Shown: positions 1 through 64,000 of the stretch, one piece after another | How the letters are laid out: every line of letters begins with the position of its first letter | How positions within the stretch are numbered: position 1 is the first letter of the stretch | Origin: Geothrix oryzae | Lineage (GTDB): Bacteria > Acidobacteriota > Holophagae > Holophagales > Holophagaceae | Reading direction: 5' to 3' | Assembly (NCBI RefSeq): GCF_030295385.1 | Contig: NZ_AP027079.1 | Span: forward strand, 930,001 to 994,000 | DNA length: 64,000 nt | The notes under the pieces: generated by a model | Databases searched by the model: none | The model's input: the letters and a program-made list of their open reading frames with translations, nothing else | What the model was told of the DNA's origin: nothing | Program-made: the position numbers and the translations under genes

Positions 1-2
1 CG

Positions 3-1859
3 CGCCTTGCTAAGCGAGGTGATCTGTCTTGGGAAGAGTTCCTCAAGGGTTTGATTCATCGTCACTCTCCAAAGGATGAAGGAGCAGCGATCACACTGCA
101 ACTTCGCTTCCATGCTGAAGGAACCGAGAGACACCTTAAGATCCAGAGGGAGTGGAAGGCCAATTCAGGGAAGGTCAAGGAGACTCTGACCGTTTGGATG
201 GATGGGTCACTAGCCCCAGAAGTAGCGGAGGAATGGACCGAATTTGTAGAAAATCTCATCCCGTCTAGGATCGCTCACCTTTTCCTCTTTGACGGGGAGC
301 AGATTGCCGCACTTGCAGATCCGGATAAAAGCCGAGAGATCCTGCGAACTGGCATTTATGGGCTGCTTGGTGCGGATCTACTTGATCGCTTAGACAAGGA
401 CCTATTGGCGTTAGGGCGTCGATACCGCATGGATGCAGCCCCCCAAGAGACAGCCAAGGAGGTAGAGCGTCTTCAAGGTGACTGCCTTGAGGCAAAGCAG
501 GCGGTTTCTGACCTGGCGGCTGCAATAAAGAGTCTCCAAGAGGAAGTGGCCCGTCTGCATGAACAGCGAGAGGGCATCCAGTCTGAAATCCAATCTCAAG
601 GAGGGCACCTCCTGGAACGTCGTAACGGACTTGAACAGGAGGAACGGCACCTACAGACCCAGATCACAGAGATGGAAGATGAAATTCGCAGGTTGCAGAG
701 CGGGATTCTTCCCTTGGTTGGAGTCAGGGGCCTGCTTGAAGAGATTGGGCAGCAAGCAGCAAAGGAACAGATCCTTCGAGGAGGTCAGGAATGGCTAGAA
801 CGGCTCACCGATAGGGATAAAAACCTATTGAAGGATATGGAAAAGGCTCGAGTATCTACGGTCATATTGAAACGCCTGGAGTCATGGCTAGAGAAAGATC
901 GGGAGATCCTGGCTTCGGACCTCCGTGGTACCGAGGTGGAATATGATTTCTCACCCGAGGGATACGCCCAACTTCAACACCTCCTCCATGGTGGAATCCA
1001 AGAGACCTCCATTCAGTTCGAAGTCGTTCAAGTCCGACTGTCTGCTCATCGAGGTGCGCTCGAAAAGGTACAGAGAAGCCTGGCGCGCATACCCGATCCA
1101 GAGGCCGTTCGGCATCTGTTGGAAGCCCGAGCCCAAATCGAGCAAAAGATCGGGGCGCTGGCGTTCGAGATTCAGAGCAAGGAAAAGGGAAGGGCAGAGG
1201 CTGAAGGTCGGCTAACCCAGTTAGAGCGTCGGTTGGCCAAGGAGCACACAGACTTGGAGCTCAGTCGAATTGAAAGCGCCCTACAGCGCCGAAACATCGA
1301 ACACTTGGAGCGGGCGAAGGATACGGTTCGCGCTTTCAGGGATGCTCTGGTTGCACGCGACATTCACCGAATTGAGAAGGAAATTCTCAGGAGCGCCCAA
1401 ACCCTTTACTCCAAGAAGAAGCTGATTAGCCGGGTGAGTATTGACCCGGGCACGTTTCAGATCACCATCTTTGACTCGACCGGCGAAGCCTTCAGTGTCC
1501 ACCAGCTCTCGGCAGGTGAACGTCAGATTTTGGCAATCTCCATCCTTTGGGGCCTATGTGCCGCAAGCGGCAAATCGCTTCCTGTGATAATCGATACGCC
1601 ACTTGGACGCCTGGACCACAACCACCGGGAGAACCTAGTGGTTTCCTACTTCCACAAAGCAAGCCACCAGGTCGTGCTATTGTCCACCGAGGAAGAAATC
1701 ACCCCAGCCTTCTATCAGAGACTTTCTCCTTGGGTTGGCAGGGTCTGCTCTCTTATCTACAACGAAGAAACTCAATCAAGTCACTTTGAAGCAGGTAGGT
1801 TTTTCGGGGACTTCCAGCACCTGCCAATACATCCGTTGGTTGAGGAGGTCCTTCCATGA
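3..1859 (+). CDS. dndD: DNA phosphorothioation protein DndD (5' truncated by window edge)
   Basis: SMC/Rad50-like ATPase of the Dnd system, which puts sulfur into the DNA backbone together with DndA/IscS, DndC and DndE. The frame is open from base 3, so the start and the Walker A region lie outside the window; about 618 residues are visible. Seen: an ABC signature LSAGERQ near base 1510, a Walker B stretch VIIDTPLGRLD near 1580, and a long Glu/Gln/Arg-rich coiled coil between about bases 430 and 1350. The opening FLFDGEQI segment is typical of DndD. It overlaps dndE by four bases (ATGA), as in other dnd operons. GC is clearly lower than in the chromosome to the right. Family assignment is firm; ATPase integrity cannot be judged without the N-terminus. 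Confidence 0.9.
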   Translation, partial: RLAKRGDLSWEEFLKGLIHRHSPKDEGAAITLQLRFHAEGTERHLKIQREWKANSGKVKETLTVWMDGSLAPEVAEEWTEFVENLIPSRIAHLFLFDGEQIAALADPDKSREILRTGIYGLLGADLLDRLDKDLLALGRRYRMDAAPQETAKEVERLQGDCLEAKQAVSDLAAAIKSLQEEVARLHEQREGIQSEIQSQGGHLLERRNGLEQEERHLQTQITEMEDEIRRLQSGILPLVGVRGLLEEIGQQAAKEQILRGGQEWLERLTDRDKNLLKDMEKARVSTVILKRLESWLEKDREILASDLRGTEVEYDFSPEGYAQLQHLLHGGIQETSIQFEVVQVRLSAHRGALEKVQRSLARIPDPEAVRHLLEARAQIEQKIGALAFEIQSKEKGRAEAEGRLTQLERRLAKEHTDLELSRIESALQRRNIEHLERAKDTVRAFRDALVARDIHRIEKEILRSAQTLYSKKKLISRVSIDPGTFQITIFDSTGEAFSVHQLSAGERQILAISILWGLCAASGKSLPVIIDTPLGRLDHNHRENLVVSYFHKASHQVVLLSTEEEITPAFYQRLSPWVGRVCSLIYNEETQSSHFEAGRFFGDFQHLPIHPLVEEVLP

Positions 1860-2191
1860 ACCCGCCCATCCAAACCATTCGTTTGAGCAAGAAGGAGGTT
1901 GATCTCCTGAATGTCATCAAGCGTCGGACGAAAATCAACCAGTGGAATATCCTATGCAGAATGGCCTTTTGTCTTTCATGCCAGGATCCATCAGAACCCT
2001 CTGTTTCCGTATTGGGCACCATGGAATCAGGTGTGGAGCTTGATTGGCTAACGTTTAGTGGTTCAAGTTCTGAAATTTATTCAGCAATATCTCTACATCA
2101 CCAGAATCAAACCAAGTCGCAACTTTCCCCTTCGGAATATTTTAAGAAATTGTTATCGAGAGGAATAATCAAACTAAAAGAAGTATGCTAG
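1856..2191 (+). CDS. dndE: DNA sulfur modification protein DndE
   Basis: Small 111-residue protein of normal DndE length. Known DndE proteins bind nicked DNA and work in the DndCDE complex. The conserved core is visible at residues 27-42 (RRTKIN.WNILCRMAFCLS). Its ATG overlaps the dndD stop (ATGA), indicating translational coupling. It ends the plus-strand operon: the next gene, a DUF262 protein, faces it after 24 bases. No dndFGH restriction genes follow on this strand, so the restriction partner, if any, is either the DUF262 protein or something left of the window. Confidence 0.88.
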   Translation: MNPPIQTIRLSKKEVDLLNVIKRRTKINQWNILCRMAFCLSCQDPSEPSVSVLGTMESGVELDWLTFSGSSSEIYSAISLHHQNQTKSQLSPSEYFKKLLSRGIIKLKEVC

Positions 2192-2215
2192 TCACCGTAA
2201 ATGAATATTAGTAAT

Positions 2216-3973
2216 TTATATTTTCCAAATATCAACGGCATAAGTGGCAAACTTTTCAGCGCGTAATTTGATGGATTCGATCGTCCAGTCTAAAACAACG
2301 CCGCCACTTACATGAGCTTGATATATCTCATTTGTAATTGAAATTCCAGATCCCTTTTCTTCTGCCTCCTTTTTGGGTGCATAGCACGGGACCTTTTTTG
2401 CAAAAACATCGTTCTTAATGGATTTATTTAGTTCTTCTTCTAAAATCGTCATATTGCCAATAGAATATATCGCATTTTCAATTTCTTCATCCGAACCTGT
2501 GATAGACCACTTTGAGTGGTTGATGGGAGCAACATGTTCCAGATTCACATTTTCAGGGACAATGATCTTTCCTTTCCCTGATTTATGATCTTCAATTTTT
2601 GATAGTACATATTTTGCGATTGAATTCGAATCGAATTGATTGTCGCGAAATCTAGATCTGAAATTGATATCTGATACGTCCGCGTGATTAATTAATGCTA
2701 AAATGTTTTCATCACTGTCATTTTCGACTAGAGCTTTTCTGACTTGGGTGAAAATCTGTTCTGCTTCTCCGACCCTATAACCACCAATTGTTATGAATCG
2801 GAAAAGAAAATTATTCAATTTTCGCGCAAATATGGGTAAAAGTGTATCTTTTCCTTTTGACTTAGCGAGAATGATTAATGGATAAGGTAAACGGTAGCCA
2901 AGTGTATTCATTTCGGCCAACGCCTTATCCAATTCACTTTTTAATGTGAGGGCAGGATATTTGTTTGCAATGTTGGCATAAGTTGAAAAATAATCTGATG
3001 TATTTTTTAAATCGGTCGAGAACTTTGCCACTTTGGTTTCGTTATCATGCGTTTGCTTGATGGCTTTATATAATTCTCTGGTGGAAATAGGACCCGTATG
3101 AGCGGTCCAATAAAAACTAATGAAATCAACTTCGTTAAATCTTGTTTTTGCAATATTCTCAACCATAGATTCCCAAGATTGATATATTTTTTCAAACGAG
3201 CTCCCAGCTTTACTTAAAATGTAATTTTTAACCAGGTCTGTCAATCTAAGATCAAGACCCTTTGAGTTTAGTCCCTCGAATAGTAGATAGGCATCTTGAT
3301 CATCAGCAACAACAATTTCAATAAATAGTAATTTTGTTATGATAAATAATTCAAATTCAAATAATTTCTTAATTCCATCAGGATCTCGAAGAAAATTATT
3401 ATAAATACATTCGCAAAAGCGCTTTTTTGCTTTAAGAAATCTACGGTCTCCCGTATTTATTTTAAAATCGGTATAAAATTCTTCGGAATGATAAATGTAT
3501 TTATTGAAGTCATTAATATCTCGATCTGAGGGTTTAAAATAAAATTCCTCTATTCCTTCACTTGGATACAATGTACGCCGTGTAGATGAAAAGCCTCGCA
3601 TTGCGCAATTTTCATTGTCTGCGGTTTTGAAAATTTGTGCAAATATAGGATCTCCAGGAGTTTTTTGATACTTATTGAAAAGTGCATTTATGGATTTAAT
3701 TAAAATTGTGAGAGTTGCCAATCGCTGCTGTCCGTCAATAATGTCCCATTTCCCTGATTCGGATTCTGATTTGGGGTTATTTTTATGAATGAAAACTATT
3801 GGTCCGAGAAAATACTCAACATTATTTTCATATGATCTAAATATGTCATTCCATAGTTCGTCAATCTGATCGAGTGTCCAGGAATAACTTCTTTGATACT
3901 TCGGTACGGAGATACGTTTATTGATCCCATTAAAAATTGCTTCAAGATTAGATTTATTCGTCTGAAGGTCCAT
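2216..3973 (-). CDS. DUF262-DUF1524 protein, SspE/GmrSD-like modified-DNA restriction effector
   Basis: 585 residues. The N-terminal DUF262 (ParB/Srx-like fold) carries VPKYQRSYSW at 23-32 and the diagnostic DGQQR at 80-84. The C-terminal DUF1524 HNH-like domain has LEHVAP with its His near 480 and the later Asn near 507 (GNMTI). This architecture is that of GmrSD fusions and of SspE, where DUF262 senses phosphorothioate using nucleotide hydrolysis and DUF1524 nicks DNA. Next to dndDE it is a good candidate restriction arm; that link is inference. The gene is strikingly AT-rich compared with both neighbours, suggesting separate acquisition. Start is ATG at 3973 with GGGAG upstream. It could instead target glucosylated DNA as GmrSD does. 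Confidence 0.85.
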   Translation of the reverse strand: MDLQTNKSNLEAIFNGINKRISVPKYQRSYSWTLDQIDELWNDIFRSYENNVEYFLGPIVFIHKNNPKSESESGKWDIIDGQQRLATLTILIKSINALFNKYQKTPGDPIFAQIFKTADNENCAMRGFSSTRRTLYPSEGIEEFYFKPSDRDINDFNKYIYHSEEFYTDFKINTGDRRFLKAKKRFCECIYNNFLRDPDGIKKLFEFELFIITKLLFIEIVVADDQDAYLLFEGLNSKGLDLRLTDLVKNYILSKAGSSFEKIYQSWESMVENIAKTRFNEVDFISFYWTAHTGPISTRELYKAIKQTHDNETKVAKFSTDLKNTSDYFSTYANIANKYPALTLKSELDKALAEMNTLGYRLPYPLIILAKSKGKDTLLPIFARKLNNFLFRFITIGGYRVGEAEQIFTQVRKALVENDSDENILALINHADVSDINFRSRFRDNQFDSNSIAKYVLSKIEDHKSGKGKIIVPENVNLEHVAPINHSKWSITGSDEEIENAIYSIGNMTILEEELNKSIKNDVFAKKVPCYAPKKEAEEKGSGISITNEIYQAHVSGGVVLDWTIESIKLRAEKFATYAVDIWKI

Positions 3974-4285
3974 GTGGATTTTCTCCCTTGTTGTTTATGC
4001 TGTTATTGTGTGTGAAAGGCAACTTCGAATCAAGAGATCCTATAAAGCCAGTACGAGCAGTCTTCCATCCAATTCCTATTGTAATGACTCTTCAACTGAC
4101 TTCAGATGCCTTTCCTTGAGTCAAAGTTCATTGGGCGATCATCACACGATGCCGCCCTGGAGCCAGGGCAAGTAAGCATGAGCCATGACTGCGTGCGCCA
4201 CATGGAGCAAGGTCTGCCATTGCGTCAACTGGTGAATTGAAAACGAAATCGCAATATCCTGTTCTGGTTTTTCGGGGGGACGACA
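3974..4285. other. Intergenic region, no gene seen
   Basis: Divergent spacer of about 310 bases between the DUF262 gene (left) and the small 90-residue gene (right). It must hold both promoters, but I see no convincing -35/-10 pair. A short open frame at 3972-4175 has no ribosome binding site or protein-like composition and I do not call it. Confidence 0.5.
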
Positions 4286-4558
4286 ATGCCTTCTCTACCC
4301 AATCTCTACCCTGTTACTGATTACTACAAGGAGCATGTTCTTGATGGGATCACAGTAAGTAGAGGCGGGGGATGGTGGACTGCAATTCTGCTGATTGAGG
4401 ACCCAAAAAACAAGGCTCGTTTCTTGAACCTATACCGTTGGGAGTCAAGTGGCGATGAATGGAAGACACGTAAGACATTTACTATCCGAGACCAAGGCGG
4501 GCTGGACAAGATTGTCAAAGCACTTCAAGAGTTGCGTGAGAAGCTGCCACAAAATTAG
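4286..4558 (+). CDS. Hypothetical protein, 90 aa
   Basis: Not recognised. It starts at ATG 4286 with a G-rich ribosome binding site (six G at 4275-4280). It has no signal peptide or membrane segment; residues 29-60 are Trp/Arg-rich (GGGWWTAIL, FLNLYRWES, DEWKTRKTF) and the end is a helix rich in Leu/Lys/Glu. The composition looks like a small folded beta-alpha protein. It converges on the SNF2 helicase gene with a 3-base gap and sits in the middle of the island, so it may be an accessory factor or small antitoxin-like protein; this is only a guess. Confidence 0.6.
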   Translation: MPSLPNLYPVTDYYKEHVLDGITVSRGGGWWTAILLIEDPKNKARFLNLYRWESSGDEWKTRKTFTIRDQGGLDKIVKALQELREKLPQN

Positions 4559-4561
4559 TCG

Positions 4562-5914
4562 TCAAGATCTGAAGTGGAAGTCTGATGGAACTCCACCGAC
4601 CAGTGAGAGCAGTGTGGAGAATTTGGGTGAGTCAGTAGGTTTCATTTGACGGTCATCCACGACATAACTGAACAAGTCCTCCTTGGCTGACAGGAGGTCC
4701 TCTATGGCGTCTTCAACTGTGCCCTCGGCAATTAGACGTTTAATGAACACCGGCTTTCTCTGGCCGATTCTATGAACCCTATCGTCGGCTTGGTTCAATA
4801 TCTGAGGGTTCCACCAATTGTCTGTGTGATACACGTGGCTTGCTACAGTCCAGGTAAGCCCGACACCTGCAGCTCGAAGGCTGGCACACATGACTTTGCA
4901 CTTCGGATCATTCAGAAATTGTTCATGTGCATGCTCACGTTGTTCTCTTGTCATGCTTCCTGTGTAGAGCAATGCCCCGTATTTGACTAATCTAGATGCA
5001 ATATGAGGCAATGCTATATTTGCGAACGATGAGAAGATTACGGCTTTCTCCCCTCTCGCTGCGATCTCTTCCATTTCCTCTTCGATAAGATCGAATTTTG
5101 AGCTAGCTCCATCACTTGAGATGACTGCTATTCTCCGAAGCTCTTGGAGACCCTGCAAGATGCAGATGGTGGCAGATGCGACGCTTCGCGCCTCTTGAAG
5201 ACTGTTAAGCAGGTTCATTCTTGCCAATGCGTATTCGGAGCCTTGCTCTGGAGTAAGTGCAATGCCAATTCTGGCCACCACTTTTTCTGGTAATTGGAGA
5301 CCAACCTCGGATTTGGTCCGTCGCAACATCAACTGATCAGTTTGAAATAGTATTTTTTCTGCATCATTGAGGTCATTGGCAGTCAGGAATTCATTCGGCG
5401 CAAGGAATCGGAGGATGCTTGCAAGCTCCCGCGGGTGATTCTCAAGCGGGGTACCCGTGATGGCCCAGCGCCTCGGTGCGACCAGTTTCGAGAGCACCTT
5501 AGATCGTATTCCTTCCGGGGCTTTGATGCGTTGAGCCTCATCAATCACCAACACATCGATTCCAATGTCGAAGAATCCTTCTCCATGCCAGGTCGGGCGT
5601 TGTAAGTCGGAAGTGATCGTCTCAAGCGAACCGATTAGAACGGGGGCATGTCCCTCCAGCATTCCGAACCGATCTGATCCTTGGTAAATCACAGCCGGGA
5701 AAGTGCCCCACTTCGCAATTTCATTCTTCCAATTGATGCAAAGAGAGGAAGGGCAAACAATCAACACTCTTCGAATTGCCCCTTGCTGAAAGAGTTGCTC
5801 TAAGGCAATGACAGTTTGAACCGTCTTTCCTAAACCCATTTCATCGGCAAGGAGGATACACCTCCGAGTTACCAGGTTACGAACTCCCTCGGATTGGAAC
5901 GGGTATAGGCCCAC
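4562..5914 (-). CDS. SNF2-family DEAD/DEAH-like helicase/translocase
   Basis: 450 residues, close to a minimal two-lobed SNF2 engine. Seen: Q-motif-like YPFQSEGV at 4-11, Walker A DEMGLGKT at about 24-31, Walker B VIDEAQ near 123 (DEAQ instead of DEAH), motif III ITGTPLEN near 154, motif VI QADDRVHRIGQ near 384. Such proteins translocate on duplex DNA and remodel bound proteins. There are no extra N- or C-terminal targeting domains, so specificity would come from partners. Start is GTG at 5914, 11 bases after the stop of the metallo-beta-lactamase gene; the frame is open further upstream but without a better start. Last gene of the minus-strand train. Confidence 0.88.
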   Translation of the reverse strand: MGLYPFQSEGVRNLVTRRCILLADEMGLGKTVQTVIALEQLFQQGAIRRVLIVCPSSLCINWKNEIAKWGTFPAVIYQGSDRFGMLEGHAPVLIGSLETITSDLQRPTWHGEGFFDIGIDVLVIDEAQRIKAPEGIRSKVLSKLVAPRRWAITGTPLENHPRELASILRFLAPNEFLTANDLNDAEKILFQTDQLMLRRTKSEVGLQLPEKVVARIGIALTPEQGSEYALARMNLLNSLQEARSVASATICILQGLQELRRIAVISSDGASSKFDLIEEEMEEIAARGEKAVIFSSFANIALPHIASRLVKYGALLYTGSMTREQREHAHEQFLNDPKCKVMCASLRAAGVGLTWTVASHVYHTDNWWNPQILNQADDRVHRIGQRKPVFIKRLIAEGTVEDAIEDLLSAKEDLFSYVVDDRQMKPTDSPKFSTLLSLVGGVPSDFHFRS

Positions 5915-5925
5915 AGAGGGTCCCC

Positions 5926-6966
5926 CTAGCCCCAGGCAAGGGAGTGCAATTGTGGAACAATTGCAGATCGAATGCCAAGTTGGTTCGAAATTGCCTCAGC
6001 TAAGGCCTGGGCATTCCCTGAACGAGGGTCGGTCCATACAGTGGAGGCACCGGTAGCCTGGATGTATTCCATGGTCCCGTGAAAATCTGCGTGGTCCGTG
6101 AACGCAATGCAAGAATCACCATTATCGTACAAGATGACCGGGTCCTTGGGTCTGGACATGTAACCGGTTAGGTGAATCTTGCAAAATCTGTCTACCCAAG
6201 GGAGGTGTCTCCGCTCATTCAGGGTAACTAAGGCAAGAACCGGTGTTTTATGACGAAGCAGATCGATTGCCTCGCGACTAGCAGCGTTCAAAACTTCAGG
6301 GAGAGGGTATCCATGTTGCCGGTATGAGTGGATTAATGGGAACGCCTTTGGGGAGGCAATGATTGGGATCTTAATGAACTCCGCGACGAGATAGAGGGCC
6401 ATCTGTAAGCGCCCGTTGTGCCCAATCAGGCAGACAGATTTTCCCGAGTGAAAATTGGTACAAACTTGTTCAGATAGCTTTTCAATAACACGACCTTGAT
6501 CGTATTGCCTGACCCGCAGGGGGTCTCCATACGTTGAATCGACGATCAGCTCATCTACTTGGATGACATCCCCAACTGGCCAAAAGAAATCAGACGAATA
6601 CCCAAGCTTGTATCCATCGCTACACGTGACTTTGACCTGAACGCTTCCGAGCATGTGGTTGCTTGGGACTAGTTGCACCTGGTCGCCACTTACGTCAAAA
6701 ACTTCCGTTGGCCCAGCGGCAATGATATTTGAGCGATAAGGAAGATCAGCATTGTAAATGGCGAAAAGCAAATCCTTTGTTTCCGCTGACATTACAATGG
6801 TTTGGTTTGCCTTGCTGGTATCGAAGTCAGACATGTGGTCTGAATGAATGTGTGTCTGCACTCGTACTGGACGGTCACAGGAAAACCCGTCACAAGAAAT
6901 GTGATCGCCAAGAAGCAATCCACCACGATCTTTGAGTTGAATACGCCCCATGTATTGGCTCCACAT
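5926..6966 (-). CDS. Metallo-beta-lactamase fold nuclease, beta-CASP-like
   Basis: 346 residues. Metal-binding motif HIHSDH near residue 38, motif 3 His in NHMLGS near 103, motif 4 Asp in YSSDFFWP near 124, an Asp in IVDSTYGDP near 140, and a late TDHADF near 293 that matches beta-CASP motif C. The overall plan and the TDHADFHGTMEYI tail resemble the putative exonucleases found with ATP-dependent DNA ligases and DEXH helicases. A DNA or RNA nuclease role is likely from the family; the substrate is unknown. It lies between a ParB-like HTH protein (2-base gap) and a SNF2 helicase (11-base gap), which suggests that the helicase feeds DNA to it. Internal ATG at 6951 is an alternative start. Confidence 0.83.
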   Translation of the reverse strand: MWSQYMGRIQLKDRGGLLLGDHISCDGFSCDRPVRVQTHIHSDHMSDFDTSKANQTIVMSAETKDLLFAIYNADLPYRSNIIAAGPTEVFDVSGDQVQLVPSNHMLGSVQVKVTCSDGYKLGYSSDFFWPVGDVIQVDELIVDSTYGDPLRVRQYDQGRVIEKLSEQVCTNFHSGKSVCLIGHNGRLQMALYLVAEFIKIPIIASPKAFPLIHSYRQHGYPLPEVLNAASREAIDLLRHKTPVLALVTLNERRHLPWVDRFCKIHLTGYMSRPKDPVILYDNGDSCIAFTDHADFHGTMEYIQATGASTVWTDPRSGNAQALAEAISNQLGIRSAIVPQLHSLAWG

Positions 6967-6968
6967 TC

Positions 6969-7673
6969 CTAAACGGAAATCCTCTCAACAGATTCCGTCA
7001 GGGTCGCCTCAATGCTCTTCCCGTTTAAAGCCTGTCGCAGGGCCAGTGCATCCGCTTCTGAAAGAAGGATAGAGAACCGATCGCCGTTAATTCGTAGTGC
7101 TTTGGGAATGACAGTAGGGAATCGTTGTGCCAGTAATAATTGTAGTTTCCTAGAGAGAGCTTCGCCTCCAAGTGATTTCGAAATCTCTCGAGCACTTGTG
7201 CTCAGCAGCGAACCGAGGATTAGCTCACTACGCTCTATTCGAGTCCGGGACTTCAATGCCCGAAGGACGCATTCGTGAACTGATTCCGATGTTCGAACCC
7301 AAATTTGAACCACTTGTCTGGCTTCTTCCTTACTGAGGTCGTGTTCGATGGCTGAGGTAATCGCTTCACGAATAAGGTCAGAATTTCCAAATCGAAGCAA
7401 TTCAGCAGCCGTGGACATGCTGATGCTTCCGCGTCTGCTGCCCCACTCGACCGTTGAAGCAACGTCGGGTGGTAATGCGACCAGTCCAGCGATTTTTCGA
7501 AGGGTACTTGTCTCCTTGAAACCTAACGCCTCTGCAAGTATTTCGACACTTACTTGTTGTAAAGCTCTATGAAGATAACCTGCGGCCTTATAGGGAGTCA
7601 GCCGTCGTTCCTTTTTATGAACATTGACGCTTAGAACCAAATCCCGCCATTCGCCTTGTTGGAGTCCATACAT
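6969..7673 (-). CDS. ParB-like helix-turn-helix protein
   Basis: 234 residues, almost all helical. It begins 3 bases after the parB stop. Residues about 74-120 (GSISMSTAAELLRF... LSKEEARQVVQIW) match the pattern of the central HTH of ParB/KorB proteins, and there is a preceding ALGFKETSTLRKIAGL helix pair of the same type. It lacks the N-terminal CTP-binding ParB domain, so it may be a ParB partner that binds specific DNA or dimerises with the ParB upstream. The C-terminal third (IPKALRINGDRFSILLSEADALALRQAL) is not recognised. Function beyond DNA binding is inference. Confidence 0.65.
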   Translation of the reverse strand: MYGLQQGEWRDLVLSVNVHKKERRLTPYKAAGYLHRALQQVSVEILAEALGFKETSTLRKIAGLVALPPDVASTVEWGSRRGSISMSTAAELLRFGNSDLIREAITSAIEHDLSKEEARQVVQIWVRTSESVHECVLRALKSRTRIERSELILGSLLSTSAREISKSLGGEALSRKLQLLLAQRFPTVIPKALRINGDRFSILLSEADALALRQALNGKSIEATLTESVERISV

Positions 7674-7676
7674 TAC

Positions 7677-8510
7677 TTACTCCTCGAGGAATCCGCGTCG
7701 TGTCAAGCCATCCTCGATAAGCTGCACGGCGGCCTCGTCCTGGTTTTGTCCTGAGTCCTTTGCATAGGACTGCAAACCGTGGTGAAGCGACTCCTCCATG
7801 GTAACGATGACCTGCTTAAGAACAGGTTGCTTTCGGCCTCGCTCAATCTTTTCCTCAAGGCTTTCCGTAGGATCACTAGCGACAACTTCAACGAATTTTT
7901 TCCGTTGCACATTGCTCATGGGCTTCAATTCGGCCGCGAATTTTTCGGCAGCCTCAATGTCAACTGATCCGTCCTGATTTGTGGCGGCCTGCTGAGCTTG
8001 GAGCGCAATCTTCATGTCAAGTTGTGCATTATCGACTTTCTTCTTTAGCTCTGGCACTAGCTGATCGTACTTGACGTACTGGCTTACAACCTGTGGAGAG
8101 AGCCCAGTTGCTTCTGCAACCATTTTGATAGATCCATAACGCCTGAAAAGTTTTGTGCATGCATCGATTAGCTCTTTCTGGTTGTTGTCACGACGTACCA
8201 GATTCTCTGTGAGAGAAATTGCTACTTTTGTATCGTCATCGATTGAGTCGGAATCGTGTACGATTGCTCGGATGGTCTGGTATCCCAGAGCCTTGTGTGC
8301 CAAGAATCGCCTTTGACCCGCAAGAATTTCAAATTTTCCATTTGTTTGCGCAGCCACGATGATCGGTTGCAGAAGCCCTTGTGCTCTGATGCTTGCGGCC
8401 AATTCATCGATTCCTGAACTTAGGTCAACCCTGACCTGGGCTTTCCCGATCTCTAGAAGATCTAGAGGGATTTCCTGAACGTTGCCGATAGAAGAATGGG
8501 CTCTGGTCAT
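7677..8510 (-). CDS. ParB/RepB/Spo0J family protein
   Basis: 277 residues from ATG 8510, chosen because GGAGG lies 8 bases upstream; an upstream start at 8564 would lack this site. Seen: N-terminal ParB domain with IPLDLLEIGKAQVR, GLLQPIIV, the GQRRF box (variant of the GERR CTP-binding motif) and ENLVRRD; then a central HTH (VAEATGLSPQVVSQYVK). The C-terminus is charged and unlike chromosomal ParB. No parA gene is next to it, so chromosome segregation is unlikely. Such lone ParBs often act as transcription regulators or DNA clamps. Its ATG overlaps the stop of the gene upstream (ATGA) and it heads the lower-GC ParB / HTH / nuclease / helicase module. Confidence 0.87.
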   Translation of the reverse strand: MTRAHSSIGNVQEIPLDLLEIGKAQVRVDLSSGIDELAASIRAQGLLQPIIVAAQTNGKFEILAGQRRFLAHKALGYQTIRAIVHDSDSIDDDTKVAISLTENLVRRDNNQKELIDACTKLFRRYGSIKMVAEATGLSPQVVSQYVKYDQLVPELKKKVDNAQLDMKIALQAQQAATNQDGSVDIEAAEKFAAELKPMSNVQRKKFVEVVASDPTESLEEKIERGRKQPVLKQVIVTMEESLHHGLQSYAKDSGQNQDEAAVQLIEDGLTRRGFLEE

Positions 8511-9139
8511 GTAATCATCCTCCACGAGATTGTGTCGCCTAAGTGTACCGGAGTTCCTGTCCACACCATGTATTGAATACTATGGCCTCCTCTTTTGGGA
8601 GAATAAATTGAATGGGGGCCTGGCTTGACGTCCTCCCCACTGCTGACCCAAAACCCAAATACAGACCGGGGATCATATGAAATTCGGGCCTTGCAGGACA
8701 CCCTAACTTCAGGCCTTTCAGGTGGGCTATGACGACAGGCTGGAGCTCGGCCTCCTGAATAGTGATCGAGGGCTTCCTCCAGCACCTCACCCGGATCGGG
8801 GCCTATGCCGGGCCAGAAACGGAAGGGACCGGCATTGTCGGGCCAATTGTCGTTGGACCAGGTGCCGAGGATGCGGCGGCCGTTCCACTGGCCGCGGTAG
8901 GTCATGCGAGTGGGCACGCCCTTGTTTGGGCGGGTGTAGGTCTTGCCAAGGAAGATGAGGCCCTCCTCGTAGGTGCCCGCATACTGGAATTCGCCATCGT
9001 TATCGATGCCGAAGCCCATCACCTGACCGTTTTGGAAGACCAGATCCAGGGACTCCCGGCCCTGTTCGCGGAATGCCTGGCGCCAGAGACCAGACCAGGG
9101 ACCGCTCAGCAAGTCGAGGGAACGGGTGCGGGAATCCAT
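8507..9139 (-). CDS. Hypothetical protein with Trp/Gly-rich beta domain, possible composition chimera
   Basis: 210 residues from ATG 9139 (a GTG lies just before). Residues about 12-125 form a beta-rich repeat pattern with G.W motifs (GPWSGLW, YRGQWNGRRILGTW, GPFRFWPG) resembling a small barrel-type ligand- or polysaccharide-like domain; I do not know its function. The last 80 residues are coded by less GC-rich DNA and show no homology I recognise. The stop overlaps the parB start (ATGA). Composition changes within the gene near 8,760, so the C-terminal part may belong to the lower-GC module or be new sequence gained at a junction. Confidence 0.6.
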   Translation of the reverse strand: MDSRTRSLDLLSGPWSGLWRQAFREQGRESLDLVFQNGQVMGFGIDNDGEFQYAGTYEEGLIFLGKTYTRPNKGVPTRMTYRGQWNGRRILGTWSNDNWPDNAGPFRFWPGIGPDPGEVLEEALDHYSGGRAPACRHSPPERPEVRVSCKARISYDPRSVFGFWVSSGEDVKPGPHSIYSPKRGGHSIQYMVWTGTPVHLGDTISWRMIT

Positions 9140-9154
9140 CACAGCCCCCAGGTT

Positions 9155-9661
9155 TCATGCGCGACGCGCCAGGCGGAAATCTTGTTCGACCATGGCACGG
9201 GGCCAGCGGTATTCGTTGTTCCACCAATTGCACAATCGGAGGGCATGGACGAACTGGTCCGGGGGAATGCGCTTGTCGCAGGTCCACTGGAGCACGAGCA
9301 CATCTGCATGCTTGCCGCTCAGGTAGAGACGCATCTGGACGCAGCGATCGGACCTGAGGCCGTATTTGAAGTCCACGAGGGAGACCCGTTTCGGATGCCG
9401 GAAGGCGGGCATCTCCGCCTCCTCCAACCAGGCCGCCAGCAGGTCTGGCGTGATGGGGCGGACCTCCGTGGGGGAAAGGGGTGGGAGCGGGGTGGGTTCA
9501 TCCATGGGGAACTCCGTCGGCTGGACTTCCCAAGGGGCGTGGTAGGCCTCCCAGGCGGCATGGTTGAGAGCGGACATCACCTCGAGGCTGCGGTCACCCG
9601 ATGTGTGGCGATGGAGGGCTTCGCCGGGCGTCAGAGGTTGGGTGGAGGGGGCGTGGGTCAT
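9155..9661 (-). CDS. YbjN domain-containing protein
   Basis: 168 residues. The C-terminal half (VDFKYGLRSDRCVQMRLYL, LVLQWTCDKRI, LCNWWNNEYRWPRA) has the alternating strand/helix pattern of the YbjN/type III chaperone-like fold, which binds partner proteins. Residues 1-90 are Pro-rich and probably flexible. Its ATG at 9661 overlaps the PP2C stop (ATGA). In other bacteria YbjN proteins act as regulators or chaperones; here a partner role to the neighbouring phosphatase or unknown proteins is only inferred. Confidence 0.6.
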   Translation of the reverse strand: MTHAPSTQPLTPGEALHRHTSGDRSLEVMSALNHAAWEAYHAPWEVQPTEFPMDEPTPLPPLSPTEVRPITPDLLAAWLEEAEMPAFRHPKRVSLVDFKYGLRSDRCVQMRLYLSGKHADVLVLQWTCDKRIPPDQFVHALRLCNWWNNEYRWPRAMVEQDFRLARRA

Positions 9662-10278
9662 GGGATGGCCAGGGCCACGACGGTCATGTCGTCCGCACGA
9701 CCTGACCGGCCGGCCTCATCAAGAAGCATCAAAGGGAACTCGGAGATGTGCCTGGAGGGGGACTTGGACCGGATGGCGCGGAGCCGGGCCAGGTTCAGGG
9801 GCGTCCAGGCCCCGTCGCTCATGAGGAGGAGGACATCGCCGGAACCCACCTGCTGATGAATCGGGAAGGGGGTGACCCGTCCGCTGCCCAGGCGGTCCTT
9901 CGCGGCCCCCTCGGTCAGGATCCGGGGCCCGCCCTCCCGGGGCAGCAGGTAGAGGCGTGAATCCCCCGCGCAGGCGCCGAGGACTCGACTCCCAAGGCAG
10001 GCCAGGGCCAGGAAGGTGCTTTGCGGCCCTCCGAGCAGGGCCGAATCCGGGAGGTGGGCCCAATGGATCCAGGTCTGGAATTGCCCGAGATCCGTCATGG
10101 GGGCCTGATTGAACAAGGTCAGGAAGAGCTTCACGGCTCTGGCGGCCGCGCGACTCGCGGCGCCGGGCCCATCGCAGAGCAGTGCATGGGGGACGGGAGA
10201 GCGGCCGAGGCTGTAGGCGTCTTCGTTCGTGCTGCGCCCATCCTGGGGCCGGCTGGGTCCAGTGGTCAGGGGCATGTC
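9658..10278 (-). CDS. PP2C-family serine/threonine phosphatase, probable frameshift near its start
   Basis: Metal-dependent phosphatase with GRSTNEDA, LLCDGPG (usual DG metal motif), CAGDSRLYLL, LLMSDGAW and DDMTVVA in the right order; about 206 residues from ATG 10278. The expected start, ATG 10310, sits in an ATGA overlap with the upstream stop and has GGAGG before it, but its frame ends after 14 codons. Adding one C to the four-C run near 10,286-10,289 would join that start to the phosphatase frame. Either the gene is shifted at its 5' end or the run is miscounted. Neighbour to an ADP-ribosylglycohydrolase, hinting at a module that reverses protein modifications. Confidence 0.75.
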   Translation of the reverse strand, partial: DMPLTTGPSRPQDGRSTNEDAYSLGRSPVPHALLCDGPGAASRAAARAVKLFLTLFNQAPMTDLGQFQTWIHWAHLPDSALLGGPQSTFLALACLGSRVLGACAGDSRLYLLPREGGPRILTEGAAKDRLGSGRVTPFPIHQQVGSGDVLLLMSDGAWTPLNLARLRAIRSKSPSRHISEFPLMLLDEAGRSGRADDMTVVALAIP

Positions 10279-10306
10279 GACCGCCGGGGCGGGACCACTG
10301 CGGGTT

Positions 10307-10873
10307 TCATGAATACCTCCGGCTTGGTGCGGTTCCATCCCTCAGGCCCTGGTCCGCCGCTTCCAGGCACTGAGCCAGAAATGCTGCTAGGAAGCGGTCA
10401 TTGAACGCTGTTGGGCCGGAGATTACAGGGCTCTGGCTCACCCGCCAACCGCCGCCTTCTTCGGGCACCAGGGTCAGGGCTTCGGGGAGCGTCCAGCAGG
10501 ATGGGTGGGTCGGGCGCAGAGTGACGCCGAAGACCGGATTCGCCGGGCCTCTTGCCGATTTTGGGCCCGTGAGGCCGGCCTGACCTGGCCTCAGGGGGGT
10601 GAAGTCGAGGGAGAAGCGGCCAATGTCCACTTCCAACCCGACGATGGGCTCCGGCCGGATGACGCAATCCTTTAGGACGAGGGGGCGACGGAAGGTCAGG
10701 AGCCCCTGATCGCACAAGGGCTGGAGCCAGGCCTGGACCTGGGCGAAGAGCGTGTCCACTTGGTCCAGGTAGGCGCGATATCTCGCCATCCGCTCCTGGG
10801 CCTCCGTCCACTGGCGTTCCTGGCGGTGAGCGAGGTGAGCGGCGAGTTCATCCAGATCCATGCATCCCCTCAT
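10307..10873 (-). CDS. Hypothetical protein, 188 aa
   Basis: Not recognised. ATG 10873 overlaps the stop of the small membrane protein (ATGA); ATG 10861 is an alternative. Residues 5-55 are helical and Gln/Arg-rich (LAHRQERQWTEAQERMARYRAYLDQV), likely a short coiled coil, followed by a beta-rich region with RPLVLKDCVIRPEPIVGLEVD. There is no signal peptide. The end overlaps the proposed PP2C start by four bases, so it is part of the coupled train. Confidence 0.6.
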   Translation of the reverse strand: MRGCMDLDELAAHLAHRQERQWTEAQERMARYRAYLDQVDTLFAQVQAWLQPLCDQGLLTFRRPLVLKDCVIRPEPIVGLEVDIGRFSLDFTPLRPGQAGLTGPKSARGPANPVFGVTLRPTHPSCWTLPEALTLVPEEGGGWRVSQSPVISGPTAFNDRFLAAFLAQCLEAADQGLRDGTAPSRRYS

Positions 10874-11103
10874 GTCAGGCAGTAAACCAGGATGGCGCCC
10901 GGGAGCAGCAGCATCCAGGCGCATCCCCGCAGCCCGAAGCTGGTGCGGTGGTAGACGCGGTTGTACGCGGCCTTCCGGGAATTGGTGAGCCAGCCCCAGC
11001 CGCGGGGCGCCTTGAATCCCGCGTTCTGGCGCACCCATCGGGCGGGGCTGGTCCGGGCGGCGGCGTGCTTCGTGAGGTAGGGGATGCGGAGGCCGACCTT
11101 CAT
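10870..11103 (-). CDS. Small membrane-anchored hypothetical protein, 77 aa
   Basis: From ATG 11103, which overlaps the ADP-ribosylglycohydrolase stop (ATGA). The first 57 residues are basic and rich in Arg, Tyr and Trp; the C-terminus is one hydrophobic segment (GCAWMLLLPGAILVYCLT), a likely tail anchor in the inner membrane. A longer upstream frame (to 11196) lies wholly in the neighbouring gene and is not used. Function unknown. Confidence 0.55.
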   Translation of the reverse strand: MKVGLRIPYLTKHAAARTSPARWVRQNAGFKAPRGWGWLTNSRKAAYNRVYHRTSFGLRGCAWMLLLPGAILVYCLT

Positions 11104-12071
11104 CCCCGCACCTCGCAGGCGGCCTGCCCCGAACGGCGATGGAGGGCCCGCCCCATCTGGATGATCCTGTCCCCTTCCGCCACGCATTCCCGCCATTCGG
11201 CGGGGATGGCCTGGACCCCATCCCGGGCGCCCAGGAGCGCGCCCACAATGGCGCCGTTGGTGTCGGTGTCGCCTCCCTGGCGGATGGTCCAGGACAGGGC
11301 TTCGACATAGGGTTGTCCTGAGGTGAGTACGGAGACGGCCACCTGGAGGGCCAGCAGGGTGGACCCCATGTCCGGGCCATCGATGCGGCGGTCGGCCAGG
11401 GCCTCGAGCGGGAGGGGGGCAAAGGCGGCCTTCGCCTCGGGCAGCAGGGATTCGGCGTGGACCAGCGCGAAGCGGCGCGGATCCCGTTCACCACGCACCA
11501 GGGCGGCGGCCATCAGGGCGAGGAGCCCCGCGGTCTGGCGGCAGGCGGGATCCCAGTGGGTGAGGGCGGCGTCCTCCGCGGCCAGCGCGAAGATCCGAGC
11601 CGGTTCCCCGGCGAAGGCCACGCCCAGGGGCGCGATGCGCATGGCCGCCCCATTGCCCAGGGGTCTCTGGCTCCGTTCGCACCGGCTCTGCCACACCCGC
11701 TCCGAGGCCCGGGCCTCGCCGGCGAGGGTCTTGATCAGCACCTCGCGGGTGAGACCCCCGATGCCCCGGGAGCCCGATCGCAGCCAGTCCAGGTAGGCGG
11801 ACTGGATGGCCTGGAGGTCAAGGTGAACTGCGTGTGGCGGCAGGTCGGCGAGGCGGCCGGCCAGGGCCATGGCGAGGTCGTCGTCCCAGGCCCGGTGGGC
11901 CTCCTCGCTGGGGAGGCGAGTGAAGGGCCCCTTGGAGCCTACGCGGGCGCAGGCCTCTTCCCGGCTGAGGGATTCCACGGCCAGGCCGAGCACATTGCCC
12001 ACCGCCAGGCCGGCCAGACAGCCCAGGGCGCGGGATTCAGAAGGGGGGAGGGGTGAGGTCGGGAACTCCAT
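11100..12071 (-). CDS. ADP-ribosylglycohydrolase (DraG-like) family protein
   Basis: 323 residues from ATG 12071 (ATG 12095 possible; neither has a strong ribosome site). Family motifs: GCLAGLAVGNVLG at the N-terminus, where the usual GDALG metal Asp is replaced by Asn; WDDDLAMAL, corresponding to the TDDT motif; and GGDTDTNGAIVGALLG near the end, with the conserved metal-binding Asp residues. DraG-type enzymes remove ADP-ribose from Arg or other residues. The replaced N-terminal Asp may change activity. First gene of the ten-gene minus-strand train, divergent from a broken helicase. No ADP-ribosyltransferase is visible in the window. Confidence 0.85.
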   Translation of the reverse strand: MEFPTSPLPPSESRALGCLAGLAVGNVLGLAVESLSREEACARVGSKGPFTRLPSEEAHRAWDDDLAMALAGRLADLPPHAVHLDLQAIQSAYLDWLRSGSRGIGGLTREVLIKTLAGEARASERVWQSRCERSQRPLGNGAAMRIAPLGVAFAGEPARIFALAAEDAALTHWDPACRQTAGLLALMAAALVRGERDPRRFALVHAESLLPEAKAAFAPLPLEALADRRIDGPDMGSTLLALQVAVSVLTSGQPYVEALSWTIRQGGDTDTNGAIVGALLGARDGVQAIPAEWRECVAEGDRIIQMGRALHRRSGQAACEVRG

Positions 12072-12080
12072 AGATGCAAT

Positions 12081-13663
12081 GTGAATCAAAGACATGGACA
12101 AGAGCTGTCCAATCGGACGGACCAAGAAGGACAGGGTCTCAATTCAACCCTCGTCCTCAAGTTGCTTATGGGGCACGGGACGGCTGGCGGGCCTGCCCTC
12201 GGAGCGGAGGTGCCAGAGGGGGCCGCCCTGGGACCGGACCTTCCGGGCTGCCGGGTAATCACCCGGACCAAGTTGCAGCAGCCCTACCTGGCCCTGCGGG
12301 AGGCCGTGTCCGGTGGCGCGGATTGGGAAACATGGAAACGCACGCCCATGGCCAGGATGCATGAGATCCGTCCGGAGGTGATGCGTCGGCTTCTGGAAGC
12401 GCTTTCACCCCAGGTGATGGCCCCGCCGCCGCTGGCGGAGTTGCTGTCCAGTGAAGGACGCCTCCAGGACGCCATGGCGCGCCAGTTGTTGGATCACCTG
12501 GCCTCGAACTTCAGCCGGGGGCGCTTCCATGTCTCGGGCGGGCCCGGGTCGGGCAAATCCCTGCTGGCCCGGCAGGTGGCGAGGCTGTGGGCCAGTGAAG
12601 GGCGGCAGGTGCTGCTGGTGGCCTTCAACAAGGCCCTGACCTATGCCACCCAGGGCATGCTGGACGATCTGGAGAAGGCGGGGCGGGCGAATGTGTTCAC
12701 CTACCACGACCTGGCGGTGACGCTCCTGTCGGCGGCAGAGCGGCTGCCGGTCTGTGAGAACGAGTCGGTCTTTTTTAACGAGCAGCTTCCCTGCGATCTC
12801 AATGCCCTTCTGCAAACGCCTGAGGCATTGCCCCAACGCTGGGACGCCTTGGTGGTGGATGAGGCCCAGGATCTGGATCCTGAGTGGGTCCGCCCCTGCT
12901 GGGACTCCTCCGCGATCCGGAGGGGGACCCCGTGCTGCTGCTGGAGGATTCCGCCCAGAGCCTGTACCGGAATGCGCGCCACGACCTTGGGCAGCCCTGG
13001 CGTCTGGATCTGAGTCTGCGTCAGCACCCGGCCATCCGGCGGGCCGCCATCCTCGCCTTCCCCTCCAGCGGATGGGCGCTACTCGAGGAGGTTCCATAGG
13101 ACGGTGCGGTGCGATGCCTTCGCAGCAGCCCGGATACCTGGAAGCGGGATCTGGCTGCCCGATTGGAGGCTTTGGCCAAGGAGGGCATCCAGCCCCACCA
13201 GGTGCTGATCCTGGCGCCCCACAAGCCCGAGACCCTTGGTCTGAAGGATGGGCAGGCCCTGGGCCCCTGGCCCCTGAATGCCATCCGCGACTGGTGGCAG
13301 GACGAAAAGGCCGGTCATGTGCGCATGGGGACGGTCTACGCGTTCAAGGGGCTGGAAGCGGATGTGGTGATCTACCTGGCGCCCGGGTATCGGCATGCGG
13401 ATGGGCCCCGCCTGGCCTACACGGCCTATTCCCGGGCCCGGCATCGGCTGATCGTGCTGGAGAAGGCAATCCCCCAGCCGGTCCGGCCCAAGGCCGTAGA
13501 GATCCCCCCTGCGAGAGCAGTTGCCAGGCCTGAGGCTCCCCAGGTGCGGTCCTTCAGCGAAGCCCAACGGCAGAACCTGATGGAGTCCCTCACCGCTGCC
13601 AAGCGATGGCGTCCCGGCCTGGATCTGAAGGCGGGACTTCCAGCAGACGCATCCCACGATTAG
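12081..13663 (+). pseudogene. Broken NERD/UvrD-like helicase
   Basis: Pieces of one superfamily 1 helicase in two frames. The first frame (12081 on) has Walker A GGPGSGKSLLA and Walker B VVDEAQDLDPEW; the frame breaks near 12,893. The continuation (LLGLLRDPEGDPVLLLEDSAQSLY) is restored by adding one C to a four-C run. It then meets an in-frame TAG at 13,097-13,099, after which the UvrD C-terminal part resumes (VLILAPHKPET, GTVYAFKGLEADVV, YTAYSRARHRL). The sequence before Walker A resembles only the end of a NERD nuclease-like domain, so the 5' end also seems lost. The stop codon speaks for real decay even if the frameshift were a read error. Confidence 0.75.
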
Positions 13664-13837
13664 TCGTTAATTCGATGCAGACAGGAACGCGGTAGGCGGT
13701 TGCTCCATCGCGGGCGGCGCTGTCCCATCACCTATGACGGAGTGTGTACACGTATGCAAGCACACCTGGGCCCAAATCCGGCACCCGCAGGGCTGCCTAC
13801 ACTACCCCATTAAAGCCCAACCGAACCCCTGAGGCCC

Positions 13838-13882
13838 CTCCTAAGGAGCAGGTCGTGCGTTCGAATCGCATCGGGGCCACCA
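13838..13882 (+). other. 3' half of a tRNA gene (anticodon CCU by position): probable attachment site at island end
   Basis: Reads as anticodon loop CTCCTAA (13838-13844), 3' anticodon strand GGAGC, variable loop AGGTC, T stem GTGCG with loop TTCGAAT and CGCAT, acceptor strand CGGGGCC, discriminator A and encoded CCA (13880-13882). The matching 5' half is absent: the bases before 13838 do not pair well with GGAGC, and no GGCCCCG acceptor strand is found at the right distance. Such 3' halves remain when an integrase inserts an element into a tRNA gene. Orientation predicts that the element lies to the left and that an intact tRNA-Arg(CCU) stands at its far left end. Confidence 0.7.
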
Positions 13883-13893
13883 ATCGCTCCGTT

Positions 13894-13943
13894 CGTCCCC
13901 GCCGCTCGTCCCCGCCGCTCGTCCACCGCCGCTCGTCCACCGG
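13894..13943. repeat. Short GC-rich tandem repeat (13-14 bp unit, about 3.5 copies)
   Basis: Units CGTCCCCGCCGCT at 13894-13906 and 13907-13919, CGTCCACCGCCGCT at 13920-13933, then a partial copy. It lies just after the tRNA 3' half and before the stop of the secreted-protein gene. Could reflect slippage or a binding array at the element end; nothing shows a function. Confidence 0.7.
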
Positions 13944-13949
13944 TTGGCC

Positions 13950-15023
13950 TCAGTGGATGGGTGCGTAAGCCAGCCCGCCTCCGGGTGCCAGGAAGACGGC
14001 CTCGTGGTCCAGGAGGCCGACCAGCCGGTGGCCTTCGGCCAGGGGTGTGGGCAGCCAGTCGAGGGTGCCCTTGAGGAGGTCGAAGCGGGCGAGCACGAGG
14101 CCCTGGGACTCCGGTGCGCCGCAGGACTTCACCTGGGCGGGCGTGAAGACGCCGAAGACCACCTCCCGGCCGGCCCAGGGCAGGATGGGTCCCCGTCCCT
14201 GACGGCCCAGGAGGGCGCGGGCGGGAAGGTCCTCGCGGCAGGTGAAGAAGGTCTGGCCGGGCTGCTTCGGTCCCCTGACCGGATCCAGCACGGTGAAGGC
14301 CAGGCTGGCGCCTTCCGCCAGGAACACGGTCCCGTCGGCGCCCAGGGCCATGCGGTTGAGGGGCACCAGCAGGGGCTGGGCGGCGGCCTCCTTGAGCTGG
14401 GCCCGGTCTCCGTAGGTCCACAGCACCGCGCCGCTCTTCAGATCGCGCTTCTCCAGGTAGGGCTTGAGGGTCCGGTAGAGCAGGAAGAGGCCGTCACGGC
14501 CCAGGGCCATGTCCTCCACCTGGCCGGGCAGAGGCCAGAGGGTTTCGGCCCGGCCGTCCTTCCCGAGGACGGCCAACTGGCCGTCGCACACCATCCAGAT
14601 CCGGTTGTAGGCATCCAGCACCCAGCGCTCGGGTTGGGCCTCGCAGGCGGTGCCTTCGGAGGGCACTTCGACCTTGGCCCCGGCTGGTTTCGAGGGAGTG
14701 CGCTGGTAGGTGGGGATGCCGTAGAGCAGGGCCCCGGCGGCATCGTAATCCGTGGCGCCCTTCGCCATGGGAGCCGCCCGCGGGGATTTGGCGGCAGGTT
14801 TCCGGACCTCGGGCAGGGTGAGCGTCAGGCTCGACAGGAGCCCCGCCTCCTTCATCCAGGTCTTGAGGGCGCGGGAGGCGGGATCGAAGAAGATCAGCGA
14901 CCCGTCCACCTCCTGGAAGGCCCATCCGTGGGTGGCGCGGTCGGGATCCCAGGCCTGGGCCCGGAGGGGGGCGAGGCCGGAGGCCAGGGTGGCGGCGAGG
15001 AGGAATGCGGCGCGGAAGCTCAT
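13950..15023 (-). CDS. Secreted hypothetical protein with beta-propeller-like repeats
   Basis: 357 residues with a clear signal peptide (MSFRAAFLLAATLASGLAPLRAQA). The body has recurring short strand motifs such as RWVLDAYNRIWMVCDGQLAVLG, DMALGRDGLFLLY and RMALGADGTVFLAEG, typical of propeller blades. Four or more Cys residues may form disulfides. Family not recognised. First gene on the chromosome side of the proposed attachment site. An AT-rich divergent spacer (15,024-15,170) precedes it. Confidence 0.75.
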   Translation of the reverse strand: MSFRAAFLLAATLASGLAPLRAQAWDPDRATHGWAFQEVDGSLIFFDPASRALKTWMKEAGLLSSLTLTLPEVRKPAAKSPRAAPMAKGATDYDAAGALLYGIPTYQRTPSKPAGAKVEVPSEGTACEAQPERWVLDAYNRIWMVCDGQLAVLGKDGRAETLWPLPGQVEDMALGRDGLFLLYRTLKPYLEKRDLKSGAVLWTYGDRAQLKEAAAQPLLVPLNRMALGADGTVFLAEGASLAFTVLDPVRGPKQPGQTFFTCREDLPARALLGRQGRGPILPWAGREVVFGVFTPAQVKSCGAPESQGLVLARFDLLKGTLDWLPTPLAEGHRLVGLLDHEAVFLAPGGGLAYAPIH

Positions 15024-15193
15024 TTATCACCTGCCTATATTTTATTATTCTCATTTGCGACTTCGATTGAATGTCGAAGGCTGTGACGGGAAGCACGACT
15101 CGGACCGGAGACCCGCGTGTCTGTTGAATGTCCAGGCCCCGCTCCCGGAGGTCCCCGGTTCTTGCGATGATGGATCCTCCCCACGAGGCCCGC

Positions 15194-15625
15194 ATGACGC
15201 GCTCCCAGCTCAAGGACGAAGTCTTCATGAACATGGCGCTGGAACTCAGCCGCCTGGGAACCTGCTGCCGCCTGAAGGTCGGAGCGGTGCTCCTGCGGGC
15301 GGACGGGGGCATCGCCGCCGCGGGCTTCAACGGAGCGCTTCCGGGCATGGCCCACTGCACGCCGGAGACCTGCCAGCCGGGCCAGCGCTGCCTCCACACG
15401 AGCCACGCCGAGGAGAACGCCCTGGGCTTCTGCGACGGTCCCGTGGCCACGGCCTATGTGACCCACGAGCCCTGCCTCACCTGCTGCCGCGCCCTGGTGC
15501 GGCGGGGCGTCCGCCGGGTGATGTACCGCCATCCCTATGCCAGCATCGCCGAGCAGGAGCGCGCCGAACGGCAGGCGATCCTCGATCATTTCGGCGTGAC
15601 CTGGGTGCAGCTCGGCGAGGCTTGA
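15194..15625 (+). CDS. Deoxycytidylate (dCMP) deaminase family protein
   Basis: 143 residues from ATG 15194 (ATG 15170 also possible). Zinc motif HAEENAL plus PCLTCCRAL, the standard cytidine/dCMP deaminase set, with an extra CTPETCQPGQRC insert before it, as in dCMP deaminases and ComE-type proteins. It would convert dCMP to dUMP for thymidylate synthesis. It starts after a spacer of AT-rich DNA and is followed 57 bases later by the formate dehydrogenase gene; a functional link is unlikely. Confidence 0.85.
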   Translation: MTRSQLKDEVFMNMALELSRLGTCCRLKVGAVLLRADGGIAAAGFNGALPGMAHCTPETCQPGQRCLHTSHAEENALGFCDGPVATAYVTHEPCLTCCRALVRRGVRRVMYRHPYASIAEQERAERQAILDHFGVTWVQLGEA

Positions 15626-15682
15626 AGTCCCGGGACGGCGGCGCATACTGCTTGGCGCCACCCCTGCCCAGGAGACAGCTCA

Positions 15683-18358
15683 ATGCCCGGTGCCCTCATC
15701 CGCCTGCGGGTGAACGGCCGCGATGTCGCGGCGGCTTCGGGGACCATGCTGCTGGAGGCCTGCCGGCAGAACGGCATCGAGATCCCTACCCTCTGCTCGG
15801 ATCCGCGCCTGAAACCGGCCTCCAGCTGCCGGCTGTGCGAAGTCGAAGTGGCGGGCCGGGCGCGTCCGCCCTGCGCCTGCGCGACCCCCGTGGAAGACGG
15901 GATGGTGGTGGCCACGCACACCCCCGCCCTCGAAGCCTTTCGCCGCACCATGCTGGAGCGGCTGGCCGCGGACCTTCCGGCCGAAGATCCGGCCCGCATG
16001 GCCGGGAAACCGTTCCAGAAGCTGCTGGAAGCCTACGGTGTGGCCCCCCTGGGGAGACGGCGGGCGGACCGGAAGCAGGCCGATCATCCCTACCTGGATG
16101 TGGACCTGTCCTGGTGCGTGGCCTGCGGGCGCTGCGTGCGGATCTGCGCCGAGGTCCAAGGCCAGGACATCTGGACCTTCATGGGCCGTGGAGCCGACCT
16201 GGGCGTGTCGCCCGGAGGAGCGGCCGGCCTGATGGAAACGGCCTGCGTAAGCTGCGGGGCCTGCGCCGACACCTGCCCCACCGGCGCCATCGAGGATGGG
16301 GCGCGCCTGGCGCAGGGCCTCCCGGACCGCTGGATCCGCACGATCTGCCCCTACTGCGGAACCGGCTGCGAGGTGGACATGGGCGTGAAGGGCGGTCGCA
16401 TCACGGAGGCGAGGCCCGTGCTGTCGTCTCCGGTGAGCCAGGGACATCTCTGCGTGAAGGGCCGCTACGGGTTCGGCTTCAACGACGCCCCGGACCGGAT
16501 CACCGAGCCGATGATCCGGCGGAACGGCGTCTGGGAAGCGGCGACCTGGGAGGAGGCGCTGGCCGCCGCCGCCGCCGCGCTCCGCCAGGCCCTGAGCGTT
16601 GGGGGGCCGGACGCCGTGGGCGTGCTGGCCTCCAGCCGGGCCACCAATGAAGAGAACTACCTGGCCCAGAAATTCGCCCGGCTGGCGCTGGGCACCCCCC
16701 ATGTCGACTGCTGCGCCCGGGTCTGCCACGCCCCCAGCGCGGCGGGCCTGGGGCAGACCTTCGGCACCGGCGCGGCCACCAACGGCTATGCCGACATCGA
16801 GCGGGCGGCGCTGCTGATGGTGGTGGGCGCCAATCCCACGGAGAACCACCCCATCGTGGGGGCCCGCATCCGCCAGCGGGTCCGGGCGGGGGTGCCGCTC
16901 ATCGTGGTGGATCCGCGGCGCACCGAGCTGGCGGAGCTGGCCACGGTGCACCTGGCCCCGCGGCCCGGCACGAACCTGCCCCTGCTCCAGGCCATGGCGC
17001 AGGTGATCCTGGGCGAGGGGCTGGCAGACGGGGCTTTCCTCGCAGCCCGCACGGAAGGGATCGAAGCCTTCGCGGCCTCCGTTCAGGCCTGGACGCCGGA
17101 ACGGGCCGCGGATCTCTGCGGCATCGAGGCCGAGGACATCCGCCGGGCGGCCCGCCTCTACGCCACCCTGCGCCCCGCCATGGCCTTCCACGGCCTGGGC
17201 CTCACCGAACATCGCCAGGGGACGGACGGCGTGACGGCCCTGGCCCACCTGGCCCTCCTCACGGGGAATGTGGGCCTTCCGGGAAGCGGCGTGAATCCCC
17301 TGCGCGGGCAGAACAATGTCCAGGGCAGCGCCCAAATGGGGTGCGAGCCCTCCCGGCTTACGGGCTACCAGAAGCTGGCCGAGGCCCGGGAGATCCACGC
17401 GCAGGTCTGGGGTGCGGAGCCGCCGCAGGGGCCCGGGTTGAACGCCCTGGAGATGATCGACGCCGCGGGCGAAGGCCGGATGAAGGCGCTGCTGGTGATC
17501 GGCTACGATCCCCTGCTGAGCCATCCCAACGCGCTGGAGACCGCGGAGAATTTGAACGGACTGGAGGCCCTCATCGTGGTGGACCTCTTCCTCACGGAGA
17601 CGGCCCGGGCCTTCGGCACGGTCTTCCTGCCGGCGGCCAGCCCCTTCGAGAAGGAGGGCACCTACATGAACGGCGAGCGCCGGGTCCAGCGCGTGCGGCA
17701 GGTGGTGCCGCCGAGGGGCGGTAGCCGCACCGACGGGACGATCCTCAGCCAGCTGGCGGAACGGCTGGGCGCCGGGTCGCATTTCCGTTTTCCCGACGCC
17801 GCGGCGGTGTGGGACGAGGCCCGGCGCACCTGGCCCGCCATCGCCGGCATCAGCCACGCCCGCCTGGATCGGGAAGGCGGGGTCCAGTGGCCCTGTCCCA
17901 CCGAGGGCCACCCCGGCACCCCCGTGCTGCACGCCGAGGGGTTTCCCAGGGGGGAGCGGGTCCGCTTCCGGCCCCTCGCCTGGCAGCCCAGCCCGGAGGC
18001 GCCGGATGCCGAGTACCCCTTCCTGTTGAACACGGGAAGGAACCTCTTCCACTTCAACGCCGCCACCATGACCCGCCGGACCCGCCTCCGGGAGCTGGCG
18101 GCGGAGGACCTGCTCGAGATCCATCCCGCCGATGCCGAGGGGCTGGCGCTCACCGAAGGGGATCCGGTCCGCGTGGAAAGCCGGCATGGGGCGTTCATCC
18201 TCCGGGCCCATCCCACGGACCGGGTCCGGCCAGGGGAACCCTTCGCCACCTTCCATTCCGCGGCCGCCTTCGTGAACCGCGCCACCGGACCGGGCCGGGA
18301 TGCCGTCACCGGCACGCCCGAATACAAGGTCACGGCCGTGCGGCTCCAGAAAGGCTGA
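15683..18358 (+). CDS. Formate dehydrogenase-like molybdopterin oxidoreductase, alpha subunit
   Basis: 891 residues. N-terminus is NuoG-like: [2Fe-2S] cysteines 38, 49, 52 and 64 or 66; two [4Fe-4S] motifs CVACGRCVRIC (about 146-156) and CVSCGACADTCP (about 189-199). Then CPYCGTGC for the cofactor-domain cluster and CCARVCHAP, where Cys348 stands at the place of the selenocysteine or cysteine Mo/W ligand. The C-terminal molydop-binding domain ends with GTPEYKVTAVRL. Oxidises formate by family; partner NuoE/F-like or membrane subunits and fdhD are not in the window, so the electron acceptor is unknown. Cytoplasmic, with no Tat signal. Confidence 0.9.
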   Translation: MPGALIRLRVNGRDVAAASGTMLLEACRQNGIEIPTLCSDPRLKPASSCRLCEVEVAGRARPPCACATPVEDGMVVATHTPALEAFRRTMLERLAADLPAEDPARMAGKPFQKLLEAYGVAPLGRRRADRKQADHPYLDVDLSWCVACGRCVRICAEVQGQDIWTFMGRGADLGVSPGGAAGLMETACVSCGACADTCPTGAIEDGARLAQGLPDRWIRTICPYCGTGCEVDMGVKGGRITEARPVLSSPVSQGHLCVKGRYGFGFNDAPDRITEPMIRRNGVWEAATWEEALAAAAAALRQALSVGGPDAVGVLASSRATNEENYLAQKFARLALGTPHVDCCARVCHAPSAAGLGQTFGTGAATNGYADIERAALLMVVGANPTENHPIVGARIRQRVRAGVPLIVVDPRRTELAELATVHLAPRPGTNLPLLQAMAQVILGEGLADGAFLAARTEGIEAFAASVQAWTPERAADLCGIEAEDIRRAARLYATLRPAMAFHGLGLTEHRQGTDGVTALAHLALLTGNVGLPGSGVNPLRGQNNVQGSAQMGCEPSRLTGYQKLAEAREIHAQVWGAEPPQGPGLNALEMIDAAGEGRMKALLVIGYDPLLSHPNALETAENLNGLEALIVVDLFLTETARAFGTVFLPAASPFEKEGTYMNGERRVQRVRQVVPPRGGSRTDGTILSQLAERLGAGSHFRFPDAAAVWDEARRTWPAIAGISHARLDREGGVQWPCPTEGHPGTPVLHAEGFPRGERVRFRPLAWQPSPEAPDAEYPFLLNTGRNLFHFNAATMTRRTRLRELAAEDLLEIHPADAEGLALTEGDPVRVESRHGAFILRAHPTDRVRPGEPFATFHSAAAFVNRATGPGRDAVTGTPEYKVTAVRLQKG

Positions 18359-18362
18359 GGGT

Positions 18363-19319
18363 TCAGATCCCGCCGTGCTCCCAGACGGGAGCCAGGGACG
18401 CCGACTCCAGCGCCACCTCCGTGCCGTCATCCAGCACGAGCAGGGTGGGTTCGCCGGGGCGCACATCCACGATGGTGCGGCCGAGCAGCCGCTCGCGGGG
18501 ATCCCGGTGCCAGGGGATGCCCACGGGATAGGTGCGGCGGTAGGCGTCCAGGGGGCCCTCCAGCTGGTGGCAGAGGTGGTGGAGGGCCGCCTCGAAGACG
18601 GGCTCGAAGCCCTTGGGCGGCTCCGGGTCCAGGCCGGCCGCCCGCAGGAAGGCCTCGGCCTTGGGTCTTTCTCCCAGGCCTTCAGGAACCCAGTGCCGGG
18701 CGGGGTACCGGGAGGGGGCCGGCCCTTCCAGCACCACGGCCCGTTCGCGGTGGATGCCGAGCCAGAGGGAGGCCCGGCCCGTGGGGCCGATGCCTTCGAA
18801 ATCCAGGGGCAGCTGGGCGTCGTCGTGGAAGACCACGGCCCGCAGCGGCAGCCACTCGAAGGTCTCGGCCACCTTGGCACCCACGGGCCCGAGGCTCTGC
18901 CGCCGCAGGTCGGCCACGGCCTCCGCGAAGGTCTGCCGCAGGCCGGCCAGGCTGAGGACGCCCACCGGAAGTCCCAGGGCATCCAGCTCCAGGGGCGGTT
19001 CGTGCCAGTCCGCGGCGAGGGCGGGAACCACTTGATGGAAGAGGATCAGGGCCGGATCCCAGTCCCAGTGGTGGACCGGCTCGTAGCCCAACTCCCGGCA
19101 GAGGTCGAACCAGGCCCGATCCGGGGCGGGGGCGCCCGGCAGGAAGATCGACCGCCCATCCAGGAAGATCTCGCAACCGGGCTGCGCAGCGGTGGTCTGG
19201 CGGCGGCAGAGCCCCAGCTCGTGGCGGCCCAGGGTCGCCAGGGTGGTCTCGTGGTACGGGTGATCCTCCCGTCGCAGAACCTTCAGCGGCGCTCCGAGGA
19301 CCCATGCATCCAGAGACAT
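18363..19319 (-). CDS. Hypothetical protein, 318 aa
   Basis: Not recognised. ATG 19319 is supported by GGGAGG 7 bases upstream. There is no signal peptide or membrane segment. Trp/His-rich acidic stretches (PVHHWDWDPALILFHQV, GIPWHRDPRERLLG) and an ending DDGTEVALESASL suggest a soluble globular protein. It converges on the formate dehydrogenase gene with a 4-base gap; no link in function is evident. Confidence 0.65.
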   Translation of the reverse strand: MSLDAWVLGAPLKVLRREDHPYHETTLATLGRHELGLCRRQTTAAQPGCEIFLDGRSIFLPGAPAPDRAWFDLCRELGYEPVHHWDWDPALILFHQVVPALAADWHEPPLELDALGLPVGVLSLAGLRQTFAEAVADLRRQSLGPVGAKVAETFEWLPLRAVVFHDDAQLPLDFEGIGPTGRASLWLGIHRERAVVLEGPAPSRYPARHWVPEGLGERPKAEAFLRAAGLDPEPPKGFEPVFEAALHHLCHQLEGPLDAYRRTYPVGIPWHRDPRERLLGRTIVDVRPGEPTLLVLDDGTEVALESASLAPVWEHGGI

Positions 19320-19396
19320 GCCCACCTCCCGGGGAGGGAAGGCTGGGGTCGATCCCCAACCCCGTCAATGCCTGAATGGGATTTACGGGTGGGAAA

Positions 19397-21505
19397 TCAA
19401 TCCACCCGGCGGAGCTCAGTGCCCGGATAGTAGTGCGTCAGGATCTGCTGGAACGAGGCCCCCTCCAGGGCCATGCCATAGGCGCCGGTCTGGCACATGC
19501 CCACGCCGTGGCCCCAGCCGCGGCCGTAGAAGATCCAATGGCGCTGGGCGCCCTGGCCCACGGTGAGAAACCGGAACACATTGTCCTTGAGCCCCAGCAG
19601 CCCCCGGATGTGCATGCCGCGCACGCGGTGGGGCGCCCCCTCGGTATCGACGAGGGTCAGGTCCAGCACACGGCCCTGGTCGTTGTGCTGAGCCTGCAGT
19701 TCGCGGATGCCGGACACCTTGATGCGCTTGCGGACCAGCGCCAGCAGGTCGGCCTCCGCATAGTCCACCCGCCAGTGGGCGGTGGGGTTGTAGCGGTCCC
19801 AGGCGGCGCCGTCGGGATCCAGGCGGCGCACCAGCACTGCCGCGGCACCGTCCTCCGCAGGGATCCACTTCAGGCGGTCGCCCACCTGGATGTCAGCCTT
19901 CTCCACCAGCCGCAGGGCGCCATCCGGACTCTCCTCCGCGAGGAGGAGCCGGGGCGACAGGGACAGGGGCTCGGGTCCACCCCGCTTGCGGCGCACCTGG
20001 CGGTCCATCAGCAGCGAGCCTTCCCCCGGGGTGAGGGGGTCGAGATCCTGCCACAGGCGCCCCAGGGCCACCAGGGCCTGTCGCAGGGTGGGGGGGGCCT
20101 GGGTGGCCCAGGCCGCGGCGGGAACGATGCCGCGGCGCGTGAGGAAGGTGGCCAGGAGGCGATCCCCGGCGGGCAGGCTCCCCGGCAGGAAGTAGGCGGC
20201 ATCCTGGGGCCGCTCCTGGCCGTCCACCACCCGGTGGAAGCCCAGGGCCTGGGCCAGGGCGATGAGCAGGTTCCCGTCCCGGGCCAGGGGCGCCGGGTCA
20301 AGGGCGAGGCGCTGCTGGAGGGCCCGCACCGGGGCCGCGAGATCCTCGATCCGCGCGGGGCGGGCGAGCCGCTCGCCGCTGAGCCAGTCGGGGGGCACGA
20401 TGCCTGCGGCGAGCCGGAGCAGCTCCCAGCTGAGCCAGGGCTGCTGGGCCTCGGCGGTGACCGGCAGGCCCGAGGCGTAGGCCAGGGTCATGGGTTTGGC
20501 GGGATAGCAGGGCGCCGCCTTGAGGTAGGGGGCATCGCCACCGAAGACATGGGCCACATCCGCGGTGTGGCCGCCGCAGTTGGCCATGAACAGGGCCTGG
20601 ATGGGTTTGCCGCTATAGGTCGCGAACAGGCCCTCGGTTTCTTGGATGGCGCGGTCCGTGAGGGACTGCTCGCCATCGCGGCCGCCGTAGACCTGATCGG
20701 CCACGGTGTCGCCCATGTCGAAGCCGTCCGCCGCGCGCTTGCCCCGGTTGGCCACGGCATAGGTGCGGGCCGCCACGGCCTGGGCCTTGAGGGCCTCCAG
20801 GGACGGGAATTCCCAGGCGCCCATCTCCTTGGGGACCACGCCGCGCAGATAGGTCTCCAGATCCAGGGTGTTCACCACGGTGAGGCGGCCCTGGGCATTG
20901 GGGAAGATCTCCACCTTGCCGCGGTAGCGGCCCTTGCCCTGCAGCGAAGTCAGCTCGCTTGCGGGCTTCAGCCACACGCCCGTCGCGGGGAGGGCCCTGC
21001 GCTCGTAGCGGTCGCTGACGGCATAGAGGGCCCGACCCTTGCGGGGCAGGGCGTCGCGGGATTCCGTCGCCACCCACAGTTCGTCGAAGCCTAGATCCTG
21101 AAGCTTCTGGAGCACGGGTTCAGCCTCGGGCGCGGTCTTGAAGTGGCCGGTCAGCACGCGCCAGGTATCGGCGTCGGGGACCTTCACGCGGTCCGGGGCC
21201 TCGCCCAGGTCCCTCAGGCGCTTTGTGAGGGCCGCCGCCTGCGCGGCGGTGTGGGGTGGGCCCACCTGGACGCGGTATTCGCTGGTGGGATCGGCCGTGC
21301 CCCGGCTGTCCCACCAGATGCGCAGCCTCTCGTCCGGCGCCAGCTTCAGCAGGGGCGTGCCGGCGCGGTCGCAGACCTGGCCTCCGCCTTCCAGCGACAC
21401 GATCCATTCCGTGGCCTGCGTGTCGAGGCCGATCTTCAGCGGAGGCTGGGCGGCGCTGACCGGAAGGACCGAAAGGATCAGGGCAGGGACCAGAAAGGGC
21501 TTCAT
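19397..21505 (-). CDS. SpoIID/LytB domain protein with SPOR-like region
   Basis: 702 residues from ATG 21505, which overlaps the upstream stop (ATGA). Signal peptide MKPFLVPALILSVLPVSAAQ. Residues about 60-130 look like a SPOR repeat pair (YRVQVGPPHTAAQAAAL, WRVLTGHFKTAPEAEPVL). The SpoIID domain follows: LETYLRGVVPKEM, LKAQAVAARTYAV, FMANCGGHTAD; the family ending GRGWGHGVGMCQTGAYGMA is intact. SpoIID-type proteins cleave peptidoglycan glycan strands or activate amidases. With SPOR, which binds denuded glycan, a role in envelope remodelling or division is likely. A middle insert of about 230 residues separates the domain halves and is not recognised. Confidence 0.85.
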   Translation of the reverse strand: MKPFLVPALILSVLPVSAAQPPLKIGLDTQATEWIVSLEGGGQVCDRAGTPLLKLAPDERLRIWWDSRGTADPTSEYRVQVGPPHTAAQAAALTKRLRDLGEAPDRVKVPDADTWRVLTGHFKTAPEAEPVLQKLQDLGFDELWVATESRDALPRKGRALYAVSDRYERRALPATGVWLKPASELTSLQGKGRYRGKVEIFPNAQGRLTVVNTLDLETYLRGVVPKEMGAWEFPSLEALKAQAVAARTYAVANRGKRAADGFDMGDTVADQVYGGRDGEQSLTDRAIQETEGLFATYSGKPIQALFMANCGGHTADVAHVFGGDAPYLKAAPCYPAKPMTLAYASGLPVTAEAQQPWLSWELLRLAAGIVPPDWLSGERLARPARIEDLAAPVRALQQRLALDPAPLARDGNLLIALAQALGFHRVVDGQERPQDAAYFLPGSLPAGDRLLATFLTRRGIVPAAAWATQAPPTLRQALVALGRLWQDLDPLTPGEGSLLMDRQVRRKRGGPEPLSLSPRLLLAEESPDGALRLVEKADIQVGDRLKWIPAEDGAAAVLVRRLDPDGAAWDRYNPTAHWRVDYAEADLLALVRKRIKVSGIRELQAQHNDQGRVLDLTLVDTEGAPHRVRGMHIRGLLGLKDNVFRFLTVGQGAQRHWIFYGRGWGHGVGMCQTGAYGMALEGASFQQILTHYYPGTELRRVD

Positions 21506-22458
21506 TCTTCGCATTGTCCCACGAATCGCGCGAGGGCCGCCCAGCGCCGGGCCCGCAGCGCCTCCACTTCCAGCAGGCCTCCCGCGGGCCCGCGCCGATG
21601 GACGAGCAGGGCGAGGCAGCTCTGGTCCGAGGGCCGGTAGAACAGGGCCGGGCCGGTGTAGCCCAGGTGGAACCACCAGCCCGAAGGCGGACCAGGGTCG
21701 GGGTCCTGAGGGGGGGCCGGGGAGGGCGGGGCTTCGGTGGAATCCTCGAGGACACGGAGGCCAAGGCCCCGGGGGAGTTTGGACAGCAGCTGTCCGAACC
21801 AGCCGCCGCCCGAGAACAGCACCTGGAGGCCCAGCCCCCAGCGGGTTCGCGGCCCATCGGCGGCCGCTTCCACGGCCATGCGCCCAGGCCATCCCGCGGC
21901 CACCCACCGGGCCAGGGCCGCTCGCAGCTGCGGGGCGGTGGTGCCGAAACCGGCATGGCCAAGCATGCCGGCCCGGGCATTGGCATCATGGGGCAGGCGG
22001 GGATCCCGCGCCGGAAGGGGCCGGTCCGTGGCCAGCCGCCAGGCTTCGGCGTCAGCCGCATCGGGAATCACCACGGGCGCCGCGGCCCAGGGGGCTGGGC
22101 TGAGGCCTGAGGCCGCGCCGAGCCTTGGAAAGGGGACGCCCGTTTCCATCACCAGAAGCTCGGCCAGCAGGCGGTAGTTCAGGTCCGAGTAGGTGATCGG
22201 TCCCGGCGTGACAGAGCGCAGCAGCGGATGGTCCGGGACTTCCCGTCGCAGCTGCGCGGCCACGGGCTCGCCCGTGAAGGGCCGCCAGGGCGGAAGCCCC
22301 GAGCTGTGCGACAGCAGCTGGCGCACCGTGAGAGGCGACTCGCGCTCATGGAATCCGAGGGCCCACCGCCGGTCCGCCTCGAGATCCAGGAAGGCCAGGG
22401 CCAACGGTGCCGTCACCAGGGGCTTGGTGAGGGAGGCGAGGTCGTAGAACCCGCTCAC
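21502..22458 (-). CDS. Serine hydrolase, beta-lactamase class C/esterase fold, short N-terminus
   Basis: 318 residues from GTG 22458, which overlaps the upstream stop (GTGA). Catalytic motif SLTK sits at residues 9-12, YSDLNY (YxN) near 90, and HLGYTG (HxG) near 262, so the active-site triad is present. Most family members have 40 or more residues before SxxK; here they are nearly absent. No signal peptide. It is the middle gene of a coupled set with an oxidoreductase and SpoIID. Substrate unknown; peptidoglycan peptide or ester hydrolysis is plausible from the neighbour. Confidence 0.8.
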   Translation of the reverse strand: MSGFYDLASLTKPLVTAPLALAFLDLEADRRWALGFHERESPLTVRQLLSHSSGLPPWRPFTGEPVAAQLRREVPDHPLLRSVTPGPITYSDLNYRLLAELLVMETGVPFPRLGAASGLSPAPWAAAPVVIPDAADAEAWRLATDRPLPARDPRLPHDANARAGMLGHAGFGTTAPQLRAALARWVAAGWPGRMAVEAAADGPRTRWGLGLQVLFSGGGWFGQLLSKLPRGLGLRVLEDSTEAPPSPAPPQDPDPGPPSGWWFHLGYTGPALFYRPSDQSCLALLVHRRGPAGGLLEVEALRARRWAALARFVGQCEE

Positions 22459-23420
22459 GCCTGGCTCATCTCCGCCAAGCTCTTCGCCACGGCCTTCTGC
22501 ACCTGGTCGGCCACGCGCATGGCTTCCTGGCCCTCTTCCCAGGTGACGCCCTCCTGGCTGTGGCCCAGGCAGGCGGCGTGGAAGGCTTCGATCTCCAGGC
22601 GGAGCGGTTCGCCCTCCTCGATGTCGGCGGTTTCCGGCCGGACCTCGGGGCCGTCGGGGCCCATGACGAGGCGCAGCAGCTCCAGCTTCTGGGCGGCGAA
22701 GTCGAGGCTGGCGTATTCCTTGTCACCGAAGGCGCGGAGGGTGCGCTCCTTCTTCCGGGCGACGCGGCTGGCGGTAACGGTGGCGAAGGCGCCGCCCTCG
22801 AACTTCAGGCGGGCATTCACCAGGTCGGCGTAGGGCGTCAGCACGGGCACACCCACGGCTTCCACATCGATCACCGGCCGGCCCACCAAGGCGCGCAGCA
22901 GGTCCAGGTCGTGGATCATCACATCCATGACGACATCGACCTCCAGGCTCCGGGCCGGGAAGGGCGAGACGCGCACGGCTTCGAGGAAGCGGGGCCTGAA
23001 GCCGCGGTCGCGGAGGGCCGTGACGGCGGGGTTGAAGCGCTCCAGGTGGCCCACCTGGGCGACGATGCCGGGCTTGGCGGCGCGGGCCGCGGCCAGGGCC
23101 TTGAGCAGGGCCACGCCTTCATCGAGGGTGGCGGCCAGGGGTTTCTCCATGAGCACATGCTTGCCCGCCTTCAGCGCCTGCAGGCCGAGGGCATGGTGGA
23201 AGCCGGTGGGCGCGGCGATCTGCACGGCGTCCACCTCGGCCAGGACCTGCTCCAGCGAGGCGGCCCAGGGCGCCTCGAACTTGGCGGCGATCTCCGGGCC
23301 GCGGGCCGGATCGGGATCCACCACGGCCGCCAGGATGGCCTCCGGGGCGGAGGCCGCGATGCGGGCATGGTGCTGACCCAGATGACCCACACCCACGACG
23401 GCGACGCGCAGCTTGGCCAT
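22455..23420 (-). CDS. Gfo/Idh/MocA family NAD(P)-dependent oxidoreductase
   Basis: 321 residues from ATG 23420 with GGAGG 5 bases upstream. N-terminal Rossmann motif VVGVGHLGQHHAR, EKP motif in VLMEKPLA (near 93), and catalytic-region MIHDLDLLRAL. Members oxidise or reduce sugar hydroxyls, often UDP-sugars for envelope glycans. C-terminus overlaps the serine hydrolase start. Context with hydrolase and SpoIID suggests cell envelope sugar metabolism (inference). Confidence 0.87.
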   Translation of the reverse strand: MAKLRVAVVGVGHLGQHHARIAASAPEAILAAVVDPDPARGPEIAAKFEAPWAASLEQVLAEVDAVQIAAPTGFHHALGLQALKAGKHVLMEKPLAATLDEGVALLKALAAARAAKPGIVAQVGHLERFNPAVTALRDRGFRPRFLEAVRVSPFPARSLEVDVVMDVMIHDLDLLRALVGRPVIDVEAVGVPVLTPYADLVNARLKFEGGAFATVTASRVARKKERTLRAFGDKEYASLDFAAQKLELLRLVMGPDGPEVRPETADIEEGEPLRLEIEAFHAACLGHSQEGVTWEEGQEAMRVADQVQKAVAKSLAEMSQA

Positions 23421-23486
23421 GACTTCCTCCTGACCAATCGAGCCTAGCAGGGCTGCTACCCTGGGGTTCTTCTTCACGAGGCCACC

Positions 23487-23957
23487 ATGAATCTCAAGCT
23501 CGAAGCCGTGAACCTTGTCCGCTGGCTGCACTTCGTGACCCTCGCCGTGGGGGGGGGTGCCGCCGTGGTGGCCCTGCTCCTGTCAGGCTTCGAGGAGGGC
23601 CGTGAAGATCTCCGTGGCCTGGCCGCCACGGTGTGGTCCAAGGTGGTGGCCTGGTCCTTCCGGCTGGCGCTCGTCGCGGGCATCCTCATGCTGGTGCTGA
23701 TGATGCAGGGCGGCCAGAACCCCCTCAAGAACGGCCACTACTTCCACATCAAGCTGCTGCTGGTCTTCGTGCTGGTGGGCCTGTCCGAAATGACGCCCAA
23801 GGCCCTGGCCGCCGGGAAGCGCGGCTCCGCGCTGCTGGCCCTGGTGCTGTTCCTGGCTTCCAGCTTCACGGTCTACAACAAGGCGCTGTTCGGTGGCCGG
23901 CCCCAGTCCGGCCTCGTGATGCCGGTGACCGCGGACACCACCTTCACCACCCGCTGA
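23487..23957 (+). CDS. Integral membrane protein, four helices
   Basis: 156 residues. Hydrophobic segments at about 12-33, 52-72, 85-103 and 113-130; the loops are short. A His in the first helix (RWLHFVTLAVGGG) and another in GHYFHIKLLL resemble CopD/DUF-type membrane proteins that can bind heme or metal, but the identity is uncertain. It is followed 3 bases later by an M14 peptidase gene, and they may form an operon. Confidence 0.7.
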   Translation: MNLKLEAVNLVRWLHFVTLAVGGGAAVVALLLSGFEEGREDLRGLAATVWSKVVAWSFRLALVAGILMLVLMMQGGQNPLKNGHYFHIKLLLVFVLVGLSEMTPKALAAGKRGSALLALVLFLASSFTVYNKALFGGRPQSGLVMPVTADTTFTTR

Positions 23958-23960
23958 ACC

Positions 23961-25622
23961 ATGCGGAACCTGATGATGGCCCTGGCGGGGACGGGCCTCC
24001 TCGCCGGGTGGCCCGAGACCGTTCCGGAGCGCACACACCTCCAGCGCACCTCCACCGTGGCCGAGGTGCGGGCCTTCATGGAGGACCTGCGCCAGCGGGC
24101 GCCCGGCCTGGAGCCCTACCGGCCCAAGGGCGCGCCCCGCGCCACGGAAACCGGCAAGCCCCTGCTGGCCTGGCGTCTGAAGGGGAAGGGCCCGGATCCG
24201 CTGCGGGTCTATGTGAACGCCAACATCCACGCGGGTGAAGTGGAGGGCAAGGAGGCCATCCAGCAGATCATCCGCGAGCTGCTCCAGGGGAAGCACCCGG
24301 CCCTCCGGCGGAACCTGGACCTGGTGGTGATGCCCGCCTACAACGCCGACGGCACGGATGCTCTGGATCCCGCCATCCGGCCCTGGCAGCCCAACCCCTC
24401 GGAAAGCGGCGTGGGCCGACGCGAGAACGCGCTGGGACTCGACCTCAACCGCGACCTCATGAAGGCCGCCGCCCCCAACACGCGCTGGCTGCTGGCCATG
24501 CTGCAGGACTTCGATCCCGCCGCCGTGCTGGACCTGCACACCACCAACGGCAGCACCCACGGCTTCCACCTCACCCACGGACCCGCCTGCACTCTGGGTG
24601 CGGATGAGCCCCTGCTGGCCTTCAACCGGAAGCTGCTGGTGGAGGTGCGCGAGCAGTTGAAGGCCGAAGGCATGCCCACCTACGACTACGGCAACTTCGT
24701 GCCCTACGGGCCCACGCCGGAGAAACCGCCCACGGCCTGGGAGACCTACGACGCCCACCCCCGGCTGCTGACGAACTATCCCGCCCTGCGCAACCGACTG
24801 GCGGTGCTGTCGGAGAGCTATGTCTACCGCAGCTGGCCGGACCGCATCTCCGACACCCGGCGCTTCGTGCTGGCCTGCCTGGGCTGGATGGCCGAGCATC
24901 GGGGCGAGATCCGTGCGCAAATCCGAGAGGCCCAGGCGCGCTGGGTCGGCGCATGGGCGAAGGGCCCCGTGACCCTGCCCCTTTCCGCGAAGCTGAAGCT
25001 GGTCGAACGGGCTGCCTTCGACTGGGTGGACCCCATCCGGGACGAGAAGGGCCGCCTGACGGGTGAGAAGGGCCGCACGCACCTCGAGCTGCCCAGCTTC
25101 GTGGGCTTCGAGGGCCAGGACTTCGTGACGGCCCCCGCCGGCTACCTGGTGGACCCGGCCTTCGCGCCCACGGTGCTGCCTCTGCTCCAGGCCCATGGTC
25201 TGAAGGTCCTGAAGGGGGATGCCAGGCCAGGGGGGCTGGCCGTCCTCCACTTCCAGGAAACCGGCCGGAAGGTGTCCCCCTCGGCCTACCAGGGGGTCTT
25301 CACGCTGGAACTCCAGGGCAGCTGGAAGGCAGAACCCGTGCTGAAGAAGCTGCAACAGGTCTGGGCGCCCGCCGACCTGGATCGGGCCCTCTACATCCCG
25401 CTGGATCAGCCCCTGGGCCGCTTGGCCTTCTACCTGCTGGATCCGCGCAGCACCGATAGCCTGGCCTACTGGGGCCTGTTCCACAGCGCCCTGATCCGCG
25501 GGAATGGCATGTGGGGCGAACCGCCGCGCTTCCCCATCCTCGCAGTCGGTCCCGCGGCTTCCCCGGCCCCGGCCTCGACTTCGACCTCGGCCCGGCTGCC
25601 GGAGCCCCGCACCCAGGAATAG
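23961..25622 (+). CDS. M14-family zinc carboxypeptidase-like peptidase
   Basis: 553 residues. Zinc ligands HAGEVEG (HxxE, near 91-94) and the third His in DLHTTNGSTHG near 193; the catalytic Glu is probably in LSESYVYRSW near 290. LDLNRDLMK is the conserved Asn-Arg substrate motif. A short hydrophobic N-terminus (LMMALAGTGLLAG) may be a signal peptide. The last 200 residues form an extra beta domain with a Pro/Ala/Ser-rich end. Likely extracellular or periplasmic peptide trimming. Confidence 0.85.
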   Translation: MRNLMMALAGTGLLAGWPETVPERTHLQRTSTVAEVRAFMEDLRQRAPGLEPYRPKGAPRATETGKPLLAWRLKGKGPDPLRVYVNANIHAGEVEGKEAIQQIIRELLQGKHPALRRNLDLVVMPAYNADGTDALDPAIRPWQPNPSESGVGRRENALGLDLNRDLMKAAAPNTRWLLAMLQDFDPAAVLDLHTTNGSTHGFHLTHGPACTLGADEPLLAFNRKLLVEVREQLKAEGMPTYDYGNFVPYGPTPEKPPTAWETYDAHPRLLTNYPALRNRLAVLSESYVYRSWPDRISDTRRFVLACLGWMAEHRGEIRAQIREAQARWVGAWAKGPVTLPLSAKLKLVERAAFDWVDPIRDEKGRLTGEKGRTHLELPSFVGFEGQDFVTAPAGYLVDPAFAPTVLPLLQAHGLKVLKGDARPGGLAVLHFQETGRKVSPSAYQGVFTLELQGSWKAEPVLKKLQQVWAPADLDRALYIPLDQPLGRLAFYLLDPRSTDSLAYWGLFHSALIRGNGMWGEPPRFPILAVGPAASPAPASTSTSARLPEPRTQE

Positions 25623-25632
25623 GCGGGGCCCC

Positions 25633-27291
25633 TCAGGGGCGCGCCCCGATCTGCCGGGTCAGCTCGCCCAGGGCCGCCTCCAGCACCGTGTCGCGGCCCT
25701 GGCGGAAGTCCTCCACCCGGGGGTGCACCAGGCGGTCGGGCTGGACGCCCACGCCGACGAAAGGCTTGCCGTCGGGAAAGGTATCCCGCTTGGTGCAGAT
25801 CCGGGCGCTGCCCCCGCCCGGCAGCCGGATGAAGAGAGGTTGGCCCGTGCTCCCGCCGGTCGGTTCCCCGATGACGAGGCCGCGCTTCATGGCCACGAAG
25901 GCCACGGAGAAGTCCTCGGCGGCGGAGTAGGTGGCGGGGCTGGTGAGCACCACGACGGGGCCGGCGAAGTGCCGGGTTTCGTCAGGGGGCATGGGGCTCG
26001 GGTTCTGGCGGTGGACCTGCCGGGGCCGCTCCCAGGCCCGGAAGGTCGGCTTGTAGTCGCGGGTGGCCCATGCGGTGCCGAAGAAGGGCTCTTTCGCGAG
26101 GGTGGCGAGGATCCGGTAGCCCACGCTGGAATTGCCGCCGCCGTTGGTGCGCACATCGAGGATCAGGGCCTTGGCGGCGGCGATCTGGGGGAAGGCCTCC
26201 ATGAACTGGTCCGCGGTGGCGGCCGTGCCGAAGGTGCTGAGGGTCACATGGGCCACCTGCCCTGGCAGCATCTTCAGGGTGAACGGCGGCTCCTGGGGCA
26301 TCTCCTTGCGGCGGATGGCGCCGGGGACCCGGGGCACGGGCAGTTCGAAGGCGCGGCCCGATTCATCCCGGAAGCCCACCTTCGGGGTCTCCCCGAGGGG
26401 GCCCGCCAGGAAGGCGTAGGTGTAGATCCGGGTCTCCAGATCCTGAGGCGTGGACGCGCTCTGGAAGGGGGCGAGGGCGCTCTCCGCATAGGCCTTCACC
26501 GGTTTCCCATCCACGGTGACCACCTCGACCCCTGGTTTGACGCCCTGGGCCTTCAGGGCGGCATCCTCCACCTGGGTGACCAGGACCCGGCCCGCCACGA
26601 GCTGGGTGCGCAGGAGGGGCTGGGCCCCGTGGACCTCCCGGACCTCGGGGGCGGGGTAGATGTTGGTGTGGCCGTCCTTCAGCTGGGCGCAGAGCTCGGC
26701 GAGTACGCGGTAGTAGGCGGCGGTGCTGGCGGCGGACCGGACCTTCGGCAGATAGCGGAGGTAGAGCCCGTCCCAGCCGAGGGCGTCCAGCCGGTCCGTG
26801 TCCACGAAGTTGAACTTCACCTCGGACCAGAAGCGGGAGAGCCCGGCGATGCGCTCGTCTTCGCTGAGGCTTTCCCGGTAGCCCGTAGCCATGGCGGAGG
26901 AATCCCAGAAGGCGCGTTCCCGCAGACCCCGGTCGCGCATCCGCGCCAGGAGCCCGTCCCAGCGCGCATCCATGCGAAGAGGGGCGAGGTCGGTGTCGCG
27001 GGCGGCGCCGTCGGCATTGGCGAAGCCCGCCGCGACGGCACGCTCCAGGCTCTGGAAGGCCGCATCGGCCTGGCCCAGCAGCGCCTGGCAGCAGGCGGCG
27101 TTGTAGGCGAAGCTGGGCTCCGCCGGATCCAGTTCGAAGATCCGAAGGTAGGTCGTGGCGGCCTGTGCGTACCGCTTCGCGGCATAATCCCGGTTCGCTT
27201 CGGCGATCAGGGCCTGGGGGGACTGGGCCCATGCGCAGGTTACGGCGGAGGCTGTGGCGAAAACGGCCAGGGGCGTGATTCGAAGGGACAT
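25633..27291 (-). CDS. S41-family C-terminal processing-type peptidase with TPR N-terminus
   Basis: 552 residues from ATG 27291 (GGAG upstream). Signal peptide ending in CAWA. Residues 25-90 are TPR-like (ALIAEANRDYAAKRYAQAATTYLRIF). PDZ-like segment LKAQGVKPGVEVVTVDGKPV around 220-245. Protease core: ALILDVRTNGGGNSSVG and SPATYSAAEDFSVAF, with the nucleophile Ser in the YSAAE segment. Periplasmic or secreted tail-specific protease by family; target unknown. Convergent with the M14 peptidase gene, 10 bases apart. Confidence 0.87.
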   Translation of the reverse strand: MSLRITPLAVFATASAVTCAWAQSPQALIAEANRDYAAKRYAQAATTYLRIFELDPAEPSFAYNAACCQALLGQADAAFQSLERAVAAGFANADGAARDTDLAPLRMDARWDGLLARMRDRGLRERAFWDSSAMATGYRESLSEDERIAGLSRFWSEVKFNFVDTDRLDALGWDGLYLRYLPKVRSAASTAAYYRVLAELCAQLKDGHTNIYPAPEVREVHGAQPLLRTQLVAGRVLVTQVEDAALKAQGVKPGVEVVTVDGKPVKAYAESALAPFQSASTPQDLETRIYTYAFLAGPLGETPKVGFRDESGRAFELPVPRVPGAIRRKEMPQEPPFTLKMLPGQVAHVTLSTFGTAATADQFMEAFPQIAAAKALILDVRTNGGGNSSVGYRILATLAKEPFFGTAWATRDYKPTFRAWERPRQVHRQNPSPMPPDETRHFAGPVVVLTSPATYSAAEDFSVAFVAMKRGLVIGEPTGGSTGQPLFIRLPGGGSARICTKRDTFPDGKPFVGVGVQPDRLVHPRVEDFRQGRDTVLEAALGELTRQIGARP

Positions 27292-27410
27292 GGCCACTCC
27301 AGGACGACGGGTCCCTCGGGACGCGGTCGTCGATTCAGGTCCAGATGAGGACGGGTTCCTGGAATCAAACGGATGAACGGCCCGGCGGCTTAGTGCAGCC
27401 AGAAACGCGT

Positions 27411-27431
27411 GCGACCGGCAGGGCCGGTCGC
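27411..27431 (-). terminator. Hairpin after yebC
   Basis: GCGACCGGC / GCCGGTCGC, 9 bp stem with a 3-base loop, located 35 bases past the yebC stop in its direction. The following T-run is poor, so termination strength is unsure. Confidence 0.5.
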
Positions 27432-27465
27432 TCAGCGTTCACCCGGGGGTGTGTGGCACAGAATC

Positions 27466-28197
27466 TCAGTCTTCGGGTTCCTCGTAGTCGGCGTTGTGCC
27501 ACACATTCTGCACATCGTCGTTGTCTTCGAGCAGATCCACAAGCTTGAGGAAGCTGGTGAGCTTGGAGCCCTCGAGGGCGGTGCTGGTGCTGGGGGCCAT
27601 GATGATCTTGGCCTCGATGACGGGGAGCTTGGCGGCGTCCACGGCATCCTTGACGGCCTGGTAGGCCTCGGGGCTGGTCTTGATGACCCAGGCCTCCCCC
27701 TCGTTGATGACATCGTCGGCGCCGGCCTCCAGGGCCACTTCCACGATGGTGTCTTCAGAAACCTCGGACTCCACCACGATCTGGCCCTGCTTGCTGAACA
27801 GGTAGGCCACGGAGCCCTGAGCGCCCAGCTCCCCGCCGAACTTGGTGAAGTAGCTGCGGACTTCGGGCGTGGTGCGGTTCTTGTTGTCCGTCATGGCCTC
27901 GACCATGATGGCCACGCCGCCCGGACCGTAGGCCTCGTAGACCACTTCCTCATAGGTCACGCCTTCGAGTTCGCCGGTGCCCTTCTTGATGGCGCGTTCC
28001 CAGTTGTCCTTGGGCATGTTGCTGCCCTTGGCCTGATCCACCGCGAGGCGGAGACGCGGATTGCTGGCCACATCGCCGCCGCCGAGGCGGGCGGCCACGG
28101 TGATCTCCTTGAGGATCTTCGTGAAGACCTTGCCCCGCTTGGCATCCGCGGCGCCCTTCTTGTGCTTGATGGTGGACCATTTGCTGTGGCCTGACAT
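27466..28197 (-). CDS. yebC: YebC/PmpR family regulator or translation factor
   Basis: 243 residues from ATG 28197 with AAGGAG 9 bases upstream. It begins with the family-defining [20 protein letters not shown] and keeps the acidic middle [20 protein letters not shown]; the length is normal. YebC proteins are known as transcription regulators and more recently as factors that relieve ribosome stalling at Pro motifs, which fits the many Pro-rich proteins here. Cytoplasmic, monocistronic. Confidence 0.95.
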
Positions 28198-28280
28198 GGG
28201 GTGTGCTCCTTCAGTCGTTCGTGTCGTCCCGTGCAGCAACCGCTTCGCGTTTGCTGAAAAGTAAAAGAGTCATTTCAAGG

Positions 28281-28312
28281 CCGCGGAATCGACGCCAGAG
28301 GCGCTTCCGCGG
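28281..28312 (-). terminator. Intrinsic terminator of the TPR membrane protein gene
   Basis: CCGCGGAA / TTCCGCGG stem with an inner GCGCC/GCGTC extension, followed on the minus strand by CTTGAAATGACTCTTTTA. Lies 8 bases after the stop at 28,320. Confidence 0.7.
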
Positions 28313-28319
28313 GCAGGTC

Positions 28320-29039
28320 TCAACCTCGTAGCGCCCGGCGCGACACCCGGGCGAAGGGCGGGGCCTCCTGGCGGAGCATGGGGCGCTCGAGGAGGAACTG
28401 GTACCACTGCTCGCCGTAGACCTTCATCTTGAGGGCCTTGCCGTTCTGCAGCAGGTTCCGGTTGGTGATGAGGCGCTCGTCGCCCTTGCAGATGCCGAGC
28501 CCCTGGTTGAGGACCTCGATGGCCCGGTCGCGTTCGCCCATCTCCACCAGCATGTAGGCGTAGACGGCGTAGAGGAGGCTCTCCTTCTTGCCGGATTTGA
28601 GGGCCAGGTTGAAGGTTTCCTTGGCCTTCTTCTTCTCGCCGCGCTTCCACTGGAGGATGCCCAGCATGGCCTTGGCGATGTAGTGCTGCATGGAGGCTGA
28701 GGCCAGGAGCGGCTCGGCCTCCTCATTCTTCTTGCGGAGGTACTGCACCACGCCGATCTGACCGTCGATGCTGCCCTTCACGAGGAACTGCTTGGAGGAG
28801 AACCGGTAGCCCTCCTTCATGACCTCGATGGCCTTCTCGAATTGCTGCTTCTTCAGCAGCTCACCGGCGCGGGTGAAGATCTTCTCGAGCTCCTGCTGGA
28901 CCTTGCGCCCCTGCCAGATGAAGAGACCGGCGCCCGCGAGGATGCCGATGGGCACGCTGATCCAGAGCTTGATGCTCAGCAGGCTGGACAGCAGGATCAC
29001 GGCAAGGGCGGCGCCCAGGCCGAGCAGGAGGTTGATCAC
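28320..29039 (-). CDS. Membrane-anchored TPR-like protein
   Basis: 239 residues. Two adjacent hydrophobic segments at 2-20 and 25-43 (INLLLGLGAALAVILLSSLL, IWISVPIGILAGAGLFIW-like) anchor it with the rest in the cytoplasm. The body is helical with repeated A..L/Y patterns (FEKAIEVMKEGYRF, KAKETFNLALKSG, DRAIEVLNQGLGI), i.e. several TPRs. Such proteins scaffold complexes at the membrane. Lies between ybeY and yebC without an obvious link. Confidence 0.75.
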   Translation of the reverse strand: MINLLLGLGAALAVILLSSLLSIKLWISVPIGILAGAGLFIWQGRKVQQELEKIFTRAGELLKKQQFEKAIEVMKEGYRFSSKQFLVKGSIDGQIGVVQYLRKKNEEAEPLLASASMQHYIAKAMLGILQWKRGEKKKAKETFNLALKSGKKESLLYAVYAYMLVEMGERDRAIEVLNQGLGICKGDERLITNRNLLQNGKALKMKVYGEQWYQFLLERPMLRQEAPPFARVSRRALRG

Positions 29040-29127
29040 GAAGACTCCGATGGCGCGGCCCGTGGCCGGGCCAAAGGGCCATTTTATCGGCCTTCGGGCC
29101 CGTTTTCCATGCGGAGCTTTCCGGGAT

Positions 29128-29859
29128 TTACGAGATCACGCCGCTGCGCGACGGAGCCGCCTTCCGCCGACGGACCATCCGCTTCACCGGAGGCGGGGCG
29201 ACGGCCTCCTTCCGCGGCCGGCCGGGACCCCGCTTCGCGGCGACTTCCTTGGGCTTGACCGTCTTGCGAACCTTGACCTTCTTCTCCTTCTTCACCCGTT
29301 CGCGGCGGACCAGGGCCGCGGCGGCCCGGCCGGTGACCACCACGCGGCTGCCGTCCTTGAGCTTCTTGACCTTGCTGCCGGGCTTGCGGCCCCGCTTGAG
29401 GCTCATAGCCAGGGGCTCGACTTCGAGGAGTTCCCGCTCGAGCTGCGCCTGAAGTTCCATCATCTCGCCGTGATCTTTTTCGTGATCGTAGCCGCAGAGA
29501 TGGAGGAAGCCGTGGATCACCAGGGTCTCCACTTCTCGGCGGCGGCTCACTCCGAATTTCTTGGCCATTTTCTCGGCGGTGGGCAGGCTGATGACGATGT
29601 CGCCAAGGTGCGGGAAGGCGCCCTTCTCCACGCTGGAGGGGAAGCTCAGCACATCGGTGGTCATGTTTTTTCCGCGGTGTTCGCGATTGAGTTTTCTCAT
29701 GCCGCGATCATCGACATAAGTCAGCGATACACCTTGGGATTCCGGAGCGAGGCGATCTCGAAGGCTTTGAAGGAGCTTGCCGAGAGACTGCTCGCCGGGC
29801 CCGCGCATTTTGCTCCGGCTCGACCAGTCGACCAGAAAGGGCGGATGGTTCTGATTCAT
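29128..29859 (-). CDS. ybeY: Endoribonuclease YbeY with basic AT-hook-like tail
   Basis: 243 residues from ATG 29859 with AGGAG upstream. Catalytic metal motif HGFLHLCGYDHEKDH (near 124-138) and NREHRGKNMTTDVLSFP identify YbeY, which matures 16S rRNA and assists ribosome quality control. The usual family length is about 150-170; here about 80 extra residues follow, made of Lys/Arg/Pro/Ala with a GRP core (KRGPGRPRKEA) as in AT-hooks. The tail may bind RNA or DNA. Divergent from rsmG across an AT-rich spacer. Confidence 0.93.
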   Translation of the reverse strand: MNQNHPPFLVDWSSRSKMRGPGEQSLGKLLQSLRDRLAPESQGVSLTYVDDRGMRKLNREHRGKNMTTDVLSFPSSVEKGAFPHLGDIVISLPTAEKMAKKFGVSRRREVETLVIHGFLHLCGYDHEKDHGEMMELQAQLERELLEVEPLAMSLKRGRKPGSKVKKLKDGSRVVVTGRAAAALVRRERVKKEKKVKVRKTVKPKEVAAKRGPGRPRKEAVAPPPVKRMVRRRKAAPSRSGVIS

Positions 29860-29886
29860 AGCCGGCTCCTGTGGAAGATCAATCAA

Positions 29887-30095
29887 AGGGGAATCATCAT
29901 CGGATCTATTGCTCTATCCGTCAATGTCATAATTCTAGATGCAGGAAATGCATCGATGTTGACACCTCAGACAATAGAGTGTTTTGCGCATGAAACAAGT
30001 TCTAAAAATTCCAAAAGTATTGAATACAAAGAAGAAATAATTCAAATGATAAGAATTCAAGCAAAGGTCTCCCGCTTCCCTGGCATCCTTGGGGC
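29887..30095. promoter_or_regulatory. AT-rich divergent spacer between ybeY and rsmG
   Basis: About 210 bases that are strongly AT-rich inside a GC-rich chromosome. Holds the inverted repeat GATGCA-GGAAA-TGCATC (29938-29954) and a TTGACA hexamer at 29959-29964, with no clear -10 at the right distance. Candidate promoter/regulator site; I see no ORF or DnaA box consensus in it. Confidence 0.45.
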
Positions 30096-30686
30096 ATGGA
30101 GCCTCGCCTTCCCGCTGCCCTCAATGCCCCTCTGGGACGCTTCCTGGTCCTCCTGGACCGCTGGAACCGGACCCATGCCCTGACGGCCCTGCCCCCAGGT
30201 GAGCGCCGGGAGGAACTGTTGCTGGACGCGGCGATCCTCCTGCCTTTCCTGGAGGCCCTGCCTCCCGGGGCCCGGGTTGCAGACCTGGGAACGGGCATGG
30301 GTTGCCCGGCGATCGTTCTGGCCTTGGCTCGTCCCGATCTGGAGATCCTCGCCGTCGATGCCTCGACCAAGAAGCTGGCCTTCGTCCGGCAGGCGGCCCT
30401 GGAGCTGCCTGTTCCCAACCTGAAGGCGGTCCATGGCCGGCTGGAGGAGCTGCCCCCCTTGGGCGCGGACCTGGGTACGGCCAAGGCTCTGGGGGCCCTG
30501 GGTCAGCTGGCGGGTTGGTGGGGCCGGCACGGGAAAGCCGGGAGCCCCTTCCTGGCCCTCAAGGGACCCGAATGGGCCCAGGAGCCCCTGCCGGCGGGGT
30601 GGTTGGCCACCCCCCATCCCTACGGGCTCCCCACCCGGGGGCAGCGGGTCGTGGTGGAGCTGAGACAGGCGGCCCAGCCCTCTTGA
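30096..30686 (+). CDS. rsmG: 16S rRNA (guanine-N7) methyltransferase RsmG
   Basis: 196 residues. RsmG signatures: LLDRWNRTHALTAL near 20, SAM-binding VADLGTGMGCPAIVLALARP near 60, and VDASTKKLAFVRQAA near 88. It methylates G527 (E. coli numbering) of 16S rRNA. In many bacteria it stands beside mnmG and parAB near oriC; here these partners are absent. The gene ends in a strong hairpin. Confidence 0.9.
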   Translation: MEPRLPAALNAPLGRFLVLLDRWNRTHALTALPPGERREELLLDAAILLPFLEALPPGARVADLGTGMGCPAIVLALARPDLEILAVDASTKKLAFVRQAALELPVPNLKAVHGRLEELPPLGADLGTAKALGALGQLAGWWGRHGKAGSPFLALKGPEWAQEPLPAGWLATPHPYGLPTRGQRVVVELRQAAQPS

Positions 30687-30688
30687 CG

Positions 30689-30720
30689 CTGAAAGGCCCC
30701 CGATCCCGGGGGCCTTTCAG
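30689..30720. terminator. Bidirectional terminator between rsmG and the LysM protein gene
   Basis: CTGAAAGGCCCCCG / CGGGGGCCTTTCAG, 14 bp stem with a 4-base loop, between two convergent genes. Confidence 0.8.
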
Positions 30721-30735
30721 GTTTGCGGCTCCAGG

Positions 30736-31902
30736 TCAGCGGGTGAGGGTGTCGCCCATCCGGATCTCTTCATTGGAGCGGAGCACCCGGCAGGTGGCCG
30801 TCTGTGCCTCGGTGCGGACCACGATGACCTGGCCCAGGTAGTGGGTGGTGGTCTCCGTGGCGCCCTTCTTGTCGTCGTCAGGGCCGACAGGGAAGGTCTT
30901 CACGCGGACCGCGAGCAGCACATCGCCCACCTTCAGCCCGTCATTGCCGCCCTTGTCCACGATGATCATGTCGCCCGCGGCGGTGTGCTGATGCTCATCC
31001 CGGGCGAACACCACGACGGCTGCGCCGGGGGCCACCTTCACGGGATCGCCCGTATCCGTCCGGAGCTGAAGGGGGATGTTGGCCGGCTCGGTGAAGCGGA
31101 CGAGGTGGTCGCCCACCTCCACGCCATCGAGGCAGCGCTCGATGGTGGCCACGGACCCCTTGTTCTGGACGGTGATCACGCGGACAACGCCCACCTGCTG
31201 GACCACATCCCCCAGGTGCCGCTTGGAGGCGGTGGGATGCACGAGCTTGCGGGCCACGGTCTTGAGCACGAGGAAGCGGTCACCGACCTTGACGCCCTGC
31301 TCGCTGCCGCCGTTCATGTAGACGGTCTCGCCCTCGAGGAGGAGGCGGCGGTCTTCGCGGCGGTTCGAGGTCAGGGTGAAGGCGCCCTGGCTCTTGTAGT
31401 GGGCCTCGGCGCCCTGGGGGGCCAGGAAGGGCAGCTGGATGAAGTCCTGGAAGGCGAAGGCCAACTCGGGCCGGCGGAGGGCGCTGGAATCCAGGCGCCG
31501 CTGGTCGGGCTGGAGGTTCGAAACGGAATCAGGGACGGAGCCCGCCGTGGCGACGGCCCGGGTCAGGTCGATGATCAGCGGGTCGCCAGGGTAGATCCAG
31601 TGCGGATCCTTGATCCACTGGTTCAGTTCCCAGATCTGGGGCCAGGCGTAGGGATTGCCTAGGTATTTGCCGGACAGGTCCCACAGGGTGTCGCCCTTCT
31701 GGACGATGTGGGTCCGGGAGCCTTCGGGAACCTTGAGCTCCTTGGGATAATCCCATTTCGAGCTATGGGTCTCGACCTTGATTGTGCCAGGGGTGGCTTC
31801 CTGGGCATGGAGGCCCGGGGCGAGGGCCAAGGCCACGGCGAGCCCAGGCGCGGCCAAGAGGAAGCGCAGCCGACCGACATGCAGGCGATAGGGCTGGTGC
31901 AT
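30736..31902 (-). CDS. Secreted LysM domain protein
   Basis: 388 residues with signal peptide (RLRFLLAAPGLAVALALAPGLHAQ). One LysM repeat at about 64-112 (THIVQKGDTLWDLSGKYLGNPYAWPQIWELN ... IYPGDPLII), which binds peptidoglycan. The C-terminal 250 residues are made of beta-rich segments with several EGETVYMNGGSEQGVKVGDRFLV-like motifs. Similar proteins sit in the periplasm or at the outer membrane. Function beyond cell wall binding not recognised. Confidence 0.85.
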   Translation of the reverse strand: MHQPYRLHVGRLRFLLAAPGLAVALALAPGLHAQEATPGTIKVETHSSKWDYPKELKVPEGSRTHIVQKGDTLWDLSGKYLGNPYAWPQIWELNQWIKDPHWIYPGDPLIIDLTRAVATAGSVPDSVSNLQPDQRRLDSSALRRPELAFAFQDFIQLPFLAPQGAEAHYKSQGAFTLTSNRREDRRLLLEGETVYMNGGSEQGVKVGDRFLVLKTVARKLVHPTASKRHLGDVVQQVGVVRVITVQNKGSVATIERCLDGVEVGDHLVRFTEPANIPLQLRTDTGDPVKVAPGAAVVVFARDEHQHTAAGDMIIVDKGGNDGLKVGDVLLAVRVKTFPVGPDDDKKGATETTTHYLGQVIVVRTEAQTATCRVLRSNEEIRMGDTLTR

Positions 31903-31933
31903 CAGGTACCCCCGGAGGATTAGGTGGTGCTGA

Positions 31934-32845
31934 TTATAGGTCTTCGACGCGGATCATATCTGAAAATAATGCCAAGCGGTTGCGGACTTCGTCCTGTGTG
32001 ATCTGCTCCAGGCGTTCGGTGGAGAACTGCTCCACGGTGAAGCTGGCCATGACCGATCCCACCAGGGAGGCATGTTTCAGGGCCGTCACATCCGTCCGCT
32101 CGATCCAGGCCAGATAGCCCAGGAACCCGCCGGCAAAGGTATCCCCGGCCCCGGTGGGGTCGAAGACATTCTCCAGGGGGTAGGCGGGGGCGGCGAAGTG
32201 GCCCTCGGGGGTGAACAGGGCCATCCCATACTCGCCGCGCTTGACCACGAGGATGCGGGGGCCGAGGGCCTGGATTTTCCGGTAGGCCTTGAGGAGGCTG
32301 TGTTCGTGGGTCAGTTCGCGCACCTCGGCATCGTTGACCAGGAGGATGTCCACTTCCTTCAGGACCGCCTCCAGGGCCGGGCGGGCGCCCCGGATCCAGT
32401 AGTTCATGGTGTCCAGGGCGATCCAGCGGGGGCGCTTCGCCATCTGGCGCACCACATCCAGCTGCAGGACCGGGTCGATGTTCCCCAGGAACAGGTACTG
32501 GGACTCCCGGTAGGCCTCGGGCAGATCGGGCTTGAAATCCGCAAAGACATTGAGATCCGTGGCGAGGGTCTTGGCCTCGTTCAGGTCATAGCCGTAGGCG
32601 CCCTTCCAGTGGAAGCTGAGGCCCTTCACCTTGGAGAGCCCGCCCAGATCGATGGGCCGGCCGCTGAAGACCCGCATCTGCTCCGGGCCGAAGTCCTCGC
32701 CCACCACGGCGACCATGCGCACGGGATGGAAGCGGCTGGCGCTCAGGGAGAAGTAGGTCGCCGAGCCCCCGAGGGCATGCTCGCGCCGCCCGAAGGGCGT
32801 CTCCAGATCATCAAAGGCCACACTGCCGACGACCAGCAAGCTCAT
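31934..32845 (-). CDS. PfkB-family sugar/nucleoside kinase
   Basis: 303 residues from ATG 32845 (GGAG 8 bases upstream). It opens with LLVVGSVAFDDLETPFG and GGSATYFSLSASRF, and has the signature DPTGAGDTFAGGFLGYLA near 250, whose Asp is catalytic. Related proteins are often called adenosine kinase-like or ribokinase-like; the substrate cannot be told. It lies 36 bases downstream of the Smr-like protein gene, on the same strand. Confidence 0.88.
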   Translation of the reverse strand: MSLLVVGSVAFDDLETPFGRREHALGGSATYFSLSASRFHPVRMVAVVGEDFGPEQMRVFSGRPIDLGGLSKVKGLSFHWKGAYGYDLNEAKTLATDLNVFADFKPDLPEAYRESQYLFLGNIDPVLQLDVVRQMAKRPRWIALDTMNYWIRGARPALEAVLKEVDILLVNDAEVRELTHEHSLLKAYRKIQALGPRILVVKRGEYGMALFTPEGHFAAPAYPLENVFDPTGAGDTFAGGFLGYLAWIERTDVTALKHASLVGSVMASFTVEQFSTERLEQITQDEVRNRLALFSDMIRVEDL

Positions 32846-32881
32846 CAGAAACACTCCATGTGCGCAGTTCAGGTGCCCAGA

Positions 32882-33715
32882 TCAGGACTGGGGCTGGGAG
32901 GGGGTGAAATACAGCAGCCAGGCTTGGCTTCCGCCCATGGGGACCGGGGCCTGGGCATAGCGGGCCACCATGGGAACCTGGCCCGAGCCCAGCAGGTCGA
33001 GCAGGCCCTCGTGAAGCTTCGGATCGGGCCCCAGGATGACCTGGAGGCTTCGCCAGCCCAGCACCAGGCCATCTCCCAGCCGGTCCTTCAGGCGCTCCAC
33101 GGCGTCCGGGACCGAATGCCCGCGCAGGTCCAGCATGCCATCCACCTCCAGGGCCATGCCCGCCGCCAGCTGGAACCGGACCGGGGCCGAGGTGGCACCG
33201 GCTGCGGGAGCCGGTCCAGGAACGACCATGGGAACGAGGGGGGCGGCCTGTTCGGGCATGGGGGCGGGCGCCGGAACCAGGAGGATCGGGGAGGCGGGCG
33301 GCTGAGGCGGGGCCTGGGGCGGCGGGAGTGGCGGCGGGGCCTGATTCTGAGCCTGGACTGGCGAAAGCGGCGGCACCTGGACCTGCGGCTCCCGGTCCAG
33401 CTGTCCCTGGAGCGATCGGGCCATGGGCTTCAGACCCTTCAAGTCCTTCAGCGCTTCCTGGAAGGTTTCGGGAGTGGGGGGGAGGGGCGGGGGTGCCTCC
33501 ACCGTCGGGGCGGGCGTCAGGGGCGTTTTGACCGGGGGCCGGGAGGCGGCCGGCTTCAGGCCCATGGCCGACAGGAAGACCGAATCTTCGTCATCGAGAC
33601 TGGCCGGCCCCGCGGGTTTGGGTACGGGCTTGGGCAAGGGCTTGGCGGCCGGGCGCGCCGGATCTTCAGGAGCCAACTGCTGTTTCAACTTCGCCAGATC
33701 CTGCTTCCACGCCAT
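32882..33715 (-). CDS. Pro-rich protein with C-terminal Smr-like domain
   Basis: 277 residues, GAGG upstream of ATG 33715. Residues 20-185 are Pro/Ala/Gln-rich and probably disordered. Residues about 195-270 resemble the Smr nuclease domain of MutS2: LDLRGHSVPDAVERLKDRL (DLRG instead of DLHG) and RSLQVILGPDPKLHEGLL in place of the usual GxGxG loop. Loss of the GxG suggests that nuclease activity is gone or changed. Co-directional with the PfkB gene. Confidence 0.65.
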   Translation of the reverse strand: MAWKQDLAKLKQQLAPEDPARPAAKPLPKPVPKPAGPASLDDEDSVFLSAMGLKPAASRPPVKTPLTPAPTVEAPPPLPPTPETFQEALKDLKGLKPMARSLQGQLDREPQVQVPPLSPVQAQNQAPPPLPPPQAPPQPPASPILLVPAPAPMPEQAAPLVPMVVPGPAPAAGATSAPVRFQLAAGMALEVDGMLDLRGHSVPDAVERLKDRLGDGLVLGWRSLQVILGPDPKLHEGLLDLLGSGQVPMVARYAQAPVPMGGSQAWLLYFTPSQPQS

Positions 33716-33925
33716 GAACCATCCTCATTCAGTCCAGAGTAGGCCATCGCGGCCCAGGCCCAAAGCCCGCTGTTGCAATTGCACCGCCCTGAGGCAAAAC
33801 GCCGCGGTGGCTCTCCCCCTTCAACCGGAGTAAGCTGCGCGGGATCCAAGGATTGACGCCACTTGGCGTAACCTGGCACACCCTTCGCTCCGTAGCCATC
33901 CAAACCGCTCTTCCCTGGAGGCCCC

Positions 33926-34579
33926 ATGCGCCGCTCCGCCCCGCTGCTCCTGCTCCCCCTGCTCCTTGCTTCGGGAGCCACCCTCTCGGCCCAGAGCCCG
34001 CACATCGGGTTCAGCCTGAACCTGCTCTTCCCCACGGGGGACTTCGCCAGCCAGACCTACCCCGCCTACTTCAGCCCCAGCGCCGGCCGCGTCATCGCCC
34101 CCCAGAAGGAGACCTACGATGTGGGCCTGGGCGGCAGCTTCACGGTCAGCTTCCCCGTGGACCGCAGCCTGGCGATCCGCCTGAACCTCAGCGGGTCGGC
34201 GGAAAACGGCACCAACCGGGCCCCGGGCGAAACCAGCATCAACCTCCGCCACTCGCAGTTCAACCTGGGGGGCGACCTGCAGATCTTCCCCCAGGGCACG
34301 GCCTTCCGGCACCGCGGGCTCTATTTCGTGGCCGGTCTTTCCGCGGACTTCGAGCAGTTCGACCGCAGCTTCGGCGATCCGCTGTACGACTACACGGACA
34401 CCACGCGCAAGAGCCGCATGGGCGGCTCGCTGGGCCTCGGCCACAGCTTCGGCTACGACGCGGGGATGCGGTTCACCCTGGAAGCCACCTTCCACAAGAC
34501 CCTCACCAGCCACGATGTCGCCGCCGGCGATCCTCCGGCCACCGACTTCGTGAAGGTGGGGTTCGGCTTCGTCTTCTGA
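33926..34579 (+). CDS. Outer-membrane beta-barrel protein
   Basis: 217 residues. Signal peptide MRRSAPLLLLPLLLASGATLSAQ, alternating amphipathic strands (IGFSLNLLFPTGDF, LAIRLNLSGSAEN, QFNLGGDLQIFP, GLYFVAGLSADFEQF) and a C-terminal Phe (VKVGFGFVF), the standard BAM recognition end. Likely an eight-stranded OmpW/OmpA-like barrel. GGAGG precedes the ATG. Confidence 0.8.
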   Translation: MRRSAPLLLLPLLLASGATLSAQSPHIGFSLNLLFPTGDFASQTYPAYFSPSAGRVIAPQKETYDVGLGGSFTVSFPVDRSLAIRLNLSGSAENGTNRAPGETSINLRHSQFNLGGDLQIFPQGTAFRHRGLYFVAGLSADFEQFDRSFGDPLYDYTDTTRKSRMGGSLGLGHSFGYDAGMRFTLEATFHKTLTSHDVAAGDPPATDFVKVGFGFVF

Positions 34580-34592
34580 GGAGCCTCCGGTT

Positions 34593-34628
34593 CACGAAAA
34601 AGCGGCCCCGCGGGGCCGCTTTTTCGTG
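34593..34628. terminator. Perfect 36-base palindrome, bidirectional terminator
   Basis: CACGAAAAAGCGGCCCCG / CGGGGCCGCTTTTTCGTG with A and T runs on both sides; serves the convergent barrel protein and coiled-coil genes. Confidence 0.9.
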
Positions 34629-34645
34629 GGAACAAGGCCGGGGGG

Positions 34646-35506
34646 TCAGCCTTTCTTCTTGGGGGCGGACTTCCGCTTCTTCGCGGGTTTCGCCGGTTCG
34701 GGCGCCTCGTCCTTGCCCAGGAGGCCGCTCACCAGCCGGGCGACATCCTTGTTGGCCGGGTCGAGCTTCTGGAGGCGGCGGGCGTAGGTGAGCCGTTCGG
34801 ATTGAGGCCGGGCATCGTCGGCCTTCACCTGCTCGAGCTTCTCGGCCACGAAGCGGGTGGTGCCGCCGGCCTCGGCCATCTCGGCCTTCTCCTTGGCGAG
34901 AAAGGCCTGCCAGTCGGTCGCGGCCTTGGCCGTGCCGTCCTTGGTCTGGCGCAGCCGGGTCAGGATGCCCTCGATGTCCTTCAGGGCCCGCTCGCTGTGG
35001 GCGATGGCGGCCTTCTGCTCATCCATGAAGATCTTCAGCTGCTGGCGGACCTTCATCTGCTCCTGGGACAGCCCGGGCGCCTCTTCGAGCTCTTTGAGGC
35101 GGGGGGCCTGCTTGGCCATGGCGTCCTGGAACTCGCGGAGCTTGAGCTCATGCTCCATGCGGGTCTTGGCCAGCAGGGGCTCAGCGGTGTGGAGGTTCTC
35201 CTCCGCCACCGCCTGGGCCTTCTGCAGGTGGACGACCGCGTCCTCCCAACTGCCCTCGGCCACGCAGGCGCGGGCCGCCAGGCTGCGCAGGGCCACCAGG
35301 GCGTGCATGTCGTTGTAGTCCGAGGGATTCACGGTGAGGCCTTCACGGCCCAGGAGGGCCTCGACGCCCCGGCGCACGGTGGGGGCATCGCCCCGTTCCA
35401 GCTGGATTTCCCAGGGGCCCCTCACCTCCTTGAAGCGGTCGGTGAGGTTCTGGGCGCCCAGGCTCGTGGCCAGGGCGCAGGCAAGCAGGAAACCGAGGCG
35501 GCTCAT
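34646..35506 (-). CDS. Secreted coiled-coil protein, Lys-rich C-terminus
   Basis: 286 residues. Signal peptide (LGFLLACALATSLGAQ), long helices with Glu/Lys/Gln (EENLHTAEPLLAKTRMEHELKL...), then a TPR-like end (YARRLQKLDPANKDVARLVSGLL) and a tail of Ala/Pro/Lys. The gene upstream has the same plan and also ends with a Lys-rich tail, so the two look paralogous. Function unknown; periplasmic scaffold likely. Confidence 0.7.
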   Translation of the reverse strand: MSRLGFLLACALATSLGAQNLTDRFKEVRGPWEIQLERGDAPTVRRGVEALLGREGLTVNPSDYNDMHALVALRSLAARACVAEGSWEDAVVHLQKAQAVAEENLHTAEPLLAKTRMEHELKLREFQDAMAKQAPRLKELEEAPGLSQEQMKVRQQLKIFMDEQKAAIAHSERALKDIEGILTRLRQTKDGTAKAATDWQAFLAKEKAEMAEAGGTTRFVAEKLEQVKADDARPQSERLTYARRLQKLDPANKDVARLVSGLLGKDEAPEPAKPAKKRKSAPKKKG

Positions 35507-35537
35507 GGACGCTCCTTCCAGGTGGGGTTCGGCGCGA

Positions 35538-36545
35538 TCACTTCTTCTTCGCGCTGCCCTTCTTCGCGCCCTTGGCTTCCTTCACGAAGGGCTCCTTGCC
35601 CTGCTTCAGGTTGTCCAGGGCCTTCTGGGCGCCCGCGTTGCCGGGATCGAGCACCAGCAGGCGGTTGAGGAAGGCCGCCTGGGCCTGGGAGCCGTTGAGC
35701 TTGGTGACATTCTCGGGGTTGCGAAGCACCGCATCGACCCAGTTCTTCTTGCCGACGATCTTCACCTTCTTGATCACCTGCTCGGTGTTGAACTTGGTGA
35801 TCTCGTCGTTCTGGCTGGCCAGGACCTCCTTGGACTTGGCGGCAGCCTCCTCCGCGGCCTTCAGCAGGCCGTCGGCCTCCTTGCGGTTCTCGGCGAGCAC
35901 CTTGGTGATCTTGGGGGCATTGCCGAGGTTCTGCTTGTGGACGGGCAGGGCCGCGGCGATCTGATCGAGCTCCTGCTGCTCCTGGGGCGCCTTGGCGATC
36001 CGCGCCTTGAGTTCTTCCATGGCCTTGGCATCCAGCTTCTTCGTCTTGGCGTTCACCGCGGCCACATCCTCCTGAAGGGCGTTCAGGCTGGCCTGCAGCT
36101 CCTGCTGGCGGGACGCGTTCTTGGTGAGGTAGTCCTGGGAGTCCTTGGCGGCCTTCTCCCACTGGGCGGCGATGGGGGCCTGAGCCTTGTCCAGGTCGGC
36201 GCGGATGGCCTGGGCGGCCTTGACCCGCTTCTGCTGGATCTCCACGGCCTTCTCCCACTGGCCGGATTCGGCGGCCACATTGGCCCAGAGGCGATAGAGG
36301 GACATGAGGCCCTGGGCGTTGTCCAGGCTCAGGCCGATGGTCTGGAGGTTCGCGCCGTTGAAGGCGGGCCGCTCGGCGGGAACCAGGGTCTCCATCTTCG
36401 CCAGCGCTTCCTGGGCCTGGAAGGTCTTGAGCATCTGGTTGATGCCGGGCAGCTCGGTGTTGAACCGCTGGGCGAGATCGGCGCTGGTGGGGGCCTGGGC
36501 GACCAGTGCCACGGCGGAGAAAAGAACGATAGGCATCGGGCGCAT
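35538..36545 (-). CDS. Secreted coiled-coil protein, paralog of its neighbour
   Basis: 335 residues from ATG 36545 (GGAG upstream). Signal peptide MRPMPIVLFSAVALVAQA. Helical throughout with Ala/Lys/Glu/Gln, e.g. residues 95-250; ends with NRLLVLDPGNAGAQKALDNLKQG and a Lys-rich tail KEAKGAKKGSAKKK. Thirty-one bases separate it from the gene at 34,646-35,506, which it resembles in layout. Possibly one operon. Unknown function. Confidence 0.7.
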   Translation of the reverse strand: MRPMPIVLFSAVALVAQAPTSADLAQRFNTELPGINQMLKTFQAQEALAKMETLVPAERPAFNGANLQTIGLSLDNAQGLMSLYRLWANVAAESGQWEKAVEIQQKRVKAAQAIRADLDKAQAPIAAQWEKAAKDSQDYLTKNASRQQELQASLNALQEDVAAVNAKTKKLDAKAMEELKARIAKAPQEQQELDQIAAALPVHKQNLGNAPKITKVLAENRKEADGLLKAAEEAAAKSKEVLASQNDEITKFNTEQVIKKVKIVGKKNWVDAVLRNPENVTKLNGSQAQAAFLNRLLVLDPGNAGAQKALDNLKQGKEPFVKEAKGAKKGSAKKK

Positions 36546-36627
36546 GGCCACTCCACAAAAAAGTCCAGGTCCCAGGGTAGCGAAAAGGCCCCCGAACCGC
36601 CCGGTCCGAGGAAAACTTGTGATGGGA

Positions 36628-38556
36628 TCAGGCCCCCCCGCGCTTCTCCTCCAGATCCAGCCATTCCAGTTCAAGGACTTCCTGCTCGGCCCGGACCGCC
36701 TCCCGGTCCCGGAGGGCCTGGTGGCCGGGGCCATCGGAGGCCAGGAAGGCCGAGGGATCCGCCAGGCAGGCGTCCACGGTGGCCAGCCGGGCGTGGAGGG
36801 CATCCAGGGCCGCCTCCACCTCCGCGAGCCGCCGCTGTTCCTTCTGGGACAGACCGGGCTTCCGGGGCCGGGGCGAATCGGCCTTGGCGGCCGGCCTGGA
36901 GGCCTCGGCCTTCACGGGTTCCTGAGCCGCCGCCCGGGCCTCCCGGAGGCTCCGCACCGTGGAGGGGGCTCCCTCGTACAGCTCCCACCGCGGCGTTCCT
37001 GCGGGGTTCCAGGCCAGGGTGTGCGTGGCCACCTGGTCGAGGAAGAAGCGGTCGTGGCTCACCAGCAGCAGGGTGCCGCCGAAGCCGAGCAGGGCCTCTT
37101 CGAGGTTCTGGAGGGTGGGGATGTCCAGATCGTTCGTGGGTTCGTCCAGCACCAGCAGGTCCGCGGGGCTGAGCATGGCCTTGGCCAGCAGGAGGCGGTT
37201 GCGCTCGCCGCCGCTGAGGGTGGCGGCGGGCCGGGCCTGCTGGTCCACGGGGAAGCCGAACCGGGTGAGATAGACATGGGCCAGGACGGTGCCGTTGCCG
37301 GTGTCCACCAGCGCGGCCCGATCCGCGAGGTTGTCGAGGATGCTGCGGGCGCCGTCCAGCTCGCCCCGCCCCTGGGAGATGGTGGTGGCGGCCATTTTCG
37401 GGTGCCGGACCACTTCGCCGGCCGTGGCCTCCAGCTCCCCGAGCAGCACCTTGAGGAGGGTGGATTTCCCGCAGCCGTTGGGGCCCAGCAGGGCGATGCG
37501 CATGCCGCGCTGCAGAGAGAGGTCCAGGCCGCCCAGCAGCTCGGCCCCTCCGGGGTAGGCGAAGCGCAGGCCCTCGGCGCGGATCAGGGCATCGCTCCGG
37601 TTCCCGCCGGCGGCGAAGGTCAGGCCCTGCCGGATCTCCAGGCGGGTGCGGTCCTCCACCGTGTCCTTCAGATCCAGGACCTCCTGGATGCGGAGCTTGG
37701 ACTTGCGGGTGCGGGCCTTGGCCCCGCGGCGCAGCCAGGCCATCTCGCGGCGCAGGCGGTTCTGCATGTGCTCGGTGAGGCGCGATTCCCGGAACTCCCG
37801 GTCGGACTTCTCCAGCAGGTAGTCGCTGTAGCCTCCTTCATAGCTGCGGAGGGCACCGTCCTCCAGCTCCAGCATCCGGGTGGCCACGGCGTCCAGCAGG
37901 TGGCGGTCGTGGGTGATGAGGAGCAGGGCGCCTTCATAGGCCTGGAGCCAGGCCTCGAGCCGCTCCACCTGGTCCGGGTCCAGGTGGTTGGTGGGCTCGT
38001 CGAGCACCAGCACATCGGGTTCCTTGAGCCAAGCCTGGGCCAGGGCCACCCGCTTGCGCCAGCCGCCGGACAGGGATTCCACCTCCGCGTCCAGGTCGTC
38101 CAGGTTCCAGACGGTGGCCGCGGCCTTGAGGCGGGGGGTCAGATCCCAGCCCCAGCGCTCGAGGTGGTGCTCAACGCTTTGCAATTCGTCAAGAAGACGG
38201 GCCTCGGCCGCCCCGGAGGCGCCGTGGAGGGTCTCGTGGATCTGCTGGTGGCGGGCCAGGAGGAGCGAATGGTCCGCCAGGGACGCTTCCAGAGCCTGCC
38301 GGACCGTGGCTCCCGGGGCGAAATGGGGTTCCTGGCTCAGCCGCGCCACCCGCAGTCCCTGGGTGAGGACCACCTCGCCGGAATCCGGCGCCTCGTCGTT
38401 CGAAAGCAGGCGGAAGAGCGTGCTCTTCCCCGCGCCGTTGCGGCCGATGAGTCCAACTTTCTCGCCCTGGAAGAGACCGAGGCTCAATCCATCCAAGATG
38501 GCTGTCGCGCCATATCGTTTCGTGACATTGATCAAACTCAGGGCGATGGACGGCAA
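36628..38556 (-). CDS. uup: ABC-F family ATPase, Uup type
   Basis: 642 residues from TTG 38556, chosen for GAGGAG just upstream and for family alignment (LPSIALSLINVTKRYG). Two ATPase domains: Walker A GRNGAGKST and GPNGCGKST, signatures LSGGWRKR and LSGGERNR, Walker B VLDEPTNHLD and VLDEPTNDLD. The C-terminal coiled coil (SQKEQRRLAEVEAALDALHARL...) is typical of Uup, which binds branched DNA and the ribosome. No membrane segments. Divergent from a MarR regulator with about 70 bases between. Confidence 0.9.
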   Translation of the reverse strand: MPSIALSLINVTKRYGATAILDGLSLGLFQGEKVGLIGRNGAGKSTLFRLLSNDEAPDSGEVVLTQGLRVARLSQEPHFAPGATVRQALEASLADHSLLLARHQQIHETLHGASGAAEARLLDELQSVEHHLERWGWDLTPRLKAAATVWNLDDLDAEVESLSGGWRKRVALAQAWLKEPDVLVLDEPTNHLDPDQVERLEAWLQAYEGALLLITHDRHLLDAVATRMLELEDGALRSYEGGYSDYLLEKSDREFRESRLTEHMQNRLRREMAWLRRGAKARTRKSKLRIQEVLDLKDTVEDRTRLEIRQGLTFAAGGNRSDALIRAEGLRFAYPGGAELLGGLDLSLQRGMRIALLGPNGCGKSTLLKVLLGELEATAGEVVRHPKMAATTISQGRGELDGARSILDNLADRAALVDTGNGTVLAHVYLTRFGFPVDQQARPAATLSGGERNRLLLAKAMLSPADLLVLDEPTNDLDIPTLQNLEEALLGFGGTLLLVSHDRFFLDQVATHTLAWNPAGTPRWELYEGAPSTVRSLREARAAAQEPVKAEASRPAAKADSPRPRKPGLSQKEQRRLAEVEAALDALHARLATVDACLADPSAFLASDGPGHQALRDREAVRAEQEVLELEWLDLEEKRGGA

Positions 38557-38626
38557 GAAAGGCTCCTCGGACCTTTCAGATTCCCATAGTTGGAGTGATC
38601 CTTGGCGCGAAGATGCCGAGGAATCC

Positions 38627-39130
38627 ATGACGCTACAGGAAGAACTCCAGTTGTCGAAGCTCCCGCCCCCGGGGGTCCAGCTGATGCTTCAGCTGATGCT
38701 CACGCGAGAGGCGGTGGTCCGGGTCCAGGAGCGGCTCTTCGAGGCGCATGGCCTCACCATCCAGCAATACAATGTCCTGCGCATCGTCCGCGGCGGCCCG
38801 GTGAAGGGCCATCCGATCTACGAGATCGAGGGGCGCATGATCTACCGGTTCGCCAATGTGACGCGGCTGGTGGATCGGCTTGAGGTGCAGGGCCTTCTGA
38901 AGCGCGTGGCGGATCCCAAGGATCGCCGCGTGAGCCGGGTAGTCATCACCCCGAAGGGCCGTCGCCTCATGGAGCGCCTGGATGAGCCCGTCGAGTCTCT
39001 CTCCACCTCCATCACCAGCTGCTGCGACGAGTCGGAATGCCTGGCCATGGCCGACCAGCTGGAGCGCCTGCGGGAGCACTGTCAGCAGCAGGACGGCATG
39101 CCGGAAGCCCTGGTGGGCGCCGTCAACTGA
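38627..39130 (+). CDS. MarR-family transcription regulator
   Basis: 167 residues. Winged-helix core: LTIQQYNVLRIVRGG, ANVTRLVDRLEVQGLLKRVADPKDRRVSRVVITPKG, the DxRxxx wing intact. C-terminal CCDESEC may hold a redox or metal sensor (three Cys nearby), but this is speculative. It stands divergent from uup and may control it. Its end overlaps the convergent transglutaminase gene by 8 bases. Confidence 0.88.
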   Translation: MTLQEELQLSKLPPPGVQLMLQLMLTREAVVRVQERLFEAHGLTIQQYNVLRIVRGGPVKGHPIYEIEGRMIYRFANVTRLVDRLEVQGLLKRVADPKDRRVSRVVITPKGRRLMERLDEPVESLSTSITSCCDESECLAMADQLERLREHCQQQDGMPEALVGAVN

Positions 39131-40877
39131 CCTTGACCATCAACCGATCCAGGAGGGTGTAGGCGGTTCCTTCCGCGACGCCGTCCAGGCGCAGCCAGTG
39201 GCCGCCACCCAGGTTCATCCAGAGCCGCCGCTCTGAGGGGTTCCACCAGCCTTCGCGGAGGGTGCGGGGGCCCGCCAGCTTCTGGGCGCCCTTCAGCTGG
39301 GCCGAAGTCGGCCGCGGGGTGGCCTCGACCGTCCAGGCGCCCAAGGCCAGGACCCCCTTCCTCAGGCTCCACTGTACGCCCGGAAACCGCAGCTGGCTGC
39401 CATCCGGGGCGGTGACCTGATCGCCTTCGATGCGGATGCCGGCGCCCCAGGAGGCCGGGCCGTCCTTTTCGGGCACCCAGCGGAGGCTGGAAAAGGCCAT
39501 GGCCGCGCCTTCCCAGCCCACGGTGCCGAGGTCAGCAAGGTCCGTGTCGCCGAGCTTGATGCGGAGGGCCGAGGCCGGCGCCTGGTCGAAGGTGGGGTCC
39601 ACGGGGACCCAGCGGTCCTGGAGCTTCACCTCCACCCAGAAGTGCAACCCCAGGGTCTCGCCCAGGCCCACCCATCCCGTGACGCCGCGGGCCGGCACGC
39701 CCAGGCGCCGCAGGAGCGCCACCGCCAGCACGCCGTGTTCCGTGCAGTCCCCCCGGGGCGTGCGACAGACTTCCAGCGCCGAGGCGAAGCCCACGGTGAA
39801 GTCCTTGTCGGTGATCCACTCGAAGACGAAGCCAGTCACCCGCTTCGCCAAGTCCCACCGGGACAGGCCCGGGGGCAGGGCCAGGCGCTGGAGCAGGCCG
39901 TCGAAGGCGGGGTCGCGGAACGGCACCAGGGGACTCGGCGCCAGGTAGCGGGCCTCCTCCGCGGTAGGGGGCCCGGTCACCGGTCGCTGAGCCGCCTCGC
40001 GGGGATCGGGAGCTGCGGCGCGCCGCAGGCGCCAGCGGCCGCCGGGCAGGCGCTGCTGCTGGGCATCCTGGGGCAGGTCGGGTGGGGTCCCCTCCGCTTT
40101 CAGTGTCGATTCCCGCAGCCAGGGCTGAAAGGGGTGCGGCGGCAGGGTCTGGAGGGTGCGCTCGAAGAACCCTTCCAGCCCTTTGGCCAGAGGCGCCGGA
40201 GGGGGCAGTTCCGCCCGCTGCATGAGGAGGGTGAGGCCGCCCATCTCAGTCTTCTGACACAACTCGCCGGCGGTCGGGGAGATCCAGGTTTCCACGGGCG
40301 AGGTCGCGGTGCCTTGGGTCTCCTGGCCCTTGAAGCGCACGGCATCCGGGAAGCCGGGCAGGGGGTCCGGCCCCACCGGTTCCAGGCTGAGGGTGCCCCA
40401 CTGCTGGACGGGGAAGGAGAAGGTCGTGGCCGTCACGGGGCGGCGCAGGCGGGCGGCCTCCATCAGGCGCGCCTCGAGGTCCTCGGGCCAGAGGATGGCC
40501 CCGGCGGGGACCTCCTTCTGCAGCGCCGCCCCATTCACGGGGTGGAGGCGGAGGATTCCGGGGGTCGCCGGCGACCATTCGGCTCGACCCTCGAAGGGGT
40601 CCTTGGAGAGCTGGAGCCGCCAGGTGAAGGTGATGGCCCCGTCGGCGGCCCGCCGGGCGGTCTGATCCACCTCCTGGCGGATCTCCTCCCCCAGGCGGGC
40701 CAGGACCATCCACTCGCGGCTGCGGACTTCGCGGAGGCCGACCGTGATGCGGGTCTGCTGGGAGGCTCCGCCCACTTCCTGACCGCCCACCCACTGGCGG
40801 AAGTTCCGCAGGGGCGCCTCCTGGGCGAGAAGGACGATTCCGCTGAGGGCCACCACGAGAAGGGGGGATGCGCGCAT
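39123..40877 (-). CDS. Secreted transglutaminase-like (cysteine protease-fold) protein
   Basis: 584 residues. Signal peptide LLVVALSGIVLLAQE. Core in the C-terminal half: catalytic Cys in RGDCTEHGVLAVALLRRLGVPAR near 378, His in LGLHFWVEVKL near 409, Asp in PVDPTFDQ near 424. This is the transglutaminase-like family often acting as peptidase or amidase. The N-terminal 350 residues are beta-rich with many Pro. Probably periplasmic or outer-face. Confidence 0.85.
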   Translation of the reverse strand: MRASPLLVVALSGIVLLAQEAPLRNFRQWVGGQEVGGASQQTRITVGLREVRSREWMVLARLGEEIRQEVDQTARRAADGAITFTWRLQLSKDPFEGRAEWSPATPGILRLHPVNGAALQKEVPAGAILWPEDLEARLMEAARLRRPVTATTFSFPVQQWGTLSLEPVGPDPLPGFPDAVRFKGQETQGTATSPVETWISPTAGELCQKTEMGGLTLLMQRAELPPPAPLAKGLEGFFERTLQTLPPHPFQPWLRESTLKAEGTPPDLPQDAQQQRLPGGRWRLRRAAAPDPREAAQRPVTGPPTAEEARYLAPSPLVPFRDPAFDGLLQRLALPPGLSRWDLAKRVTGFVFEWITDKDFTVGFASALEVCRTPRGDCTEHGVLAVALLRRLGVPARGVTGWVGLGETLGLHFWVEVKLQDRWVPVDPTFDQAPASALRIKLGDTDLADLGTVGWEGAAMAFSSLRWVPEKDGPASWGAGIRIEGDQVTAPDGSQLRFPGVQWSLRKGVLALGAWTVEATPRPTSAQLKGAQKLAGPRTLREGWWNPSERRLWMNLGGGHWLRLDGVAEGTAYTLLDRLMVKVS

Positions 40878-40917
40878 CCCCCCAGTCTATCGGCCGGATG
40901 GCCCCGGAAGGCCCGCT

Positions 40918-41382
40918 TCAGCCGGCCATGCCGGCGGCCCTGCGCAGGTGGTGCATGCGCTCGCGCCGGTGGGCCTGGGCGGTGCCGCGCAGGTCGGCGG
41001 CCTTGGCCCGCTGCTCCGGGGTGAGGACGGCATCGACTTCCTGGCGGATCGAGCGGCCCGCCAGCATCATCTCGAAGCGCGCCGCCGAGGCCTTGTCGTG
41101 CAGGGTCCGCAGCTGGGCCTCGGGGGTGGCGGCGTCGCGGAAGGCCGCCTGGAGGGCCGTCTGGGCCAGGCGCACGGCTTCGCGGCGGGCGGTCATGTCA
41201 GGGCGGTGCTTTTCGTGGATGGCCTGGATGCTGGTCTTCTGGGCCTCGGTCAGGTCCAGGACACGGGCCATGCGCCCGCCCCGCGGGCCGGAACCGGGGC
41301 CGGGCATCTCGAGACCAGGCTGGGCCAGGAGGGGGAGCGCGCTGAGGGCGAGGACCGCAAGGGATCGGGTCAGGGGGGTCAT
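40918..41382 (-). CDS. Spy/CpxP-like periplasmic protein
   Basis: 154 residues from ATG 41382 with GGAG upstream. Signal peptide MTPLTRSLAVLALSALPLLAQ. Contains LDLTEAQKTSIQAIHEKHRPDM and VLTPEQRAKAADLRG, the paired LTxxQ motifs of Spy/CpxP-type helical chaperones or metal sensors. Met, His and Arg are frequent at the end (MHHLRRAAGMAG). Divergent from recO. No CpxAR-like two-component pair is nearby. Confidence 0.8.
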   Translation of the reverse strand: MTPLTRSLAVLALSALPLLAQPGLEMPGPGSGPRGGRMARVLDLTEAQKTSIQAIHEKHRPDMTARREAVRLAQTALQAAFRDAATPEAQLRTLHDKASAARFEMMLAGRSIRQEVDAVLTPEQRAKAADLRGTAQAHRRERMHHLRRAAGMAG

Positions 41383-41469
41383 GGGCTTCTCCTTCGAGGC
41401 GGTCATCGGCAGCCTCGTCATGAGAGACACCGGCGGAGCGGCGAGGTTGAATCCGGGCAGACTGGAAAG

Positions 41470-42207
41470 GTGATCCGTACCTGCGCTGCGATCGTCCTCA
41501 AAGCGGTGCCCTTTTCTGAGGGCGGGGCGGTGGTGTCCTTTCTGTCCGAGCACGGGGAGCGGCTCAAGGGTCTGGCCAAGGGCGTGAAGAAGCCCACGGC
41601 CAAGTGGGTGGCGGCCTTCGAGCCCCTGGGCATGGTGCGGGTGAGCTTCTTCGGGAAGGAGCAGACTGAGCTGAAGCGGGTCACCCGCTGCGAGCTGGCC
41701 TTCAGTCCCCTGACCCTGGGCCACCTGGAGTCCAGCCTGGTGATGGCCTGCCTGGCCGATCTCTTCGACCGCGTGGCCCGGGAAGGCGTGGAGGACGACC
41801 GGCTCTACCGCCTGCTGAGCGCTTGCGGACGGGCGCTCAAGGCCGACCCGGACAACGCCCTGGGCATCCTGGCCTATGCGGAGCACTGGCTGCTTCACTG
41901 CATGGGCCTGCTTCCCCACCCGCGGATCTGCGGGCGCTGCGGGAACGAGGCGGCTCCGCTCGCCCTGCTCAGCCCGGACCAGGGCTGGTGCTGCACGGCC
42001 TGCACGCCGGTGGATCGAACCGAGGCCCTGCCGCCTGGAAGCCGCGAGCACCTTCGGCGCCTGCGGGCCGGGGGCGCCGAGACGGCTCCCCGGGTGGAGG
42101 CCGCCGACGAGGCCCAGACCGCCGTGACGGCCCTGCTCCGGGCCCGGCTCCTCCAGGAGCTCGGCGGGGGGCTCCGCAGCTACGATGTGCTCTGGCAGGC
42201 GCTCTGA
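41470..42207 (+). CDS. recO: DNA repair protein RecO
   Basis: 245 residues from GTG 41470. N-terminal OB fold (TCAAIVLKAVPFSEGGAVVSFLSEHG, GLAKGVKK), helical middle and a C-terminal zinc finger CGRCGN ... CCTAC. RecO loads RecA with RecF/RecR at gaps. Length is normal. The next gene begins 65 bases later on the same strand. Confidence 0.88.
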   Translation: MIRTCAAIVLKAVPFSEGGAVVSFLSEHGERLKGLAKGVKKPTAKWVAAFEPLGMVRVSFFGKEQTELKRVTRCELAFSPLTLGHLESSLVMACLADLFDRVAREGVEDDRLYRLLSACGRALKADPDNALGILAYAEHWLLHCMGLLPHPRICGRCGNEAAPLALLSPDQGWCCTACTPVDRTEALPPGSREHLRRLRAGGAETAPRVEAADEAQTAVTALLRARLLQELGGGLRSYDVLWQAL

Positions 42208-42272
42208 GGGGCCTGCGCGCCCGTGACCGGACCAAACTTGGCCCTGGAACGGCCCGTGCCGATGGGGCTTCC

Positions 42273-44855
42273 ATGGCTTTGAGGACGGGCATGGGTCAGA
42301 ACGGCTCCTTCTGGAAACGCATCGTGGCCCGTCGCTGGACGGCGGATGCGGCCATGCTTCCGATCCTGGGCCTCGTGGCCTACCTGCTGTTCCGGGCCTC
42401 GGCCTCGCTGCGGCCCGCCGAGGGGGCCGCCCTGATGATGGTGGCCGTGGGGTTGATCCTCCTGGGGCGCCGCTGGTTCTTCTGGTACCGGGATCTGGTC
42501 CCGGATGGGTTCATCGCCGACTGGGCCCACCTGATCCTCCAGGGGGACCGGACGCCCCACGCCCCTCCCCCGGGGCTCCACGAGGAGGCGAGGCTGGCCG
42601 CCACCGCCTTGAACGCCCTGATCGAGGACTGCCTCCGGACCCGGAGGGACCTGGAGCAGCTCCAGCAGGCGGTCGGGCGGGAGTGGCGGGACCTGGACGA
42701 CCTGCTGGGGCAGGCCCACCGGCAGCTTGCGGATGAGGCGGAAGCGCGGGATTCCGCGCGGGAGCGGCTGGAGACCTTCGGGCGGGACCTCAAGCGCAGC
42801 ATTGAGGGGCCTCTCCGGTTCGATCAGATCGAGCTGAACTACCGGCTCCGCCTGGACCAGCATCGCCTCCAGGGGCAGGCCTTCCGGACCTCGCTGGAAC
42901 AGGCGCAGGGGGGACTGGATCAGTTCGAGAACCTGCTGGAGGAACTCCAGGATTCGTTTCCCCGCCTGCGCCGGGAGGAGGATGCCCTCGGCCGGCTGGC
43001 GGACGCCAGCATCCGCCAGGGCGCCCGGCTGAGCCTGGCGGTGAAGGGGCTGGTGGCCCACACGCCGCGGCTTCTGGAAGAGACCAAGGCCCGGACCGAC
43101 CAGCTTCAACAGTTCCGGAAGTCGGCGGATGGGGTGCGCGATCAGGCCGAGGCCCTGGCGCGGCGGATCGATGCCTTCCGGGACGAGTCCCAGCAGCGGA
43201 TCCGGTCGTTCGGAGGGGCGCAGGGATCCCTCCGGATCATCGACCAGGCGGCCCAGCAGACCGGGCTCCTGGCCGTGAATGCGGCGATCCTGGCCCAGCA
43301 GGGTGGCGGCGGGGCCGGAATGCAGGCCATCGGCGGACGCCTGCGCAGCCTGGCGGAGCAGACTTCGGGCGGGGCCTCGAACCTGGAGCGCGCCCTGGAC
43401 CAGCATCAGCTGGAACTGGAACGGGAGAACACCGGCCTCTGGGACCTCCAGGAGGTGACCCAGCACCTGCGTTCCGGCATCCAGGAACTGCTGCGGGTGG
43501 CCGGACATCTGGATCAGCAGGGCCAGGACATGGAGCGGGCCCTGGAGACCCACCTCGGGCTGGTGGACCAGGTGCGCCAGACGGCGGATCGGGCCGAGCT
43601 TTCCCTCCACGAGGTGCGTGAGCGCTCGGCGGCGATCGAAGCGGCCCTGGAGCGACAGTGGGGCGTGGAGGCGAAGGTGTTCCCGGAGCGGGAACGCCTG
43701 GCCCGGATCGCCCACCACCTGGCCGAGGTGGGCGACGAATTCGCCCGCGTCAGCCAGCAGAACATCGACGAGACCTGGCACATCCTCATCGGCCACCAGG
43801 AGATCCGGCGCAGCGAGGCCTACCTCCAGATCGCCTCGGGCGGGTTGCCTGGCCTTCTCGGCTCGACGGATCAACCGGAATCGCCCGGGAACCGGCTCGT
43901 CTGGGCCCGGACCCAGCGTCACCCGCGTCTCCTGGTCGGATCCGGCTCTCAGCTGCCCATGGGGCGCCGGGACGAATCCGGTGAGGTGCGCCTGCGGCTG
44001 ATGGGGCTGGATGCGCTGGACCGGCCGGAACCTTCGGCCGTGGAAGCGTGGTCCTGCGATGCGGATGCGCGGGTGTGGAGCCTGAGGCTGATCGAGCCGC
44101 TGAGGACCGAAGACCATCGGCTCTCCCTGCTGGAAACCCTCAAGGAAAGCCCTCTGGTGGCCTGCCTTCCGGGGCTCGATCTGCGGATCTCCCCCGAGGG
44201 TGCCGACATCCTTCTGGCCACGCCCTATCCGGGATTTCCCGTATTCCTGGGCGGGCTCCGGCTCGAGATGCCGGTCGAAGCGGAGGCCTGGACTCAGGGC
44301 TTCCGGGAGATCGAACCCCGGGCCCCGTTCCACCAGCAGCTGATTTGGATCGGCCCCGAAGTGCACCCGGAGCTGCGGCAGGGCCTCATGCGCCTGATCC
44401 ACCACTGGGTGCGCGACGATCACCGGCACGAGAGCTTCATGCCTTGGCTGCCTTACGAAGGGAACCGTCCCCCTTGTCCCTGGCTCTCCGAGGGCGAGGT
44501 GACGGACCGTCTCGAGGGCTGGCCCGGGATCCGCTGCCTGGGCGTCGACGCCGATCCGACCCTCCTGCATCCCCTCAGAGACCGCCTGATCCAGGCGGGC
44601 GCCGTGGAAGGAGCGGAGGGTGCCGTGCTCTGTGCCATGGGGCTCGCCCACGCCCATCCCGAGGCCCTGCTCCTGAGGCTCTTCCAGGCCGACCTGGAGC
44701 TGGCCGGGGCCTTCCATCCCGAGCTGGTCCCCTTCCAATCGCGGCTTCGCGATGAGGTGCTGGCCGCGGAATCGAGCGATCCCTATCGCGCGGCCTGGCA
44801 GCTCCTGGAGGACCTGCAGCGGAAGGGGTGGGCCCTTCCGCTGCCATCCGCATGA
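42273..44855 (+). CDS. Orphan MCP-like membrane protein with unknown C-terminal domain
   Basis: 860 residues from ATG 42273 (ATG 42291 possible). Two hydrophobic helices at about 28-43 and 49-65 separated by a few residues, so almost no periplasmic loop. No HAMP domain is seen. A long coiled coil follows (about 100-530) with a chemoreceptor-like hairpin tip near 318-360: QQTGLLAVNAAILAQQ and LRSLAEQTS, altered from the usual EQTNLLALNAAIEAARAGE. The last 320 residues (about 540-860) form a globular domain that I do not recognise (LRLMGLDALDRPEPSAVEAW, LVACLPGLDLRISPEGADILLATPYPG). May be a scaffold rather than a chemoreceptor. Confidence 0.75.
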   Translation: MALRTGMGQNGSFWKRIVARRWTADAAMLPILGLVAYLLFRASASLRPAEGAALMMVAVGLILLGRRWFFWYRDLVPDGFIADWAHLILQGDRTPHAPPPGLHEEARLAATALNALIEDCLRTRRDLEQLQQAVGREWRDLDDLLGQAHRQLADEAEARDSARERLETFGRDLKRSIEGPLRFDQIELNYRLRLDQHRLQGQAFRTSLEQAQGGLDQFENLLEELQDSFPRLRREEDALGRLADASIRQGARLSLAVKGLVAHTPRLLEETKARTDQLQQFRKSADGVRDQAEALARRIDAFRDESQQRIRSFGGAQGSLRIIDQAAQQTGLLAVNAAILAQQGGGGAGMQAIGGRLRSLAEQTSGGASNLERALDQHQLELERENTGLWDLQEVTQHLRSGIQELLRVAGHLDQQGQDMERALETHLGLVDQVRQTADRAELSLHEVRERSAAIEAALERQWGVEAKVFPERERLARIAHHLAEVGDEFARVSQQNIDETWHILIGHQEIRRSEAYLQIASGGLPGLLGSTDQPESPGNRLVWARTQRHPRLLVGSGSQLPMGRRDESGEVRLRLMGLDALDRPEPSAVEAWSCDADARVWSLRLIEPLRTEDHRLSLLETLKESPLVACLPGLDLRISPEGADILLATPYPGFPVFLGGLRLEMPVEAEAWTQGFREIEPRAPFHQQLIWIGPEVHPELRQGLMRLIHHWVRDDHRHESFMPWLPYEGNRPPCPWLSEGEVTDRLEGWPGIRCLGVDADPTLLHPLRDRLIQAGAVEGAEGAVLCAMGLAHAHPEALLLRLFQADLELAGAFHPELVPFQSRLRDEVLAAESSDPYRAAWQLLEDLQRKGWALPLPSA

Positions 44856-44897
44856 CGCGCCTGTGACGGGCGGATCTGCTGAATGTTTCCGGTGGGG

Positions 44898-44926
44898 TTG
44901 ACAGCCGCGCTGCGCTGCCGATACCT
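44898..44926 (+). promoter_or_regulatory. Sigma-70-like promoter upstream of the TonB gene
   Basis: TTGACA at 44898-44903 and ATACCT at 44921-44926, spacing 17. About 135 bases ahead of ATG 45061. Could also drive rnpB, which begins 9 bases after this gene. Confidence 0.5.
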
Positions 44927-45060
44927 GATTCAAGCGATCTTTGGACCCCCTCCAGACGGTGTGTGATCCAGGGCCCGGGATTGCCGCCAACCGATGTCCA
45001 CCCCCAGCGGTGGCCGTTGGATCTGCGGGAGGCCACGGAACGCCACCCACAGGAGATGTC

Positions 45061-45819
45061 ATGTTCCCTTTCGCGTTCCCGCGCGGCCAGGGGCCTGCCT
45101 ACGCGGACCTGCCGCCCACCCTTCAGCCCTGCGCCATCGCGGCCTCGGCACCCCCTTCCGAGTATCGGCTTGCGGCGACCCTGTCCGGGCTGGTCTACCT
45201 CCTGATCGGAGGCGCGGCCCTGGCGCTGGCGTCTCTCGCGCCCGCCGCCATCCTGCAAGTGAACCGCCCCACGAAACCCGAGCGGATCATCGAGTTCGAG
45301 GGGCCGCGAATGCCGCGGTTCGTCGAGCACCGGCTCCCCGCATCCGGGGGCTCGGGTGGAGGCCTCGCCCTGCCCACGGCCCCGGCTGTGGCGGCGCCCC
45401 GCGTGGATCCTGAGGTCCCCGCGGCAAGCCTGCCCACGGAGAATCATCGCGGGGATCTTCCGGCAGGGGGGCCCGGGCGCGCCGATTCCCCGGCCCAGCC
45501 TAACGGATCGGCCCAGCCGATGGGAATGGCCAGCCCCGGGATTCGCGACTTCACCATGGTCGGGTTGACGGAGCTTCGTCGCGTGGAGCCGGTGTACCCG
45601 GACTTCGCCCGCCGCGCGCGCATCCAGGGCTCGGTGGTCCTCTCGATGACGGTGGACGACCAGGGCTTGCCGATCCAGGTGCAGGTACTGGAAGGCCCCC
45701 AGGCCCTCCACGAGGCCGCCCTGCAGGCGGCGCGGCAGTGGCGCTTCGAGCCGGCCCGGATCGATGGCCGGTCCGTGGCCGCCCGCTTCAAGCTCACCTT
45801 GAACTTCCGGCTGAGGTGA
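45061..45819 (+). CDS. TonB-family energy transducer protein
   Basis: 252 residues from ATG 45061 (GGAG upstream). One N-terminal membrane helix at about 40-62 (AATLSGLVYLLIGGAALALASLAP), a Pro/Gly-rich periplasmic spacer, and a TonB C-terminal domain: RRVEPVYPDFARRARIQGSVVLSMTVDDQGLP, HEAALQAARQWRFEPARIDG. It transmits energy to outer-membrane receptors by family; ExbB/ExbD are not in the window. Ends 9 bases before the RNase P RNA. Confidence 0.88.
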   Translation: MFPFAFPRGQGPAYADLPPTLQPCAIAASAPPSEYRLAATLSGLVYLLIGGAALALASLAPAAILQVNRPTKPERIIEFEGPRMPRFVEHRLPASGGSGGGLALPTAPAVAAPRVDPEVPAASLPTENHRGDLPAGGPGRADSPAQPNGSAQPMGMASPGIRDFTMVGLTELRRVEPVYPDFARRARIQGSVVLSMTVDDQGLPIQVQVLEGPQALHEAALQAARQWRFEPARIDGRSVAARFKLTLNFRLR

Positions 45820-45827
45820 TACCGTGA

Positions 45828-46193
45828 AGGCGTGGGTCAGGGCGTCGCTGTCCGCAAGGGCAGAGGAAAGTCCGGGCTCCGCAGGGTGCTGGGCCTGGTA
45901 ACGCCAGGGCGGGGTGACCCGACGGACAGTGCAACAGAGAACAGACCGCCGATGGATCCTCGGATCACAGGTAAGGGTGAAACGGTGGGGTAAGAGCCCA
46001 CCGCCGGACTGGCAACAGGACGGGCATGGTAAACCCCCCAGGGAGCAAGACCAAATAGGCCGGCGCACCGCGCAAGCGGCGAGGGTTGACCCGACCGAGC
46101 CGGCGGGTAGGTCGCACGAGGTGGGTGGTGACATTCATCCCAGAGGAATGACGCTCCACGACAGAACCCGGCTTACCGATCCACCACGGCCTC
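45828..46193 (+). ncRNA. rnpB: RNase P RNA, bacterial class A
   Basis: All conserved blocks are visible in order: GAGGAAAGTCCGGGCTCC, GGTAACGCC, CAGTGCAACAGAGA, CCGCCGATGG, AGGTAAGGGTGAAA, GGTAAGAGCCCACC, ATGGTAAACC, GAGCAAGACCAAATAGG, GGGTAGG, and the 3' ACAGAACCCGGCTTA followed by GATCCACCACGGCC, which pairs with GGCGTGGGTC at the 5' end (P1). It cleaves tRNA leaders. Ends are approximate. Confidence 0.96.
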
Positions 46194-46566
46194 CGCAAGG
46201 GGGCCGTGCTCAATATCCTCCGGGGGTCCCCCCCGCAACGCATGCGTTGCGGGGATCTAAGGGCGCGCTGCGCGCACACCCCCGGACCCCCGCGCTCAGC
46301 CCGGCGAAGCCGTGCCTCGCTTTGTCCTGCTTTCGGGGTTAGGCGTGGTGCTGACAAGGGGGACTGGGCGAAGTGCGGGGGCTGTTTCACGCCTCTTTGA
46401 TTGGAGTAGGCTGGTTTCCTCTCTGGATAGGCCTCTGATTCGTTCCTCCCATCGCCATCCCCGCACGCCTGGAACGGGCGCTGGAGTCGTGCGCCCCGGC
46501 TGACGCAAGGGCGTGGCACCCCGCAGGGCCGCCATCGCCGCGGCCGGATGAATCTGTTTCCCGGAG
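46194..46566. other. Intergenic region after rnpB
   Basis: About 370 bases between rnpB and the GNAT gene. The first third is the nested palindrome described separately; the remainder is GC-rich with no ORF, tRNA or clear promoter that I can support. The rnpB terminator may be part of the palindrome. Confidence 0.5.
46221..46292. repeat. Nested palindromic repeat element
   Basis: Outer stem CGGGGGTCC (46221-46229) / GGACCCCCG (46284-46292), enclosing a perfect 24-base palindrome CCCCGCAACGCA/TGCGTTGCGGGG (46231-46254) and a second hairpin GCGCGC-T-GCGCGC (46263-46275). The three-stem layout resembles dispersed intergenic repeats of the REP/MITE kind; only one copy is in the window. Confidence 0.65.
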
Positions 46567-47331
46567 ATGCCCATGTTCCATGACCTACCCAGCCTGGCCC
46601 GCCGTCTCGAGAGTGCCCAGGCCCGTCAGAACGAGCGTTTCAACCAGGCCGCCGGTGGCCGCAGCCTCCCGGTGGGCGGCGGCTTCGCCCATGTCCGCGG
46701 CCCGGGCCATCCGCTGAATCAGGCGTTGGGTCTGATCGATCCGATCACCGAGGCAGACCTCGACGCCATCGAATCCTTTCTCGGCACGCCGACGGTGCTG
46801 GAGCTGAGCCCCGGCGCCGATCCCGATCTATGGCCCCTGCTCGCCCGGCGGGGCTATCGCCTGCAACAGTTCCAGCAGCTGTGGATCCGCTCCCTGGCCG
46901 GGGTGGAGGAGGCTCCGCCACCATCGGAGGTCCGCCGGGCAGAGCTCGGGGAGGCCGGCTCCTACAACCGGATCGTGGCGGCGGGGTTCATGGATCAGGA
47001 CGATTGGCGCGGTCTGGTCCCTCCCTTCGAGGTCTCTCTCGCGGTCCCGGATGCCTGGGGGTTCCTGGCCATCGTGGATGGAGAGCCCGCGGGGGGCGGC
47101 ATGCTCGGGATCGTCGACGGCGTGGCCCTTCTGTCGGGCGACGCCGTGATCCCCTCCTTCCGGGGCCGGGGCCTGCAGAAGGCGCTCATCCGGGCCCGCC
47201 TGGCCTTTGCGCAAGGGCGCGGCTGCGACCTTGCCTGCGCCTCCACGGCGCCGGGAACGGCCAGCCAGCGTTCGTACGAAGCCTGTGGCTTCCGCGTGGG
47301 CTATCCCAAGGTGGAGATGGCCCGGGACTGA
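46567..47331 (+). CDS. GNAT-family N-acetyltransferase
   Basis: 254 residues (ATG 46573 also possible; GGAG upstream). The C-terminal half is a GNAT fold: GFLAIVDGEPAGGGMLGIVDGVALLSGDAVIPSFRGRGLQKALIRARLAFA, with the acetyl-CoA loop RGRGLQ, then SQRSYEACGFRVGY. N-terminal half is a second, weaker GNAT-like lobe. Substrate unknown. Confidence 0.82.
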   Translation: MPMFHDLPSLARRLESAQARQNERFNQAAGGRSLPVGGGFAHVRGPGHPLNQALGLIDPITEADLDAIESFLGTPTVLELSPGADPDLWPLLARRGYRLQQFQQLWIRSLAGVEEAPPPSEVRRAELGEAGSYNRIVAAGFMDQDDWRGLVPPFEVSLAVPDAWGFLAIVDGEPAGGGMLGIVDGVALLSGDAVIPSFRGRGLQKALIRARLAFAQGRGCDLACASTAPGTASQRSYEACGFRVGYPKVEMARD

Positions 47332-47355
47332 TCGGCGCGATGCGATAGTGGGGGG

Positions 47356-48510
47356 ATGCGTCGCCCCGCACCCCCCACTGCCGCGCTCCTCGTGACGGCC
47401 CTCGCCTTCCATGTGGACATGCTCCTCTACTACCTGCTGGTGCCCCTTCTGCCGCGGTATGCCCGGGAGCTGCAGCTCAACCAGATGGAGGTGGGGATTC
47501 TCTTCGGCAGCTACGCCGTGGCGCTGCTGCTGGCGACTTTTCCCGTGGCTCTGCTCACGGACCGCTACGGCCGCCGCCGCCCCATGCTCTGGGGCCTGGC
47601 GGGACTGATGGTCACGACGCTGGTATTCGCGGTGTCGAAGCAGTACTGGCTGCTGGTGCTGGCGCGCTTCCTCCAGGGCGTCGCCGGCGCGGCGACCTGG
47701 CTGCCGGGCATGGCCCTGCTGGCGGATCACTTCCCGGCCGAGTCCCGGGGCAAGGCCATGGGCACGGCCTTCGCCGCCGCGAATCTCGGGGTGCTGATCG
47801 GGCCTCCGCTCTCGGGTTTCCTCGATCAGCATGGCGGTCCCTCCACGCCTTTCCTGCTGGGCGCGGTCCTGGTGGGCCTGGACGCGGCGGGCCGGGCCTT
47901 CCTGCTGCCGGTGACGGAACCGGCAAGAGGCCCGAGACTCCCTTTTCGACAGTTGCTGTCCAACCGAACCATCCGGGTCTTCGCCGGTGCCATGGCGCTG
48001 GGCTCCTGCCTGTGGGCCCTCCTGGAATCCACCCTGCCGCTGGATTTCGATCGCAGGCTGGGCCAGTCCCCGACGCAGATCGGCCTCTGTTTCGCGGGGG
48101 CGGCCGTGGCGCATACCCTCACCTCACCCTTGATGGGCCGTTTGTCCGACCGCATCGGCCGGGCCCGGGTGTTGCGCGTGGGGCTGATCCTGGTGGCGAT
48201 CCTGCTGCCCCTTCCTGCCCTGCTGCCCCGGTCCTGGATGGTGGTGGTGGCCATGATGGGACTGGGCAGCACGGCAAGCTTCATCATGAGCCCCTGCAGT
48301 CCCGCCGTGGCGGACCAGGTGGAGCGGCTGGGGAGCCAGAGCTTCGCCTCGGCCTTCTCCATCCTGAACCTGGCCTACTCCGTGGGCATGATGGTGGGCC
48401 CTCTGGTGGGAGGAGCCCTGGTACAGGGTTTGGGGCTGGCCTGGGCCTTGAGTCTGTCCGGCCTCGGCTTTGCCGCCTACCTGCTGGCCATGAAGGGCGT
48501 CAAGGCCTGA
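47356..48510 (+). CDS. MFS transporter
   Basis: 384 residues with about 12 hydrophobic segments. MFS motif A appears as LTDRYGRRRPMLWG after TM2 and again as LMGRLSDRIGRARVL in the second half. RFLQGVAGAATWLPGMALLADHFPAESRGKAMG is the TM4-TM5 motif of drug-type antiporters. Substrate cannot be told. It starts 24 bases after the GNAT gene and overlaps the convergent methyltransferase gene by 11 bases. Confidence 0.88.
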   Translation: MRRPAPPTAALLVTALAFHVDMLLYYLLVPLLPRYARELQLNQMEVGILFGSYAVALLLATFPVALLTDRYGRRRPMLWGLAGLMVTTLVFAVSKQYWLLVLARFLQGVAGAATWLPGMALLADHFPAESRGKAMGTAFAAANLGVLIGPPLSGFLDQHGGPSTPFLLGAVLVGLDAAGRAFLLPVTEPARGPRLPFRQLLSNRTIRVFAGAMALGSCLWALLESTLPLDFDRRLGQSPTQIGLCFAGAAVAHTLTSPLMGRLSDRIGRARVLRVGLILVAILLPLPALLPRSWMVVVAMMGLGSTASFIMSPCSPAVADQVERLGSQSFASAFSILNLAYSVGMMVGPLVGGALVQGLGLAWALSLSGLGFAAYLLAMKGVKA

Positions 48511-49216
48511 CGGCCCGGTAGATCCACCGCTCGGCCGCGGCGTCCCAGGGGCGTCCATCCAGGCCGCCATAGGCCTCGATGGCGCGGAAGCCGGCCTGCG
48601 CGAGACATGCCTGGACCTCGGCATCCGTGGGAATCCAAATGTCGTGGCGGAAGGCCTGGCCCTGGCAGCGTCGCTCGGTGAGGATGCGCCGGTGGTCGGG
48701 GCTCCAGGTGGCGCGCTCCTGGTAGCCCTCGTGGGGAAAGTCCAGCCAGTAGCCTTCCACTTCCGCCACGGAGGAGCGCAGGAAGTCCCGGCCCACCAGA
48801 TCCAGGAGCAGGGCACCGCCGGGGCGCAGGACCCGGGCGGCTTCCGACAGCTGGCGGAGGTTCTCCTCCTCCGTGGCGAAGTAGCCCCAGCTTGTGAACG
48901 CGCAGAAGACGCCATCGGCGCAGCCGCCGCGGAAGGGGAGGTTCCGGAGGTCCAGGCGGGCCAAGGGCGCGGGGTGTTCCTCGGCGTGGCGGCGCAGGTT
49001 GAGGGTGCTCAGGTCGCCTCCGACCACCTCCAGGCCCCGGGCCTTCAGGTGGGGATGGAGGCGGCCCCAGCCGCAGGGCAGGTCCAGCACGCGGCTCCCG
49101 GCCGGGAGATCCAGCAGGGCCGCGAGCGCAGGGCCTTCCAGGGCGGCATCGGCCGCCTTGTCCGCGTAGATCTGGAAATAGGCGGGGTGATCGAAATCCC
49201 AGGCGAACCAGTCCAT
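48500..49216 (-). CDS. Class I SAM-dependent methyltransferase
   Basis: 238 residues from ATG 49216. Motif I VLDLPCGWGRLHPHLKARG near 46, acidic GGDLSTLN near 68, motif post-I DGVFCAFTSWGYF near 105, and RVLRPGGALLLDLVG near 133. Small-molecule or protein methylation; substrate unknown. Confidence 0.87.
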   Translation of the reverse strand: MDWFAWDFDHPAYFQIYADKAADAALEGPALAALLDLPAGSRVLDLPCGWGRLHPHLKARGLEVVGGDLSTLNLRRHAEEHPAPLARLDLRNLPFRGGCADGVFCAFTSWGYFATEEENLRQLSEAARVLRPGGALLLDLVGRDFLRSSVAEVEGYWLDFPHEGYQERATWSPDHRRILTERRCQGQAFRHDIWIPTDAEVQACLAQAGFRAIEAYGGLDGRPWDAAAERWIYRAVRP

Positions 49217-49259
49217 GGAACGAGTGTGGCAGGGCGCCCGGACCCTTCGGAGGAAACAA

Positions 49260-49288
49260 GCAGAAGCCCGGCTCAGCCGGGCTTCTGC
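49260..49288 (-). terminator. Intrinsic terminator of the winged-helix gene
   Basis: GCAGAAGCCCGGC / GCCGGGCTTCTGC, 13 bp stem, 3-base loop, followed on the minus strand by TTGTTTCC. Confidence 0.85.
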
Positions 49289-49309
49289 GCGGGGCACCCT
49301 CGGAGAGGA

Positions 49310-49861
49310 TTACTCCTCGTCGGACTCCGCCTTCACCAGCTTCACCGTGGGAGGCACCTGGGGCGTATTCACCATGCCCTTCCATACATAGCGTGTGCCC
49401 CGCTTCTGGCCGCTCTTGGTGATGAGCTTGGCTTCCTCCAGTTCCGTGAACAGGCGGCGAAGCGTGGCCGGCGCCCAGTCGCAATCCTTGAGGTCCAGGG
49501 CCACCTGGGCCTCGAAGCTGCTGAGGGAACCCTGGTCCTGGAGCTTCTGCATCAGGCCCTGTTTCAGATCCTCCAGCTCGGGTTTGGAACGGCGGGCCTT
49601 GGTCTTGAAGCCGGTGGGCTCGGCGGCCGCCACCGGGGCGGCGGGCTTGGCCGCGATCGGCGCAGGAGCCTGGACCCGGGCGGGAACCTCAGCCTGGACC
49701 AGCAGGCCATCCAGATAGATGTCGCCTCGCTCGGGCCGGAACATCACCACCACGGAGCCGGGTGCGAGGCCTTCCTGCTGAAGGGTGGTAATGATCCGCT
49801 CGCCGATGCGGGTTTCCTGTTCCGGCGAGAGGTTGGGGGACTGGATAATGACGACGGCCAT
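49310..49861 (-). CDS. Tautomerase-like plus winged-helix hypothetical protein
   Basis: 183 residues. Residues 1-58 (AVVIIQSPNLSPEQETRIGERIITTLQQEGLAPGSVVVMFRP) look like a 4-oxalocrotonate tautomerase fold but lack the catalytic Pro after Met. A Pro/Ala linker follows, then residues 95-165 form a winged-helix (LKQGLMQKLQDQGSLSSFEAQVAL, LRRLFTELEEAKLITKSGQKRGTRYVW). It diverges from fur over a palindromic spacer. Possible regulator, not recognised as a known family. Confidence 0.65.
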   Translation of the reverse strand: MAVVIIQSPNLSPEQETRIGERIITTLQQEGLAPGSVVVMFRPERGDIYLDGLLVQAEVPARVQAPAPIAAKPAAPVAAAEPTGFKTKARRSKPELEDLKQGLMQKLQDQGSLSSFEAQVALDLKDCDWAPATLRRLFTELEEAKLITKSGQKRGTRYVWKGMVNTPQVPPTVKLVKAESDEE

Positions 49862-49881
49862 GGCGGCTCCATTATGTATAC

Positions 49882-49893
49882 GATGAATTCATC
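49882..49893. promoter_or_regulatory. Palindromic operator candidate between the winged-helix gene and fur
   Basis: Perfect 12-base palindrome GATGAATTCATC with partly symmetric flanks (TATAC on the left, ATACC on the right), in an AT-rich spacer of about 105 bases that separates the two divergent genes. It lies 20 bases upstream of one start and 73 of the other. Could be bound by Fur or by the winged-helix protein. Confidence 0.5.
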
Positions 49894-49966
49894 ATACCCT
49901 TTCTTTTTTCAGCAGTAAAATGCGATTAGCCGGGTGGACCGGATAGACTTCCCCACCGAGGATCCC

Positions 49967-50467
49967 ATGCGAAAGCAGAAGACCGACCGCCCCGAAGAAC
50001 AGCAGCGTTTCGAGACCTTCCTGCGCTCGCGCCAGTTGAAGTTGACGGGCGAGCGGCTGGAGCTGGTGGAGGAGGTCTTCGGCCAGGCCCACCATTTCGA
50101 CGCGGACCAGCTCCACATGGCCTTGAAGCAGAAGGGCAAGGCCATCAGCCGCGCCACCGTCTACCGCACCCTCGACCTGCTGGTGCAGTGCGGGCTGGTG
50201 CGGAAGAGCAGCTTCGGCGACCAGCACGCCCACTACGAGGCAGTGCGGAGCGACGAGCATCACGACCACCTGATCTGCCTGAACTGCGACGCCATCATCG
50301 AGTTCTTCCGGCCCAAGCTCGAGGCACTCCAGGACACCATCTGCCAGGAATACGGGTTCAAGCCCATGCACCACAGCCACCAGATTTTCGGCCTCTGCAA
50401 GGACTGCCAGGCGCTGGAGACCGACGCCCCCACCCTCGCGCACCGGTTGAGCCAGTTGAATGTTTGA
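49967..50467 (+). CDS. Fur-family metal-dependent transcription regulator
   Basis: 166 residues from ATG 49967 (GAGG upstream). Winged helix ISRATVYRTLDLLVQCGLVRKSS, HHDHLICLNC metal/dimer motif and a second CKDC pair, so the structural zinc site (two CxxC) is complete. Could be Fur, PerR or Zur. The feoAB operon 6 kb downstream would fit an iron-responsive Fur, though that is inference. Confidence 0.88.
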   Translation: MRKQKTDRPEEQQRFETFLRSRQLKLTGERLELVEEVFGQAHHFDADQLHMALKQKGKAISRATVYRTLDLLVQCGLVRKSSFGDQHAHYEAVRSDEHHDHLICLNCDAIIEFFRPKLEALQDTICQEYGFKPMHHSHQIFGLCKDCQALETDAPTLAHRLSQLNV

Positions 50468-50491
50468 ATGTTCTCCGGGGGTATGCGCCTA

Positions 50492-50514
50492 GAAGCCCGG
50501 CAGAGCCGGGCTTC
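50492..50514 (+). terminator. Hairpin after fur
   Basis: GAAGCCCGGC / GCCGGGCTTC, 10 bp stem with AGA loop, 25 bases after the fur stop; poor T-run. Nearly the same stem as at 49260-49288. Confidence 0.6.
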
Positions 50515-50587
50515 GGCTTGTCCCTCGGCCTCATGCCTTCGGTCTCATGGTCGTAGCCCGCGGCCCCGCGAGGCGCTAGGCTAGGCC

Positions 50588-51655
50588 ATGCCGAAACTCA
50601 CGCTCCAGGATCTTCAGCGCCTTCCCAAGACGGATCTGCATGTTCATCTCGACGGCAGCCTCCGCATCCCCACCATCCTCGAATTGGCCGAACAGCAGAA
50701 AGTGAAGCTGCCGGCAGACAGCATGGAGGGCCTGCGCCCCTTCGTGGAGGTCGGCGAGGACTGCAAGTCCCTCGTGGAGTACCTCAGGGCCTTCGATGTG
50801 ACGCTGTCCGTGATGCAGACCTACGAGAGCCTGGTCCGCACCGCCTTCGAGCTGGCCGAGGATGCGGCCAAGGAGAATGTCCGCTACATGGAGGTGCGGT
50901 ACAGCCCCATCCTCCATCAGCAGAAGGGGCTCACGCTCCACGCCATCGTCCAGGCGGTGCTCGAGGGGCTGGCCCAGGCGGAGCGGAAGTACAACATCAA
51001 GACCGGCGTCATCCTCTGCGGCATGCGCCACATCTCGCCCGACATCTCGCTGCGCCTGGCGGACCTCACCGTGGCCTTCAAGAACAAGGGCGTGGTGGGC
51101 TTCGACCTGGCGGGCGCCGAGGAGAACTTTCCCGCCAAGCGCCACAAGGACGCCTTCGGCCGCGTCCTGCAGAACAACATCAACTGCACCTTGCATGCGG
51201 GTGAGGCCTACGGTCCCGAGAGCATCCACCAGGCCATCCACCTCTGCGGGGCGCACCGCATCGGCCACGGCGTGCGGCTCATCGAGGATGGCGACCTGCT
51301 GAACTATGTGAACGACCACCGCATTCCGCTGGAGTGCTGCCCGTCGAGCAATGTGCAGACCAAGGCCGTGAAGAAGATGGCCGACCACCCGATCCGGCTG
51401 TTCTACGACCTGGGCTTGCGTGTCACCGTGAACACGGACAACCGCATGGTCACGGCCACCACGGTGAGCCACGAATTCCAGGTCATCCACGAGGAGCTGA
51501 ACTTCAACCTCGAGGAGATCAAGGAGCTCATCATCATGGGCTTCAAGAGCGCCTTCCTGCCCTACGCCCTCAAGCGGGCCCTGTTGGCGGAAGTGGTGCA
51601 CGAGTTGAAGGCCTTCAAGCCGGGCAGTCTGGAGAGCAAACGAGAGCAGCTCTGA
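50588..51655 (+). CDS. add: Adenosine deaminase
   Basis: 355 residues. Zinc motif KTDLHVHLDGSLR near 14, HAGEAYGPESI near 200, RIGHGVRL near 223, CPSSNVQTK near 254 and the Asp in VNTDNRMVTAT near 283. Converts adenosine to inosine. Length and motifs are those of the family; a close relative acting on other adenine derivatives cannot be excluded. Followed by nrnA after 26 bases. Confidence 0.9.
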   Translation: MPKLTLQDLQRLPKTDLHVHLDGSLRIPTILELAEQQKVKLPADSMEGLRPFVEVGEDCKSLVEYLRAFDVTLSVMQTYESLVRTAFELAEDAAKENVRYMEVRYSPILHQQKGLTLHAIVQAVLEGLAQAERKYNIKTGVILCGMRHISPDISLRLADLTVAFKNKGVVGFDLAGAEENFPAKRHKDAFGRVLQNNINCTLHAGEAYGPESIHQAIHLCGAHRIGHGVRLIEDGDLLNYVNDHRIPLECCPSSNVQTKAVKKMADHPIRLFYDLGLRVTVNTDNRMVTATTVSHEFQVIHEELNFNLEEIKELIIMGFKSAFLPYALKRALLAEVVHELKAFKPGSLESKREQL

Positions 51656-51681
51656 TATCCTGACTTCCGAGGTCAGGATTC

Positions 51682-52677
51682 ATGCTGGATCGCTTCGCCG
51701 ATTTTCTCGACCGCCACACCAAGGTCCTTCTCACCACGCACGAGAACCCGGACGGGGACGGCGTGGGCGCGGCGATCGCCCTGGCCGCCCACCTGAAAGG
51801 GCAGGGCAAGGCGGTCCGCATCGTGGTGACGCCGGTTCTTCCCGAGAACCTGCGCTTCCTGGATCCCGAGGGCTGGATCGAGGCCTTCGAGCCCGGCGGC
51901 GCCCATGGCGACCTGGCCGCCTGGCCCGATGCCTGGCTGCTCATCGACGCCTCGGAACCCCACCGGATGGGGCCGCTCTTCGCGGCGTTCCAGGGCACCG
52001 GGGCCGAGCGCGCCTGCCTAGACCATCACCTCAAGGACGCCCCGCAGGGCTTCGACGACGAGTTCACGGATTCCACGGCCAGCGCCAGCACGGAGCTGGT
52101 CTACGACCTGGTGCGGCCCCGCCTCGGCGGCGACCTCCCGCCCGTGATGGCCCAGGCCCTCTACGCCGGCATGGTGAGCGACACCGGCAACTTCCGGCAC
52201 TCCAACACCACGCCGAAGATCCACCATGCCGCGGCTGACCTCATCGCCCAGGGCGTCCACCCCGCCCGGACCTACAACGCGCTCTATCAGACCGCCACGC
52301 CCGCCAAGCTCAAGCTCTTCGGCCGGGCCATGGGCGGACTCCAGCTACGGGATGCCGGCCGCTTCGCCTATGTCGCCGTGACCGCGACGGATCTGGCCGC
52401 CTGTGGCGCCACGCACGAGGATCTGGACGAGCTGGTGGAGGAACCCCGCAAGCTGTTCGGAGTGGAAGTCGCGGCCCTCTTTTCCGAGACCGCGGATGGC
52501 CGCGCCAAGGTCAGCCTGCGCTCCCGCGAGCGGGTGGATGTGAATGCGGTCTGCCGTTTGTTCGGCGGCGGCGGCCACCGCCTGGCTTCGGGCGCGAAGG
52601 TCGCGGAGTCCCTGCCGGCCTTCATCGCGCAGGTGGAAACGGCCGTTCAGGCTCAAATGGCGAAGGACATTGTCTAG
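51682..52677 (+). CDS. nrnA: Bifunctional oligoribonuclease/PAP phosphatase NrnA (DHH/DHHA1)
   Basis: 331 residues. DHH domain: TTHENPDGDGVGAAIALAAHL near 19, LLIDASEP near 91, CLDHHLKD near 113; DHHA1 domain ends with the GGGGHRLASGAK motif near 290. It degrades nano-RNA and pAp, cytoplasmic. Start ATG 51682. Downstream spacer is AT-rich. Confidence 0.92.
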   Translation: MLDRFADFLDRHTKVLLTTHENPDGDGVGAAIALAAHLKGQGKAVRIVVTPVLPENLRFLDPEGWIEAFEPGGAHGDLAAWPDAWLLIDASEPHRMGPLFAAFQGTGAERACLDHHLKDAPQGFDDEFTDSTASASTELVYDLVRPRLGGDLPPVMAQALYAGMVSDTGNFRHSNTTPKIHHAAADLIAQGVHPARTYNALYQTATPAKLKLFGRAMGGLQLRDAGRFAYVAVTATDLAACGATHEDLDELVEEPRKLFGVEVAALFSETADGRAKVSLRSRERVDVNAVCRLFGGGGHRLASGAKVAESLPAFIAQVETAVQAQMAKDIV

Positions 52678-52784
52678 ATTATAAATAAGACATTACCGGG
52701 TTGCTCCGAATAGACCCTGGCTTCAGACTTCTTATTCCCCTGGGCGGCATCCAATCGCGTGGACGCACCCCTTCCTGGAATCCC

Positions 52785-53444
52785 ATGACCCCCAAAGAAC
52801 CCAGCAGCGCCCCGAAGCTCGAACTCTTCTGCAAGCTGCAGGCGGAGAAGGTCCCCTTCATCGCCAAGGCCAATGTCCCGTCCATCTTCGGGAAGTTCAC
52901 GGTCTACGGCTTCCTGGAGCACGCCACGGGCAAAGAGCACTTGGCGATCGTGGCGGGGGAGATCGACGCCCGGAGGCGCATCCCGGTGCGCATCCATTCC
53001 GAATGCTGGACGGGGGATGTGCTGGGCAGCCTCAAGTGCGATTGCCGGCAGCAGCTCGAGGAAGGCCTTCGCCATGTGGCCGAGCATGGCGGCATGGTGC
53101 TCTACCTGCGCCAGGAGGGCCGTGGCATCGGCCTCCTGAACAAGCTCAAGGCCTATGCGCTGCAGGAGCAGGGGCTCGACACCGTGGAGGCCAACCACTC
53201 CCTGGGCTTCCCCGATGACCTCCGCACCTACGACTGCGCCGTGGAGATGCTGAAGTTCTTCGGCATCACCAAGGTCAAGCTGCTGACCAACAACCCGCGC
53301 AAGATCGGCGCGCTGGAATCGGCGGGCATCGAGGTCGAGCGGGAGCGCCACCAGCTGGCTTCCAATCCCCACAACCTGCGGTATCTCAAGACCAAGGCCC
53401 GCAAGAGCGGCCACATGCTGGATTTCGAGGAAGAGGCACTCTAG
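52785..53444 (+). CDS. ribA: GTP cyclohydrolase II
   Basis: 219 residues from ATG 52785. Zinc-binding CWTGDVLGSLKCDC near 70-83, catalytic LRQEGRGIGLLNKLKAYALQEQG near 104-126, and VKLLTNNPRKIGAL near 165. First step of riboflavin synthesis from GTP. The RibB half found in many fusions is absent. No FMN riboswitch pattern seen upstream. Confidence 0.92.
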   Translation: MTPKEPSSAPKLELFCKLQAEKVPFIAKANVPSIFGKFTVYGFLEHATGKEHLAIVAGEIDARRRIPVRIHSECWTGDVLGSLKCDCRQQLEEGLRHVAEHGGMVLYLRQEGRGIGLLNKLKAYALQEQGLDTVEANHSLGFPDDLRTYDCAVEMLKFFGITKVKLLTNNPRKIGALESAGIEVERERHQLASNPHNLRYLKTKARKSGHMLDFEEEAL

Positions 53445-53477
53445 CGGATTCGGCGCTCAGCTGATAGCTATGTAGCC

Positions 53478-53921
53478 ATGCCCGCACCCGTCTCCGACCA
53501 GACCATCTACGACATCTCGCATGTCATCCAGCTCTCGGTGGCGCCGGTCTTCCTGCTGACTTCCATCGGGACGATCCTGGGCGTGCTGTCCACGCGGCTG
53601 GCCCGCATCGTGGATCGGGCCCGCGCGTTGAAGGACCTGCTCGAGACAGCCTCGGAGGTCCGGATCGCGGCCATCCAGGATGAGATGCACACCCTGGCGC
53701 GGCGGCGGAACCTGATCAACCTGGCCATCACCTTCGGCACCACCGCGGCGCTGCTGGTCTGCGTCAGCATCGCCACAGTGTTCCTGGGGGCGGTGATGAA
53801 GGCCGGCGTCGCCGGGGCGGTGGCGTCGCTCTTCATCCTGGCCATGGCCGCCTTCGTGGCGGCGCTCGTGTTCTTCCTGCGGGAGATCCTCCTGGCGGTC
53901 CGGAGCCTCCACCTGGCCTGA
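53478..53921 (+). CDS. DUF2721 family membrane protein
   Basis: 147 residues. DUF2721 core ISHVIQLSVAPVFLLTSIGTILGVLSTRLARIVDRARAL; three hydrophobic helices at about 13-33, 80-102 and 108-130. Known only as a conserved inner-membrane family. It ends at a convergent terminator shared with the pseudouridine synthase gene. Confidence 0.85.
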   Translation: MPAPVSDQTIYDISHVIQLSVAPVFLLTSIGTILGVLSTRLARIVDRARALKDLLETASEVRIAAIQDEMHTLARRRNLINLAITFGTTAALLVCVSIATVFLGAVMKAGVAGAVASLFILAMAAFVAALVFFLREILLAVRSLHLA

Positions 53922-53923
53922 GG

Positions 53924-53948
53924 TTTAGAGGTCGTAACGACCTCTAAA
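53924..53948. terminator. Convergent terminator overlapping the pseudouridine synthase stop
   Basis: TTTAGAGGTCG / CGACCTCTAAA, 11 bp stem with TAA loop. The stop codon of the minus-strand gene (53944-53946) is inside the stem. Confidence 0.75.
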
Positions 53949-54957
53949 GGCTCTTGATCGCGGCGATCTCCTGGGGGTTCAGGTAGCGCCAGGCGCCGGG
54001 CTTCAGCAGGGGATCGGCCAGGGGGCCGAACTGCACCCGGCGCAGCTTGCTGACGGGGTGGCCCACGGCGGCGAACATGCGGCGGATCTGCTGATTCTTC
54101 CCTTCGGTGAGGGTCACCTTCAGCCAGGGGTTGTCGCCCTTCTCCGCGATTTCGATGTGGCAGGGCTTGAGGCGGCGTCCGCTGAGCAGGAAGCCCTCCT
54201 GGAATTCCTTGAGGAGCTCAGGCCGGGGATTGCGGTGCACTTTGACGAGGTAGACCTTGGGAATCTCGTGTTCGGGTCCCATGAGCACCTGGGCCAGGGC
54301 CCCGTCGTTGGTCATGAGCAGGAGCCCCTCGGAGTTGAAGTCCAGGCGGCCCACCGGGTAGAGCCGGCCCGGTACGCCCTTGAGGAGCGCCATCACGGTG
54401 GGGCGACCCTGGTCGTCCCTCACGGTGGTCACATAGCCCTTCGGCTTGTTCATGAGGATGTAGACCGGCGCCTCGCGCTGGATCTCGACCAGGTCCACGG
54501 TGATCTCGTCCCGGCGGGAGTCCGCGCAGGCGCCCAGTTCGGTGACGGTCTTCCCGTTCACCTGCACGCGGCCGTCGAGGATGATCTGTTCGCAGGCCCG
54601 GCGGCTGGCGATGCCCGCGGCGGCCAGGATCTTCTGCAGGCGCTCCTGGCCGGCCCGGGCAGGACGAGGCGAGGCGCCACCGCTGGGGCGGGACGGCGCG
54701 GCCTTGCGCGGGGCCTGCTTGGCCGCGGGCCGGGTCTTGTCGATGGCGGGGCGCCGGGCGGGAGCACCGGAGGTGGGGCGGGCGGTGGGGCGGGCGCCCG
54801 CGCTTGAGGATGGGCGGACGGCAGACGAGGACCGGGCCGGACCTGAGGTCGGACGGGCAGGAGCCGAGGTCCGGGTCACGCCGGCGGCCGGGCGGGCGGC
54901 GGTTGGCTTGCGGGTGGTGGGCGCGGTGCGGGGCCCCTTCGGGGCGGGCTTTCTCAT
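53944..54957 (-). CDS. RsuA/RluB-family rRNA pseudouridine synthase with long basic N-terminus
   Basis: 337 residues. Residues 1-105 are Arg/Pro/Ala/Ser-rich low complexity with repeats of the RPTSGPAR type. Then S4 domain ERLQKILAAAGIASRRACEQIILDGRVQVNG and the catalytic PVGRLDFNSEGLLLMTNDG, Asp in GRLDFNSEG being the catalytic one. Close to RluB (23S rRNA). The disordered head may bind RNA. Confidence 0.88.
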   Translation of the reverse strand: MRKPAPKGPRTAPTTRKPTAARPAAGVTRTSAPARPTSGPARSSSAVRPSSSAGARPTARPTSGAPARRPAIDKTRPAAKQAPRKAAPSRPSGGASPRPARAGQERLQKILAAAGIASRRACEQIILDGRVQVNGKTVTELGACADSRRDEITVDLVEIQREAPVYILMNKPKGYVTTVRDDQGRPTVMALLKGVPGRLYPVGRLDFNSEGLLLMTNDGALAQVLMGPEHEIPKVYLVKVHRNPRPELLKEFQEGFLLSGRRLKPCHIEIAEKGDNPWLKVTLTEGKNQQIRRMFAAVGHPVSKLRRVQFGPLADPLLKPGAWRYLNPQEIAAIKSL

Positions 54958-54999
54958 GGCGGCTCCTTCGGCGTCTCCCGACGCGGAAGGGACAGTCTA

Positions 55000-55569
55000 T
55001 CAGGCCACGGGCGTCCGAGTGGCCCGCATGAAGTAGTGGATGCCCGAGGCCAGCACCAGGGCGGCCACCAGCCAGTACATCTCGGGGAGGAAGGGATCCA
55101 TCCAGGGGCGGTAGCCCAGGGCGTTGAAGAGCAGGCCGAGCGAAACGGCGATCAGCTGCATGGCGGTGCTGAGCTTCCCGAGCAGGCTCGGATGGAACTT
55201 GCTGTCGCTGAGTCGATCGACCGAGGCGAACGCGTAGAACGAGATCACCAGATCCCGCGTGATGGCGAGGATGGCCACCCACACGGGGACAGGCGCGGCC
55301 ATGCCCTGGGTGCGCCAGGCCAGGAGGATAAAGGCCGTGGTCATCAGCAGCTTGTCCGCGGCCGGATCCAGCACGGCTCCCAGGTCCGAGCGCTGGTTGA
55401 AGGCCCGGGCGATGAGGCCGTCCAGCAGGTCGGTGAACCCCGCGGCGGCGAAGAGCGCGAAGGCCTGCCAGTGGTGGCCGTACCAGACCGCGATGGCGAA
55501 AAAGGGGATCGCCAGGATCCGCAGCAAGGTCAGTGCGTTGGGCAGGGTCAGTGGGCTGGAGGAGGTCAT
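55000..55569 (-). CDS. pgsA: CDP-diacylglycerol-glycerol-3-phosphate 3-phosphatidyltransferase
   Basis: 189 residues, five to six membrane helices. CDP-alcohol phosphotransferase signature complete: DGLIARAFNQRSDLGAVLDPAADK (DG..AR........G...D...D) near 48-71. Makes phosphatidylglycerol phosphate. Specificity within the CDP-alcohol family is inferred from length and the LPNALTLLRI opening. Divergent from feoA. Confidence 0.87.
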   Translation of the reverse strand: MTSSSPLTLPNALTLLRILAIPFFAIAVWYGHHWQAFALFAAAGFTDLLDGLIARAFNQRSDLGAVLDPAADKLLMTTAFILLAWRTQGMAAPVPVWVAILAITRDLVISFYAFASVDRLSDSKFHPSLLGKLSTAMQLIAVSLGLLFNALGYRPWMDPFLPEMYWLVAALVLASGIHYFMRATRTPVA

Positions 55570-55613
55570 GTCCGGTCTAGTTTAGACGGAGATCACATCC
55601 TTTGACTTCGACC

Positions 55614-55641
55614 TTGTAGCACCCTGAGGCTGAGCTACACT
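55614..55641 (+). promoter_or_regulatory. Putative feoA promoter
   Basis: TTGTAG (55614-55619) and TACACT (55636-55641) with 16 bases between, 19 bases before ATG 55661. A possible TTGACT at 55602. No Fur box of the classical type is visible. Confidence 0.45.
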
Positions 55642-55660
55642 GGATCGTGGAGTTGAGATT

Positions 55661-55906
55661 ATGACTCAAAATCTATCAATCCCCCTGAGCGACCTCCAAC
55701 CGGGGGACGAGGGGGAGGTCATCCAGGTGCAGGCCCAGGGCCAGATCCGTCAGCGCCTGCTGGAGATGGGCTTCATCCGGGGGGCGCGCCTCCGGGTCGA
55801 GAAGCTGGCGCCGCTGGGCGATCCCATGGAACTCGTGATCAAGGGCTACCACCTGTCGCTGCGGCGGGACGAGAGCGCCTGCATCCTCGTCCAGCGGGTG
55901 GCCTGA
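55661..55906 (+). CDS. feoA: Ferrous iron transport protein A
   Basis: 81 residues, single SH3-like FeoA domain: LSDLQPGDEGEVIQVQAQGQIRQRLLEMGFIRGARLRVEKLAPLGDPMELVIKGYHLSLR. Its stop overlaps the feoB start by one base (TGATG), so translation is coupled. Works with FeoB in Fe(II) uptake. Confidence 0.93.
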   Translation: MTQNLSIPLSDLQPGDEGEVIQVQAQGQIRQRLLEMGFIRGARLRVEKLAPLGDPMELVIKGYHLSLRRDESACILVQRVA

Positions 55907-58077
55907 TGGCCCTGACCATCGCCCTCGCGGGCAATCCCAACTGCGGGAAGACCACCCTGTTCAACGCCCTCACCGGGGCCCGGCATCATGTGGGCAACTG
56001 GCCCGGCGTCACCGTGGAGCGGCGCAGCGGAACCTTCGAACAGGACGGCTCGACCCTGGAGGTGGTGGACCTGCCCGGCACCTACTCCCTGGCTGCCCGC
56101 AGCGAGGACGAGCGCGTGGCGGCCCAGTTCCTGGCCTCCCCCGAAGTGGACCTGGTCCTGAATGTGCTCGACGCCTCGAATCTGGAGCGGAACCTCTACC
56201 TCAGCACCCAGCTGCTGGAACTCGGCAAGCCCGTGGCCTTCGTCCTGAACATGGTGGACGATGCCGAGAACCGCGGCGTGCGCATCGATGTGCCCGCCCT
56301 GGAGACGCTTCTGGGCGGCCCCGTGATCCCGACGGTGGGCAACCGCGAGCAGGGCATCCCCGAGCTGAAGGCCCTGCTGGCCGCCCTGGCCCGGGGGGAA
56401 TCCACCCGCTGCCGGCGCGTCACGGTGGACTACGGGCACGACATCGAGGGCGAGCTGCGGAAGCTCGAGACCGAGATCTGCCGCGACGAGCTGCTCGAGG
56501 CGGCCATGCCCCCCCGCTGGCTGGCCCTCCAGCTGCTGGAGAACAATGCCGATGCCAAGCGCCGGGTGTCGGAGAGCCATGCCAGCGAGGCGATCAGCCA
56601 GCAGCTGGCGAAGAGCTTCGCCTTCCTGGAGCCGCACTTGGGCGCCGACGGCGCCACGCTGGTGGCCGAGCGGCGCTACGGCTTCGCCCACGGCCTGGTG
56701 AAGGAAGTGGCCACGGCGCCGGACGAGGGCCGGACGCCCACCTCCCGGCTGGATGCCATCCTCACCCACCGCCTGCTGGGCATCCCCATCTTCCTGGGCA
56801 TCCTGGCCCTGGTGTACTCCGTGTCATTCATCCTGGGGAAGATTCCCCAGGACTGGATCGCGGAGGGCTTCAAGGCGCTGTCCGGCTTCGCGGAGGCCCG
56901 CCTGCCCGCGGGCGAGCTGACCAGCCTGCTGGTCGATGGCGTGATCCCCGGCGTGAGCGCCGTGATCGTCTTCGTGCCCGTGATCATGATCCTCATGGGC
57001 TGCATCGCCTTCCTGGAGGACACGGGCTACATGGCCCGGGCAGCCTTCATCATGGACCGCCTCATGCATGTCATGGGCCTCCACGGGAAGAGCTTCATCC
57101 CCCTCATCATGGGCAGCGGCTGCAATGTGCCGGCCATCCAGGCGGCCCGCACCATCGAAAGCCGGCAGGACCGCCTCATCACGATCCTCGTGACGCCCCT
57201 GGTGAGCTGTTCCGCGCGCCTGCAGGTCTACATCGTCATCGCCGGGACCTTCTTCACGCCCTTCAAGGCGGCCCTCGCCATCATCGCCATGCACTTCCTG
57301 GGCCTGGGCCTGGCGGTGCTCATGGGCCGGCTGCTCCGCAGCGCCCTGTTCAGCGGGCCCAGCTCCCCCTTCGTGATGGAGCTGCCGCCCTACCGGCTGC
57401 CGGTGCTGAAGGCCACGCTCATCCACATGTGGGAGAAGGGCTCGATCTTCCTCACCCGCGCCGGCACCACCATCTTCGCGGGCGCCACGCTGATCTGGTT
57501 CATGTCGCGCTATCCCGGCATCGCCAACCGCGAATGGACCCTGGAATACCAGCAGCAGCGCCAGGCCGTATCGGTGCTGGGCCTGCCGCAGGCCGAGTCC
57601 GACGAGCGCCTCCGGGCCCTCCAGCTCGCCCATGAGAGCCGCATCGTGAACACCAGCCTCGCCGCCCGGCTGGGCCAGAAGGTGGAGCCCCTGCTGCGGC
57701 CCATCCTCGACCCCGACCACAAGCGGGCCGAGGCCTGGAAGGATGTCATCGCGCTCACGGCGGGCTTCGTGGCCAAGGAGATCGTGGTCTCCACCATGGC
57801 CGTCATCCACCAGGCCAGCGACGAGCCCAAGGAGGGCGAGCGCCTCAGCCCCCTGCAGGTGGCCCTGCGCGACAACTCCGGCCTGAGCCCCCTCACCGCC
57901 CTGGCCTTCATGGTCTTCACCCTGATCTACACCCCGTGCCTGGGCACCATTGCCATGATTCGCCGCGAGGCGGGCAGTTGGGGCTGGGCCGGCTTCACGG
58001 TGGCCTACGGGCTGGTGTTGGGCTGGGGGCTGGCCTGGGTCACCGTGGCCGTGGGCCGCGCCTTCGGATTCGCCTGA
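55906..58077 (+). CDS. feoB: Ferrous iron transport protein B
   Basis: 723 residues. N-terminal G domain: G1 GNPNCGKT (8-15), switch I VGNWPGVTVE, G3 DLPGTYSL near 56; the G4 position is less standard (LNMVDD, not NKXD, near 120). Then gate motifs (IPLIMGSGCNVPAI with CNVP) and about 8-10 helices. Length is typical. The G4 change deserves a note but is seen in some families (LNMVDE). Inner membrane. Confidence 0.93.
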   Translation: MALTIALAGNPNCGKTTLFNALTGARHHVGNWPGVTVERRSGTFEQDGSTLEVVDLPGTYSLAARSEDERVAAQFLASPEVDLVLNVLDASNLERNLYLSTQLLELGKPVAFVLNMVDDAENRGVRIDVPALETLLGGPVIPTVGNREQGIPELKALLAALARGESTRCRRVTVDYGHDIEGELRKLETEICRDELLEAAMPPRWLALQLLENNADAKRRVSESHASEAISQQLAKSFAFLEPHLGADGATLVAERRYGFAHGLVKEVATAPDEGRTPTSRLDAILTHRLLGIPIFLGILALVYSVSFILGKIPQDWIAEGFKALSGFAEARLPAGELTSLLVDGVIPGVSAVIVFVPVIMILMGCIAFLEDTGYMARAAFIMDRLMHVMGLHGKSFIPLIMGSGCNVPAIQAARTIESRQDRLITILVTPLVSCSARLQVYIVIAGTFFTPFKAALAIIAMHFLGLGLAVLMGRLLRSALFSGPSSPFVMELPPYRLPVLKATLIHMWEKGSIFLTRAGTTIFAGATLIWFMSRYPGIANREWTLEYQQQRQAVSVLGLPQAESDERLRALQLAHESRIVNTSLAARLGQKVEPLLRPILDPDHKRAEAWKDVIALTAGFVAKEIVVSTMAVIHQASDEPKEGERLSPLQVALRDNSGLSPLTALAFMVFTLIYTPCLGTIAMIRREAGSWGWAGFTVAYGLVLGWGLAWVTVAVGRAFGFA

Positions 58078-58084
58078 GGTGGCC

Positions 58085-58237
58085 ATGACCGTCCAGTCCT
58101 TCCTCGCAGTCTCAGCGGCAGGTCTCGCGGCCCTCTACTTCCTGCGCGGGGCCGTTCAGGATCTTCGCGGGAGCAAGCCCGGCGGGAGCTGCGGGAAATG
58201 CTCGTCGGGCGGCTGCCCGGCCGCTCAGCGGAAATAG
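58085..58237 (+). CDS. FeoB-associated Cys-rich membrane protein, 50 aa
   Basis: 50 residues, ATG 58085, 7 bases after feoB. One N-terminal membrane helix (FLAVSAAGLAALYFLRGAV) followed by a Cys-rich tail CGKCSSGGC. Small proteins of this plan are common after feoB and are thought to help FeoB or bind a metal cluster. Overlooked by standard length filters. Confidence 0.85.
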   Translation: MTVQSFLAVSAAGLAALYFLRGAVQDLRGSKPGGSCGKCSSGGCPAAQRK

Positions 58238-58269
58238 GGAACAGGCCCTAGAATCCATGGGTAGAGAAG

Positions 58270-61200
58270 GTGTGCCCATTGATGGAACGCGGAAACCTGG
58301 AGATCGTCGTCCGAGGCGCGGAGGAGCATAACCTCGCGGGTTTCGATGTGCGGATTCCGCGCCGGAGCCTCACGGTCATCACGGGGGTATCCGGCTCCGG
58401 CAAGTCCTCGCTCGCCTTCGACACGCTATTCCGGGAGGGCCAGCGCCGCTTCCTGGGCACCCTGCCATCCTACGCCCGCCAGTTCGTGGGCGGGCTCGCG
58501 CGGCCGGCGGTGCGGAGCATCGGCGGGCTGGGCCCCGCGGTGGCCGTGGGCCAGCGCGCCAGCCTCGCCAATCCACGATCCACCGTGGGCACCCTCACGG
58601 AGGGGTGGGATCTGCTGCGCCTGCTCTTCGCGCGGCTGGGCACGGCACCGGAGGACATCCATCCGACCCGGGGCCTGTTCTCCTTCAACGGCGAGGAGGG
58701 GGCCTGTCCCCACTGCAAGGGGCTCGGCGTGGAAGACCGCCTGGACCTGGACCTGCTGGTGGCCGATTCCGCCAAGTCCTTGAGGGAGGGGGCACTGCGG
58801 GTCAGCACGCCGAACGGCTACCTCATGTACTCGCAGGTGACGCTCCCAGTGCTGGACACCGTGCTGCAGGCCCACGGCGGATCCGTGGACATCCCCTGGA
58901 GGGAGCTGAGCGAGGAGGCGCGCCAGGTGGTGCTCTTCGGCTCCGACCGGCTCAAGGTCCCCTACGGCAAGCATCCTCTGGAGTCGCGCCTGAAGTGGAC
59001 CGGCATCACGGCCCGGCCGCGCCAGGAGGGCTTCTACCGCGGGCTGGTGCCGGTCATGGAGGAGATCCTGCGCGGCAAGCGCAACGACTCGATCCTCCGC
59101 TTCGTCCGGAGCTCCAGCTGCTCCGTCTGCCAGGGCGCACGGTTGCGCCCCGAGGCGCTGGCGGTGACCTGGCGTGGGAAGCGCATCGTGGATCTCGCGG
59201 CCATGACGGTGCGCGAACTCCGGGACGATCTGGCGGGGTTCGAGGGCTCACCCGAGGAAGCACCCGTCCTCGGGCCCATCCGGGCCGACCTGCTGGCCCG
59301 CTGCGAGCTCCTGCTGGAACTGGGGCTGGGGTATCTGACCCTGGATCGCCCGGCCCCCAGCCTCTCCCGCGGCGAGGCCCAGCGGCTGCGCCTGATCAGC
59401 CTGGCGCTGGGGGAGCTGCGGGGCCTGCTGGTGGTCCTGGACGAACCCACGGCCGGCCTCCATCCTCACGAGGTGGGCCGTTTGATCGGGGTGTTGCAGC
59501 GCCTCCGGGACCAGGGCCAGACGGTGGTGGTGGTGGAGCACGATGCCCTCGTGGCCCGCGCCGCCGATTGGCTGATCGACCTGGGGCCCGGACCCGGGCG
59601 GGAGGGTGGGCAGCTGCTGTGGAGCGGCCCGCCTTCCGAGTTCCTGGCGCGAAAGGCCGAGGGGCCTCCCACGCCCACGCAGACCTGGCTGACGACAGGG
59701 CTGGCGACCGGGCCGGCGGAAACCGAGGCCGTGCCCCCGGGCCGACTCTGCGCCGACCAGGGAACTCTGCGCGTGGAGGGCCTGAGCCGGAACAACCTCC
59801 AGAACCTCTCCCTGGAGCTGGAGCCGGGTGCCCTCCATGTGATCTCCGGGGTGTCCGGGGCGGGCAAGACCTCGCTGCTCGAGGAAGTGGTGGCGCGCAT
59901 TCGGGCAGGCCAGGTTCCCGGCGCCGCCTTCCGCCGCATCGTCCAAGTGGACGCCGATCCGATCGGGCGCACACCCCGCTCCAATGCGGCGACCTACACG
60001 GGGGCTTTCGACCTCATCCGCGACCTGTTCGCGGCCACGGCCGAGGCCAAGGCGCGGGGGCTGGGCAAGGGGCATTTCTCCTTCAACACGGCCGGGGGCC
60101 GCTGCGAGGCCTGCGAAGGCGCGGGCGTTCAGGAAGTCGGCATGCGGTACCTGGGCAGCGTGGACCTGGTCTGTGACCTCTGCGGGGGGCGGCGCTTCCA
60201 TCCCGAGGTTCTGGCGGTGCGGTACCGGGACCGGAACATGGCGGACCTCCTGGAGGGGAGCATCGCCGAGGCCGCGGACCTCTTCGCGGACCACCCGAGG
60301 CTCCATCGCGTCCTCGATGCGCTTGTGAAGGTGGGGCTGGGCTACCTGCCCCTGGGCCAGCCCGCCACGACGCTGTCCGGCGGCGAGGCCCAGCGGGTGA
60401 AGCTGGCCACGGAACTGGGCAAGGCCGACAAGGGCCCGGCCCTCATCGCCCTGGACGAACCCACCACGGGGCTCCACGCCGCCGATGTCGCGGTGCTCCT
60501 GGCCGCCTGGGACCACCTGCTCGCGGCGAGCCATACGCTGTTGGTGGTGGACAACGACCGGGAGGTGGTGCGTCGCGCGGACCGCGTGCTGGACCTCGGA
60601 CCCGGGGGCGGCCCCGAGGGGGGGCGTGTGGTGGTCTCGGGCCCTCCGGCCGCCATCGCCGCGTGTCCGGAATCGCTCACGGGCGCCGCGCTGCGGGAGG
60701 CCCTGCCGCCCCTGGTCCCGACCGCCATCCGCGAGGACGATCCACCCATCGAGCTGCTGGGGGTGCGGACCCACAACCTCCGGAATCTCGACCTGGTCAT
60801 CCCTGCGCAGGGCCTGACCGTGGTGACCGGGCCTTCCGGATGCGGCAAGTCCTCGCTGGTCGTCGATACGCTCCTGGCCGAGGCCCAGAACCGCTTTGCG
60901 GACCTGGTCTCCCCCTGGGCGCGGCGCCTCCTGCCGCGGAAGGGCGGTGCCGAGCTGGATGCCGCCCGCGGGCTCCAGGCGGCCGTGGCGGTTCCCCAGC
61001 GGATGGGACGCCGGAATCCCCGCTCCACGGTGGGCACCGTCACCGAGCTGGACGAGCTGCTCCGCCTCCTGTTCGCTCGGGCCGGCGGGCGCCCCTGTCC
61101 CACCTGCGGGGCCCTGGCCCAGGGCGACCGCTGCGGCTGCGGGCAGGGGCTCCCCGGGCTCTGGGCCTCGGATTTCTCGCCTCATTCCGAGCGCGGCGCC

Positions 61201-63225
61201 TGCCCGTCATGCCGAGGATTGGGTTTCCTCCAGCGCTGCGATCCCGAGCGGCTGGTGAGCCACCCGGATCGCCCTCTGGACGCGGGCGCCATGGACGGCT
61301 GCCGTTTCGGCGCCTACCTGGGAGAGGCGGACGGACAGTTCGTGGCCACCCTCCGGCGCGCCGCGGAAGGGGCCGGACTCGACCTCGGGCGGCCCTGGCG
61401 GGAGTTGGGCCCCGAGGAACGCCGGCTGGCCATGTTCGGCACGGGCGGCGTGGTGCACGAGGTGGCCTGGCACTACCGGCGGGGGAAGGTGGCGGGCGTG
61501 CACCGGCTCCAGACGGCGTGGGTCGGTTTCGCGACCCTGGTGGATCGGGAATACGAGCGGATCCATGCCGATCCCAAGGGGGAAGAGCTGGAGGTCCTCC
61601 TGGTGGACAGTCCCTGTCCAGAGTGCGGGGGGGAGCGGCTGAAGGCGGTCGCCCGGAGCGTCTGTTTCGGCGGACTCCGGTTCCCCGAGGCTGCGGGATC
61701 GTCCATCGACCAGGCTCTCGGCTGGCTGGGAGGGCTGGACATCCAGGGGCTTTCCCCGCGGATGGCTTTGCTCACGCACGACCTCCGGGAAGACCTCCGC
61801 CGGCGGCTCCAGGCCCTCGCGGATGCTGGCCTGGGGTACCTGTCCGTGCCGCGGGAGATGGCGAGCCTCTCGGGCGGCGAGGCCCAGCGCGTGCGTTTGG
61901 CGGCCGCCCTGGACGGGGGTCTCGTGGGGGTCACCTACATCCTGGATGAGCCCTCTCGGGGGCTCCACGCACGGGACATCCAGCGTCTGGGCGGCGTGCT
62001 GCGGAAGCTCGCGGAGGCCGGCAACGCGGTCGTGGTGGTCGAGCACGAGAGCGCCCTCATCGCCGCGGCCGACCAGATCCTCGAATTGGGACCCGGGGCC
62101 GGGCCGGAGGGAGGGCGCCTCCTCGCCGCGGGCACGCCGGAGGATCTGAAGCGGCTCCCGGGATCCCGCACCGGCGCCCAGCTCCGCCGCTCCCGCGCCG
62201 CCGCCGGCGGGCAGGTCGGGGCACCTTGGAATCCGGCTGTCCGGGTGCGGGGGGCCAGCCGCCACAACCTCCAGGGCATCGATGTGGCCTTCCCGGCCGG
62301 TGCGCTGGTGGGGGTGACGGGTGTATCCGGAAGCGGGAAATCGACCCTCGTGCAGGAAGTGCTCGCCCCCTCGCTGAGGCATCACCTGCAGGGGCGGGGC
62401 CCCGTAGGCTGCGAGAGCATCGCGCTGACCACGGACATCGGGGAGGTGATCACCGCGAATCAGGAGGGCATGGGCCTGGCGGGCCGGAGTACGGTCCTCA
62501 CCCTCTCGGGCCTGAGCGAGGTCCTCCGCAGGCGCTATGCGGCAACGCCCCAGGCCAAGGCCTTGAAGCTCTCGGCGAGGCATTTCTCCACCGCCGCTCC
62601 GGGCGGCCGCTGCGAGGCCTGTGAAGGCCGGGGCGTGATCACCGTGGCCATGGATCTGCTGCCGGATATCACCGTGGGCTGCGAGGCCTGCCAGGGTCGG
62701 CGCTTCCAGCCCGAGGTGCTGGCATGCCGGGTGGCGGGCCGTTCCATCGCCGAGACGATGGAGGCCAGCGTGGCGGAGCTGATGGAGCCGTTCGCCCAGG
62801 ACGCTCCAGTGGGCAGGTCTCTCGCGGCGCTGCACGAGGTGGGCCTGGGCTATCTGCGGCTGGGCCAGGAGGGGGGCACTCTGTCGGAGGGTGAGCGCCA
62901 GCGCCTCCGGCTGGCGGGCCTGCTGGCCGCGCCCAGGAAGGGAAGGGTCGCCCTCCTGCTGGACGAGCCGACGCGCGGGCTGGGCTTCGAGGATGTGGAC
63001 CGCCTGCTGGCCGCGCTGCGCCGGTTGGCGGGGGAAGGCCATCTCGTCGTGGCGGTCGAACACGACCTGGATTTCATCGCTGCCTGCGATTGGCTGATCG
63101 ATCTGGGCCCCGAGGGCGGCGCCGCCGGAGGGCGCGTGGTGGTCGAGGGATCGCCCGAACAGGTGGCCGCCTGTGTGAACTCCTTCACGGGGCAGGCCCT
63201 GGCGATCCTCCCCACAGGCGGGTGA
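58270..63225 (+). CDS. Double-length UvrA-like ABC ATPase (four nucleotide-binding domains)
   Basis: 1651 residues (GTG 58270; ATG 58282 possible), almost twice a UvrA. Four Walker A sites: GVSGSGKSS (about 39), GVSGAGKTS (527), GPSGCGKSS (853), GVSGSGKST (1350), and four signatures: LSRGEAQR, LSGGEAQR, LSGGEAQR, LSEGERQR. Each half has UvrA zinc modules (CPHCKGLG with CSVCQGARL; CEACEGAG with CDLCGGRRF). Walker A to signature in NBD1 is about 330 residues instead of 450, so the UvrB-binding/insertion region seems short, as in UvrA2-type proteins. Likely DNA-damage or drug-lesion recognition, perhaps UvrB-independent. Confidence 0.88.
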   Translation: MCPLMERGNLEIVVRGAEEHNLAGFDVRIPRRSLTVITGVSGSGKSSLAFDTLFREGQRRFLGTLPSYARQFVGGLARPAVRSIGGLGPAVAVGQRASLANPRSTVGTLTEGWDLLRLLFARLGTAPEDIHPTRGLFSFNGEEGACPHCKGLGVEDRLDLDLLVADSAKSLREGALRVSTPNGYLMYSQVTLPVLDTVLQAHGGSVDIPWRELSEEARQVVLFGSDRLKVPYGKHPLESRLKWTGITARPRQEGFYRGLVPVMEEILRGKRNDSILRFVRSSSCSVCQGARLRPEALAVTWRGKRIVDLAAMTVRELRDDLAGFEGSPEEAPVLGPIRADLLARCELLLELGLGYLTLDRPAPSLSRGEAQRLRLISLALGELRGLLVVLDEPTAGLHPHEVGRLIGVLQRLRDQGQTVVVVEHDALVARAADWLIDLGPGPGREGGQLLWSGPPSEFLARKAEGPPTPTQTWLTTGLATGPAETEAVPPGRLCADQGTLRVEGLSRNNLQNLSLELEPGALHVISGVSGAGKTSLLEEVVARIRAGQVPGAAFRRIVQVDADPIGRTPRSNAATYTGAFDLIRDLFAATAEAKARGLGKGHFSFNTAGGRCEACEGAGVQEVGMRYLGSVDLVCDLCGGRRFHPEVLAVRYRDRNMADLLEGSIAEAADLFADHPRLHRVLDALVKVGLGYLPLGQPATTLSGGEAQRVKLATELGKADKGPALIALDEPTTGLHAADVAVLLAAWDHLLAASHTLLVVDNDREVVRRADRVLDLGPGGGPEGGRVVVSGPPAAIAACPESLTGAALREALPPLVPTAIREDDPPIELLGVRTHNLRNLDLVIPAQGLTVVTGPSGCGKSSLVVDTLLAEAQNRFADLVSPWARRLLPRKGGAELDAARGLQAAVAVPQRMGRRNPRSTVGTVTELDELLRLLFARAGGRPCPTCGALAQGDRCGCGQGLPGLWASDFSPHSERGACPSCRGLGFLQRCDPERLVSHPDRPLDAGAMDGCRFGAYLGEADGQFVATLRRAAEGAGLDLGRPWRELGPEERRLAMFGTGGVVHEVAWHYRRGKVAGVHRLQTAWVGFATLVDREYERIHADPKGEELEVLLVDSPCPECGGERLKAVARSVCFGGLRFPEAAGSSIDQALGWLGGLDIQGLSPRMALLTHDLREDLRRRLQALADAGLGYLSVPREMASLSGGEAQRVRLAAALDGGLVGVTYILDEPSRGLHARDIQRLGGVLRKLAEAGNAVVVVEHESALIAAADQILELGPGAGPEGGRLLAAGTPEDLKRLPGSRTGAQLRRSRAAAGGQVGAPWNPAVRVRGASRHNLQGIDVAFPAGALVGVTGVSGSGKSTLVQEVLAPSLRHHLQGRGPVGCESIALTTDIGEVITANQEGMGLAGRSTVLTLSGLSEVLRRRYAATPQAKALKLSARHFSTAAPGGRCEACEGRGVITVAMDLLPDITVGCEACQGRRFQPEVLACRVAGRSIAETMEASVAELMEPFAQDAPVGRSLAALHEVGLGYLRLGQEGGTLSEGERQRLRLAGLLAAPRKGRVALLLDEPTRGLGFEDVDRLLAALRRLAGEGHLVVAVEHDLDFIAACDWLIDLGPEGGAAGGRVVVEGSPEQVAACVNSFTGQALAILPTGG

Positions 63226-63275
63226 GCCTGCTCCCCTTGGCGGTCTCGACGGTCCGTTCCAAGGGTGGAGATGCG

Positions 63276-63998
63276 CTAATTTCCCGCGGAGGGTTTGTCC
63301 ACGCCGGCCTTTTGGAGAAGCAGCGCAATGTCCCGGGTGGGGGCATTCCCGAAGTAGCGGCCGTACTCCCGGGTGAACTGGGAAACACTCTGGTAGCCGA
63401 CTTGGCGGCCCGCGCTTCCGGCGTCGAGCTTCGTCAGCAGCATGAGGCGCCGGGCCTCCTGCAGGCGCAGCGCCTTCTGGTACTGCAGGGGGCTCATGTC
63501 GGTGACAGCCTTGAAGTGCTGGTGGAAGGAGGAAGGGCTCATGTGGACCAGCGTGGCGAGGCGCTCGACATCCAGCGGTTTGTCGAAGTTGGAACGGACC
63601 CACGACACCGCCTTGGAGATCCGATGGACCTTGCTCTCCTCCTGGCCGATCATCGCGAGCCGCCGGCCGAGGGAGCTTCGCAGCAGCCGGATCAGGATCT
63701 CGTCCATGACCAGGGGCGCGAGCAGGTCGGACTCCCCGGGCTGGGACGCGAGCTCCATGAGCCGCACGACCGCGTTGATCACATGCTCATCCACCTGATC
63801 CACGCAGATGGCATGGCCGTCGTCCCGCTTCGGCAGGCCAAGGGGGTAGACCCTGGCCGTCAGGTCGGCGATGCGGGCAGGGTCGAGGTCCAGCCGAAGG
63901 CCAAGGTAGGGCGCATCCAAGCTGGCCTGGGTGACCTGGGCGGTGATGGGGACATCCACGGAATAGACCAGCATGCGCGAGGCGTCGTACTCGTAGAT
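63276..63998 (-). CDS. AraC-family regulator with AraC_N domain (5' truncated by window edge)
   Basis: About 240 residues visible; the frame stays open to the window end ([18 protein letters not shown]), so the true start lies beyond. AraC_N part ([23 protein letters not shown]) and two C-terminal HTHs: [46 protein letters not shown] and [22 protein letters not shown]. Typical repressor/activator near 300 residues. Convergent with the uvrA-like gene, 50 bases apart. Confidence 0.88.
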
Positions 63999-64000
63999 CT

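What the first reader, a model, noticed from the sequence alone, without database searches (positions are those of the whole stretch)
4562..8510. Four-gene module ParB / ParB-like HTH / beta-CASP-like nuclease / SNF2 helicase in a defence island
The genes are packed with gaps of 3, 2 and 11 bases, and all four show complete family motifs. ParB without ParA, a second HTH, an MBL nuclease and a minimal SNF2 motor form a DNA-loading, cutting and translocating set that matches no defence system I can name. The DUF262 and ParB domains belong to one fold superfamily, so both effectors might read DNA through the same kind of domain. Linked to phosphorothioation by position.
Basis: partly seen in the sequence, partly recalled or inferred. 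Interest (0 to 1): 0.85.

Follow-up and report, generated by a model that had tools for sequence, protein, structure and literature searches.

The report
Unnamed phosphorothioate-linked four-gene defence module
Four adjacent genes (a ParB-like DNA clamp, a second ParB-type DNA-binding protein, a metal-dependent nuclease and a SNF2 motor) form a conserved unit that recurs in about ten bacterial phyla and, wherever the contig is long enough to tell, sits beside genes that put sulfur into the DNA backbone, so it is very probably an undescribed restriction arm of that defence system.

Summary
In detail: ParB, HTH, MBL nuclease and SNF2 genes lie at 7677-8510, 6969-7673, 5926-6966 and 4562-5914 on the minus strand, with gaps of 3, 2 and 11 bases and intact catalytic motifs. 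The link to phosphorothioation (PT) is much stronger than position alone. A search with only the MBL protein found 30 other loci in about ten phyla. ParB-HTH-MBL is at all 30; SNF2 is at 27, absent from two loci and off a contig end in one. DndC or SspD is in the locus in 28 of 30; the other two are cut by a contig end. The partners differ: full Dnd (window plus 6 loci), Ssp (1 locus), or a reduced DndA-DndC-DUF262 operon without DndB/D/E (21 loci). In the reduced loci the four genes co-evolve as one block and DndC/DUF262 as another. PADLOC, NCBIfam and the papers searched name no such system; none of 30 genomes has the DndH-type model. Best reading: a DndFGH-like restriction module that swaps between PT modification systems, often paired with a DndI-like effector. 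A bolder reading, that in the reduced loci it also replaces DndD/DndE in modification, is not excluded. Activity is untested.

The parts
7677..8510 (-). ParB-family protein (277 aa): N-terminal CTPase-type ParB domain, HTH, and a C-terminal beta-alpha-alpha segment that looks like a ribbon-helix-helix; no ParA
   Evidence: Pfam ParB_N; PDB profile hits Noc/ParB E 1e-19; GQRR and ENLxR boxes conserved; AlphaFold model pLDDT 80.6 with helices 240-253 and 257-271; Foldseek Noc 7nfu E 1.8e-10
6969..7673 (-). Second ParB-type DNA-binding protein (234 aa) without the CTPase domain; C-terminal ~100 aa domain of unknown fold
   Evidence: Pfam HTH_ParB in 29/29 orthologues; AlphaFold pLDDT 95.0; residues ~1-130 match the Noc DNA-binding domain 6y93, TMt 0.80, E 0.006
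5926..6966 (-). Metallo-beta-lactamase/beta-CASP-type nuclease (346 aa), all metal ligands present
   Evidence: invariant H39 H41 D43 H44 H104 D126 H292; TIGR04122 below cut-off; profile hits FttA, CPSF73, SNM1A, Cas14
4562..5914 (-). Minimal SNF2 motor (450 aa) with intact helicase motifs
   Evidence: Pfam SNF2-rel_dom and Helicase_C; Walker A invariant in 29
4286..4558 (+). Small ORF (90 aa), accessory gene in a subset of Dnd-linked copies
   Evidence: 39-41% identical homologues adjacent to the module in L051 and L054 only
2216..3973 (-). DUF262 + DUF1524 (HNH) protein, DndI/SspE-like effector; a DndI-like protein is also in all 21 reduced loci
   Evidence: Pfam GmrSD_N and GmrSD_C over cut-off; PDB 9jfl (DndI) E 2.8e-8 and SspE 6jiv E 3.8e-5; DGQQR, EHxxP and PxYQR motifs
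1856..2191 (+). DndE
   Evidence: Pfam DndE 72 bits, cut-off 25
1..1859 (+). DndD (3' part; the gene starts before the window at G000:C1:929826). Upstream are dnd-associated methyltransferase, DndA, DndB and DndC
   Evidence: TIGR03185 454 bits, cut-off 246; upstream genes read from L022; TIGR04096 and TIGR03183 over cut-off

Best explanation
The four genes are the restriction (effector) arm of phosphorothioate-based defence systems, filling the place that DndFGH, SspFGH or PbeABCD fills elsewhere. Proposed action: ParB, as an NTP-dependent clamp, and its CTPase-less HTH partner load on DNA; the SNF2 motor moves the complex along the duplex; the MBL nuclease cuts or nicks DNA that lacks the expected PT marks. 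Where present, a separate DndI-like DUF262-HNH protein is a second PT-responsive effector. Shown here: the conserved gene set, the domains and catalytic residues, constant linkage to PT genes, and exchange between Dnd, Ssp and reduced modification partners. Inferred: assembly into one complex, clamp loading, translocation, PT discrimination and phage restriction.
For: (1) PT linkage: of 30 loci found with the MBL sequence alone, 28 have DndC or SspD in the locus; L026 and L050 are cut by a contig end, and L050 still has DndA. (2) The modification partner varies while the four genes stay: DndCDE/DndBCDE (window, L025, L027, L028, L046, L051, L054), SspABCD (L029, with DUF4007/SspB at 7.6e-81), DndA-DndC-DUF262 (21 loci). 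Swapping of this kind is described for SspFGH and SspE (PMC8092258). (3) In 15 reduced loci, distances correlate best within {SNF2, ParB, HTH, MBL} (r 0.67-0.83) and within {DndC, DUF262} (0.83), less between blocks (0.46-0.68); in L032 the two blocks are divergently transcribed, and L085 has DndA-DndC-DUF262 without the four genes. (4) Nuclease, motor and reader content parallels DndFGH, reported to have nickase and translocase activity, and dndI is co-transcribed with dndFGH (PMC11662687). (5) The dnd_assoc_3 (DndH-type) model is over cut-off in 0 of 30 genomes. (6) Active-site residues are invariant.
Against: No experiment. 21 of 30 loci lack DndD/DndE and SspB/SspC in the operon, so the module could be needed for modification itself. 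SNF2 is absent at L028 and L046. L028 and L051 also carry a PT-DNA HNH endonuclease, so another restriction enzyme is available there. Absence of DndH is only suggestive, because DndFGH is uncommon in general. ParB proteins may act only in regulation.
Confidence: 0.56

Rival explanations
1. Modification scaffold: in the reduced systems the SNF2 motor, ParB (RHH-like C-terminus) and HTH protein replace the DndD ATPase and the double-RHH DndE reader (or SspC/SspB), and the MBL enzyme provides the nick, so DndA + DndC + the four genes form a third kind of PT modification machine.
For: All 21 reduced loci lack DndB/D/E in the operon; DndD is over cut-off in only one of these genomes, at a separate dnd locus; 14 of the 21 also have no DUF4007/SspB gene. 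In the module tree the reduced loci form one clade, UFBoot 100. Their DndC lacks the last 71-125 residues of Dnd-type DndC and has one extra invariant Cys. SspB acts as an essential nickase in Ssp modification (PMC7188994), and each known PT system pairs a sulfur transferase with an ATPase and a DNA reader (PMC10853773). In L025 the module lies inside the operon between DndE and DndA.
Against: The module also occurs with complete DndCDE and SspABCD sets, where it would be redundant. L085 keeps DndA, the short DndC and DUF262 but has neither DndDE nor the module. DndC co-evolves more closely with DUF262 than with the four genes. The RHH assignment rests on a model and weak Pfam hits. Most genomes are draft MAGs.
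Confidence: 0.25
2. Repair or maintenance: the MBL is related to the ligase-associated DNA damage exonuclease and SNM1 families, so the module may process damage at PT sites (oxidation, breaks) and have no defence role.
For: TIGR04122 and SNM1A similarity.
Against: TIGR04122 is far below cut-off and no ligase is adjacent; linkage follows PT loci, which are sporadic and horizontally moved; SNF2 plus nuclease plus reader is a common restriction layout.
Confidence: 0.08
3. Partition or plasmid-backbone genes caught in a defence island (ParB as a segregation factor).
For: ParB and HTH are Noc/KorB/ParB-like.
Against: No ParA; one unrelated MBL match in 72,556 plasmids and none in 50,697 phage records; constant linkage to PT genes on chromosomal or MAG contigs of about ten phyla.
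Confidence: 0.02

Closest known systems
DndFGH (DptFGH) restriction module
   Same: Multi-gene unit coupled to DndBCDE; combines a nuclease, a DNA motor and DNA-binding parts; may be accompanied by DndI (DUF262-HNH) (PMC11662687, PMC10853773)
   Different: No shared proteins: DndH carries a HerA/FtsK ATPase and a REase, here SNF2 and MBL; no dnd_assoc_3 match over cut-off in 30 genomes
SspFGH
   Same: Module that pairs with a PT modification system and coexists with a DUF262-HNH effector (PMC8092258)
   Different: Different proteins (Walker A protein and FtsK-like C-terminus there); no Ssp match among PADLOC hits of the four proteins
SspE / DndI
   Same: The neighbouring DUF262-DUF1524 protein is of this kind
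   Different: That is a neighbour, not part of the four-gene unit; in the reduced loci the Tyr of the PT-sensing PxYQ motif is His in all but one
PbeABCD (CxC ABC-ATPase systems)
   Same: Extra module next to a Dnd modification operon
   Different: Anchored on an ABC ATPase; none of the four proteins matches a Pbe model
DISARM, Zorya type I, Dpd
   Same: Contain SNF2 proteins related to this motor (DrmD, ZorD, DpdE)
   Different: None of their other components is in the locus; their SNF2 proteins are larger
Ligase-associated DNA damage exonuclease (TIGR04122) and SNM1/beta-CASP nucleases
   Same: Same MBL fold and metal ligands
   Different: 61 bits against a cut-off of 325; no ligase neighbour

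Membership tests
DndFGH restriction module | DndH-type protein (NCBIfam TIGR03238 dnd_assoc_3) in the genome | tested here: not met
   0 of 30 genomes over cut-off, own complete genome included
DndFGH restriction module | Coupled to a Dnd modification operon | tested here: met
   window, L025, L027, L028, L046, L051, L054
SspFGH / PbeABCD | Match of the four proteins to the Ssp or Pbe models of PADLOC | tested here: not met
   MBL, HTH and ParB have no PADLOC match; the 25 best SNF2 hits shown are ZorD, DpdE, DrmD, HmaA and BrxH models
DISARM / Zorya / Dpd | Core partners (DrmA/DrmB; ZorA/ZorB; DpdA) beside the SNF2 | tested here: not met
   Genes around the module were read and none is such a partner
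ParABS partition | ParB with CTPase domain | tested here: met
   ParB_N 70 bits; NTP-binding boxes conserved
ParABS partition | ParA partner gene | tested here: not met
   No ParA among the ORFs around the module
TIGR04122 ligase-associated exonuclease | Score over the equivalog cut-off | tested here: not met
   61.4 bits against 325
DNA phosphorothioate-based defence (broad class) | Genetic linkage to a PT modification operon | tested here: met
   28 of 30 independent loci with DndC/SspD, the other two cut by contig ends; 4 of 4 HTH-positive genomes in an unbiased sample are DndC-positive
DNA phosphorothioate-based defence (broad class) | PT in DNA and PT-dependent phage restriction | not testable with these tools
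   needs LC-MS/MS and plaque assays
DndI/SspE effector (for the DUF262 neighbour) | N-terminal DUF262 with DGQQR plus C-terminal DUF1524 HNH | tested here: met
   Pfam GmrSD_N and GmrSD_C; DGQQR; 9jfl similarity

The most novel reading that the evidence does not exclude
In the 21 reduced loci, DndA + DndC + DUF262 + SNF2/ParB/HTH/MBL form a third kind of PT modification and restriction system in which a SNF2 motor and ParB-type clamps replace both DndD/DndE and SspB/SspC, with the MBL enzyme acting as nickase for sulfur insertion as well as effector.
Probability: 0.22. Interest if true: 0.88.

Novelty: new variant of a known kind. Interest (0 to 1): 0.76.

Why it matters
Most PT modification clusters have no identified restriction partner: only 806 of 3416 nuclease-bearing taxa with the modification genes have DndFGH (PMC10853773), and sspFGH and sspE each accompany about 7% of sspBCD clusters (PMC8092258). 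This module is a concrete, testable partner for some of these orphans. It would also bring ParB-type clamps, so far best known from chromosome segregation, into a translocating defence complex. The reduced loci, without DndD/E or SspB/C in the operon, question the view that an ABC-ATPase/DndE or SspBC core is always needed; a survey centred on DndD/E could not have seen them.

Tried and rejected
A single-sequence scan of genome contigs and a viral scan with the window MBL found nothing; an alignment-based scan was needed. A viral scan with the MBL alignment also found none. Plasmid-backbone origin rejected. Two MBL relatives in the first genome scan proved not to be usable module copies: G060 lies among unrelated non-PT genes; G229 is a broken 62%-identical copy at a contig start with no upstream DNA to judge. 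Obligate pairing of the short DndC with the module was tested and failed in one of the 22 DndC sequences of that clade (L085/G089). Ribbon-helix-helix at the ParB C-terminus: Pfam hits weak (RepB-RCR_reg, RHH_6), model topology fits, left as inference. A parS-like palindrome near the module: only short inverted repeats, nothing convincing. No paper found describing the gene set; bioRxiv and most subscription papers are not held.

Full report
Observation. ParB and SNF2 are over Pfam cut-offs. The second HTH is a ParB/Noc DNA-binding domain without the CTPase part: HTH_ParB in 29/29 orthologues, AlphaFold pLDDT 95, closest solved structure the Noc-DNA domain 6y93; its last ~100 residues have no convincing match. 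The MBL protein is a beta-CASP/SNM1-like nuclease by profile, with every metal ligand invariant across 32 sequences; the SNF2 motifs and the ParB NTP-binding boxes are conserved as well.

Surroundings. The window is part of a complete 3.27 Mb chromosome. Upstream of the window the operon continues with DndB, DndC and DndD, with divergent DndA and a dnd-associated methyltransferase. The order is therefore (methyltransferase, DndA)- DndB DndC DndD DndE + / DUF262 - / SNF2, MBL, HTH, ParB -. The region has 33-60% GC beside host DNA of about 66-73%, and none of 20 listed same-genus genomes has an MBL match, a DndC match or an HTH orthologue, so it was probably acquired horizontally.

Recurrence. 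A scan of 84,980 species genomes with an alignment of three MBL sequences, independent of PT genes, returned 30 loci from Acidobacteriota, Gemmatimonadota, Pseudomonadota, Poribacteria, Planctomycetota, Actinomycetota, Bacteroidota/Rhodothermota, Dadabacteria, Chloroflexota and Binatota (phyla from the record titles). ParB, HTH and MBL are at all 30. SNF2 is at 27: it is absent at L028 and L046, and L026 begins inside ParB. PT genes are beside the cassette in all loci except L026, which is truncated. Three partner types appear: (a) DndA-DndC-DUF262, or DndC-DUF262 without a local DndA, 21 loci; (b) DndC-DndD-DndE with or without DndB, 6 loci plus the window; (c) SspA-SspB-SspC-SspD, one locus (L029). 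L026 and L050 cannot be typed. In L025 the four genes sit inside the dnd operon between DndE and DndA.

Unbiased check. Of 396 genomes of the same phylum, 4 have a true HTH orthologue (above 200 bits; unrelated ParBs below 50), and all 4 are among the 12 with a DndC match, hypergeometric about 5e-7. In 399 genomes drawn from the phylum of L030's genome, only that genome itself has it. The module is rare, about 1% or less.

Evolution. In a tree of the concatenated module the type (a) loci form one clade (UFBoot 100) next to L025. Their DndC form a clade too, lack the last 71-125 residues of Dnd-type DndC, and keep five cysteines shared with Dnd-type DndC plus one more. DndD is over cut-off in only one type (a) genome, at a separate dnd locus; 7 of 21 have a DUF4007 (SspB-type) gene elsewhere. 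Among 15 type (a) loci, pairwise distances correlate most within {SNF2, ParB, HTH, MBL} (0.67-0.83) and within {DndC, DUF262} (0.83), less between blocks (0.46-0.68). In L032 the two blocks are divergent operons. In L085 the DndA-DndC-DUF262 block exists without the module, beside a GIY-YIG gene and a DndB-like gene. The four genes are thus a separable unit.

Mechanism. The content (motor, nuclease, two DNA readers), the exchange between modification partners and the frequent presence of a DndI-like DUF262-HNH protein (PDB 9jfl) match the role of DndFGH, whose operon also carries dndI and which has nickase and translocase activity (PMC11662687). I therefore favour a restriction arm. The alternative, that in type (a) the module supplies the ATPase and reader needed for sulfur insertion, follows from the missing DndD/E and SspB/C and from the three-part logic in PMC10853773; it is weakened by types (b) and (c), by L085 and by the co-evolution blocks. 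A double role is possible.

Known or new. PADLOC 2023 and NCBIfam 2026 have no model for the module proteins beyond generic SNF2, ParB and exonuclease matches. The surveys found (PMC10853773, PMC12839542, PMC12704722) do not mention an MBL nuclease in PT loci in the passages searched. I call it a new variant of a known kind: a new effector module of PT-based defence, with a reduced subtype of special interest. Limits: mostly draft MAGs, no experiment, literature search restricted to open papers, and a degenerate-pattern search that favours sequences sharing two MBL motifs.

Noticed in passing
L085 8834-12318 and 13484-15016 (G089:C1): DndA, short DndC and DUF262 with a GIY-YIG gene and a DndB-like gene but no DndD/E and no four-gene module; a similar DndB-like plus GIY-YIG-like pair lies next to the module in L040 (9700-11492).
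   Followed up: partly
type (a) DndC proteins, e.g. L049 3870-5243: DndC of the reduced systems is 71-125 residues shorter at the C-terminus and has an extra Cys in 22/22 that only 1/13 Dnd-type DndC share.
   Followed up: partly
type (a) DUF262 proteins: The Tyr of the PxYQ motif (PT-sensing Tyr25 in DndI) is His in all but one of the reduced-type proteins, while the window copy keeps Tyr.
   Followed up: partly
window 4286-4558: A 90-aa ORF of unknown family has homologues only beside the module in L051 and L054.
   Followed up: partly
L051 11633-12553; L028 2989-3945: PT-DNA-binding HNH endonucleases (NF045808; over cut-off in L051, below it in L028) share the locus with the module.
   Followed up: no
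L046 6144-8594: In Mycobacterium sp. MFM001 a large ABC-type ATPase gene stands where SNF2 would be, and ParB appears truncated.
   Followed up: no
window 2001-4000: The DUF262 gene has only 33-36% GC, against about 50% in the module and over 65% in the host, suggesting a separate acquisition.
   Followed up: no
L025-L054: Many record titles look like marine sponge metagenome bins (my recollection of bin naming); PT genes are reported as enriched in sponge metagenomes (PMC5099237).
   Followed up: no
L022 7267-10044 (G000:C1 919266-922043): A 925-aa VirD4/TraD/HerA-like ATPase lies near the dnd operon on the same island.
   Followed up: no
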